42,085 nucleotides of DNA, from contig JAADGM010000045.1 in the NCBI GenBank assembly GCA_013152375.1, forward strand, positions 1 through 42,085, written 5' to 3'. A program made the translations under genes and the position numbers. Source of the stretch: FCB group bacterium. Lineage in GTDB: Bacteria; Fidelibacterota; Marinisomatia; SCGC-AAA003-L08; JACNLC01. Below, in pieces: positions 1-42,085 of the stretch. The notes under the pieces are model-generated. The model was not told the DNA's origin. It searched no databases and saw only the letters and a program-made list of their open reading frames with translations. Each line of letters begins with the position of its first letter. Position 1 is the first letter of the stretch.

Positions 1-3000
1 GAACGCATAAGCGTCACTTCCAGCTGATTGCTCTGCGTCTGGACCGGGAAGATCAGGTCAACCCAAACAGAAGAGTTGAAATCGTCATATTCACAGAGTG
101 TACAATCGTTATCTTCGGTTGGGCATGTCTGCGGGTCTGTTTTAGGACAGAGTTGAATGGGATATTCTATATACCAAACAGCCTGACCCTGGGAATTGGT
201 GATCTGTACCCAGTTGACGTCCCAGTTAGGATCCGGTGGCGGGTCAGCCAGACCCGCACCGATAGCCGTGAGCTGTAAGGCGCCGTTATCGATATTTTCT
301 CCGTAAAAGTCCACGAGCGTTGCACTGACCGTGATCACCTGCGATCTGCAGGGATTGTTTGAATTCGGTCCCACGGAAAAATCGTGGAATACAGGCGAAG
401 CATTAATGAAGATCTGTCCCGGCTGGAAGGGCAGCATGGTCGGTTGGTCATTATGATTAGAGCGACTGTCTATCACCAGAAACTGACCATCTGCATAATA
501 GGTCTGGGCTTTGATAATTGTCAGATCAAAGATGGGATTTGAAGTATAATACAGAGCCGACCAGGCGATTCCCTGGAAATCGTTACCGGTGTCACCGCCA
601 CCCCAGGGATTGGGCATCCCTGTCTGGGCCTCGCCAATGACAAATGCCGGCTGTTGGGCAAGAGTCCATAAACCGGTATCGGTAGGTTCAGGGATGGGGG
701 GTGTGAGCGTATCAAAAAGACACATATAAACCAGGCTGTCAATTGGGGTAGTGCCATACATCACTAAATTACCTGCCATATAAGGGGTATTAGAATCAAA
801 CGGCAGTGCATAAGGATACAGGGTTAGCCACACATTGGTGGAATCTTTCACCGGGTTCGAATTGATATCCCATAAGGTTACGGACAGGGGAAGCTCATAA
901 TTCCCGCCACCGATGGGCGTTATTTCCTGTTGGGCAAAGTTGATCTCGCCAAAATACGGAGGTCCGGTGATAATGGTCACCATAATCGTCTGCGCCCAGC
1001 TCAACAGCGTAGTCTCATCCATGATCTCATCGTCAACGGCGTACAATTCCGCCCGGATATTGACACTCCCGGGATGCGTCCCTGAACTGAGTGTCGTGGA
1101 TGAGGTCCCGTTGCTGGATTCCACGATGAATTCCGTGAGACCTTCCGTTCCCGCCAAATGTGTGCCGGTAGGGGAGGGTTCGGTGATCACAAACTTAACT
1201 TTGTATGAATCCGATACCAGGTTACCGTTACCGTCGTGGATTGAAGCGCTGATCTCAGTGGTTTCGATGCCACCGCCGCCCTGCACCATGATCTCGTTGG
1301 GATAGGTGGGCTCCAACACGATATACGCGGCATCTTCAGAGGTTATATTGATGCGCAGCGTATCGCTTTTACCCTGATAAGTGCCGATGATGACCGCTAG
1401 TCCTGCATCGTTGGTCTGATAAAATGTAGATTGGGCAGTCAGAATACTATCGGCCGTATAGCTGTCAAAATAGCCCGGCGGCAGATCAAGAGCAGAGTAA
1501 TTTTTGTTGAAATAGGCAATTGGATCAATGGAGGCAAAAGGCACCAGCACTCCGGCTGAATCGATCATGCTCACGAACTCAACTATAGAGTTGGGTTCGG
1601 GGCCATACCCAAGAGAGTCAACGTAGGCAGCGTAAATTGGTGCCGAAACATCGCCGTCGGGCGTGGGAAGATTGATCATATCAGGATCCGTCCAGACTCT
1701 GAATTCCGCCACACATTGGGGACATTGGGGAATATCGTTGCTGAAAGAGATGGTCAGATATTCGGTCTGATTGTTATCCTGATCCTGAGTTGAGATCGTA
1801 AAATTGATATCTCTGATCTCCATATCGGTTACAATACCGGGAGAACTCTGGAAATACGCTTTGGCTACCCCTATGGAATCGGTCACAATACTGCTGCTGG
1901 GCTGGAGGAAGCAGTAATCCAGGTCTCCATTGTCCATATCAAAGTTTATCACAACTCCTTCGATGCCGCCTCCCGAGGCATTTTGGGCAATTGCAAACAG
2001 TGTATCTACGTAGGTGCTGTCATTGTTCACCACGGAAACGGTGCTGGAGGAGGCGTAAGCCACCAGATTGGCGACAACCGCCTGATTATTATCCTGAGCC
2101 GAAACATATAACAGATCTTCGTGGAGTATCACACTTTGGTCATCCGGGTCTGAAATAAATGCTCTGACGCGGTCAATTCCTTCGTGATCTACGGTATACC
2201 CAACTGTTGCAAAACCGGGATCATTACCCGAAGTATCCGACTCGGTCGTGTATACCAAGGCCGTTTCAAGGATGCCTTTGGGTCCGCTGCCGTCTTCGTT
2301 ATCGATGGCAAAGCGGATGGGAATATTTGAGACGCCCACACCGGCGGCATCTTTCGCAACCACCTGCAGGTTGCCCACATTCAAGATGTTCAGCGTGTCA
2401 ACTGAAGTTGTAAAATGCATTTCCGCCACATTGTTGACATTGCCGTTGGGACTAATGGTCAGTGATTCTACGCTGTTGTATTCTTCATTGACCGTAATTG
2501 TGAACTCGATCTGCGTATCTTCATTCAGCGGGACCTCACCGGGATTGGCGACGAAAACGCTTCGGGAAAGACCCGTGGAATCAGAAGTGACCATAGAATC
2601 TGTAAAATATCCCACCGGGCTGTCTTTGGTGTAATATACCGGAATACCGGAAAGAGCACCGCCGGCATGATCAGTGACTCGGGCATAGACAGTATCGGAA
2701 ACACCGACATTGGAGTTGTTCACCAGGAAAAAGGAGGTCTGCGACCACGTATTCAGATTGCCCACCAGGTCAATATTCGGCTCATTTTGGTTGCGCAGCA
2801 GCAGCACGGAATCGACTGACTGGACAATTTCGCCGTTCTGCATCACCTGTACCCTGATAATAGGAGAATTTTCCTGGTCCCAGGCAGAATAACTGATAGA
2901 ATAATCTGCAGTGGCAAATCCGTTTTCGTTGCTGATAATGAAGGTCGGGCTGATATTGCCGATGAGTTGGTCCTCATTGATGATTTGATTCAGTATGTTC

Positions 3001-4049
3001 AGCGGTACATTAGCCACGGGCATGGCATTTGCGTCCAGCAGCGTTACGCTGATAGTTGCATGGTAGGTTGAGTCCGGAACTGTGGGGTCAAATAAAAGTG
3101 TCATGGGATTGATACTCACGATGAGGTTTTCCACCTGTTCAATTGACCAGTCTTCCATGGAACGGAAAGATATCTTTTCGGATGCTGCATACTGCCCGTC
3201 TGCTCGCTGCAGAAAACCGTCGGCAAAATGATATTTACCCTGTGACTGTGCTACGATCCGGGCAAGCTCGTTCAGTTCGATAAAGGCCGTAACCCTGACG
3301 GTATCTGCGGCCTGCAGGGCCAACAGTTCCTGGCCAGTAGATACCAGCGTGTTCGTTGCTTTCCCAATATTATCCGTCTGCACAGTGGCGTTGCTGAAAA
3401 CGCCGACAACACTGTATTCCGGGTCAAACTCAAAATGTACATCGATATTTTCAATGGCCATATTGTTGTCGTCGCGGATGAAAGCGTTGAAAGTCACTGT
3501 GTAGAGAGAATCCAGATTATTATCATCAACCAGTATCAAACCATTGCTGCTGCTGGCGTCGGAAACAAGATTTACCGTGTTGACCTTGGTGGCCAGCGGC
3601 AGAACGATAATATCATCTGAAGCAGAAGCTGTATTATCATATTGATCACTATAACTTGCGGAGACCTGTAACGGCGCCCAGTCGTTGCAAGTTTCAAAAT
3701 TATCTGAATCGAGACATTCACTGGCATAACCGTCATCTTCAAAAACCGCTCTCATTTTACCATTGCTGTCCGTTTCTGTATCCAGAAGGTTCATTGACCC
3801 CTGAGGCCAGGTGAAAACTACCGTTCGCCCGCTTAGTGGAGCACCGTTTTCATCTGTTAGGGTTGCCGTGAAGGTGACCGTGGTAATGCCAAAATCGGCG
3901 TAAGTGATATCTTCGGAAGAATGATGACTTAGCGACAGATTGTAGTTATAAACCGGTGGTTTTGGTTTAGTTGTATCGCAGGACAATCCAAACAAGAGTA
4001 TAAACAAGCCAATGACAGCCCAGGATGTTAAGAAATATTTTTTCTTCAT
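1..4049 (-). CDS. Giant Ig-like (Big_1/invasin-type) repeat surface lipoprotein, 3' end outside window
   Basis: This frame has no stop codon from the ATG at 4049 down to base 1, giving at least 1349 residues; the C-terminus lies beyond the window. I translated it by hand. The N-terminus (MKKKYFLTSW then a hydrophobic stretch ending FGLSC, Cys24) looks like a loose lipoprotein signal. The rest is tandem beta-rich units marked by a recurring 'D..G.a...y' turn near residues 93, 225, 370, 487, 609, 722 and 880. Spacing is about 110-160 residues, as in bacterial Ig-like domain 1/invasin repeats. A cysteine cluster (four Cys) sits near residues 1300-1318 and a CPQC near 785. The gene starts 16 bases after the pilQ-like stop with an AAAGGATC ribosome site, so it is probably the last gene of the pilus operon. 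A cell-surface adhesive or pilus-linked role is inference; the family is clearer than the function. Confidence 0.85.
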   Translation of the reverse strand, partial: MKKKYFLTSWAVIGLFILLFGLSCDTTKPKPPVYNYNLSLSHHSSEDITYADFGITTVTFTATLTDENGAPLSGRTVVFTWPQGSMNLLDTETDSNGKMRAVFEDDGYASECLDSDNFETCNDWAPLQVSASYSDQYDNTASASDDIIVLPLATKVNTVNLVSDASSSNGLILVDDNNLDSLYTVTFNAFIRDDNNMAIENIDVHFEFDPEYSVVGVFSNATVQTDNIGKATNTLVSTGQELLALQAADTVRVTAFIELNELARIVAQSQGKYHFADGFLQRADGQYAASEKISFRSMEDWSIEQVENLIVSINPMTLLFDPTVPDSTYHATISVTLLDANAMPVANVPLNILNQIINEDQLIGNISPTFIISNENGFATADYSISYSAWDQENSPIIRVQVMQNGEIVQSVDSVLLLRNQNEPNIDLVGNLNTWSQTSFFLVNNSNVGVSDTVYARVTDHAGGALSGIPVYYTKDSPVGYFTDSMVTSDSTGLSRSVFVANPGEVPLNEDTQIEFTITVNEEYNSVESLTISPNGNVNNVAEMHFTTSVDTLNILNVGNLQVVAKDAAGVGVSNIPIRFAIDNEDGSGPKGILETALVYTTESDTSGNDPGFATVGYTVDHEGIDRVRAFISDPDDQSVILHEDLLYVSAQDNNQAVVANLVAYASSSTVSVVNNDSTYVDTLFAIAQNASGGGIEGVVINFDMDNGDLDYCFLQPSSSIVTDSIGVAKAYFQSSPGIVTDMEIRDINFTISTQDQDNNQTEYLTISFSNDIPQCPQCVAEFRVWTDPDMINLPTPDGDVSAPIYAAYVDSLGYGPEPNSIVEFVSMIDSAGVLVPFASIDPIAYFNKNYSALDLPPGYFDSYTADSILTAQSTFYQTNDAGLAVIIGTYQGKSDTLRINITSEDAAYIVLEPTYPNEIMVQGGGGIETTEISASIHDGNGNLVSDSYKVKFVITEPSPTGTHLAGTEGLTEFIVESSNGTSSTTLSSGTHPGSVNIRAELYAVDDEIMDETTLLSWAQTIMVTIITGPPYFGEINFAQQEITPIGGGNYELPLSVTLWDINSNPVKDSTNVWLTLYPYALPFDSNTPYMAGNLVMYGTTPIDSLVYMCLFDTLTPPIPEPTDTGLWTLAQQPAFVIGEAQTGMPNPWGGGDTGNDFQGIAWSALYYTSNPIFDLTIIKAQTYYADGQFLVIDSRSNHNDQPTMLPFQPGQIFINASPVFHDFSVGPNSNNPCRSQVITVSATLVDFYGENIDNGALQLTAIGAGLADPPPDPNWDVNWVQITNSQGQAVWYIEYPIQLCPKTDPQTCPTEDNDCTLCEYDDFNSSVWVDLIFPVQTQSNQLEVTLMR

Positions 4050-4065
4050 GATTTTGATCCTTTTG

Positions 4066-5475
4066 TTATTTATTGTCATCTGATTCAGATTCCGGCAGCA
4101 TTTTCTCAGCTTCTTCATGAAAGTCACGTTTTTCGATTCCGGTATCATTGTCGGCTACGATATGAGGAGTAACCTGAATGATCAGATCGGTTTTGTTTTC
4201 TTTCGAAATGATATGCGTAAACAATTTTGTGCCCAGCCAGGGAATTCGCCACAGAAGGGGGACCTTGTATTCTTCATTTATTTTATTGGCTCCGAGTAAA
4301 CCGGCAATGACAATGGATTCTCCGTCTCTGACACGCACGGTGGTTGTAGAGGTTCTTCTCTTCACCCATGGTATATTTTCATCGGGTCCGATAAAGTCAA
4401 AAATAGAACTGACTTCGGGTGTAATACTGGTGGTTATATAGCCGTCGCTGTTGACGATAGGCAGAATTTTAAGTTTAATTCCAACTTCTTCCCGCTGCAC
4501 CTGTACCTGCCCTCCTACGCCGCCTGCTGATAGAACGTAAGGTACAACGTCCACCATTTCAATTGTGGCAGCTTTCCCGTTTAGGGCAACAACCTGTGAA
4601 TTTGCGAGGAGTTCGGCTTTATTCTGTTTGAGGAGCAGGTCGAGTGTCACATCGAAGGCAGTGAGTTGACGACTTAAGCGAATCGGTTCGCCGGAGAGTC
4701 TCTGAAAATACATTTGATCCGGTTTTTCAGCTGTATTGAGAGGCGAAAAGGTTTCCTCGGCGAGGCCGGTCTGACCAGTTGCTACCGTCATGCCGGGAAC
4801 CAGTGACCCGGTTTCTTCCCCGTTCAAAGTAATGGGCGCTCCTGTTTCAGCAAAGATCTGGGTGAGTTTCGCCAGCCGGGCCCAGTCAATGCCCAGTTGC
4901 TGCTCGTCGCTGAGTGCCACTTCAATCAGACGGGCCTCCAGCATGATCTGTTGGGCCGGAACGTCAACCTCTTTGATGATGTCATATATTTCAGAGATTT
5001 TTTTCGGACTCGTACTGATCAGCAGACGGTTGCCGGTTTCATCCACCTCGATCTGTTCAGTAATATTCACTAGCAGACTTTTAACATCATTTGCATTTGC
5101 ATATTTAAGGGTGATGATATGCGAATCGATGCCCACTTCTTCATCCAGATTGCCTTTGCTGGCAACCAGGATAGAATTGCCAATGATCTCATAGCTCAAC
5201 CCGGCTGCTCGAACCACCAGATTAATCGCCTGGCTGATGGGGACATCCTTCATGTGTATGGTTAATTTGTCGTCGGCGTTGACCTTCGGTCCGGTAACAA
5301 TATTGTATCCGCTCTCTTCGGCAAGAATGGCAAGTACCATGGCGAGGTGTGTATCTTCAGCATTTATTGTGACCTTAGCCTGGTTATCCAACGCCGCATC
5401 TTTTTCAGAATGATTTGATGATATACCAAAAGAGACTACTAATAATAAAACAAAAATTAATACTAAGCTTTTCAT
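4066..5475 (-). CDS. pilQ: Type IV pilus outer-membrane secretin, PilQ-like
   Basis: The product is a secretin of about 469 residues, forming the outer-membrane channel through which the pilus passes. After a signal peptide (MKSLVLIFVLLLVVSFGISS) come an STN/N0 domain (about 35-105), an N1-type domain (about 118-185) and a C-terminal secretin domain. The secretin domain carries the VPLLWRIPWLGTKLF hallmark (normally VPLLGdIPvLGnLF) and ends in a TDLIIQVTPHIV strand. PilQ of proteobacteria is longer because of AMIN domains, which are absent here. I chose the ATG at 5475 rather than in-frame ATGs at 5493 or 5538: it is preceded by AAGGA at good spacing, begins a proper signal peptide, and avoids overlap with the upstream gene. 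It follows the PilM-N-O-P-like genes, as is usual for pilQ. Confidence 0.93.
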   Translation of the reverse strand: MKSLVLIFVLLLVVSFGISSNHSEKDAALDNQAKVTINAEDTHLAMVLAILAEESGYNIVTGPKVNADDKLTIHMKDVPISQAINLVVRAAGLSYEIIGNSILVASKGNLDEEVGIDSHIITLKYANANDVKSLLVNITEQIEVDETGNRLLISTSPKKISEIYDIIKEVDVPAQQIMLEARLIEVALSDEQQLGIDWARLAKLTQIFAETGAPITLNGEETGSLVPGMTVATGQTGLAEETFSPLNTAEKPDQMYFQRLSGEPIRLSRQLTAFDVTLDLLLKQNKAELLANSQVVALNGKAATIEMVDVVPYVLSAGGVGGQVQVQREEVGIKLKILPIVNSDGYITTSITPEVSSIFDFIGPDENIPWVKRRTSTTTVRVRDGESIVIAGLLGANKINEEYKVPLLWRIPWLGTKLFTHIISKENKTDLIIQVTPHIVADNDTGIEKRDFHEEAEKMLPESESDDNK

Positions 5476-5512
5476 TTCCTTTTCCTTATTCATTCGGCAG
5501 TTTGTGTTAAAG

Positions 5513-6013
5513 TTACTTTTTTTCCAATTTCGAATCAATATCGGGCAGCAGAGAATAGGTTTTCAGATCACCGTCTTTTGAGAACGAGACGCTGGTATCC
5601 GTAATTGCTGTGACAAGTCCTCCGGCAACTGAATCTCCCACGGTAACATGGAATATCCTGTTTTTGTAATGGGCGATAGCATGATGCTGCTTTCCGGTAA
5701 CCCCGGCAGAAAAATGAACTTTACTGCCGCCGTAACCCCGCAGTTCACCGGCATCAAAAATGATGACCCTCGAAAGGTCCGTGGGATATTTTTTAAGTTT
5801 GAACTGATAATTCTGACGCTCAACAAAATTTTTCTCCAGGTCATTGATGCTTTTGGTCAGGGCGGAGTCCGTACCGATGGTTTCATTTTGATAGGTCTCC
5901 ACGAAGGCTGTTTTCTCCACGTCCATTTTATAGAGCAGATACCCTGAAATGATGTAGATGATAACCGCCACCGCTACCAGGGCATCCCAGATAAATTTTT
6001 CTTTTACATTCAT
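5513..6013 (-). CDS. PilP/GspC-like inner-membrane pilus assembly protein
   Basis: This 166-residue protein has a short cytoplasmic start, one membrane segment (about residues 11-28), a coiled linker and a small C-terminal beta domain. The segment VGDSVAGGLVTAITDTSVSF followed by a KDGDLKTYSL strand matches the HR-type domain of PilP and GspC, which links the inner-membrane PilN/O complex to the secretin. Proteobacterial PilP is usually a lipoprotein; here it is anchored by a transmembrane helix, closer to GspC. It lies 3 bases after the PilO-like gene and just before the secretin, exactly where pilP is expected. The assignment rests on the HR motif and position, not on strong overall similarity. 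Confidence 0.75.
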   Translation of the reverse strand: MNVKEKFIWDALVAVAVIIYIISGYLLYKMDVEKTAFVETYQNETIGTDSALTKSINDLEKNFVERQNYQFKLKKYPTDLSRVIIFDAGELRGYGGSKVHFSAGVTGKQHHAIAHYKNRIFHVTVGDSVAGGLVTAITDTSVSFSKDGDLKTYSLLPDIDSKLEKK

Positions 6014-6016
6014 AAG

Positions 6017-6580
6017 TTATCCAGTAATTTTTTTCAGTATAATTGTTGATAATTCCATTTCCACATTCAGATTGAGCAGCTGGTCCCGGGAACGCATGGT
6101 CGAGATCCTCTCGATACCGTTCTTCATGGTGAAATTCTGTATTGTTATGATATGATCGTTCTTTTCAAGTTCAGTGATGAATTTCCCGAATTTCTCATAA
6201 GTACACTGTATTTCAAGCTCGTAAGGAATTTGCACATTTTTCCGGGTTTCAAGGATGTCCTGCGGTTCGAGATGGAGTGTCTTGATCTCAAGCTTTTCGA
6301 GAATATCGGTAAGCTCATTCAGAAATTCCATGGAAGTTATTTCGAACTTATTCGTCCGCCTGTCATCCTGATTCGTGAGATTGGTTTCAAATATCTTGTA
6401 AACCCTGTCAAGCCTCTGAGATAAAATCTGGGATGTAATTAACTTTTCATTTGATTTGGTTTGCTGCTCTTCCAGTTTCTCAAGCCGTGCGGGTTTGGGA
6501 GCATAATTGAAGGAACGGGCAAACCAGAACCCGAAGGAAAAAACGATGATGCCAACCAGCAGGAATATATTTCTTTTCAT
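6017..6580 (-). CDS. pilO: PilO-like type IV pilus alignment subcomplex protein
   Basis: The product has 187 residues: an N-terminal membrane helix (about 5-22), a coiled-coil stretch rich in K/E/Q (about 30-60), and a periplasmic ferredoxin-like domain ending in beta strands (VEMELSTIILKK). This is the PilO layout, and PilO pairs with PilN to align the pilus machine. Its ATG overlaps the stop of the PilN-like gene by 4 bases (ATGA), implying translational coupling and equimolar production. Sequence conservation in this family is low, so the call leans on topology, size and gene order. Confidence 0.82.
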   Translation of the reverse strand: MKRNIFLLVGIIVFSFGFWFARSFNYAPKPARLEKLEEQQTKSNEKLITSQILSQRLDRVYKIFETNLTNQDDRRTNKFEITSMEFLNELTDILEKLEIKTLHLEPQDILETRKNVQIPYELEIQCTYEKFGKFITELEKNDHIITIQNFTMKNGIERISTMRSRDQLLNLNVEMELSTIILKKITG

Positions 6581-7218
6581 GATTTTTTGGCCTCCATCTT
6601 GGCTTTTAATTCCTTACGGGATCTCCGTCTTTCCGGTTTGTGCTCCCGGGCTTCAATCTTGAATTGAACGATTTCCTGTCCCCGGGTCTTATGATGATCA
6701 GAACTCACAAAACGAACAAACTTAAAACTGTCTGAAAAATCCGGATCACCTTCGAGACGCTTGATGAATTTATCGATAATGGCAAATTCTTTTTCATCCG
6801 TGAATGTATGAGAGATTCCTGATATGACCAGTTTGCCGTTCCCTCTGGCTTCATCATAGGCCAATTGTGTGATGGCCATATCTTCGGGCGTGATCTTGGC
6901 AATGGATTTCAGGATTCGGGTCCAGATGATGCGTTTATTTTCCATGTCATATAGAGAGATGACGTCTTCTTTCGAAAGGTCCACCTCCGCATTTTCCTTC
7001 AAGGAAGCGATTTGATAATTCACATCTTCTATCCGGTTTTCACGATCCTGTATCAATTGATCCATTTCCTGATTGATACTATGAATGGTATATCCAAGGA
7101 AACCAAAAACCAGTATCATGATGGCGAACCCGACCCAGCGCCAGCGCTCTTTTCTCATCTCCATAAGCTGAGCCCGGTTGACGGTCTGATTCAGATTTAT
7201 AAGTATGTATCTTTCCAT
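6577..7218 (-). CDS. pilN: PilN-like type IV pilus alignment subcomplex protein
   Basis: This 213-residue protein opens with the short cytoplasmic INLNQ motif (residues 7-11) that in PilN inserts into PilM; the usual form is INLLP. A membrane segment (about 29-46), a coiled coil and a periplasmic alpha/beta domain follow (VISGISHTFTDEKE and on). The C-terminus is an unusual strongly basic tail (residues about 193-213, rich in K and R), not typical of PilN. It begins directly after the pilM stop and overlaps pilO by 4 bases. Confidence 0.85.
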   Translation of the reverse strand: MERYILINLNQTVNRAQLMEMRKERWRWVGFAIMILVFGFLGYTIHSINQEMDQLIQDRENRIEDVNYQIASLKENAEVDLSKEDVISLYDMENKRIIWTRILKSIAKITPEDMAITQLAYDEARGNGKLVISGISHTFTDEKEFAIIDKFIKRLEGDPDFSDSFKFVRFVSSDHHKTRGQEIVQFKIEAREHKPERRRSRKELKAKMEAKKS

Positions 7219-8277
7219 TTATTTTTTTTCCAATCCTCTCAATGCGCATCCAAAGGCAATTGCGTATTGTGCCGGATTGTCCATCTCCGCCACATTTTCA
7301 ATTTTCTTAAAGGGATTTAGCAGTTCAACTTTAATATTGAGGTTTTCGCTGATGAAATCCTGTAATCCCGGCAGCGGAGCGGAACCTCCCGAAAGATAAA
7401 TCTTGTTGAAATGGGATTGTCCGCTGTTTTTCATATAAAACCGCAGTGATTTACGAACTTCCTCAACAAGCTTGGTGTATATGGTTTTTTCGGCAACCTG
7501 CACTCTGAATTTGCCGTCATCTCCCTCTTCGGAGGGGGCTTCTCCCACTGCTGCCAGTCCCTGGGCGATTTTTATCTTCTCGGCCTCATCATACTGGACT
7601 GTGTTGGCTTTTGCAGTGTATTTGGTGAATTCATGCCCGGCGATACTGAGTTCACGGGTGAAGAATCGTTGATTCATACCCCAGACTACCAGCGTGGTCG
7701 TCTGATTACCGATGTCTAAAAGGACATCCGCCCCTTCGGGTGTTTTCCCCTCAGCGTTCGTATAGGCATTCACCAGCGCGATGGGGTCTGCATCGAAGAT
7801 ACCGGTTTTGAACCCCGCTTCTTTCATGGTTTCATTGTGATTATCGATGATGTTTTTCGTTGAGGCGACCAACAGGACAATGATCTTATCCAATTCTTTA
7901 GGATCACTGCCCAATGTATGGTAGTCAAGCACAGGCTGGGTGCCGTCCATTGGAATATGCTTCTTGGCTTCAAATTCCAGGGATGATGCCAGCTCTTCAG
8001 CGGCCATATCCAGGGTTTTAACTTCGCGGATACTGATATTGGATCCGGAGATGGAAGATACGGCATTCTTGATCCGCTTGGGATTGATCTTCAAATCCCG
8101 GCAGAGTTCCTGAATGGCAGCTGTCCATTGTGATTTCCCGATGGATTCGGGATTGAATTTCGAGAGATCATCTATTACCGACTTTCTCCCGAAATTCTGC
8201 AGTGCTAGCCCTCCGGAAGATTTCTCAATCTGAACGATTTTAACCTCCGAAAAACCAAAATCTATACCTATTGCCAT
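7219..8277 (-). CDS. pilM: Type IV pilus assembly ATPase-fold protein PilM
   Basis: This 352-residue protein of the actin/FtsA fold is cytoplasmic and binds the N-terminus of PilN. It opens with the phosphate-1 motif GIDFGFSEVKIVQ (residues 3-15). A second nucleotide loop, DVLLDIGNQTTTLVV, sits near residue 185, and an adenosine motif, IYLSGGSAPLPGLQDF, near residue 294. All are standard for PilM. The length matches the family. The ATG is 2 bases from the stop of the large PilX-like gene, so the assembly genes are co-transcribed with the minor pilins. Confidence 0.94.
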   Translation of the reverse strand: MAIGIDFGFSEVKIVQIEKSSGGLALQNFGRKSVIDDLSKFNPESIGKSQWTAAIQELCRDLKINPKRIKNAVSSISGSNISIREVKTLDMAAEELASSLEFEAKKHIPMDGTQPVLDYHTLGSDPKELDKIIVLLVASTKNIIDNHNETMKEAGFKTGIFDADPIALVNAYTNAEGKTPEGADVLLDIGNQTTTLVVWGMNQRFFTRELSIAGHEFTKYTAKANTVQYDEAEKIKIAQGLAAVGEAPSEEGDDGKFRVQVAEKTIYTKLVEEVRKSLRFYMKNSGQSHFNKIYLSGGSAPLPGLQDFISENLNIKVELLNPFKKIENVAEMDNPAQYAIAFGCALRGLEKK

Positions 8278-8279
8278 AT

Positions 8280-10211
8280 TTAATCTATTGCTCCATATTG
8301 TGCCATTGAGACACTTTTTTCATCATTTTCAAATTCTATCGAAGGAAAGAAAGGCGGAGGACCGCACATCAGATTTTTATCATAATGATAGTCTTTATCC
8401 ATGCCGATGTCGCCGGTGTTATAGGGTCCGGGATTGTTCCGCATCATATATCCCCGATACTTTTGTACGATACCGCCCCAGACGGTTACGTAGCCTCTGT
8501 AATCTGTATTACCGGTCTGCCCTCCAAAGCGACTGATCCCCCGGCCGTCTGCCCAGGGCGGTGTGGTTTCCTGACCGTTGATGGTGTTCTGCCAGTACTG
8601 CATGGCAAAGGACTCATCAAAGGCAATGATAGCCGCGTCGATGACAATATCGTCAAACCAATGGTGGTTGCGGGCTCCGTTCTCCCGCGTATTTGCAATG
8701 ATCACATTCGCTCCGGATACCAGTCCGAGAATATTATCTGAACCGTCCTTGCAGTTTTCATCCGGCTGCACTAAACTAAGATCTCCGGTAGGGACATCCG
8801 AATTGATCAGGTTATCTGTTATCCAGATATTGCACCATACGGTATCCACAGGCGGAGCTCCATAGGTAACCGAAGGAGTCGGCCAGGCGTGCCGCCGGTA
8901 AGTGACGTACTCATCCGTTACAACCGTGTAACGCCCGGTGTAGGTGCCCTTGACTCTCACCGGGCCGCCTTTTACATAGATGACAGAGGGATGTGTGTAA
9001 TAGACCTGTTCATCTTTGATCAGAGCAGAAGCATCCGGCTCTCCCGTAGTGGCATCCAGTACTTTAAAGTCAAAGTGCGTCAGCCCATGTTGAGCAGTAA
9101 CGTAAGGGTCTATGGGATTTTCCCCCACGTAAGTATCCCCGTTGAAGGTGACAGTTTTGGCCTGATAATAGAATAACGAATCAAGGTACGGCTCACAGGT
9201 TCTTAAATCATAGGGAGGCATGGTATCAAAACAGTGGCTCTGCCAGGAACCTGAATAACCTGTCCACTCCAGGGATGTAGGCAGGGCAAAGAGCCAGGGG
9301 AGCCCGCCATTGGGTTTCAGGTGAGGCGGTTTCAGATACCACCATTGTTTCACCCGGAAGCCGAATTCGTTAAAGTCCAGTTCGGTCATTATGAGGGTGT
9401 CTCGATTCATAATCCCGTCATAGCGTAATTTGGCTTTAGCATCGTAAATGAAATTGGCAGCATTCTTTGTTAGTTGATACCCGGACGGCGGTAATTTTAC
9501 CGGAGGCATTGACATTGTATCCGGATCTCCCTGAAAGACCTGGTTAGGATTGCAGCTGCCCATATCGATGCTCTGACCGTAGGTGATCCATACGGTATTG
9601 GTAAAGGTAGGGCAGCCATAATCACTCATGACCATGGTGCCGTTGGACTGGATGTTTCCGCCGCCCATCGAATCACCGGCACCGAAAGTCACATTTCGGC
9701 GCTCGCCGCTGCTGAAGACGAAGGGGCCTCCCCCCGCCTTTTCACTATCTGTGAGATACATGTAGGCGGCCAGGGACTTCTGATCGAAGGTCATTCCCGC
9801 TTTACGAGTCACCGGGACAATATCGCCCTTTTGGTTTTTTACATAAGCCACCCCTTCAGAACTCGCCAGGAGCTGTACGGTGCTGATGCTGCTGATATCC
9901 TGTTTGAGCTCGACATTTCGATAGATCCCCTGTGACCGGTAGCGTTTTTCCCAGGGGACGGTATCGAGCTGTCTGCCTTCAAGTACGGTATCAACTGCCG
10001 TAAAATGAGTGCTGATCAGGGTTTTAAAGGCTTTATCCGCCAATCCCGATTCGGCGTTGTATTTCGCCTTTTGAACGGCAATCCGATGGTTAAGGATGTA
10101 GCGTTTGTTGTGTGCCCATTTGAAGAAGGAGAATACCGTAATGGAACTTAAAATTAGAAAGAACATGGTAATGGGTAAGATCACACCCGGTTGTGATTTA
10201 TAGTTTATCAT
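8280..10211 (-). CDS. Very large PilX-like minor pilin-type protein
   Basis: The product is about 643 residues. The N-terminus (QPGVILPITMFFLILSS, then an amphipathic helix containing NAESGLADKAFK) matches the PilX N-terminal pattern, in which a hydrophobic helix lacking the strict GFTLxE motif anchors a minor pilin. The remaining roughly 580 residues form a Tyr/Trp/Gly/Pro-rich ectodomain with no recognised domain; normal PilX is about 150-200 residues. I chose the ATG at 10211 (AGGAGA 7 bases upstream) over an in-frame ATG at 10283, which would overlap the preceding gene. The large ectodomain may sit at the pilus tip, like PilY1-dependent tip complexes; that is inference. Confidence 0.75.
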   Translation of the reverse strand: MINYKSQPGVILPITMFFLILSSITVFSFFKWAHNKRYILNHRIAVQKAKYNAESGLADKAFKTLISTHFTAVDTVLEGRQLDTVPWEKRYRSQGIYRNVELKQDISSISTVQLLASSEGVAYVKNQKGDIVPVTRKAGMTFDQKSLAAYMYLTDSEKAGGGPFVFSSGERRNVTFGAGDSMGGGNIQSNGTMVMSDYGCPTFTNTVWITYGQSIDMGSCNPNQVFQGDPDTMSMPPVKLPPSGYQLTKNAANFIYDAKAKLRYDGIMNRDTLIMTELDFNEFGFRVKQWWYLKPPHLKPNGGLPWLFALPTSLEWTGYSGSWQSHCFDTMPPYDLRTCEPYLDSLFYYQAKTVTFNGDTYVGENPIDPYVTAQHGLTHFDFKVLDATTGEPDASALIKDEQVYYTHPSVIYVKGGPVRVKGTYTGRYTVVTDEYVTYRRHAWPTPSVTYGAPPVDTVWCNIWITDNLINSDVPTGDLSLVQPDENCKDGSDNILGLVSGANVIIANTRENGARNHHWFDDIVIDAAIIAFDESFAMQYWQNTINGQETTPPWADGRGISRFGGQTGNTDYRGYVTVWGGIVQKYRGYMMRNNPGPYNTGDIGMDKDYHYDKNLMCGPPPFFPSIEFENDEKSVSMAQYGAID

Positions 10212-10221
10212 GGTGTATCTC

Positions 10222-10806
10222 CTATAAGTAATCGTTAGCTGCAAAAACTTTTCGCCTGAATTTAAATACCTTTTTAACCACACTGCTTTTCCGCTGGACT
10301 TTCAACCTTACGGCCATAGAAAGGACATAAGTTGAACGCCTGATCTTACTGAGTGCCGGGGAATAATTCCCGATACTTGCAGGTAAGGGTTCACACCAGA
10401 AATCCTGCAGTTCGTATACGGTCGTAGTGCTTTTGAAAGACTTAAAAAGCCAGATGGGTTCACCATTCAGCAGCACTCCCTTTTCCTCGTCGGCGAAAAA
10501 GACGGGATGGCTGTTAACAATTTGCCCCGTTTCAGTGCTGCGGTGCGGAATTTTCAAATCGATTACCGAATAACCGTTGCGGGAAGTCAGTGTGACCTCG
10601 GTTGCGAGCATCAGGGAGTCAGCAATCATATCCAGCACAGTATTTCCGTAATGATCGGCATCCTCAAAATACGTCTGCTGCCGAAAATAGGCTTGAATTT
10701 CAGAAAACGTGTAAGTCAGTCCGAGCGCAATTGCCGCAAAAATGATCAATGAGGTGATAGCTTCAAGCAAGGTAAATCCGTTTGGTCTTGTCAGACTGAG
10801 GTCCAT
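10222..10806 (-). CDS. PilW-like minor prepilin
   Basis: This 194-residue prepilin has a short leader (MDLSLTRPNG) followed by the processing site G/FTLLEA, with Glu at +5 and a hydrophobic helix to about residue 32. The prepilin peptidase is expected to cleave after the Gly. The ectodomain has strands compatible with PilW (a 'VLLNGEPIWLFKSF' segment and a basic C-terminus). It sits between the PilV-like and PilX-like genes, matching the conserved pilV-pilW-pilX minor pilin order, which supports the name more than the sequence does. Confidence 0.82.
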   Translation of the reverse strand: MDLSLTRPNGFTLLEAITSLIIFAAIALGLTYTFSEIQAYFRQQTYFEDADHYGNTVLDMIADSLMLATEVTLTSRNGYSVIDLKIPHRSTETGQIVNSHPVFFADEEKGVLLNGEPIWLFKSFKSTTTVYELQDFWCEPLPASIGNYSPALSKIRRSTYVLSMAVRLKVQRKSSVVKKVFKFRRKVFAANDYL

Positions 10807-10819
10807 GTCAGCATCTTAT

Positions 10820-11278
10820 CTATTGCGGAAAAACCAGTTGATAACAAAAAAAATCCATTGATCGCTTTCGCGCGTCGCCAAAGGAATAGTCGGTCCATTC
10901 TATCCAGGTTTTGAGACTGTAATACTGAGCGGTCGTACCCGTCTTACTGATCTTCTTAATTTTACGAAACAGATAGCCTTTCACGAGATGTCCCTCATCC
11001 TGATCAAACAGAATAACTTCATCACCGATACCGCCCACCTGAGGCGGCAGGCTGGAGGGATACCCCGCAATACGCGCTTTCCAGTAATTCGTGTAATTGG
11101 TCAGCTCCTGAAAGGCTCTTTCCTTCAGATTTATGGAATTTAATTCAGCTTTTGCATAGGCGATACTTTTCATGAGACCAAAAGATGCAGCTGCGATAAT
11201 GATCAGGGCCAGTATCACCTCCATCAGAGTAAACCCCTGGCCGGAATGAGTATGGGTATCTGCTGAGTTAATATCCAT
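10820..11278 (-). CDS. PilV-like minor prepilin
   Basis: This 152-residue prepilin has a longish polar leader (MDINSADTHTHSGQG) before the cleavage site G/FTLMEV, with Glu at +5 and a helix of small hydrophobic residues after it. The ectodomain ends in a WIEWTDYSF and MDFFCYQLVF pair of strands. It is the first of three consecutive minor-pilin-like genes, located after the PilT-like ATPase and 13 bases before the PilW-like gene. Minor pilins of this set prime pilus assembly in the inner membrane. The name is by gene order. Confidence 0.8.
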   Translation of the reverse strand: MDINSADTHTHSGQGFTLMEVILALIIIAAASFGLMKSIAYAKAELNSINLKERAFQELTNYTNYWKARIAGYPSSLPPQVGGIGDEVILFDQDEGHLVKGYLFRKIKKISKTGTTAQYYSLKTWIEWTDYSFGDARKRSMDFFCYQLVFPQ

Positions 11279-11302
11279 TATGCTGAAGACAGTACACGAT
11301 GT

Positions 11303-12361
11303 TTAAAAGATACCTTTCCTGAAATTTTCAGGATTATCTGCAATTTGAGCGGCATCTTCCCGTGCAATTATCCCCTGCATCAGAAGTCTTTGCAAGTCAC
11401 TGTCAAGTGTCTGCATACCCTCCGTTCCCCCTGATTGAAGCACCGTGGGGATCTGGTAGATCTTATCCTCACGAATGAGGTTCCGGACCGCAGTGGTGGC
11501 AACCAGTATTTCGGCTGCAGGTACGCGCCCCGTACGATCTTTGGTCGGCAGGAGTTTCTGGGCGATAATCGCCTGTAAACTCTCTGACAGCATAGAGCGG
11601 ATCTGTGATTTCTGGGATGCAGGGAATACATCTATAATTCTGTCGATAGCTTTTGCTGAACTGGCTGTGTGCAGGGTGGACAACACCAAATGACCTGTTT
11701 CCGCCGCAGTAAGGGCGAGTTGGATCGTCTGTAAGTCTCTCATCTCACCCACCAGTATCACATCTGGGTCCTCACGCAATGCAGACCTGAGGGCGTTCGT
11801 AAAACTTAGTGTATTTGCGCCCAGTTCCCGCTGATTAATGAGGGAATTCCTCGATCTGTGATAATACTCCACAGGATCTTCAATAGTGATAATATGACAG
11901 GATCTTAGGTCATTGATATGGTCAATCATTGCCGCCAGCGTCGTGGATTTTCCGCAACCCGTCGGTCCGGTCAGCAGGACCAGACCCCGGTTCAGCATCG
12001 CCAGATTGTTGATGAAGGGGGGGATACCGAGCTCTTCAGTTGAGAGGATCTCCGACGGGATTGTCCGGAAAACGCCCGCAACCCCGTTCAGCTGATGAAA
12101 GAAGTTTACCCGAAACCGACCGTAACCCTCAAGGGCCGTAGAAAAGTCGATTTCGAGATTTTCCTTGAACATCTCGCGCTGATGGTGATCCATGACCTCT
12201 TCCAAAACACCGTTCATGGTCTCTTCATCTACTTCCGGCAGCTGCAGTTTTTGCATCTCACCGTTTATTCTGACCATGGGGATTGACCCCACGCTCAAAT
12301 GCAGGTCTGATGCGCCGCTGTCAACAGAATATTTAAGTAATTCTTGAACGGGAATGGACAT
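11303..12361 (-). CDS. pilT: Type IV pilus retraction ATPase PilT-like
   Basis: This 352-residue hexameric secretion ATPase powers pilus retraction. It shows a Walker A GPTGCGKST (132-140), an Asp box (IITIEDPVEY), a Walker B (DPDVILVGEMRD), a His box (HLVLSTLHT) and the C-terminal AVRNLIRE, a near-perfect form of the PilT-specific AIRNLIRE motif that separates PilT from PilB. Length matches PilT (about 345). The ATG overlaps the pilin stop by one base (TAATG), implying coupled translation. No PilB extension ATPase is in the window, so it must be encoded elsewhere. Confidence 0.95.
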   Translation of the reverse strand: MSIPVQELLKYSVDSGASDLHLSVGSIPMVRINGEMQKLQLPEVDEETMNGVLEEVMDHHQREMFKENLEIDFSTALEGYGRFRVNFFHQLNGVAGVFRTIPSEILSTEELGIPPFINNLAMLNRGLVLLTGPTGCGKSTTLAAMIDHINDLRSCHIITIEDPVEYYHRSRNSLINQRELGANTLSFTNALRSALREDPDVILVGEMRDLQTIQLALTAAETGHLVLSTLHTASSAKAIDRIIDVFPASQKSQIRSMLSESLQAIIAQKLLPTKDRTGRVPAAEILVATTAVRNLIREDKIYQIPTVLQSGGTEGMQTLDSDLQRLLMQGIIAREDAAQIADNPENFRKGIF

Positions 12362-12765
12362 TACTGCTGTTCTTTCTGACCATACCCTTTGTATAAACCA
12401 TCGTCAATATAATAGACGATCTCATTTCCTTCGCCACCCTTCATGCCCGCAAGACTTGTTGCCGTGATATCCGTGACGCTTAGATCAAACTGCCATTTAT
12501 TTTTGGTGGCAAGTTTAATCTCGAGGTAGCCCTCATTTTCCAGGGTTTCAACATCCTGCGGCCAGACACCTGTTTCCTGCTCGTAAACTTCGGCAGCATT
12601 CAGGATGGCCTGAATGGTCACGATAGCATCCGAGGCATAACCCCTCTTCACATATTCAAGGTAAGTCGGGATAGCGATCGCAGCCAGGATACCAATGATG
12701 ATGACAACAACCAGAATTTCGATCAAAGTGAACCCTGCTTGTTTCCGATTAATGATTCGTTTCAT
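12361..12765 (-). CDS. pilA: Type IV major pilin-like prepilin
   Basis: This 134-residue prepilin has a basic leader (MKRIINRKQAG), cleavage site G/FTLIEI with Glu at +5, and a classic hydrophobic helix (VVVIIIGILAAIAIPTYLEYV). The ectodomain is short and lacks a disulfide-bonded C-terminal loop, giving a small pilin or pseudopilin-like form. The ATG is preceded by GGAGAAAT. As the first gene of the minus-strand operon it is probably the major subunit, although a GspG-type pseudopilin cannot be excluded from sequence alone; a PilT-like partner favours a true pilin. Confidence 0.88.
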   Translation of the reverse strand: MKRIINRKQAGFTLIEILVVVIIIGILAAIAIPTYLEYVKRGYASDAIVTIQAILNAAEVYEQETGVWPQDVETLENEGYLEIKLATKNKWQFDLSVTDITATSLAGMKGGEGNEIVYYIDDGLYKGYGQKEQQ

Positions 12766-13127
12766 TTATTTCTCCATTTAATATATCGATTAACAGATTT
12801 TAAGTAATGCTAAAAAATCTTTAATAATTAATGCCAGTAAATTTATTATGGATTCTCAATTGTGCCTGCCGTGTATTTGTTACAGGATGTAAGCCGGAAC
12901 GGAAATATTTTCCCCTAAAGTGAATATATTTAATAAATAATTACATTTTGTAACATCTATCCGGTTGCCTCGGATACCAATCGTTTCAAATAAAATCCGG
13001 GGTGATTTTAGATGCAGCCTGAGTGTAAAAATAAAGCTGAACAATTTCACCTTATCGTACAAAGCATCTGTGAGGGTAATTGGAACCTGTAATCTGGCCG
13101 GAGCTGTTCAGCGATGGGTCGGTTAAG
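12766..13127. other. Intergenic region upstream of the pilus operon
   Basis: This AT-rich spacer lies between the pilin gene and the DUF3228-like gene, both on the minus strand. It must hold the pilus operon promoter and the end of the upstream transcript, but I found no convincing -35/-10 pair, no sigma-54 GG-N10-GC site and no clear hairpin terminator. A short open frame at 12880-13062 has no ribosome site or recognisable domain and looks accidental. Confidence 0.5.
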
Positions 13128-13697
13128 TCAAATACCCTTTATTACGGCATATTGCTGCCAGAAACGAACAGATCTCGCCCACTCTTCCGATGAATAGTGA
13201 GCCCGCGTCCCCCCAGGGAGTTCGAGCTGGTTGCGCATCATCGTCACGGGTCCCATGGGCATTGAATCCAGTCCCGCGGGGAGCGCATTTATCGAGATCA
13301 GTTCCCAGTCTGCATCGGTTGACTGTTCATTATTTTCTGCCAGGACATCATGCCGGTACAGAATCAAGTCTACTGCACCTGTTTTTACCGGTGTGCCGGA
13401 CAGGGCTCTGATCTGAATATAGGGTTCTTCATGCTCCCGGCGTTTTACAACCTCGGCAGAGAGCCTGGTGTCAGGTGTGAGTTTGACATAGGGACAGACA
13501 AAATTATGCAATAAGTCAGGTGCTGCGGTAACCAGCCTGACGCCTTCTCTATAACCCTGCCGCCAGTTGCCCTGATTCAGCCTGATTTGAGCATGCAGGG
13601 CAATGTCTTCAAAGGTCATCACGGTTGAGTAGGTTTTGCCACTGCCGGGCACCTGCCGGGTGACAAACTCATTTACTGCGACGGTTTCGGTTCTCAT
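13128..13697 (-). CDS. DUF3228-like conserved protein of unknown function
   Basis: This 189-residue soluble protein has no signal peptide or membrane segment. It has the pattern I associate with the DUF3228 family: an N-terminal 'VNEFVTRQ' strand, a 'GYREGVRLV' turn, a 'VDLILYRHDVL' strand followed by acidic residues, then 'WELISINALPAG', 'PMGPVTMMRNQLELPGGT' and a final helix with Trp residues. The function of that family is not known to me. The start is an ATG with AGGA about 8 bases upstream. It is transcribed away from the eIF2B-like gene, with a possible shared promoter region between them. Family recognition is from memory of the motif pattern and should be checked by a profile search. 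Confidence 0.7.
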   Translation of the reverse strand: MRTETVAVNEFVTRQVPGSGKTYSTVMTFEDIALHAQIRLNQGNWRQGYREGVRLVTAAPDLLHNFVCPYVKLTPDTRLSAEVVKRREHEEPYIQIRALSGTPVKTGAVDLILYRHDVLAENNEQSTDADWELISINALPAGLDSMPMGPVTMMRNQLELPGGTRAHYSSEEWARSVRFWQQYAVIKGI

Positions 13698-13835
13698 GGA
13701 TTGATTCCTGGTAATAATTCAAATTTCAGCCCGGCGAATGACAGCACGATATCTTCAGACAACGGACCATTATTCGCCGGGGTTGTAAATTACAGGGTTC
13801 ATTTTAAACGGGGATATGGTTATTATCATGAATTT

Positions 13836-14657
13836 ATGCTGTGCATGAGTGAGCTTCGCAAAAGAGCCCGAAAACTTCAAAAAGTTGATATTGAGACGCT
13901 GCTGGCAGACAGGACAAGGGGGGCAACATCACTATATCGTGATGCGCTGAAATATTTTATCGCGCTTCGAGATGAGGAATTAAAATCACAGCTTTTACAG
14001 GATACGGCGATATTAGCAGATCATTTCAACGTGATGGGACTTTTTCGACGTCTGCATAAAGATGTGAAAAAACTTACTAATCCTGAAGAGATGAGAACCT
14101 ACCTTGACAACTGTCTTCACCGGATCAACCGGAATCAGAGCCTGATCGCCGAAAACTGTACCCGCAAATTACCACTGAAGGTGACAATACTCACCATCAG
14201 TTCATCTACCCTGGTAAGCAGTATCCTCTTAGAAGCCGCACGTAGTGGAAAGTTAAAGCAGGTTATCTGTCTGAGATCCGGCCCTGCCAACGAAGGGGAG
14301 CAGTTTGCAAAAGATCTTGGGAACAGAGGAATTAAAGTCAGCTGTATTGATGATGATCGTATCCGGGACGGCGTTTTGACTTCAGACTTAAGCCTTAGTG
14401 GTTGTGATCTCTGGACCACGGCCTTCTTTATTAATAAAACGGGCACCCTCCGCCTGTCTGAGCTTGCCATAGAATACGGCAAGCCGCTGTGGATTGCTGC
14501 GGATAATCTGCGTCACGCTGCGGAATTTCCATCCGGCGAAAATATCGATCCGAACTTTGAGATCATCCCCTTTAAAAACGGATTCCGTTTATTCAGTGAA
14601 TCGGGTGACTTCATACCGGATAAGACCGGTCGGCTGCCTGACAACGAGTCGCTGTGA
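13836..14657 (+). CDS. Divergent eIF2B alpha/beta/delta-fold protein
   Basis: About 273 residues from this ATG. An N-terminal helical part includes 'LLADRTRGATSLYRDAL', the family's 'LAsDRTSGAseLa' stretch. A Rossmann-like domain follows, with 'ILTISSSTLV' (family: ilThSySStv), 'RSGPANEGEQFA' (family: SRPxxEG) and 'DLWTTAFFINKTGT' (family: DaiitdGxvvNKiGT). The catalytic Cys of MtnA and ribose-1,5-bisphosphate isomerase (THCNTG) is absent, so it is not one of those isomerases; it resembles regulatory eIF2B-type subunits or uncharacterised bacterial homologues. Bacteria have no eIF2, so the role is unknown. The frame extends upstream to a TTG at 13701, but that is 3 bases from the divergent gene's ATG and leaves no promoter space; ATG 13836 or 13845 is likelier, though neither has a good ribosome site. 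Confidence 0.72.
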   Translation: MLCMSELRKRARKLQKVDIETLLADRTRGATSLYRDALKYFIALRDEELKSQLLQDTAILADHFNVMGLFRRLHKDVKKLTNPEEMRTYLDNCLHRINRNQSLIAENCTRKLPLKVTILTISSSTLVSSILLEAARSGKLKQVICLRSGPANEGEQFAKDLGNRGIKVSCIDDDRIRDGVLTSDLSLSGCDLWTTAFFINKTGTLRLSELAIEYGKPLWIAADNLRHAAEFPSGENIDPNFEIIPFKNGFRLFSESGDFIPDKTGRLPDNESL

Positions 14658-14918
14658 GAAGCGCCTGGACCGTTTCAATCTGTCAAGCAAAAGTTGTTCG
14701 ACCTTATCTTGTCAGGTGAGCTAAATTTAAGCTATGGTTCCGGTTAATCTCGTGAAGGTCTTTAGACCGGCAACGGGGATGGAAGCATCATCCTTGTGGT
14801 TTCCTGAGAGAACAAGACTAAATATAGATTTGGCAGAAAAGAGATATCTGCACCGGAGGTCAGCAAGGCTGGATCGCCCCGTGACTGTAGGGGTAAATCA
14901 GGACAAACGGAGGAAATC
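14658..14918 (+). other. Non-coding leader with several short hairpins before VOC gene
   Basis: I see no credible gene here. Several short complementary arms are visible: CCGGT (14740-14744) with ACCGG (14766-14770), enclosing GGTCT-TT-AGACC (14757-14768); GGATG (14777-14781) with CATCC (14789-14793); and CCCC (14877-14880) with GGGG (14890-14893). The last pair is followed by the ribosome site of the next gene. Parts superficially resemble cobalamin or TPP riboswitch pieces, but the invariant cores are missing. It could be an untranslated leader, an attenuator or just spacer. Confidence 0.3.
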
Positions 14919-15260
14919 GTGAGAACAATTGCACACTTTGAAATACCCAGTACGGATCTAAAACGCTCGGCGGCATTTTACGAAGCGTTATTCGGTTGGA
15001 GAATCGAGCCCCTCGATGATAATTATACGATGCTGCTGATGGGAGAGGATGAGTCGGGCGGACTTTATCGAACGGAGACGATAAAACCCTCAATGCTTGC
15101 CTTATATTTCACGGTTGAAGATATTCCGGCAACCCTGGAAAAAGCGGTAGCCCTTGGCGGTGTGGTGATAGATCCAAAGCGCAGCATCGGAGAGCATGGT
15201 TACATCGGAGCTTTTAGAGATCCGCTGGGAGTGAGGATCGACCTCTGGTCAAAATCGTAA
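14919..15260 (+). CDS. VOC (glyoxalase/bleomycin-resistance fold) protein
   Basis: This 113-residue single-domain protein has a paired beta-alpha-beta-beta-beta layout. 'IAHFEIPSTDLKRSAAFYEALFGW' is the standard first half, and 'FTVEDIPATLEKAVALGG' with 'GYIGAFRDPLGVRIDLWS' the second. The closing strand keeps the usual 'DPxGvrixLw' pattern. Candidate metal ligands are few: one His in the first strand (HFEIP) and no clear Glu at the end, so metal binding is uncertain and it may be a ligand-binding member. The start is GTG with GGAGG six bases upstream. Substrate cannot be told from sequence. Confidence 0.85.
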   Translation: MRTIAHFEIPSTDLKRSAAFYEALFGWRIEPLDDNYTMLLMGEDESGGLYRTETIKPSMLALYFTVEDIPATLEKAVALGGVVIDPKRSIGEHGYIGAFRDPLGVRIDLWSKS

Positions 15261-15398
15261 ATAATTATTAAGCGAAGTTCCGGTTCAGAGCGACTGACGG
15301 AAGCTCCGTTACACCCGTAAACTCTGGAAAAAATCAGTTTCATTCGGGATTTTATATATCGATGAGCTGACGAGGGTAAAATAAGAAATGAGGAAATA

Positions 15399-18350
15399 AT
15401 GAAACGAATAACAGCCATCTTTTTCATATTGGCGGCAGTCTGGACGCAGACGGCACCTGAATTAGGCTTACGGGACAGAACTCCCCGGGTGTATGCTATA
15501 ACCAACGCAAGAGTGATCCCCGAGCCGGGCGTTGTCTGGGAAGCGGGCACTATCGTCATCCGCGACGGCAGAATTGAAAATGCCGGTGAGAATATCAGCA
15601 TTCCCGAAGATGCCCGGGTGCTGGACGGGACCGGGAAAACCGTTTATGCCGGTTTTATTGATTTGGATGTGGAAACGGAAATTCCGGAGAGAGAAGTTGA
15701 ATCCGTCAGCCGCAACTGGAATCCCGGGGTCCATCCCGAGTATGTTTCAGGTGATACACCCTTCGACAAAAAAACACTCAAAGCTTTGCGCGAGCTGGGT
15801 TTTACGACGGCCCTGTCAGTCCCGAACAAAGGTATATTCAGGGGCAGTTCACGGCTGCTCAACCTCGCTGACAGTGCGCCGGAAAATGCACTGGATGCTG
15901 AAGCCGTCCAGTGGGTCACCTTTGAATATGGTCACGATGACAAGGGCTATCCGGGGTCTCTGCTGGGATCGATCGCCCTGTTCCGGCAGACCCTGTACGA
16001 CGCAGACTGGTACACCAATGCCCGTTCAATTTTCGAGCAGTATCCGGAAAATAACCGCAGACCCGAAATTGATGATGCTCTTGAAATTCTGGCGGACCAT
16101 CTGAGCTGGGGTTTCCCCTTTTGTTTCAACACCACCAATGAGACCGATGAGCTCGAGATGATCAAACTCGCCAGGGAATTCAGTCTGAACCTGTGGCTGA
16201 GAGGATCCGGCTATGAGTATCAACGCGCCGGCGAAATTGAGGCGGCAAATTTCTTCCTCATCCTGCCATTGAATTTTCCGGAAGCACCTCTTGTTGACAC
16301 CCCCGAGCAGGCCCTGGAAGTTTCCCTGGCCGATCTGCGCCATTGGGATCTGGCACCTGAAAATCCCCGTATTCTGCAGGAGCACAATATCCGGTTTGCC
16401 CTCACCAGCAGTGTCCTGAAGGAGCGCAAGGATTTCCGGGAAAATCTCATCAAAGCCGTGGAACTGGGACTCACGAAAGAAAATGCCCTGGCCGCCCTGA
16501 CAACGACACCGGCCAGGGAGCTCAACGTAGATCAGCTATTGGGAAGCATAAAAAAAGGCAAACTGGCAAATCTGGTGGTCTGCAGCGGCGATTACTTTGA
16601 TCGCGACAGCGAGATCCTTTCCCTCTGGATCGAGGGCCGGGAGTTGAAAATAAATGAAATGCCCGAAGCGGATATCCGCGGTGACTGGACCGCGATACTC
16701 AAGGACAGCACTCGCTATACGATCAGATTCAAGGGAAAAATTTCTACACCCCGGGGCAGCATTTTAAAGGATACCCTGTCCGTTGATCTCGAAGGAGTTT
16801 CTTATCAGCAGGATCGTCTTGCCTTTCGTTTTGAGGGCTCCTCATTTGCCTTGCCCGAAGGTTACTACCGCTTCAGCGGCACAGTCTCTGATAATGTGAT
16901 CGCCGGAACCCTGACGGATCCGTCCGGAATTGGTTGGCCTGTCTCATTAAATTTTGTAAAAAATGATGAGGAGCAGGAGCAGGATACAGAGGAACCCGTT
17001 ACGCAGAGCGAGCTGACAGTACGTTACCCTGAGGGTGCCTATGGTCTGACGGAACTTCCCGAACAGTTCGATGCTCTGCTCATCCGCAACGGTACGCTGT
17101 GGACCTGCGAGCCGGACGGCATCCTTGAAAATACGGATATGCTGATCGAGGGGGGAAAGATCAAAAAGATCGGTCGAAATCTCCGTGCTCCCAGGGGGGC
17201 AAAGGTAATCGATGCCGCAGGGAAACAGATCACACCGGGACTCATAGACTGTCATGCACATTTGGCGGAACGGTCCGTGAATGAAGGGTCGGTGGCAATT
17301 TCGAGCGAGGTGCGCATCAAAGATGTGCTGAATCCGGATGATATCAACATTTACCGTCAGCTTGCCGGTGGGACCACCGTCAGCCATACACTGCATGGCT
17401 CCGCCAATCCTATTGGCGGACAGGATGGTGTGATCAAGCTGCGCTGGGGGTCGTCTGCGGAAGGGCTTTTCATGCAGGAAGCGCCACCGGGCATTAAATT
17501 CGCCCTGGGTGAGAATGTCAAACAGTCCAACTGGGGAGATGATTTTACAACGCGCTACCCACAGACCCGCATGGGAGTCGATCAAATCATCCGCGATGCT
17601 TTCAACGCCGCTCTGGAATATGAACAAAAATGGGATCGTTACGTCGCCCTGGGCAGCACTGCCCGTAAAAAGACCATTCCGCCCCGGAAGGACCTGGAGC
17701 TTCAGGCTCTGGTAGAGGTTCTGCGAGGCAAAAGAATGGTGCACTGTCACGCCTATCGCCAGGATGAAATGCTGAACCTCATCCGGATTGCCGACGAATA
17801 CGGGATTCAACTGGCGACCTTTGATCACGGACTGGAAGCCTATAAACTGGCGGACGCCATCGCCGGGCACGGGATGGGGGTAACTACTTTTTCCGATTGG
17901 TGGGCTTATAAATTTGAGGTGTATGATGCCATTCCCTATAACGGAAACCTCCTGCATGACGCCGGGGTTGTTGTCTCTTTCAATTCGGACGACGGTGAAC
18001 TGGGTAGGCGGCTCAATTACGAGGCCGGTAAAGCGCTTAAATACGGTGACATCTCCCCGGAAGAGGCCCTGAAATTTGTCACGCTGAATCCTGCAAAACA
18101 GCTTAAAATCGATTCCTGGGTAGGTAGTCTGAAACCGGGCAAGGATGCTGATTTTGTGATCTGGAGCGGAGACCCGCTCTCCGCCTCCACCCGCTGTGAA
18201 CAGACCTGGATTGACGGTAAAAAATATTTTGACATTGAAGAAGATCTGGTTTTACATGAGCGTGATGTCGCCGAGCACAACATCCTCGTGCAGAAAGTGC
18301 TGGCGCAGGAGCAACAGGGTAGAAACAGGGAAGAAGGAGGTTCCAGATGA
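15399..18350 (+). CDS. Secreted tandem-domain amidohydrolase family protein
   Basis: This 983-residue protein has a Sec signal peptide (MKRITAIFFILAAVWTQTAP) and two amidohydrolase-like halves. The C-terminal half keeps metal-ligand candidates: CHAH (His619, His621), VHCHA (His782), TFDHG (His810) and NSDDGE (Asp864). It also keeps the composite beta-sandwich ends (VIDAAGKQITPGLIDCHAH; GSLKPGKDADFVIWSGDP). The N-terminal half has the same frame (VLDGTGKTVYAGFIDLD; GSIKKGKLANLVVCSGD) but Leu-Asp-Val replaces the HxH, so it is probably not catalytic. Between them is a beta-rich insert (about 420-540). Imidazolonepropionase- or dihydroorotase-like and peptide-hydrolysing enzymes share this fold; the substrate is unknown. 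The ATG follows GAGGAAATA. It overlaps the next gene by 4 bases. Confidence 0.88.
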   Translation: MKRITAIFFILAAVWTQTAPELGLRDRTPRVYAITNARVIPEPGVVWEAGTIVIRDGRIENAGENISIPEDARVLDGTGKTVYAGFIDLDVETEIPEREVESVSRNWNPGVHPEYVSGDTPFDKKTLKALRELGFTTALSVPNKGIFRGSSRLLNLADSAPENALDAEAVQWVTFEYGHDDKGYPGSLLGSIALFRQTLYDADWYTNARSIFEQYPENNRRPEIDDALEILADHLSWGFPFCFNTTNETDELEMIKLAREFSLNLWLRGSGYEYQRAGEIEAANFFLILPLNFPEAPLVDTPEQALEVSLADLRHWDLAPENPRILQEHNIRFALTSSVLKERKDFRENLIKAVELGLTKENALAALTTTPARELNVDQLLGSIKKGKLANLVVCSGDYFDRDSEILSLWIEGRELKINEMPEADIRGDWTAILKDSTRYTIRFKGKISTPRGSILKDTLSVDLEGVSYQQDRLAFRFEGSSFALPEGYYRFSGTVSDNVIAGTLTDPSGIGWPVSLNFVKNDEEQEQDTEEPVTQSELTVRYPEGAYGLTELPEQFDALLIRNGTLWTCEPDGILENTDMLIEGGKIKKIGRNLRAPRGAKVIDAAGKQITPGLIDCHAHLAERSVNEGSVAISSEVRIKDVLNPDDINIYRQLAGGTTVSHTLHGSANPIGGQDGVIKLRWGSSAEGLFMQEAPPGIKFALGENVKQSNWGDDFTTRYPQTRMGVDQIIRDAFNAALEYEQKWDRYVALGSTARKKTIPPRKDLELQALVEVLRGKRMVHCHAYRQDEMLNLIRIADEYGIQLATFDHGLEAYKLADAIAGHGMGVTTFSDWWAYKFEVYDAIPYNGNLLHDAGVVVSFNSDDGELGRRLNYEAGKALKYGDISPEEALKFVTLNPAKQLKIDSWVGSLKPGKDADFVIWSGDPLSASTRCEQTWIDGKKYFDIEEDLVLHERDVAEHNILVQKVLAQEQQGRNREEGGSR

Positions 18351-19645
18351 AAAAATTGATCTGCTGTCTGTTTTATTCCGCACTGCTGGCCTCCGGACAA
18401 ATTCCCGGGGCAGACCCGGGACATCCGATCCTACTGAAAGGCGGCATCCTCCACACCGTGTCCCAGGGCACTTTTACCGGAGATCTGTTGTTTGAAAACG
18501 GCAAAATAACGGCCATCGCTCCTGAAATACGGACCACCGGCGGCTATGAAGTGCAGGATGTTTCCGACCGTCATATTTATCCTGGACTTATCTCGGCCGG
18601 GAGTACCATCGGGCTGGTGGAGATCGGTGCGGTGAGGGCTACCAGGGATGCCAATGAAGTGGGGCAGATCAAGGCCAGCGTTCACACCGAGCGGGCCTAC
18701 AACCCCGATTCCGAAGAGATCCCGGTGACGCGCTCAAACGGTGTCCTGCTGGTTCAGGTCATCCCGCAGGGTGGACTGGTGTCCGGAACCTCTGCCGTGA
18801 TGATGATGGACGGCTGGTCCCCGGAGGACTGTACTTTACGGTCCGATGTGGGTGTTCATGTGAATTGGCCGGCCATGCGGATCAATAAGGCCTGGTGGGA
18901 GAAGCGAACACCCGAAGAGCAGCAGAAAGCAACCAACAAAAATCTGCAAAAGCTGGAGGACTTGCTTAAAGATGTCCGGGCCTATGCCGCCGCCAAAGCT
19001 GCCGGTACCCAAAAAGGCACGGATGCAAATCTTGAGGCCATGCTGCCCGTTTTGAGCAAGGAGATCCCGGTTTACGTTCATGCAAACCGGCTGGCACAGA
19101 TCGAAGCTGCCGTGAACTGGAGCCTGAAAGAGGATCTGCGCATGGTACTGGTGGGCGGCGGTGACAGCTGGCGGGTAACGGACTTGCTGAAGGCGAACAA
19201 TATCCCGGTGATCTGTCAGAATCCCCTTTCAATGCCCTTGCGGCGCTGGGGTAAATACGATGAGAAATTTACCTTGCCCGCAAAATTATCTGCCGCCGGA
19301 GTGTCCTTCTGTATAACAACGTCCAATACCTATTCCAACCAGCGGAATCTCCCCTATGAGGCTTCGATGGCCGCTGCCTTCGGATTGTCACGGGATGAAG
19401 CTCTGAGAGCCATCACCCTTTCCACAGCGGAAATTCTCGATATCGCCAACCGAGCGGGCAGCCTGGAAGTCGGAAAAGATGCCACCCTCTTTATTGCGGA
19501 TGGAGATATACTCGAGATTCCGACCCGGGTGACGCAAGCTTTTATACAGGGCCGCCCGGTTGACCTGGAAGATAAACAAAAAAAATTGCGGGATAAGTAC
19601 ACAGAAAAATACAGACGCCTGGGAATTTACGGATCCGGAAAATAA
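18347..19645 (+). CDS. Secreted amidohydrolase-like protein lacking HxH, partner of upstream gene
   Basis: This 432-residue protein has a signal peptide (MKKLICCLFYSALLASGQIPG). It shows the composite-domain outline of amidohydrolases (LLKGGILHTVSQGTFTGDLL; GSLEVGKDATLFIADGDIL; a helix 'SRDEALRAITLSTAEIL'). The segment expected to hold HxH reads HIYPGLISAGSTIGL, with no HxH. A single VYVHANR and a CITTSNTYSNQR segment stand where other ligands would be. It is probably a non-catalytic partner, or uses an altered site. The start overlaps the upstream stop (ATGA) and is preceded by GAAGGAGG, which strongly suggests coupled expression and perhaps a heteromer with the upstream protein. Confidence 0.85.
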   Translation: MKKLICCLFYSALLASGQIPGADPGHPILLKGGILHTVSQGTFTGDLLFENGKITAIAPEIRTTGGYEVQDVSDRHIYPGLISAGSTIGLVEIGAVRATRDANEVGQIKASVHTERAYNPDSEEIPVTRSNGVLLVQVIPQGGLVSGTSAVMMMDGWSPEDCTLRSDVGVHVNWPAMRINKAWWEKRTPEEQQKATNKNLQKLEDLLKDVRAYAAAKAAGTQKGTDANLEAMLPVLSKEIPVYVHANRLAQIEAAVNWSLKEDLRMVLVGGGDSWRVTDLLKANNIPVICQNPLSMPLRRWGKYDEKFTLPAKLSAAGVSFCITTSNTYSNQRNLPYEASMAAAFGLSRDEALRAITLSTAEILDIANRAGSLEVGKDATLFIADGDILEIPTRVTQAFIQGRPVDLEDKQKKLRDKYTEKYRRLGIYGSGK

Positions 19646-19943
19646 GAAGCTGCAAAACCGCCCCGGGAGTCTTGCAGCGTCCCACCCAGTCAACCCCTTC
19701 CGTACGACAGAAGATGCCGTTATCCATAATGATGCAATCAGGGATTAAGAGCCCTTACGATTACACATAAGCGAAATGTCATACTAAGTGACATTGAGTT
19801 TATTCAGATAATATTGTCCTAAAGAGTGTGCGGGTGTGATAAATTTCGGGGCTGGCAGAAGCATTTTTTTTTACGTTTCATTATTCGTAACTCTGTTAAG
19901 AGTTGATAAATAAATTTGGATTTATTAATTGAAGGAAAGATTT
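19646..19943 (+). other. Leader region of the pyruvate:ferredoxin oxidoreductase gene
   Basis: This roughly 300-base gap contains no gene. It holds one clear inverted repeat (listed separately), a GATAAT/TAATAT-rich stretch at 19807-19815 that could be a -10 element, a poly-T run near 19865, and the ribosome site GAAGGAAAG just before the ATG at 19944. No hairpin terminator for the amidohydrolase pair was recognised. Confidence 0.4.
19775..19795. promoter_or_regulatory. Inverted repeat, possible operator upstream of PFOR
   Basis: AATGTCA and TGACATT are perfect 7-base complementary arms separated by 7 bases. The repeat lies 149 bases before the PFOR start codon. The right arm contains GTGACA, which resembles a -35 hexamer, with TAATAT 15 bases on. 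This geometry (21 bp overall) suits a dimeric repressor or activator site. The regulator is unknown; it does not match the Rex or FNR consensus well. Confidence 0.4.
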
Positions 19944-22900
19944 ATGCCTGAAAAAAGGAAAATGGTCACCATCGACGGTAACGAAGCCGCGGCGTATGTG
20001 GCCCATAAAACCAATGAAGTTTGCGCGATTTATCCCATAACACCCTCTTCGAACATGGGGGAATGGGCGGATGCCTGGTCAACCCAGGGCAGAAAAAATA
20101 TTTGGGGGACCATCCCCTCGGTCATCGAGATGCAGAGCGAGGGCGGTGCCTCCGGCGCGGTTCACGGTGCCCTTCAGACCGGTGCCCTCACGACAACCTT
20201 CACGGCGAGTCAGGGTCTGCTGCTGATGATCCCGAATATGTACAAAATTGCCGGAGAACTCACCTCCACTGTGTTTCATGTTTCCGCCAGGACCATTGCC
20301 ACACATGCTCTTTCAATTTTCGGAGATCATTCGGATGTCATGGCCACGCGTCAAACCGGATTTGCCATGCTGGCTGCGGCCAGCGTTCAGGAAGTCATGG
20401 ATTTTGCCCTGATTGCCCAGGCGGCTACGCTGAAGTCACGACTGCCCTTTATCCACTTTTTTGACGGGTTCCGGACTTCACACGAAGTGATGAAGATTGA
20501 ACAGCTTAGCGAAGCAGACATCCGCAGCATGATCGATGATGACCTGGTGATTGCCCACCGTAACCGGGCATTGACTCCTAACGAACCGGTACTCCGGGGT
20601 ACCGCTCAGAATCCCGATGTATTTTTCCAGGCCCGGGAGACGGTGAATCCGTATTACAGCGCTACGCCTGACATTGTACAGGAGACCATGGACGAGTTTG
20701 GCAGGCTTACGGGACGGCAGTATCATTTATTTGACTACGTCGGTTCCCCAACCGCAGAACGGGTCATCGTATTAATGGCTTCGGGTTGTGAAGCCGTTCA
20801 CAATACGGTGGAATATCTCAATCAATTCGGTGAAAACGTGGGTGTTTTGAAAGTGCGCCTTTATCGTCCCTTCTCCATGACTCACCTTCTGGCAGCGTTC
20901 CCCAAAACGGTGAAAACTATTGCCGTGCTGGACCGCACCAAAGAGCCCGGTGCTCCGGGCGAACCGCTCTACCAGGATATCACGACAGCTCTGTCGGAGG
21001 CCCGGGGAAAGGCAGATTTTCCCTTCGAGGATATGCCCATGATCGTCGGGGGCAGATACGGACTTTCATCCAAAGAATTCACGCCGGCCATGATCAAGGG
21101 AATTTACGATGAGCTGAAAAGTGAGTCTCCTAAAAACCATTTCACCATCGGAATTAAGGATGATGTGACGCATACCAGTCTGACTTATGACCCGGCGTTC
21201 ACCCTGGCGGATGATAAGGTCTTCAGGGGCATTTTCTTCGGACTTGGTTCTGACGGGACGGTAGGCGCCAATAAAAACTCCATCAAGATTATCGGTGAAG
21301 GTACGGAGAATTATGCCCAGGGCTATTTTGTCTATGATTCCAAAAAATCCGGTAGTACGACCATCTCCCATTTACGCTTCGGAGAAGACCCCATAAAATC
21401 TCCCTATTTGATCGATCGGGCAAATTTTGTGGCTTGTCACCAATTTGAATTGCTGAATACTTTCGATATTTTAAAATATGCCATTCCGGGTTCCACTTTT
21501 CTTTTAAATACACCTTACGCCAAGGATGATATCTGGTCAAAGCTGCCCCGGAACGTCCAGAAACAGATTGTTGAGAAAAAGCTGAAGTTTTACGCCATCA
21601 ACGCCATCGAAGTAGCCCGCAAAACCGGTATGGGAGTGCGCATCAACACCATCATGCAGACCTGTTTCTTTGCCCTCTCCGGAATTCTGCCGAAGGATGA
21701 ATCCATCCGCATGATCAAAAAATACATCGAAAAGACTTACGGCAAAAAAGGCGATCTCGTAGTACAGAAAAACTATGATGCCGTGGACCAGTCCCTGGCG
21801 CATCTTTTTGAAGTGGATGTGCCCGATCTGGTGACGGGTGTGGATGTCAAATTTGGCGTGGTCCCGGACATGGCTCCCGAATTCGTGAAAAACGTGACGG
21901 CACAGATCATAGCCGGACTGGGAGACGACCTGCCGGTGAGTTCTCTCCCCAATGACGGAACGTTTCCCACCGCCACGACCCAGTGGGAAAAACGTAACAT
22001 TTCTTCGGAGATACCCGTCTGGAATCCCGACATCTGCATTCAGTGCAATAAATGTGCTTTTGCCTGTCCCCACGCCGTTATTCGAATGAAAGTGTACGAT
22101 GGCGTGCTGCTGGACCAGGCCCCTGAAACCTTCAAATCCACAAGGGCCCGGGGCAAAGAATGGAGCCCTGAAGACGTATATACCCTGCAGGTTGCCCCTG
22201 AGGATTGCACAGGCTGCGCCATCTGTGTGGATGTCTGTCCGGTGAAAGATAAATCCAATGTCAGTCTGAAAGCCATCAACATGCGGGAGCAAATTCCCCT
22301 GCGGGAGACGGAAAGAGCCAATTGGAACTATTTTCTGGAAATTCCCGAAGTCAACAGGGACAAAGTTGCGCATAATACTGTCAAAGGTTCTCAGCTCCTG
22401 CGTCCGCTCTTTGAGTTTTCCGGCGCCTGTGCGGGCTGCGGTGAAACCCCCTATGTCAAGCTGGCCACACAGTTATTCGGTGACCGCATGATCGTTGCGA
22501 ATGCTACCGGCTGCTCCTCAATTTATGGCGGTAATCTCCCCACGACCCCCTGGGCAAAAGATGAAACCGGACGGGGACCGGCCTGGTCAAATTCCCTGTT
22601 TGAGGACAATGCGGAATTCGGACTCGGTTTTCGTCTGACCATCGATAAACACACTGAATACGCCCGTGAGCTGCTCACACGCCTGAAAGGTGACCTCGAT
22701 CCGGAACTTGTGGAGAAAATCCTCGGAGCAGATCAATCCGATGAGCCTGGTGTTTTTGAACAGCGCCAGCGAGTGGAAAAATTAAATGAACTGCTGGCCG
22801 GGATGACCTCTTCCGCTGCCAAGCAGCTGCTTTCAGTCTCAGAAAATCTGGTGAGAAAAAGCGTCTGGATCATGGGCGGTGACGGCTGGGCCTATGATAT

Positions 22901-23516
22901 CGGTTACGGCGGGCTGGACCATGTCCTGGCCTCGGGAAGAGATGTAAATGTTCTGGTTCTGGATACGGGTGTGTATTCCAACACCGGCGGGCAGGCATCC
23001 AAAGCGACACCTCTCGGTGCTGTTGCTAAATTTGCCGCATCCGGCAAGGAACTGAATAAAAAAGATCTCGGTATGATGGCCATGAGCTACGGCGGCGTCT
23101 ATGTGGCGCAGATCGCCATGGGTGCCAGTGACGCCCAGACGGTAAAGGCCTTCATCGAAGCTGAATCCTTCAATGGGCCCTCGCTCATTATCGCCTACAG
23201 CCACTGCATCGCCCATGGGTTCAATATGGAAAAAGGAATGGAGCAGCAGAAGGCGGCCGCCGAAAGCGGGAACTGGCTGCTCTACCGGTATGATCCCCGG
23301 CGCAGGGCAGAGCATAAGAACCCGCTGATTCTGGATTCGAAACGACCGAAAATTTCCGTGAAAGACTATGCCTACAACGAGACCCGCTTCAACATGCTGT
23401 CCAAATACATGCCGGACCGTGCCCGGGACCTCATGCAGAAGGCCGATAAGGCAACCCGGGAGAATTATGAGTACTATCAGAGTCTGGCTGCCATTAAATT
23501 TGATAAAGAAGAATAG
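19944..23516 (+). CDS. nifJ: Pyruvate:ferredoxin (flavodoxin) oxidoreductase, single-chain
   Basis: This 1190-residue homodimer-type enzyme oxidatively decarboxylates pyruvate to acetyl-CoA and reduces ferredoxin or flavodoxin in the cytoplasm. Domains in order: pyruvate-binding domain I with YPITPSSNMGE near residue 30; domain II; a gamma domain (GLGSDGTVGANKNSIKII, about 435); a 2x[4Fe-4S] ferredoxin domain with CIQCNKCAFACP (from Cys698) and CTGCAICVDVCP (from Cys755); and a TPP domain with the extra-cluster motif CAGCGE (from Cys829) and GGDGWAYDIG (about 977). All catalytic motifs are intact and length matches the family. I chose ATG 19944 with GGAAAG eight bases upstream; an in-frame TTG at 19929 overlaps that site. 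A flavoprotein gene follows 10 bases later. Confidence 0.97.
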   Translation: MPEKRKMVTIDGNEAAAYVAHKTNEVCAIYPITPSSNMGEWADAWSTQGRKNIWGTIPSVIEMQSEGGASGAVHGALQTGALTTTFTASQGLLLMIPNMYKIAGELTSTVFHVSARTIATHALSIFGDHSDVMATRQTGFAMLAAASVQEVMDFALIAQAATLKSRLPFIHFFDGFRTSHEVMKIEQLSEADIRSMIDDDLVIAHRNRALTPNEPVLRGTAQNPDVFFQARETVNPYYSATPDIVQETMDEFGRLTGRQYHLFDYVGSPTAERVIVLMASGCEAVHNTVEYLNQFGENVGVLKVRLYRPFSMTHLLAAFPKTVKTIAVLDRTKEPGAPGEPLYQDITTALSEARGKADFPFEDMPMIVGGRYGLSSKEFTPAMIKGIYDELKSESPKNHFTIGIKDDVTHTSLTYDPAFTLADDKVFRGIFFGLGSDGTVGANKNSIKIIGEGTENYAQGYFVYDSKKSGSTTISHLRFGEDPIKSPYLIDRANFVACHQFELLNTFDILKYAIPGSTFLLNTPYAKDDIWSKLPRNVQKQIVEKKLKFYAINAIEVARKTGMGVRINTIMQTCFFALSGILPKDESIRMIKKYIEKTYGKKGDLVVQKNYDAVDQSLAHLFEVDVPDLVTGVDVKFGVVPDMAPEFVKNVTAQIIAGLGDDLPVSSLPNDGTFPTATTQWEKRNISSEIPVWNPDICIQCNKCAFACPHAVIRMKVYDGVLLDQAPETFKSTRARGKEWSPEDVYTLQVAPEDCTGCAICVDVCPVKDKSNVSLKAINMREQIPLRETERANWNYFLEIPEVNRDKVAHNTVKGSQLLRPLFEFSGACAGCGETPYVKLATQLFGDRMIVANATGCSSIYGGNLPTTPWAKDETGRGPAWSNSLFEDNAEFGLGFRLTIDKHTEYARELLTRLKGDLDPELVEKILGADQSDEPGVFEQRQRVEKLNELLAGMTSSAAKQLLSVSENLVRKSVWIMGGDGWAYDIGYGGLDHVLASGRDVNVLVLDTGVYSNTGGQASKATPLGAVAKFAASGKELNKKDLGMMAMSYGGVYVAQIAMGASDAQTVKAFIEAESFNGPSLIIAYSHCIAHGFNMEKGMEQQKAAAESGNWLLYRYDPRRRAEHKNPLILDSKRPKISVKDYAYNETRFNMLSKYMPDRARDLMQKADKATRENYEYYQSLAAIKFDKEE

Positions 23517-23526
23517 GGATTGATCG

Positions 23527-24528
23527 ATGAACAGATTAAAAACAAAATACCTGGGGTTTGAACTTGACAGTCCGCTGGTGCCCTCGGCCTCTCCGCTGTC
23601 CAGAGATGTCGATACGGTAAAACGGCTCGAAGACGCCGGTGCGCCGGCCATTGTCATGTATTCTCTTTTTGAGGAAGAAATCCACCATGAGGATGCTGAA
23701 CTTGAGCATTATCTGACGAACGGCAGCCACAGTTATGCCGAGGCAATGTCCTATTTCCCGGAGCCTGTTGAGACGCTGGAAGGCGCCGAAAAATATATTA
23801 CCCAGATCCAGTTACTGAAAAAAGCAGTTGAGATTCCCGTTATCGCAAGTCTCAACGGCGTGTCGGTCAGCGGCTGGATGCAGTACGCCAAAAAGATTGA
23901 AGACGCCGGTGCGGACGCACTGGAACTGAACGTTTACTACATCCCCACCGATCAGAGCATGTCCGGGACCGATGTGAAGAATCTTTATGTGGAATGTCTG
24001 CAGGAAGTCAAAAAACACTGCCGGATTCCCGTCGCTATGAAGATCAGCCCTTACTTCAGCGCACTGCCGTCCTTTGCAAAACGTCTTCAGGATGAGGGAG
24101 CCGACGGTCTGGTGATGTTCAACCGCTTCTATCAGCCGGATATCGATCTTGAAAAGCTGGAAGTCTCAACGCGGATTAACCTCAGTACTTCCGATCACAT
24201 ACGCCTGCCGCTGCGCTGGATCGCAGTGCTGCGGGGACAGTTACAGCTTAGCCTGGGAGCCTCTTCCGGAGTGCACACTGCCAAGGATGTTCTCAAACTC
24301 ACCATGGCCGGCGCCGATGTGACCATGATGGCCACGGCACTCCTGCAGAATGGTCCGAAGCACCTGAAAAAAATACGAAAAAAACTCATCGAATGGATGG
24401 ATGAAAATGAATATGAGAGCCTGGAACAGATGCGGGGCAGTATGAGCATGCAGAATGTTTCCGACATGGGAGCTTTCATGCGGGGCAATTACATCAAAAT
24501 GCTCCGGGAGTTCAAGGTTCATGCATAG
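23527..24528 (+). CDS. Dihydroorotate dehydrogenase-like FMN protein paired with PFOR
   Basis: This 333-residue TIM-barrel flavoprotein is of the class 1 dihydroorotate dehydrogenase type. It has an N-terminal 'YLGFELDSPLVPSASPLS' strand, 'IPVIASLNGVS', 'DALELNVYYIP', 'IPVAMKISPYFS' (the FMN-binding Lys region) and a C-terminal 'GASSGVHTAKDVLKLTMAGADVTMMATALL' phosphate-binding end. Where PyrD has a catalytic Cys or Ser loop plus clear orotate-binding Asn motifs, this protein diverges, so pyrimidine synthesis is doubtful. Homologues commonly sit next to nifJ, and the 10-base gap here supports an operon, so a redox role linked to PFOR is the better guess. A strong terminator follows. Confidence 0.83.
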   Translation: MNRLKTKYLGFELDSPLVPSASPLSRDVDTVKRLEDAGAPAIVMYSLFEEEIHHEDAELEHYLTNGSHSYAEAMSYFPEPVETLEGAEKYITQIQLLKKAVEIPVIASLNGVSVSGWMQYAKKIEDAGADALELNVYYIPTDQSMSGTDVKNLYVECLQEVKKHCRIPVAMKISPYFSALPSFAKRLQDEGADGLVMFNRFYQPDIDLEKLEVSTRINLSTSDHIRLPLRWIAVLRGQLQLSLGASSGVHTAKDVLKLTMAGADVTMMATALLQNGPKHLKKIRKKLIEWMDENEYESLEQMRGSMSMQNVSDMGAFMRGNYIKMLREFKVHA

Positions 24529-24545
24529 ATGTTAGTTCACACAGC

Positions 24546-24575
24546 AAAAAAGTCCGGTGGTTGCCGGACTTTTTT
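24546..24575. terminator. Rho-independent terminator after PFOR operon
   Basis: The hairpin AAAAAAGTCCGG / CCGGACTTTTTT has 12-base perfectly complementary arms and a 6-base loop. Because A and T runs flank both sides, it could terminate in both directions. The minus-strand lipoprotein gene ends at 24660, so the hairpin may serve both converging transcripts. Confidence 0.93.
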
Positions 24576-24659
24576 GTTTTCGGGCAGCATAAAATATTTT
24601 GTGCAATGGGTGGGACCCGCCGGAAATAACGCCTTACTGATTTGATTCTCATTCCAACG

Positions 24660-25142
24660 CTATCTTGCAGCCTCATTCGCCGTCCAACTGATGGCTGCCA
24701 GTTTCCACTGTCCTTCAATTCTTTGCCAGACCCCCAGATACTTGCCCTCACTGCGGATTTGTTCACCGGCTATCTCCAGTACCATATAGCTTCTGCCGTC
24801 GAAATATCCCAGATCACCTGAAGCAGCGACGACAATCGTATCCGCTTTCCCGGATATCTCCCGGTAGGGAAGCTTGAACCATTGCTGTTCATAAAACCGC
24901 TTTATAGCTTCCCGTCCGACAATAGGCGCAAAGCCCGGCGGTTGAAAGACAGCCCGGGGCGCAATGAGTGCCATGGCACCGTTCAGATCCCTCTGTTCCT
25001 CTGCCTGTAACAATGCCCGGTCAGCCTGGCGGATCTGCTTTGCCAGGGCGCCGTTATTAACTGAAAGATCTCCTTTTCCACAACAGGCGACAACCAGAGC
25101 CGCGGCAGCAGCCAGCAGACTATAGACGAATATACGCTTCAT
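24660..25142 (-). CDS. SnoaL/DUF4440-like lipoprotein
   Basis: This protein of about 160 residues has a lipoprotein signal (MKRIFVYSLLAAAAALVVAC, Cys20) and one NTF2-like cone domain: 'ADRALLQAEEQRDLNGAMALIAPRAVF', 'PIVGREAIKRFYEQQW', 'GDLGYFDGRSYMVL', 'GKYLGVWQRIEGQWKLAAISW'. This is the DUF4440/SnoaL-like pattern, found in small enzymes and ligand binders. The ATG at 25142 has GGGAGG nine bases upstream; a longer in-frame start at 25205 would spoil the signal peptide. The ligand is unknown. It is convergent with the PFOR operon. Confidence 0.85.
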   Translation of the reverse strand: MKRIFVYSLLAAAAALVVACCGKGDLSVNNGALAKQIRQADRALLQAEEQRDLNGAMALIAPRAVFQPPGFAPIVGREAIKRFYEQQWFKLPYREISGKADTIVVAASGDLGYFDGRSYMVLEIAGEQIRSEGKYLGVWQRIEGQWKLAAISWTANEAAR

Positions 25143-25271
25143 AACAGATTTCCTCCCTTTGGTTTTTCTCCCTTCGGATATCAGTAACACCAGCTGCCAA
25201 CCCACCCTGCCGATTGGAGCACATTACTCGATAAAAATATATGACTTGATTCAGCACTTATAATTTGATGG

Positions 25272-26291
25272 TTACGCTGTTTCCACAGAGTCAGGCGAAG
25301 CATATTGTCGGGTTTTGTCATCCGCGGAGATTACCACAGACCCCAATCTCTGTTCCGTCTCTACTCTCCGATGCGCTTCGGCAGCCTGCTCAAACGAATA
25401 GATTTTATCGACGACGGATCTAATTTTGCCCTCTTCAATCATTCCCCTGAGGTCCAGCAGTTCTTGCTCCGTTTCTCCGGCAAAGGCAAAGATCACTTTC
25501 TTATCGGTGAACTTCGATGTAAGGACAGCTCTCAGCATATCGGATAAACGGGGATTCCCAATGAGATAGCGCCCCTTTGGGTTAAGTGCTTTTACGCATC
25601 GGGTGTAGGAACTTTTGGCAACCATGTTGAAAATCACATCATAGGTTTGACCGCTTTTTGTGAAGTCCTTTTTAGTATAATCGACAAAATGATCAGCCCC
25701 GATCCGGCGTAGCATTTCCTCCTTGACTGTATTGTCAACTGCCGTCACCTCTGCCCCCATTGCTTTGGCAATCTGCACCGCAAAAGTACCGATACTGCCA
25801 CCTGCACCGTTTACCAATACCTTTTCCCCGTTTTGGATTTTCGCCTTTCTCATGAAATGAAGGGCATTCAACCCGCCCAGAGGTACCGCTGCCGCCTCTT
25901 CAAAGCTCAAATTGGCCGGCTTGTGTACAAGCGTGTAGCCCGCCGGCAGGCATACGTATTCACCATACGCGCCCAACCGCAGCTTGGCAGACCCGAAAAT
26001 CTGATCCCCAACCTTGAACCTTGAGACGGCTTTGCCGACGGATTCAACCTCACCTGCAAGATATCCTCCCAGTATGGGTTTCCTGGGTTTAAAAAGCCCC
26101 AAAGCAATTCGCATAGGCAGCCAGACCCACTTCACCTGAAATTTGAAACTCCGTAATTCACAGTCGGTCTTCGTTGCTTCTGCGGCACGAACTTTTATCA
26201 GGATTTCATCGTCCCTGGGTGCGGGTTTTTCAACCTCTTTAACCTGAAGAACATCCGGTGATCCGTATTTTGCATATACAATCGCTTTCAT
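25272..26291 (-). CDS. Zinc-free medium-chain dehydrogenase, quinone oxidoreductase-like
   Basis: This 339-residue MDR-superfamily protein starts 'MKAIVYAKYGSPDVLQVKEV'. It has a GroES-like N-terminal domain and a Rossmann domain with the nucleotide motif 'VNGAGGSIGTFAVQIAKAMGA' (about 148-168). The structural and catalytic zinc Cys residues of alcohol dehydrogenases are absent, as in QOR and reticulon-4-interacting-protein-like members that reduce quinones or enals with NADPH. A 'VKWVWLPMRIALGLFKPRKPILGG' insert is typical of this subgroup. The C-terminus carries a short polar extension. The upstream 200 bases hold no clear promoter. It is probably a single gene unit. Confidence 0.9.
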   Translation of the reverse strand: MKAIVYAKYGSPDVLQVKEVEKPAPRDDEILIKVRAAEATKTDCELRSFKFQVKWVWLPMRIALGLFKPRKPILGGYLAGEVESVGKAVSRFKVGDQIFGSAKLRLGAYGEYVCLPAGYTLVHKPANLSFEEAAAVPLGGLNALHFMRKAKIQNGEKVLVNGAGGSIGTFAVQIAKAMGAEVTAVDNTVKEEMLRRIGADHFVDYTKKDFTKSGQTYDVIFNMVAKSSYTRCVKALNPKGRYLIGNPRLSDMLRAVLTSKFTDKKVIFAFAGETEQELLDLRGMIEEGKIRSVVDKIYSFEQAAEAHRRVETEQRLGSVVISADDKTRQYASPDSVETA

Positions 26292-26494
26292 ACATTTACA
26301 TTATTATCTTCATTGGTGTCTGCAAGGCAAATAACCTCATCGTAAAAACAGTTGCCTGAGTGGAGCCCGTTGACAATGTTCATAGAGAGGAAAAAAGTTA
26401 TTTGGAGATTGTTCGTCTATAAACGAATAGCCAAATTGTTGAACACCCTCAAAAGAAATGTAGTGATGCGTTGTTTGACATTCGGGAATGATCA

Positions 26495-26770
26495 TCAAAC
26501 AATTTCAAGATGGAGTTTTTTGCCTAGGGCTTTAATATATTTTTCTAATGTTGATAATCGAATATCTTCTGCATGATTCTCTATCCTTGAGATAGCCGAT
26601 TTTCCAGTTTGAAGTTTCTTCGCAACTTGTTCTTGAGTTAATCCTACTGCTTTGCGGGATTGACGTAATAGTACTCCAATTTTAAAATTCTCATAACCAC
26701 TCTCATATCCAAGTGCAAAATCAGTATCTTCCTTTTTTCTTTTTGCAATGTATTTCTTTAAATCACTCAT
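26495..26770 (-). CDS. XRE-family antitoxin, HigA-like
   Basis: This 91-residue protein has a C-terminal helix-turn-helix: 'IGVLLRQSRKAVGLTQEQVAKKLQTGKSAISRIENHAEDIRLSTLEKYIKALGKKLHLEIV' in outline, about residues 30-91. It is the usual length of toxin-antitoxin HigA/RelB-type regulators. The ATG at 26770 has AAAGGAC about 9 bases upstream and overlaps the end of the toxin frame by 8 bases. That toxin-first order is typical of higBA. AT-rich composition contrasts with neighbours and suggests acquisition. The antitoxin appears intact. Confidence 0.88.
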   Translation of the reverse strand: MSDLKKYIAKRKKEDTDFALGYESGYENFKIGVLLRQSRKAVGLTQEQVAKKLQTGKSAISRIENHAEDIRLSTLEKYIKALGKKLHLEIV

Positions 26771-27121
26771 ATTTCTGTGTCCTTTCAAGAAAATCACTCT
26801 TGCTATTTTCTGCTAATTTTATTTCTCTAATTGGAGTTTTTTGAGACTTTTTTATAAAACCGTTTGTCAAAACAACAAATCTGTTCCCATACATAAATCC
26901 AAGTAAACATATAATATCATTACCAAGCCTTACTCTCACTTCCCAAATATTTTTAGAACGCGGCGCTAGCTTTTGAAATAATTTGAAGGGTCTGACTCCA
27001 ATTCTTCCACTAATTTTAATACCAAGGTTACTTTTTGAGCATATTTAAAAGGTAAAGAAGAAAGGAAATCCTCAATGGGACTTTTACCATTTACTGTTTT
27101 ATAAAATAGGATTTCTTTCAT
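26763..27121 (-). pseudogene. HigB/Gp49-type toxin broken by a one-base frameshift
   Basis: Reading from ATG 27121 gives 'MKEILFYKTVNGKSPIEDFLSSLPFKYAQKVTLVLKLVEEL', the standard start of Gp49-like (HigB) toxins, then a stop at about residue 52. In another frame the family resumes exactly there: 'GVRPFKLFQKL', 'NIWEVRVRLGND', 'FVVLTNGFIKKSQKTP' and 'REIKLAENSKSDFLER', ending at 26763 just inside the antitoxin gene. Adding one G to the TTGGAG around 26997-27001 (minus strand) would join the two parts as LVEELGVRPF. So either the toxin is truly inactivated or the base is a sequencing error. The joined length (about 119) fits the family. Confidence 0.85.
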
Positions 27122-27629
27122 ATTACAAAGTATACATATATGTTAACCCCGTGCAAGAAATAAATAGTATAAAACACATCAATCTAATGGATAAAATAGT
27201 CGGCTTGAAATGTAGTGTAAAATTCTCAAAAACAATCCGGTGCCCGTACAGATTCCTTAAACCAAAAAACCGCAGGAATCCCAGCGGGAAAGGCCTTCGA
27301 TTGTCTTGTGTGAAAATTACCGGATACGCTATTCATGACTATATTGAGTGGTTACTTCCTTTTTAAACAGAACTAAATTATAACCTAATGGGATTTATTT
27401 CCTAATACAGAAATTCGGGTGTCCGCCTGCTAACTCTATAATCGTTGAAAATAGAACCTGCCTCCAGCGGCCAGGTCCGGCACACCCTGCCCGCCGGTTT
27501 AAAATTAAGTTGTCTCTTCCGGCTGACAGGGGATAATTTCAGGGGTCCGATATCATCGTTTTATTTGAGATATGGTCTCAATTAAAGGACAACGATAAGT
27601 TAACCCGGCTCTCGCCTCAAGGAGAGTCG
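27122..27629 (+). other. Intergenic region and leader of the pyruvate dehydrogenase operon
   Basis: This gap of about 508 bases lies between the divergent toxin-antitoxin locus and aceE. The left half is AT-rich and shows no gene; a 71-codon frame at 27151-27366 has no ribosome site or domain. The right half contains nested inverted repeats, listed separately, and a hairpin (CTCTC at 27609-27613 with GAGAG at 27622-27626) overlapping the AAGGAGAG ribosome site of a possible TTG start at 27630. Confidence 0.4.
27555..27596. promoter_or_regulatory. Nested inverted repeats upstream of aceE
   Basis: An outer pair, ATCGTT (27555-27560) with AACGAT (27591-27596), encloses an inner pair, TTGAGA (27565-27570) with TCTCAA (27576-27581). 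The set ends about 35-65 bases before the start codon candidates. It could be an operator for a pyruvate-sensing regulator or an RNA stem in the leader. No known consensus was recognised. Confidence 0.35.
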
Positions 27630-27659
27630 TTGACCCGGATCAGGAGAACCAAAGTAAGT

Positions 27660-30320
27660 ATGCCGAAAAATTATACAGACAAGAATCCCGGAGAAACCCG
27701 GGACTGGCTGGAGTCCCTGCAGGCCCTTGTGGAGGCGGAAGGACTCGAGCGCACCCATTTCATTCTGGATAAACTCCTTGACAGCGCCCGCCGCCTCGGC
27801 TGCCGGATGCCCTACAGTCCGAACACGGCCTATTTGAACACGATCCCCGTTTCCCGGCAGAAACCTTTTCCCGGTGACCGCGAGATCGAGCGGCGCATCA
27901 AGTCCATCATCCGCTGGAACGCCATGGCCATGGTGGTGAAGGCCAACCGTGAGAATCACGGGATCGGCGGTCATATTTCCTCCTATGCTTCGGCGGCAAC
28001 CCTGTATGAAGTGGGGTTCAATCACTTTTTCCGCGGACCCGACGACCCGTCCGGAGGGGATTTGATCTTCTTCCAGGGACACACTTCGCCCGGCATCTAT
28101 GCCCGGGCCTACCTGGAAGGACGCTTATCCGGCAGCCAGCTGCATAATTTCCGCCGGGAACTCAGCGCAAAAGGCGGGCTTCCGTCATATCCCCATCCGT
28201 GGCTGATGCCGGATTTCTGGCAGTTCGCCACGGTTTCCATGGGTCTTGGTCCCATCATGGCCATCTATCAGGCGCGGTTCATGCGCTACCTCATCGACCG
28301 GGGCCTCGCGGAAGATACCGGCCGCAAAGTCTGGGCCTTTCTTGGCGATGGCGAGATGGATGAGCCTGAAGCCCTGGGCGCCATTACCCTGCCTTCCCGG
28401 GAACAGCTGGACAATCTCATTTTCGTCGTCAACTGTAATTTGCAGCGGTTGGACGGTCCGGTGAGGGGGAACGGCAAGGTGATCCAGGAACTGGAAGGCG
28501 CCTTCCGGGGCGCCGGCTGGAATGTGATCAAAGTCGTCTGGGGCTCAGACTGGGATCCGCTGCTGGAGAAGGACAAATCGGGACTGCTGGCAAAGCGTAT
28601 GGACGAGATCGTGGATGGAGATTCCCTGAAATACATTGTGGAGGATGGTGCGTATGTCCGCCGGCACTTTTTCGGAAAGTACCCCGAACTATTAAAAATG
28701 GTGGAGCATCTCACAGATGACGAAGTCTGGAAACTGCGCCAGGGAGGGCATGATCCCGCCAAGGTCTATGCGGCCTATGCCGAAGCGGTGGCCCATAAGG
28801 GTCAGCCCACCGTGATTCTGGCCAGAACCATCAAGGGCTACGGCCTCGGTGAAGCGGGTGAAGGACGGAATATTACCCACTCCCAGAAAAAGCTCAATGA
28901 AAAAGAACTCCTCTATTTCAGATCGCGGTTCAATATTCCTCTGTCGGACGAAGACTGCATCAAGGCGCCTTTCTTCAAACCGGAAGCCGACAGCGCCGAG
29001 ATGGCGTATCTCCAGGAACGGCGCCGGAAATTGGGGGGCTATCAACCCATCCGTCTTGAGCGGGCCGAACCTACCAAAGTCCCGGAGTTGAAAAGCTTCA
29101 AATCTCTGCTGGGCGGCTCCGGAGACAGGGAGTTTTCTACGACGATGGCCTTTGTCAGACTGCTTTCTCTGCTGACGAAAGATAAAGAGATCGGCAAATT
29201 TGTGGTACCCATCATTCCCGATGAGGGACGCACCTTCGGGATTGACCCTCTGTTCCGGCAGCTGGGAATTTATTCTCATGTGGGGCAGTTATACGATCCC
29301 GTGGACTCAGATCAGTACCTGTACTATCGTGAGGACCGGAAGGGACAGATCCTCGAAGAGGGGATCAGTGAAGCAGGCTCGGTTTCTTCGTTTATTGCCG
29401 CCGGTATGGCGCACAGCACCTACGGCATCAATATGATCCCGTTTTACATTTTTTACTCCATGTTCGGATTCCAGCGCATTGGTGATTTTATCTGGGCTGC
29501 CGCAGACATGCGTACCCGGGGATTTCTCATCGGAGGGACCTCGGGGAGAACCACCCTGGCAGGGGAGGGTTTGCAGCATCAGGACGGACACAGCCTGCTC
29601 ACCGCGTCGGTTATTCCCAACCTGAAGGCGTATGACCCGGCCTTCGCCTACGAGATTGCCGTCATTGTGCAGGACGGTATGCGCAGGATGCATCAGGAGC
29701 AGCAGGATATCTTCTATTATATGACTGTCCAGAATGAAAATTACCGTCATCCCGATATGCCGGAGGCCGCGGAAGAAGGCATCCTCCGGGGCATGCACCG
29801 CCTTCAAAAGCATGACGGCAAAAGACTTAAAGTGCGCCTGCTGGGGAGCGGATCTCTGGTGAACGAGGTTCTCTCTGCCGCAAAGCTACTGGAAAAAGAC
29901 TGGAATGTAAGTCCGGAAGTCTGGAGCGTGACGAGTTACAGCGAATTGAGAAAAGAAGCTGAAGATGCCCGACGCTGGAACCATCTGCATACGGGATCCG
30001 AACCGAAAAGATCATGGCTGGAAACCTGTCTGTCCGACTGCAGTTCACCGGTGATCGCGGTCTCCGACTATGTTAAACTGGTTGCAGAACAGATCTCGGC
30101 CTATCTGCACTGTCCGGTGGTGGCGCTGGGTACGGATGGTTTTGGCCGCAGCGATACGAGAGAAGCTCTGAGAACATTTTTTGAAATAAACCGCTATTAC
30201 ATCGTCCTGGCCGCCCTGAATGCCCTGTACCGGGACGGGAAAATTGAGCAGTCAGCAATTGTAAAAGCAGTTAAAAAATACGGGATTGAGATTGATAAAC
30301 CCAATCCGGTGACCCAATAG
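27660..30320 (+). CDS. aceE: Pyruvate dehydrogenase E1 component, homodimeric AceE type
   Basis: This enzyme of about 886 residues decarboxylates pyruvate with thiamine diphosphate and passes the acetyl group to E2. It aligns clearly with proteobacterial AceE: 'ETRDWLESLQALVEAEG' at the N-terminus, the TPP/Mg motif 'GDGEMDEPEALGAITLPSREQLDNL' (about 229) and 'VVNCNLQRLDGPV'. The middle and C-terminal transketolase-like parts follow, with 'PDEGRTFGIDPLFRQLG' and 'GGTSGRTTLAGEGLQHQDGHS'. ATG 27660 puts 'ETRDWL' at residue 12, as in known AceE. A TTG at 27630 in the same frame has a better ribosome site (AAGGAGAG) but would add ten residues; the true start is undecided. E2 and E3 genes follow. 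Confidence 0.95.
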   Translation: MPKNYTDKNPGETRDWLESLQALVEAEGLERTHFILDKLLDSARRLGCRMPYSPNTAYLNTIPVSRQKPFPGDREIERRIKSIIRWNAMAMVVKANRENHGIGGHISSYASAATLYEVGFNHFFRGPDDPSGGDLIFFQGHTSPGIYARAYLEGRLSGSQLHNFRRELSAKGGLPSYPHPWLMPDFWQFATVSMGLGPIMAIYQARFMRYLIDRGLAEDTGRKVWAFLGDGEMDEPEALGAITLPSREQLDNLIFVVNCNLQRLDGPVRGNGKVIQELEGAFRGAGWNVIKVVWGSDWDPLLEKDKSGLLAKRMDEIVDGDSLKYIVEDGAYVRRHFFGKYPELLKMVEHLTDDEVWKLRQGGHDPAKVYAAYAEAVAHKGQPTVILARTIKGYGLGEAGEGRNITHSQKKLNEKELLYFRSRFNIPLSDEDCIKAPFFKPEADSAEMAYLQERRRKLGGYQPIRLERAEPTKVPELKSFKSLLGGSGDREFSTTMAFVRLLSLLTKDKEIGKFVVPIIPDEGRTFGIDPLFRQLGIYSHVGQLYDPVDSDQYLYYREDRKGQILEEGISEAGSVSSFIAAGMAHSTYGINMIPFYIFYSMFGFQRIGDFIWAAADMRTRGFLIGGTSGRTTLAGEGLQHQDGHSLLTASVIPNLKAYDPAFAYEIAVIVQDGMRRMHQEQQDIFYYMTVQNENYRHPDMPEAAEEGILRGMHRLQKHDGKRLKVRLLGSGSLVNEVLSAAKLLEKDWNVSPEVWSVTSYSELRKEAEDARRWNHLHTGSEPKRSWLETCLSDCSSPVIAVSDYVKLVAEQISAYLHCPVVALGTDGFGRSDTREALRTFFEINRYYIVLAALNALYRDGKIEQSAIVKAVKKYGIEIDKPNPVTQ

Positions 30321-30351
30321 CGCAATAAAAACAGATGTCAGGAGAATTAAA

Positions 30352-31638
30352 TTGGTAAAAGAGATATTGCTTCCCGAAATCGGAGAAGGGATTGATTCGG
30401 TGGAGATCAGTGAAATCTCTGTGAAGTCCGGAGATACCGTAAAGGTGGATGATGTGATCCTGGTGCTCGAATCGGAAAAAGCCACCATGGAAATACCAGC
30501 CGAGCAGGCCGGTATCGTACAGGAAATTTTTGTTAAAGCAGGAGATTCGGTTGCCCCGGGAACTCGTATCATGACCCTCGATGTGGCCGGGGCCGACGAC
30601 CCAGCACCAACAGTGAACGACGAGCAGTCTGCTCAACCCATGCCGCAGCCTGAAGAAACGATTCCCGAAAAACTACCGGTGATTCCCGATAAAATGCCTG
30701 CGGCAGCCGTCCCTGAGCAGTCGGTACCGGCAGCTCCTGCCGGACTCTCAAGCAGTTTACCTCTGGCCAGTCCAGCCGTGCGGAAATTTGCCCGGGAATT
30801 GGGCTGCGACATCAGTCTGGTAAAAGGAACCGGTACTAAAAACCGGATCACCAAACAGGATGTGCAGGATTTCATCAAAAACGCCTTAGCGGGTTCTCAT
30901 GAAGTGTCCGATGTTGATTTTTCACGCTGGGGAGAAGTTGAGAGTCTCCCGTTAAACCGTATCCGCCGCCTTACCGGAACCGCCATGAGCCGGTCATGGA
31001 ACAGCATTCCCCACGTCACCCAATACGACAAAACCGATATTACTGAATTGTTAGAGTTTACCCGTGTGCTGGGTCAATCCGGTGCAGATGATCAGGCAAA
31101 GATCAGTTTGCTGCCCTTCGTGATCAAAGCCCTGGTGCAGACATTAAAGGCATTCCCCGATTTTAACAGCTCTCTGGATTCACGGGGGGAGACTCTGATC
31201 CGGAAGAAATATTACCATATCGGCATTGCCGTTGATACTCCCGCAGGCCTCGTTGTACCGGTCATTAAAAATGCCGACCGGCTGGATCTGAAAAGTCTGA
31301 ACCGGGCCCTAGGGGATGTCAGCCAGCGTGCCAGAGCCCGGAGACTCAAACCCGATGAACTGCAGGGAGCAAGTTTTACCGTCACCAGTCTGGGAGGAAT
31401 AGGGGGGACCTGGTTCAGTCCCATCGTAAATTCTCCCGAAGTTGCCATTCTCGGAATCAGCCGCTACCGTACTGAGGCGGTCTGGGAAAAGGGTCAATTC
31501 GTCCCCCGGACTCTCCTGCCGTATTCACTTTCTTACGACCACCGTGTCATCGACGGCGCCTGGGCCGCCCGCTTTACCGGACAGCTGGGGAAGTTGCTGG
31601 AAAATTTTACCGACATCAAAGATCTGAACCTCATTTAG
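30352..31638 (+). CDS. aceF: Pyruvate dehydrogenase E2, dihydrolipoamide acetyltransferase
   Basis: This 428-residue E2 transfers the acetyl group to CoA. It has one N-terminal lipoyl domain with the lipoylated Lys43 in ESEKATME, a Pro/Ala/Gln-rich linker (about 80-130), and a peripheral subunit-binding domain (ASPAVRKFARELGCDISLVKG, about 140). The C-terminal catalytic domain carries YDHRVIDG (His397, Asp401). E. coli AceF has three lipoyl domains; here there is one. The start is TTG with CAGGAG eight bases upstream and no better ATG. It lies 31 bases after aceE and 10 before the E3 gene. The AceE neighbour makes pyruvate the expected substrate. Confidence 0.95.
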   Translation: MVKEILLPEIGEGIDSVEISEISVKSGDTVKVDDVILVLESEKATMEIPAEQAGIVQEIFVKAGDSVAPGTRIMTLDVAGADDPAPTVNDEQSAQPMPQPEETIPEKLPVIPDKMPAAAVPEQSVPAAPAGLSSSLPLASPAVRKFARELGCDISLVKGTGTKNRITKQDVQDFIKNALAGSHEVSDVDFSRWGEVESLPLNRIRRLTGTAMSRSWNSIPHVTQYDKTDITELLEFTRVLGQSGADDQAKISLLPFVIKALVQTLKAFPDFNSSLDSRGETLIRKKYYHIGIAVDTPAGLVVPVIKNADRLDLKSLNRALGDVSQRARARRLKPDELQGASFTVTSLGGIGGTWFSPIVNSPEVAILGISRYRTEAVWEKGQFVPRTLLPYSLSYDHRVIDGAWAARFTGQLGKLLENFTDIKDLNLI

Positions 31639-31648
31639 CGAATAGATT

Positions 31649-33055
31649 ATGAAAAAAATAAACACAGAAGTTGCCGTCATCGGCGCAGGTCCGGGCGGCT
31701 ATGCGGCAGCCTTCCGGGCTGCTGACCTGGGGAAGTCCGTGACTCTGATTGATAAAAATGCCGATCTTGGCGGCGTTTGCCTGAACCGGGGCTGTATTCC
31801 TTCAAAAGCGCTGCTTCATCTGGCCAGGGTGCTGCGCGAGGCGGAGGACGCCGGCAAAATGGGCATCAGTTTTCAAGCGCCGGAGATTGATCTGGAAAAG
31901 GTGAAAAGCTGGAAAAATAGGGTTGTCACCCGTTTGAATAAAGGTGTGGCCCACCTGGCGAAACTGCGCAATGTGACAGTGGTCAGGGGAACAGCGCGGT
32001 TTGGCTCCGCCGCGGAACTCACGGTAGAAACGGCTGAGGGAGAGTTGAAGCTTGGTTTTGATCACTGTATCATCGCCACGGGGTCACGTCCGGCCTGGCT
32101 GCCAAATTTACCAAAACCCGATGACAGGTTAATGGATTCAACCGGTGCTCTGGAATTGGCCTCGATTCCGCAGCGTTTACTGGTCATCGGCGGGGGATAT
32201 ATAGGACTGGAACTGGGTTCAGCATATCAGGCCTTTGGAGCAGAGGTGAGCGTGGTGGAATTCATGCCAACACTGCTGCCCGGTGCCGATGCCGACCTTG
32301 TAAAACCTCTGCAAGTGCAGCTGAAAAAGAGCTTTTCCCGTATTCTGCTGTCCACTAAAGTAACGGCCGTTGTCCCAAAATCGAATTGCCTCACGGTAAC
32401 ACTCAGCGATGGGGGTGAAAGTATCAACGAGGATTTTGATAAAATACTGGTCTCCGTAGGGAGACGACCGAACACTGATCGGCTTGGTCTGGAGAAGATC
32501 GGGGTCGGAATTTCAGATCGTGGGTTTATTATCACCGATGAAAAAAGACAGACGAATATCCCGGGTATCTATGCCATTGGCGATATTACCGGTGACCCGA
32601 TGCTGGCGCATAAAGCCACTGCCGAGGGCAAGGTCGCTGCCGAAGTCATTGCAGGACTGCCGGCGGCCTTTGATCCGGCAGCAATCCCCGCCGTCATTTT
32701 CACGGACCCCGAAATCGCCTGGGCCGGGCTTACCGAAACCCGTTGCCAGGAAATGAATATCCCCTATCAAAAAGCTGAATTCCCGTGGTCCGCCAGCGGC
32801 AGAGCCCTGACACTGGGGCGGAGTGAGGGTAAAACCAAAGTGCTGGGATCACCTGAGACCGGCCGGATTCTCGGTATCGGTATTGTGGGTCCCGGTGCCG
32901 GCGACCTCATTGCCGAGGGTGTACTGGCCATGGAAATGGGGGCTGACATGGAGGATGTAGGGCTGACAATCCATCCTCATCCCACACTTTCCGAGACCAT
33001 CGGAAATGCCGCCGAAGTCTTCACGGGATCGGTCACCGATCTGCCGGCACAATAA
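31649..33055 (+). CDS. lpdA: Dihydrolipoamide dehydrogenase (E3)
   Basis: This 468-residue FAD enzyme reoxidises the lipoyl arm of E2 and reduces NAD+. It shows an N-terminal FAD motif (VIGAGPGGYAAAFRAADLG), the redox disulfide GGVCLNRGCIPSK (Cys44, Cys49), an NAD motif (VIGGGYIGLELGSAYQAFGAEV), 'IPGIYAIGDITGDPMLAHKA', and the C-terminal catalytic pair HPHPTLSE (His444, Glu449). Length and all catalytic residues are normal. It is the last gene of the pyruvate dehydrogenase operon but may also serve other 2-oxoacid complexes or the glycine cleavage system. Confidence 0.97.
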   Translation: MKKINTEVAVIGAGPGGYAAAFRAADLGKSVTLIDKNADLGGVCLNRGCIPSKALLHLARVLREAEDAGKMGISFQAPEIDLEKVKSWKNRVVTRLNKGVAHLAKLRNVTVVRGTARFGSAAELTVETAEGELKLGFDHCIIATGSRPAWLPNLPKPDDRLMDSTGALELASIPQRLLVIGGGYIGLELGSAYQAFGAEVSVVEFMPTLLPGADADLVKPLQVQLKKSFSRILLSTKVTAVVPKSNCLTVTLSDGGESINEDFDKILVSVGRRPNTDRLGLEKIGVGISDRGFIITDEKRQTNIPGIYAIGDITGDPMLAHKATAEGKVAAEVIAGLPAAFDPAAIPAVIFTDPEIAWAGLTETRCQEMNIPYQKAEFPWSASGRALTLGRSEGKTKVLGSPETGRILGIGIVGPGAGDLIAEGVLAMEMGADMEDVGLTIHPHPTLSETIGNAAEVFTGSVTDLPAQ

Positions 33056-33491
33056 CGAAAACCGGCAGTCGTCTTTTATGCCCGTCTGAAAAGAGTGTAT
33101 CAAACTCATAATTCGACAACCTGATCAATTTATAATTAGGAGTCCGGATGAGATGAAGGCGGAATAGTCATCAGATATAACAATTTTCGGGACCCTGGCT
33201 GATGAGGAAAGGCGGTCGATCATACACTTTAAATGAAATTGCCAGATTTTCCTTGGTTTTATAAGTAGTTAGTTCCTAAAATTACTTCTGTTTAAAGGTA
33301 TAAACCAGCCCGTTATGTTCTGCTATGAGATATTTCCTACGTGAATCAACGATCAAATATTCTATAACAACAGTTGGAAAAAAAATTCCAGGGAAGGGGA
33401 TACCCTTAAACCGGAAGCTGCCGATTTGAGTGCATCGGTCAACCGGCAGTGATAACAAACCGATGTTTGAAAAATAAAGAAAGATGAATTA
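33056..33491 (+). other. Long leader upstream of RRM protein gene with hairpin
   Basis: This gap of about 436 bases contains no gene. Near its right end CTGCCG (33418-33423) can pair with CGGCAG (33444-33449), and inside it CCGAT (33421-33425) can pair with ATCGG (33434-33438); the two pairings share bases and so are mutually exclusive. A weaker TGGAA/TTCCA pair around 33375-33390 flanks an A run. Long structured leaders precede many small bacterial RNA-binding protein genes, so self- or cold-regulation is possible. I found no terminator for lpdA here. Confidence 0.35.
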
Positions 33492-33761
33492 ATGAAATTA
33501 TATGTTGGAAATCTGTCCTGGCAATCTACGGAAGCCGATTTAACTGATCTATTTGCTGCACACGGAACCGTGGACAGCGCAAGTATAATTACGGACAGAA
33601 ATACGGGCCGGAGCAAAGGTTTTGGATTTGTTGAAATGAATGACAATTCTGAAGCAGAAGCTGCCATCAAGGCTCTTGATGATACTGAATTTGGCGGACG
33701 CAATATCAAAGTAAATGAAGCCCGCCCGCGCGAAGACCGCCCACGCCGTCCCCGCTGGTAA
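33492..33761 (+). CDS. Small RRM-type RNA-binding protein
   Basis: This 89-residue protein is a single RNA recognition motif plus a short basic tail. RNP2 is LYVGNL (3-8) and RNP1 is KGFGFVEM (42-49), with the aromatic residues that stack on RNA bases present. The tail (PREDRPRRPRW) is Arg-rich, where cyanobacterial Rbp proteins have Gly-rich tails. Such proteins are often cold-induced single-strand RNA binders in the cytoplasm. The gene is monocistronic, with its own long leader and a strong terminator. The start ATG has an AAGAAAG purine run upstream. Confidence 0.95.
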   Translation: MKLYVGNLSWQSTEADLTDLFAAHGTVDSASIITDRNTGRSKGFGFVEMNDNSEAEAAIKALDDTEFGGRNIKVNEARPREDRPRRPRW

Positions 33762-33774
33762 CCTGATTCTATCA

Positions 33775-33802
33775 TACCCCGCTGTTCGCAGCGGGGTATT
33801 TT
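33775..33802 (+). terminator. Rho-independent terminator after RRM gene
   Basis: TACCCCGCTG and CAGCGGGGTA form a perfect 10-base stem closed by a TTCG tetraloop, followed by TTTT. It ends the RRM protein transcript 14 bases after the stop codon and separates it from the rpmF operon. Confidence 0.95.
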
Positions 33803-33948
33803 CCCACCTGTTTTTCACATAATCCGATTGAATGGATTATAAACATTTCCTTGGATTGTCAAAATAAATCCACCTAAATTTCCAAGCTTTTTATGAAATT
33901 AAAAATTAACCTTTGATTCTCTAATTTCTTGAGTAAGGGAACGAAAAA

Positions 33949-34131
33949 ATGGCAGTACCAAAACGAAAAATATCCAAAACCCGAGGCCGGAAAAGACGCA
34001 CACACTGGAAAGCCTCCACACCGCAGATTGGTGTTTGTCCGCAATGCAATTCACCCAAATTACCTTATCATGCCTGCCCTGAATGTGGGTACTACAAAGG
34101 CCGCCCGGTTATTTCTGTAAAAGGGGCCTAA
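33949..34131 (+). CDS. rpmF: 50S ribosomal protein L32
   Basis: This 60-residue ribosomal protein begins MAVPKRKISKTRGRKRRTH, the standard L32 start. It has a zinc ribbon of the four-Cys type: CPQC (about 30-33) and CPEC (about 43-46). Length is normal. A ribosome site, AAGGGA, lies about 8 bases upstream. It heads the fatty acid gene cluster, as in many bacteria; the usual upstream DUF177 (yceD) gene is absent here. Confidence 0.97.
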   Translation: MAVPKRKISKTRGRKRRTHWKASTPQIGVCPQCNSPKLPYHACPECGYYKGRPVISVKGA

Positions 34132-34144
34132 TTCCACAAAATAT

Positions 34145-35155
34145 ATGAGGATCGCCTTAGATGCCATGGGCGGTGACAATGCTCCCCGGTCAACGGTCGG
34201 AGGTGCAATCGACTATCTCAATACCTACGGAGAGGACGCCGCTGATGTGATCCTGGTGGGGCGGGAAGATTCGATCAAACCGCTTCTGAAAAACAACTCT
34301 TTCCCGGCTGAAAAATTGACCGTCATCCATGCACCCGACCTGGTTACCATGGACGATAAGCCCGCAAAAGTCCTGCGCACTAAACCGAACTCCTCTCTGG
34401 TTATGGCCATCCAGTTACTGAAATCAAAAGAGGCCGAAGCCGTTATCAGCGCCGGTAATACAGGGGCCCTGCTGGCGACATCGCTCTTTAGTCTGGGCAT
34501 GATCAAGGGCATCAAACGACCGGCTTTTGCACCGCATATTCCGGGACCGGAGGGCGGTTTTATCCTTTGTGATGTTGGCGCAAACGCCGATGCGAAACCT
34601 CAAAATCTGGTTCAATTCGGCATTATGGCCAGCGCTTATCTTGAGCATCTTGACGGGAATGATAACCCAACGGTCGGCCTGCTGAATATCGGCATCGAGG
34701 AAAATAAAGGCAATGAATTGACCCTTGCCGCTTATCCGCTCATGAAGGAACATCTGCCGAATTTTATCGGAAACATCGAAGCGCGGTATATTCTTGACGG
34801 TCAGGTCGATGTCGTTGTCTGCGATGGTTTTGTCGGCAATACGGTTTTAAAATTCATTGAGGGGGTGACCTCGAATATGAAACAGTGGTTGATCAATACG
34901 ATCAAGACACAGCCGAATGCAGCTGAACTCTCCAACCTCATGCAGCCCATCTTTTCTGAAATGACGAAACAGCTGGATTATGAAGAATTTGGCGGCACCC
35001 ACCTGCTCGGCATCAGTGCCCATGTTCTGAAAGCTCACGGCGATTCGACCCCGAGGTCTATCAGCAGGACACTTTATACGGCTCAGAAGGCCTACCATGA
35101 AAACCTGATCCAGGATATAACACGACGCATCGCACTGCACACCATAGAAGATTAA
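34145..35155 (+). CDS. plsX: Phosphate acyltransferase PlsX
   Basis: This 336-residue peripheral membrane enzyme converts acyl-ACP to acyl-phosphate for phospholipid synthesis. It begins with the hallmark ALDAMGGDNAP (4-14). It also has 'SAGNTGALLATSLFSLG', 'LCDVGANADAKPQNLVQFG' and 'LLNIGIEENKGNELT', all typical of PlsX, and 'VCDGFVGNTVLKFIEG'. Length is normal. It starts 13 bases after rpmF and ends 3 bases before fabH, placing it in the operon. Confidence 0.97.
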   Translation: MRIALDAMGGDNAPRSTVGGAIDYLNTYGEDAADVILVGREDSIKPLLKNNSFPAEKLTVIHAPDLVTMDDKPAKVLRTKPNSSLVMAIQLLKSKEAEAVISAGNTGALLATSLFSLGMIKGIKRPAFAPHIPGPEGGFILCDVGANADAKPQNLVQFGIMASAYLEHLDGNDNPTVGLLNIGIEENKGNELTLAAYPLMKEHLPNFIGNIEARYILDGQVDVVVCDGFVGNTVLKFIEGVTSNMKQWLINTIKTQPNAAELSNLMQPIFSEMTKQLDYEEFGGTHLLGISAHVLKAHGDSTPRSISRTLYTAQKAYHENLIQDITRRIALHTIED

Positions 35156-35158
35156 CTG

Positions 35159-36175
35159 ATGAACGACCCAAGTCATAAATTACTGGCAGACATCACCGCG
35201 GTTGGCATGTATGTTCCGCCCCGCGTATTATCCAATTTCGATCTGGAAAAAATGATCGATACAAGTGATGAGTGGATCAGAACCCGTACAGGCATTCGTG
35301 AACGGCACATTGTCAGTAAGGGGCAGGCCACCTCGGATATGGCTGCGAAAGCCGTCGAAGAACTGTTAAAAAACCGGGGCATTACCGCGGACGAGATAGA
35401 CCTGATCATAGTGGGTACGGTCACTCCCGACATGCTCTTCCCCTCCACGGCGGCACTGGTTCAGGATAAAATCGGTGCCGGCAAGGCCTGGGGTTTTGAT
35501 GTCTCAGCAGGCTGTTCAGGATTTTTATTTTCACTCCAAACCGGCGCTCAATTCATCGAATCCGGGCGCTATCAGAAAGTGGTGGTGGTAGGGGCCGATA
35601 CGATGAGTTCCATCGTTGATTACACCGATCGTAACACCTGTGTCCTGTTCGGAGACGGTGCCGGTGCCGTACTGCTCGAACCCTCGGAAAATGGCTACGG
35701 CATTATCGATTCTGCGCTCAAAATCGATGGCTCAGGCGGCAAATTCCTCCACATGAAAGCAGGCGGCAGCCTGATGCCTGCCAGTCACGACACAGTGGAC
35801 CGGAAATTACACTACATCTATCAGGATGGAAAGTCAGTTTTTAAATTTGCCGTAAAAGGCATGGCGGATATCTCTTACGAAGTGGCCCGGAGAAATAATC
35901 TGACCGGCGATATGATCCGGCTGTTCATTCCCCATCAGGCCAATAAAAGAATCATCGACGCTGCCACGCGGCGGTTAAAGCTGGACGACGCCCGCGTATT
36001 GATCAATATCGATAAATATGCCAACACGACGGCAGCCACGATTCCCATCGGCATCTATGAAGCTTACCGCGACGGCAAACTGAATCAGGGTGATGATATT
36101 CTCATCGCTGCCTTTGGCGCCGGATTTACCTGGGGCGCGATTTATATTAAATGGGGATTGGCGGCCCGTGCCTAA
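35159..36175 (+). CDS. fabH: 3-oxoacyl-ACP synthase III
   Basis: This 338-residue condensing enzyme joins acetyl-CoA to malonyl-ACP to begin fatty acid synthesis. The catalytic triad is visible: Cys119 in SAGCSGF, His259 in PHQANKR and Asn289 in YANTTAA. '[15 protein letters not shown]' near residue 38 is a family signature. Length is slightly over the usual 317-330. Its last 8 bases overlap the fabD start. The substrate acetyl-CoA could come from either pyruvate route encoded upstream. Confidence 0.97.
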
Positions 36176-37076
36176 AGTTTTTCTATTCCCCGGACAGGGT
36201 TCTCAATTTGTCGGTATGGGTAAAGACCTCGCCGACGAATCTCCTGCCAGAGATATCTATCGCCGGGCGCAGGAAATTCTGGGGTTCAACATTGCGGAGA
36301 TCTCGTACTTTGGCCCCGAGGAAGCACTGAAACAAACGCAGAACACACAACCGGCCATTTTCGTCCACAGTGTGATACTGGACACATTATTGAAAACACG
36401 GGGAGAGACCCCCGTTGCCGCAGCCGGACACAGCCTGGGTGAATTCTCGGCTCTCGTTTCTGCAGGTGTGCTGAGTTTTGAAGATGCCCTGCGGATCGTA
36501 AAAGTCCGCAGCGAAGAAATGGCGCGGGCAGGTACTGTCGCACCGGGTAGTATGGCAGCAGTATTAGGGGCTTCCGATTCGCAGCTTGAGGAAATCTGTG
36601 ACCAGGAGGGAATTGTCGTACCGGCAAATCTGAATGCACCGGGACAGGTTGTTATTTCAGGTGCAGTTGATGCGGTTCAAAACGCCATCGAAAAGGCCAA
36701 AAAACTCGGCATTCGCAGGGCCCTGCCCCTGAAGGTCTCGGGGGCCTTTCATTCTCCATTGATGCTTCCCGCCCGGAAGGCGCTTAAGGAAGTACTGGAC
36801 ACGGTTGTGTTCCATGAACCCGAAGTTCCCGTTTATCAGAATGTGACAGCCCGGCCTGCGCGGAACAAAGCGGAGATAAGAAAAAATCTGATCGATCAAC
36901 TGGAAAACCCCGTGCGCTGGATGGAGATCATCAAGGCCATGAAATCGGACGGGTTCACCGATTTTCTTGAGGTCGGTCCGGGGAAAGTGCTGCAGGGATT
37001 GAATCGTCGGATTGATCGTGAACTCTCCATCAGGGGCGTGGGAACGCTGGAGGAGCTTAAAGCTTATGAAGTTTGA
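36168..37076 (+). CDS. fabD: Malonyl-CoA:ACP transacylase
   Basis: This enzyme of about 302 residues loads malonate onto ACP. It has [14 protein letters not shown] at the N-terminus, the active Ser89 in GHSLGEF and the active His195 in GAFHSPL. The C-terminal '[13 protein letters not shown]' is typical. The GTG at 36168 gives the standard N-terminus ([13 protein letters not shown]) and overlaps fabH by 8 bases; a longer in-frame ATG at 36090 would add residues from within fabH with no homology. It overlaps fabG by 11 bases. Confidence 0.96.
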
Positions 37077-37815
37077 TTTCACTCATAAAGTGGTGCTTGT
37101 GACCGGTGCATCAAAGGGTATCGGCAAAGAAACAGCAAAAAGATTTGCAGCTGCCGGAGCCCTTACCTGTCTTGTAAGCCGCTCAGAAGAAGCGCTTAAG
37201 ACCGTGGCGGATGAGATCCGCAGCAGTGGCGGTCAGGCAGATGTCTATGCACTGGATGTGTCTTCCCTGGCCGGCTTTACGGAGGTTGTCACCCAGGTCG
37301 TGAAAACCCATGGCTCTGTGGATATTTTGGTCAACAATGCCGGGGTCACAAAAGACAATCTCATCATGCGCATGAAGGAAGAGGACTGGGACAAGGTCAT
37401 TAATGTCAATTTAAAAGGCATTTTCAACGGTATCAAAGCCGTAACCCGTCCCATGATGAAGGCGAAACACGGGCGGATCATCAACATCTCTTCTGTGGTT
37501 GGTCTGATGGGAAATGCCGGGCAGTGCAATTACGCGGCAGCCAAAGCCGGCATTTTCGGCCTGACGAAAGCCGTCGCCAGAGAACTGGCCTCGCGCTCGA
37601 TCACGGTCAACGCGGTCGCTCCGGGATACATTCAAACGGAGATGACTGAGATTCTCAACGAAAACGTTAAACAAGAATTAATGAAGAATATTCCACTGGG
37701 TCGTCTCGGCACACCGGAGGATGTGGCACATCTGGTGATGTTCCTGGCATCCGACGAAGCTGCCTACATCACGGGACAGACTTACAATGTTGATGGTGGA
37801 ATGGTAATGCAATAA
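37066..37815 (+). CDS. fabG: 3-oxoacyl-ACP reductase
   Basis: This NADPH-dependent short-chain reductase of about 249 residues reduces 3-oxoacyl-ACP. It has the cofactor motif [13 protein letters not shown], catalytic Ser143 (NISSVVG), Tyr156 and Lys160 (NYAAAKAG), and the C-terminal '[13 protein letters not shown]' common to FabG. The ATG at 37066 is preceded by GGAGGAG and gives the normal N-terminus; the upstream in-frame ATG at 37012 lies inside fabD. Confidence 0.97.
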
Positions 37816-37834
37816 AAGGAAAGGATCGAAAAAC

Positions 37835-38074
37835 ATGTCAGAACAATTCGATAAAGTTAAAGAAGTTATCATTGATAAACTCGGTGTGGAAGACAGTAAG
37901 ATCACCATGGATGCAAAATTCATCGATGATCTCGGTGCCGATTCACTGGATACAGTTGAACTCATCATGCAGTTTGAAGAAGAATTCAATATTGAAATTC
38001 CGGATGAAGATGCCGAAACGCTAACAACCGTCGGAGAAGCCGTAGAATATATCGAAAAGAAAATTGCCGAATAA
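37835..38074 (+). CDS. acpP: Acyl carrier protein
   Basis: This small acidic protein of 79 residues carries fatty acyl chains on a phosphopantetheine arm. The attachment Ser37 lies in [10 protein letters not shown], the standard motif. A four-helix outline and high Glu/Asp content are normal. An AAAGGAAAGGAT ribosome site precedes the ATG, consistent with the high expression expected of ACP. It lies between fabG and fabF, as in many operons. Confidence 0.98.
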
Positions 38075-38077
38075 GCC

Positions 38078-39319
38078 ATGTCATCTCCCAGGGTAGTTGT
38101 AACCGGGATGGGAGTCCTGTCTCCCATCGGAAACACCATTGACGAATTCAGTTCGGCCCTGTCAGCCGGCAAAAACGGGATTGACAAGATCACCCTGTTT
38201 GATGCTGCCGGTTACAAGGCTCAGCTGGCAGGGGAGATCCGGAACTGCCGGTTTGAAGACTTTATCGATCCCAGAGATCTGAAAAAGATGGATCGGTTTA
38301 CCGTCTTCGGCATGATTGCCGCACTGCAGGCGGTTGAACAGTCGGGCCTCCACGAGATGAATTCAAAGGATCGTGAAGATATCGGTGTGATCATCGGAGC
38401 CGGTGTGGGCGGAATCGAAACCTTTTCCGACAATTACGAACGGCTGCTGAAAAGTCCCCGGAGGGTTAGTCCCTTCTTCATCCCTATGATGATCTCCGAT
38501 ATCGCTGCGGGTCAGGTATCCATCAGGTATGGGTTCAAGGGACCCAACTATTCAGTTGTTTCAGCCTGTTCGAGCGCGACACATGCTATTGGCGATGCCT
38601 TCCGGATGATCAAGTACGGTGATGCCCATGCTATCGTCTGCGGCGGTGCTGAAGCGGCGGTTACCCCGATCTCTCTGGCGGGATTTGCCAACATGAAAGC
38701 CCTCACGACCAATCCTGACCCGGCCACCGCCAGCAGGCCCTTCGATGCCATGCGGGATGGTTTTGTCATGGGCGAAGGTGCGGGTATTCTGGTGCTGGAG
38801 GAGCTTGAACATGCCAGGGGGCGGGATGCTCATATTCTGGGAGAAGTCGTTGGTTATGGTGCCACCGGTGATGCCTATCATTTGACAACTCCGGCACCTG
38901 ATGGCGAGGGCGCTGTCCGGGCAATGAAAAAAGCGCTGGCGGATGCCGGCCTCGAACCGGGGGATATTGATTATATCAACGCCCACGGCACTTCAACACC
39001 CTATAATGATAAAAATGAAACCGCCGCCATCAAAACGGTTTTCGGGGATGCAGCCCGGCACATGTACATCAGCTCCACCAAATCAATGACGGGCCACCTG
39101 CTGGGGGCTGCTGGGGGGATTGAAGCCATCGCCTGTCTGCTGGCAATCCGAGACGGGTTCGTACCCCCGACGATCAATTATGCACATCCGGACCCGGAAT
39201 GCGATTTGAATTATGTCCCGAATCAAAAGATTGATACTCCCATCGGCACGGCCATGTCGAATACTTTTGGATTTGGCGGCCATAACGGAGTACTCCTTTT
39301 CAAAAAATGGGACTCTTAA
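38078..39319 (+). CDS. fabF: 3-oxoacyl-ACP synthase II
   Basis: This 413-residue condensing enzyme elongates acyl-ACP. The triad is Cys164 (SACSSA), His303 (NAHGTST) and His340 (MTGHLLG), with the C-terminal NTFGFGGHNG loop. The N-terminal 'VVVTGMGVLSPIG' is typical. Length matches FabF. It begins 3 bases after acpP and overlaps rnc by 13 bases. Confidence 0.97.
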   Translation: MSSPRVVVTGMGVLSPIGNTIDEFSSALSAGKNGIDKITLFDAAGYKAQLAGEIRNCRFEDFIDPRDLKKMDRFTVFGMIAALQAVEQSGLHEMNSKDREDIGVIIGAGVGGIETFSDNYERLLKSPRRVSPFFIPMMISDIAAGQVSIRYGFKGPNYSVVSACSSATHAIGDAFRMIKYGDAHAIVCGGAEAAVTPISLAGFANMKALTTNPDPATASRPFDAMRDGFVMGEGAGILVLEELEHARGRDAHILGEVVGYGATGDAYHLTTPAPDGEGAVRAMKKALADAGLEPGDIDYINAHGTSTPYNDKNETAAIKTVFGDAARHMYISSTKSMTGHLLGAAGGIEAIACLLAIRDGFVPPTINYAHPDPECDLNYVPNQKIDTPIGTAMSNTFGFGGHNGVLLFKKWDS

Positions 39320-40023
39320 GCCGGCTTTCCCTCGCCAGACACAGACGGTCAGGGGGCAGCGGGCAATTCAGAAAGCTGGAATCAAGGCTTAACTATAAAT
39401 TTAAGGATCAGACTCTTTTAGAGACAGCCCTGACACACGGGTCACTGAACCACGATTCAAAAAATAATTATGAACGCATGGAGTTTCTCGGTGACGCCGT
39501 CATCGATGAAGTTCTGGCCTCCTGGCTGTATCTTAAATATCCCGACACCAGTGAAGGATTTTTAACCAAACGTCGCTCGTCGCTGGTTAACAAGCGCTTC
39601 CTGTACCGCATGGCCGAACATCTGACCCTGCCGGACTATATCAGGGTTGATCCGAGTGTCAATATGAATGAACGCAAGGTCGCCCTCAATATTGTGGGAG
39701 ATGTTTACGAATCCATTGTGGGAGCCATTTATCTGGACGGTGGACCGAAATCCGCCCGAAAATTTATCCGGCAGTCTCTCATATCTCACGCCTCAGAGGC
39801 CAATTACAATTCAAATTACAAAGGCACTTTAATAGAATACTGCCACCGAAAACACTTCCGGGGCCCCACCTTTAAGGTGGTCTCCGTAAAAGGTCCCGAG
39901 CACCGCAAAACCTTTCAAATTTCCGTCATTATCGATGATGAAAAGGAATTCATAGGGTCGGGAAACAGTAAAAAAGAGGCGGAGCAAAATGCTGCTAAAA
40001 AGGCCTTAGATGCATTTCAGTAA
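39307..40023 (+). CDS. rnc: Ribonuclease III
   Basis: This 238-residue double-strand-specific endoribonuclease takes part in rRNA and mRNA processing. The catalytic domain has the signature YERMEFLGDAVID (about 55-67) and the second acidic site DVYESIVGAIYLD. A double-stranded RNA binding domain follows (YKGTLIEYCHRK to the end, with GNSKKEAEQNAAKKAL). The N-terminus starts inside the end of fabF, suggesting coupled translation. fabF-rnc adjacency is common in several bacterial phyla. Confidence 0.97.
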   Translation: MGLLSRLSLARHRRSGGSGQFRKLESRLNYKFKDQTLLETALTHGSLNHDSKNNYERMEFLGDAVIDEVLASWLYLKYPDTSEGFLTKRRSSLVNKRFLYRMAEHLTLPDYIRVDPSVNMNERKVALNIVGDVYESIVGAIYLDGGPKSARKFIRQSLISHASEANYNSNYKGTLIEYCHRKHFRGPTFKVVSVKGPEHRKTFQISVIIDDEKEFIGSGNSKKEAEQNAAKKALDAFQ

Positions 40024-40048
40024 ATTGTCCTAATTTATTCCCGGAATT

Positions 40049-40078
40049 ATCAGGTCGAAACTCACCGCAGAACCTGAT
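40049..40078 (+). terminator. Possible weak terminator after rnc
   Basis: ATCAGGT (40049-40055) and ACCTGAT (40072-40078) are 7-base complementary arms with a 16-base loop, followed within a few bases by a T-rich run. The loop is long and the tail is interrupted, so the call is weak. It lies 26 bases after the rnc stop. Confidence 0.35.
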
Positions 40079-40115
40079 TACCCTTATTTTTCACTGTAAA
40101 GGATCGGAGGGAATA

Positions 40116-41870
40116 ATGTCTGTTTCACACCGCGCTCTCATTTTCATTTTAACCCTGCTGGCAACCTGCTCTTTCAGCACTGCCCAGGAGTTTTCCCCGG
40201 GACCCTACGGCACGGGTTATACCGATATTGCCGGCCCTTTCTTTCTGCCGGATCTAAATGCAACCATCAGCGGAGACGTGAACTTTGATGACGTGCTCAA
40301 TGTCCAGGATATCATCATTGTAGTGGGTGCCGTCCTGGGTATCAATGAGTTGAATGATGAGCAATTCCAAGAGGCTGACACCAATGGCGACGGGGTCATC
40401 GATATTCTGGATATCGTCTCTTTTGTGAATATGGTGCTGTACCCTCAACCGCCCGGCTGGGATTTTGAAACAAACTGGAACGGCGAAGAGAGTTATATTT
40501 TCATCCACTATTCTGCAATGGTGGGCACTTCACCCGCTTTATGGGCCTCCAATACCAAACAGGAATTGCTGGACAATTCACCCTTGAATGTACATTATTT
40601 TTTCCTCTCAGATAATTTCACCTATATGGCGGATGTGGCAAATATGCAGAGTGAATTTGACGCCATCCTCGAAAACTTCTCTCCCGGGTTGCAGGAGCAC
40701 TGGCGGACACATCTGCACTTCGTTCCCGTGCGATCCAACAACCTGGGGAACTGGATCAGCGATACGATTTACGGAAAATATGCTTTTGGCATCGACCGCT
40801 TCCAGCGCATCCGGGAAGTCGGTTACCTGGGGAATCCTAACGGTTTTACCGGGACTTATCTCAGCTACCTGGCGCATGAGGCCATCCAATACAATCACCA
40901 ATGGGACCTGTTCGGGACGGTTGACCCGGCGATGACGGAGATTGCCCTGTTTGACAGTGTCCTTTACAGCGGAGGCTGGTCACCAACGATCACCTCGAAT
41001 ATCATATTGCCGGACGATGCTGTCTTATCGACCTACACCAAGATGGAGGTGGAAGCCTATATGGCCTGTGCCGGCTATCTGGACGACAACTGCGATGACT
41101 ACGACCGCATTGCCAAGCTAAAAGTCTGCGGAGCAGATGGTTCGGACTGTAAAGAAATTGCCCGCTGGATCACACCCTTCGACCGGCAGCCCCATTTTCT
41201 CACGGATATTACGCCGTATCTTGCTGCCCTGAGACCCGGTGGAGAGAGGCAGTTCAAATTCACAATTTCCGGCTGGCCGAACAGCATAATTTTCATCAAG
41301 CTGAGGTTTTTTGCAGATGAAACCCCTGAAGAGACTCCCTTCGAGATCATCCCGCTGTGGAATCAAACCCGCAGTTTTAACGAAGATTATAATAATGCTT
41401 TCGATCCGATTATCTTTCAGGTGCCTGAGAATGCCGTTAAAGTACAGTTTGTCTCTTATATAACTGGGCACGGGATGGCCTGTGATGTGGGTAACTGTGC
41501 CGAGTTCTGTAATTCGGGACATCTATTCGAAATCAACGGGGGCGTGGGCACTTTTCAGAAAACACACCCCGAAGCCGGAACCCTGACCCACTGTATGGAT
41601 CTGGAGCAAATCGCTGCCGGTGTCATTCCGAACCAATGGGGTACCTGGGGCTATGGCCGGGCCGGTTGGTGCCCGGGCTGGGAAGTAGAACCTTTTATTC
41701 AGGATATTTCGGAGTGGATCTTTCCCGGAGATGATAATGTGATCACCTATGAGGGCTGTTACATCCAAAATGAAAGCCAGGGTTGCACGGATTGGCCCGC
41801 TCCCATCGACTGCGGTGGCGGCTACGCTGCCGAGATCAATATGTCCTCTTACATCATTATCTGGTACTAG
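40116..41870 (+). CDS. Secreted dockerin-bearing peptide-N-glycosidase F-like protein
   Basis: This 584-residue secreted protein has a Sec signal peptide (to about residue 23). Next is a dockerin type I-like module with two calcium loops: DVNFDDVLNVQD (54-65) and DTNGDGVIDILD (88-99). A middle region follows (about 115-320). The C-terminal half has the PNGase F C-terminal-domain pattern: GHG (about 451) followed by NCAEFC, 'HLFEINGG' and 'NQWGTWGYGRAGWCPGW' (about 506). PNGase F cleaves whole N-glycans from glycoprotein Asn. I cannot confirm the catalytic Asp/Glu of the N-terminal PNGase domain, so activity is inferred. The ATG follows GGAGGG. It is its own unit after rnc. Many Cys residues suggest disulfides and extracellular life. 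Confidence 0.83.
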   Translation: MSVSHRALIFILTLLATCSFSTAQEFSPGPYGTGYTDIAGPFFLPDLNATISGDVNFDDVLNVQDIIIVVGAVLGINELNDEQFQEADTNGDGVIDILDIVSFVNMVLYPQPPGWDFETNWNGEESYIFIHYSAMVGTSPALWASNTKQELLDNSPLNVHYFFLSDNFTYMADVANMQSEFDAILENFSPGLQEHWRTHLHFVPVRSNNLGNWISDTIYGKYAFGIDRFQRIREVGYLGNPNGFTGTYLSYLAHEAIQYNHQWDLFGTVDPAMTEIALFDSVLYSGGWSPTITSNIILPDDAVLSTYTKMEVEAYMACAGYLDDNCDDYDRIAKLKVCGADGSDCKEIARWITPFDRQPHFLTDITPYLAALRPGGERQFKFTISGWPNSIIFIKLRFFADETPEETPFEIIPLWNQTRSFNEDYNNAFDPIIFQVPENAVKVQFVSYITGHGMACDVGNCAEFCNSGHLFEINGGVGTFQKTHPEAGTLTHCMDLEQIAAGVIPNQWGTWGYGRAGWCPGWEVEPFIQDISEWIFPGDDNVITYEGCYIQNESQGCTDWPAPIDCGGGYAAEINMSSYIIIWY

Positions 41871-41886
41871 ACGATCGAGAATAAAA

Positions 41887-42052
41887 AACCGTTAAAACGG
41901 TTATGGGGTAAATCCCTTTCCTGCACCCACACGATTAAAATCGTGGGTTGATTGTAGGTGTATGAATCGATAAATTGACAGAAGCCGGGTAGCCCACAGT
42001 TTCAACTGTGGGTATAGGAATGGGGAAATATGCGGTAACCGTTTCAACGGTT
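41887..42052. repeat. Cluster of four REP-like palindromes
   Basis: Four short perfect or near-perfect palindromes lie in 166 bases: AACCGTT/AACGGTT (41887-41902); ACCCAC..GAT/ATCGTGGGT with a 2-base bulge (41925-41948); CCCACAGTT/AACTGTGGG (41993-42012); and AACCGTT/AACGGTT again (42037-42052). The order is A-B-B'-A', and loops are 2-4 bases. They sit directly upstream of a probable RAYT transposase start, matching the REP/BIME arrangement linked to that transposase family. Confidence 0.75.
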
Positions 42053-42071
42053 TATGAGAAGGAGTTTTCAA

Positions 42072-42085
42072 ATGTCACATTCTCT
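42072..42085 (+). mobile_element. Start of a probable RAYT (REP-associated Y1) transposase, truncated by window edge
   Basis: Only 14 bases are visible: ATG TCA CAT TCT CT, reading MSHS and probably Leu, with a GAAGGAG ribosome site upstream. IS200-like Y1/RAYT proteins very often start MSHSL or MSQSL, and REP-like palindromes lie immediately upstream. The call rests on this context; the coding evidence alone is minimal. Confidence 0.5.

What the first reader, a model, noticed from the sequence alone, without database searches (positions are those of the whole stretch)
40116..41870. Secreted PNGase F-like protein with a dockerin module
PNGase F-type C-terminal motifs combined with paired dockerin calcium loops is an unusual architecture. 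It points to extracellular deglycosylation, possibly docked on a cohesin-bearing surface or complex, and so to use of glycoproteins from eukaryotes or archaea.
Basis: partly seen in the sequence, partly recalled or inferred. Interest (0 to 1): 0.6.

Follow-up and report, generated by a model that had tools for sequence, protein, structure and literature searches.

The report
Surface-docking N-glycan-removing enzyme in Marinimicrobia
This gene encodes a secreted bacterial enzyme that probably strips sugar chains from other organisms' glycoproteins; its closest solved relative is a fish egg enzyme, and a docking module set inside one of its domains probably plugs it into a cell-surface, protease-rich enzyme complex.

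Summary
ORF 40116-41870 (584 aa, from a Candidatus Neomarinimicrobiota genome) matches Pfam N-glycanase_C (4e-18) and Dockerin_1 (2.5e-5), both above cut-off. The nearest solved protein is not PNGase F (1.5e-8) but zebrafish Ngly2, the acid PNGase (6e-44). Both catalytic acids are present (D330, E463) and invariant in 34 aligned sequences. Between dockerin and catalytic domain lies a redox-dead thioredoxin-like domain, as in Ngly2 but without Ngly2's protease-associated insert. Conserved N-terminal residues precede the dockerin, and one homologue lacks it at that spot, so the dockerin looks inserted into the thioredoxin-like domain. Six calcium-ligand aspartates are invariant in 20 orthologues. 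The genome holds 94 dockerins and several cohesins, some with type IX surface-sorting tails. Eight of 25 annotated C-terminal-dockerin proteins are peptidases. No STT3 oligosaccharyltransferase, GH92 or GH20 was found. Best reading: a secreted PNGase docked on a cell-surface, peptidase-rich cohesin-dockerin system, exposing foreign glycoproteins to proteolysis. Catalysis and fold family are well supported. Dockerin nesting is probable. Cohesin binding is inferred. It is a new variant of a known kind; a similar complex is reported in Cloacimonadota.

The parts
40116..41870 (+). Gene for the 584-aa secreted dockerin-bearing, Ngly2-type PNGase; last gene on the contig, downstream of fabF-like and RNase III-like genes (named by eye)
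40106..40111 (+). Shine-Dalgarno-like GGAGGG
   Evidence: read directly from sequence
40116..40184 (+). Probable signal peptide, residues 1-23 (hydrophobic core, likely cleavage after ...FSTA/Q); LATC does not fit a lipobox
   Evidence: read directly; predicted helix 2-20; no signal-peptide predictor available
40185..40265 (+). First piece of the thioredoxin-like domain, residues 24-50 (GPYG..YxDIAGPFxLxDLN), conserved upstream of the dockerin
   Evidence: alignment A1, G29 and P30 invariant even in the dockerin-less homologue; strand 43-45 in the model
40272..40439 (+). Dockerin type I, residues 53-108
   Evidence: Pfam Dockerin_1; 17 of 21 aligned members hit Dockerin_1; fold match to dockerin 2ccl_B, TM 0.89 by target length
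40275..40310 (+). Calcium loop 1, residues 54-65
   Evidence: D54, D58, D65 20/20 invariant
40377..40412 (+). Calcium loop 2, residues 88-99
   Evidence: D88, D92, D99 20/20 and N90 19/20
40452..40793 (+). Main piece of the thioredoxin/peroxiredoxin-like domain, residues 113-226
   Evidence: Foldseek to Ngly2 9lwg and peroxiredoxins; weak collinear match to Ngly2 chain 124-200
40860..40913 (+). [quoted passage not shown]
   Evidence: model; Ngly2 architecture
40932..41867 (+). PNGase catalytic domain, two jelly-roll halves, residues 273-584
   Evidence: (C half)
41103..41105 (+). D330, equivalent of PNGase F D60 and Ngly2 D421
   Evidence: invariant
41274..41276 (+). W387, equivalent of PNGase F W120 and Ngly2 W480 (W480A nearly inactive)
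41502..41504 (+). E463, equivalent of PNGase F E206 and Ngly2 E555
   Evidence: invariant

Best explanation
It is a secreted peptide:N-glycanase of the Ngly2 type within the PNGase F superfamily. Shown by sequence or prediction: the catalytic Asp/Glu pair and the two-jelly-roll fold, a redox-dead peroxiredoxin-like domain before it, and a calcium-loop dockerin set into that domain near its N-terminus. Inferred: it is exported to the cell surface, its dockerin binds cohesins carried by type-IX-sorted surface proteins, and there it cleaves the Asn-GlcNAc bond of N-glycoproteins of foreign origin (eukaryotes or archaea). The neighbouring dockerin-tagged peptidases could then attack the bared polypeptide.
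For: PNGase: Pfam 3.9e-18; zebrafish Ngly2 6.3e-44 and PNGase F 1.5e-8, profile 5e-59 and 3e-17; whole-length fold match to 9lwg with TM 0.66/0.64. D330 and E463 are invariant in 34 aligned sequences; both equivalents were shown essential in Ngly2 (D421A, E555A; PMC12753239). W387 equals the Ngly2 W480 needed for activity. Thioredoxin-like domain: Foldseek to Ngly2, Bcp1, AhpC and ScoI; no cysteine at all in residues 113-226. Nested dockerin: the conserved block at residues 24-50 sits before it, and L025 has both flanking blocks close together without a dockerin. Dockerin under constraint: six Asp 20/20. Docking system: 94 dockerins; nine cohesin matches, seven over cut-off; cohesin plus sorting tail in L059:1-1539 and L060, and a cohesin with FlgD_ig and a sub-threshold sorting tail in L061. 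Peptidase partners: S8, trypsin, C25, M1, M14 with dockerins. No STT3 found.
Against: Active-site loops are low-confidence in the model (455-463 and 502-522 under pLDDT 50), so the catalytic geometry is not shown. The PNGase F E118 equivalent is S385, although Ngly2 lacks it too. Cohesins match solved cohesins only weakly (0.005 to 0.06). No cohesin-dockerin pairing was tested. Foldseek does not print residue ranges, so pairing of the strands on either side of the dockerin is inferred. Profile comparison of the thioredoxin-like part with peroxiredoxins was not significant. No N-glycan gene cluster surrounds the gene, and neighbours differ between relatives. The genome is 89% complete, so missing GH92, GH20 and STT3 could be gaps.
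Confidence: 0.55

Rival explanations
1. The enzyme part is as described, but the dockerin does not dock on cohesins. It is a calcium-stabilised structural insert or a dimerisation/spacer element; Ngly2 dimerises through this same thioredoxin-like domain.
For: The dockerin sits inside a domain rather than at the C-terminus, unlike 26 of 39 sampled dockerin ORFs of the genome. Ngly2 uses its Tx-like domain for dimerisation. Cohesin candidates are few (nine, seven over cut-off) against 94 dockerins and match solved cohesins weakly.
Against: Calcium ligands and the position-10/11 residues (VQ and IL) are of the genome-wide dockerin type. The dockerin folds like cellulosomal ones. Cohesin genes are present, three copies in one protein.
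Confidence: 0.3
2. The PNGase fold is kept but acts on something other than N-glycans: another glycosylamide or amide bond, or binding only.
For: Active-site loops are low-confidence. No N-glycan-degrading partners GH92 or GH20 were found. The Ngly2 His422 position is Arg.
Against: D330, E463, H452 and the aromatic-D-positive motif (YDR) are kept, as in active PNGases. W387 is kept in all dockerin-bearing members. Ngly2 and PNGase F, on either side of it, are both active PNGases.
Confidence: 0.12
3. It trims the bacterium's own glycoproteins (maturation or recycling) rather than foreign ones.
For: PNGase-superfamily proteins are widespread in the phylum (66 of 245 genomes), so a housekeeping role is conceivable.
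Against: No STT3-type oligosaccharyltransferase was found in the genome. The protein is secreted and bears a dockerin. It is absent from the one genome of the same genus searched (G179, 77% complete).
Confidence: 0.05

Closest known systems
Zebrafish Ngly2 (acid PNGase, PDB 9lwg; PMC12753239)
   Same: Best solved relative by sequence and fold; thioredoxin-like domain plus linker helix plus PNGase domain; catalytic D and E, W480 and H546 equivalents (D330, E463, W387, H452)
   Different: Ngly2 has a protease-associated domain inserted in its Tx-like domain, which is absent here; here a dockerin is present instead, at a different place; His422 is Arg331; Ngly2 is lysosomal and acid-active
PNGase F (Elizabethkingia meningoseptica, 1pnf/3pms)
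   Same: Two-jelly-roll catalytic fold; D60, R61, W120 and E206 equivalents; secreted bacterial enzyme
   Different: About 21-23% identity in the fold alignment; PNGase F has no Tx-like domain or dockerin; W59 is Y329, E118 is S385
Deinococcus radiodurans PNGaseDr (WP_010889584.1, L137)
   Same: Falls in the same 100/100-supported clade with the dockerin-bearing family (long branches); 29% identity over residues 226-581
   Different: No dockerin found; modular organisation like the oyster enzyme, with possible binding modules over the active site (PMC12381499); lipoprotein-like N-terminus
Cellulosome-like dockerin/cohesin complex of Cloacimonadota Ca. Stygibacter (PMC8542988)
   Same: Bacterial genome with C-terminal-dockerin peptidases (S8/S53, C25) and glycosidases and a cohesin scaffoldin with a surface-attachment CTD
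   Different: One 3,755-aa scaffoldin with tandem cohesins and CBM2/CBM3 domains there; here several smaller cohesin proteins; no PNGase is named in the passages read
Clostridial cellulosomal dockerins (for example 2ccl_B, 4dh2_B)
   Same: Two calcium loops, same fold (TM 0.89 to 2ccl_B)
   Different: Usually appended to plant-cell-wall enzymes (own knowledge); here inside a redox-dead thioredoxin-like domain of a PNGase

Membership tests
PNGase F superfamily (PF09112/PF09113) | N-glycanase_C profile above cut-off | tested here: met
   66 bits against 25
PNGase F superfamily (PF09112/PF09113) | N-glycanase_N profile above cut-off | tested here: not met
   13 against 22.4 bits; 3 of 21 family members match at E up to 0.1, best 6e-5; the fold match spans both halves
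PNGase F superfamily (PF09112/PF09113) | Catalytic Asp60 and Glu206 | tested here: met
   D330 and E463; invariant in 34 aligned sequences
PNGase F superfamily (PF09112/PF09113) | Hydrolysis of the Asn-GlcNAc bond | not testable with these tools
   Needs expression and assay
Ngly2 (acid PNGase) | Redox-dead thioredoxin-like domain plus linker helix before the PNGase domain | tested here: met
   Foldseek whole-length TM 0.66/0.64 to 9lwg; N-terminal part alone still matches 9lwg, 1.3e-4
Ngly2 (acid PNGase) | Protease-associated domain inserted in the Tx-like domain | tested here: not met
   Alignment passes from Ngly2 chain residue 200 to 349 while the query moves from 220 to 223; no room for a PA domain
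Ngly2 (acid PNGase) | Active-site His422 and His546 | tested here: inconclusive
   H452 matches His546; the His422 position is R331, as in PNGase F
Ngly2 (acid PNGase) | Activity restricted to acid pH, homodimer | not testable with these tools
   Biochemistry needed
Dockerin type I | Two EF-like calcium loops, profile above cut-off | tested here: met
   24.8 against 22.9 bits; six Asp invariant in 20; fold match
Dockerin type I | Calcium-dependent binding to a cohesin | not testable with these tools
   Cohesin genes present; binding not tested
Cellulosome-like complex | Scaffold with several cohesins | tested here: inconclusive
   L059:1596-3569 has three cohesin places plus a dockerin; weak match to solved cohesins
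Cellulosome-like complex | Cohesin protein with a surface-sorting tail | tested here: met
   Cohesin plus Por_Secre_tail in L059:1-1539 (above cut-off) and L060:1-7068 (26.3 against 27 bits, FlgD_ig above cut-off); anchoring itself not shown

The most novel reading that the evidence does not exclude
A dockerin nested inside a dead peroxiredoxin-like fold plugs an Ngly2-type PNGase into a cell-surface, cohesin-based, peptidase-rich complex of Marinimicrobia: a cellulosome-like machine for eating glycoproteins, in which deglycosylation and proteolysis are coupled on one scaffold.
Probability: 0.35. Interest if true: 0.65.

Novelty: new variant of a known kind. Interest (0 to 1): 0.5.

Why it matters
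Bacterial relatives of the newly identified animal acid PNGase are barely described; this one, its orthologues and the Deinococcus enzyme give a bacterial family to compare pH optimum and substrate range with. A PNGase with an inserted dockerin among docking peptidases would suggest that cohesin-dockerin machines serve protein and glycoprotein breakdown in uncultured marine bacteria, not only plant-fibre breakdown. It also offers a testable enzyme for glycobiology.

Tried and rejected
Profile-profile comparison of the (dockerin-excised) thioredoxin-like part with peroxiredoxins of the same genomes gave nothing, and Pfam found no convincing family there; the assignment rests on structure. Searching the PDB with the excised domain gave only a weak Ngly2 match. 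Operon context was rejected as a clue: the fabF-like and RNase III-like genes upstream are unrelated, and none of the nine relative loci compared shared neighbours with the window beyond weak dehydrogenase matches. Plasmid records held only the D. radiodurans relative. PubMed Central full text had no paper with both Marinimicrobia and dockerin, or PNGase F and dockerin; that library is partial. L025, the dockerin-less homologue, may be a stray contig in its MAG (its TSP3-repeat lipoprotein style looks archaeal to me); it is used only as a no-insert comparator.

Full report
The observation. Window 40116-41870 is one complete gene of 584 codons plus stop, with a Shine-Dalgarno-like GGAGGG. Pfam gives N-glycanase_C at 3.9e-18 (residues 425-580) and Dockerin_1 at 2.5e-5 (residues 53-102), both above their curated cut-offs. 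The genome is 2.6 Mb in 150 contigs, 89% complete.

What the enzyme part is. By sequence the best solved relative is zebrafish Ngly2 (9lwg, 6.3e-44), far ahead of PNGase F (1.5e-8). With a family profile the values are 5e-59 and 3e-17. The predicted structure (pTM 0.71) matches 9lwg over its length (TM 0.66/0.64) and then PNGase F and other PNGases. Ngly2 is the fish acid PNGase, described in 2025: a thioredoxin-like domain (58-185 and 319-343) with an inserted protease-associated domain (186-318), a linker helix, and a PNGase domain whose D421 and E555 are both essential (PMC12753239). D330 and E463 are the equivalents here and are invariant in 34 aligned sequences, which include the other PNGase lineages of the phylum. 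W387 equals the Ngly2 W480, and H452 equals His546 (numbering offset worked out from the alignment). Arg331 is as in PNGase F, and E118 of PNGase F is Ser385 (Ngly2 lacks this Glu too). The active-site loops are low-confidence in the model, so geometry is not shown.

What the front half is. Residues 113-226 match thioredoxin-fold proteins in structure (Ngly2, Bcp1, AhpC, ScoI) though not significantly in sequence. They contain no cysteine, so the domain is redox-dead, as in Ngly2. The protease-associated domain of Ngly2 is missing. The dockerin folds like clostridial dockerins (2ccl_B, TM 0.89 by target). It is not at the end of the mature protein: residues 24-50 before it (GPYG..YxDIAGPFxLxDLN) are more conserved than the dockerin itself (0.71 against 0.58), and G29-P30 persist in L025, where the two flanking blocks lie close together without a dockerin. 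The simplest reading is that the dockerin interrupts the first hairpin of the thioredoxin-like domain (strands 43-45 and 114-116 flank it). I could not inspect coordinates, so this is inferred.

How general it is. Twenty aligned sequences from several families of the phylum carry the same order; 17 of 21 aligned members hit Dockerin_1. Six calcium-ligand Asp are 20/20 invariant, so the dockerin is kept by selection. The tree joins them with L025 and the Deinococcus enzyme at 100/100, apart from the other PNGase types, with a warning about long branches. Of ten other PNGase-type proteins scanned in the phylum, none had a dockerin match and five had a Por_Secre_tail match: a possible alternative route to the same place.

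The docking system. The genome has 94 Dockerin_1 matches at E 1e-3. Of 39 dockerin ORFs sampled, 26 carry it at the extreme C-terminus and 12 inside the protein, several of them ahead of a sorting tail. Cohesin matches number nine, seven over cut-off directly or with their neighbours. L059:1-1539 has dockerin, cohesin and a sorting tail; L060:1-7068 has cohesin and a sorting-tail match just under its cut-off; L061:269-1054 is a 262-aa cohesin with FlgD_ig and a weak tail match; L059:1596-3569 has three cohesin places and a C-terminal dockerin. Matches to solved cohesins are weak. Among 25 C-terminal-dockerin proteins annotated, eight are peptidases: trypsin-like three, S8 two, C25, M1, M14. 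Others include a peptidylarginine-deiminase family protein, an alpha-amylase and a GH53. The stretches were chosen for their dockerin or cohesin hits, so the proportion is not a genome-wide estimate. A comparable complex with C-terminal-dockerin peptidases is reported in Cloacimonadota (PMC8542988).

Mechanism. Shown by sequence or prediction: fold family, catalytic pair, dockerin. Inferred: export by a signal peptide and then to the surface, calcium-dependent docking on cohesins, and deglycosylation of foreign N-glycoproteins to open them to the neighbouring peptidases. No STT3 was found, so self-substrates are unlikely. No GH92 or GH20 was found and only one modest GH38-type match, so the glycan itself is probably not the main prize. 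The genome is incomplete, which limits these absences.

Verdict. The protein is an Ngly2-type PNGase without the PA domain and with an inserted dockerin: a new variant of a known kind. It looks like a PNGase by every test available, but activity and docking are untested.

Noticed in passing
window 41887-42052: Downstream of the gene lie nested palindromes (AACCGTTAAAACGGTT, CACACGATTAAAATCGTGGG, CCCACAGTTTCAACTGTGGG, AACCGTTTCAACGGTT), REP/BIME-like; one identical 20-mer occurs on another contig, C150.
   Followed up: partly
L059:1596-3569 and L059:1-1539 (genome contig C11): Adjacent genes for a three-cohesin, Big_2-rich protein with a C-terminal dockerin and a dockerin-cohesin protein with a type IX sorting tail: candidate scaffold and anchor.
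   Followed up: partly
L061:269-1054 (C127), with similar 250-295-aa frames in relatives: Small single-cohesin protein with a possible surface-sorting tail; frames of similar size with a cohesin match recur in many genomes of the order, a possible general anchor.
   Followed up: no
L065, L066, L069, L070, L071 (own genome): Clusters of C-terminal-dockerin peptidases (S8, trypsin, gingipain C25, M1, M14) and a peptidylarginine-deiminase family protein.
   Followed up: partly
L117, L136 and other peroxiredoxin loci: Several AhpC-TSA matches read through a single TGA, suggesting selenocysteine peroxiredoxins in this family.
   Followed up: no
L138 (G172 contig C59) 2789-5437: An 882-aa Ngly2-type PNGase with TSP3 repeats, lipoprotein-like N-terminus and no dockerin; the contig may belong to another organism, perhaps an archaeon.
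   Followed up: partly
window 3-12361, minus strand: A secretin, a T2SSE ATPase and a large Big_1/invasin-like protein in a row: a type II secretion or pilus-like cluster.
   Followed up: no
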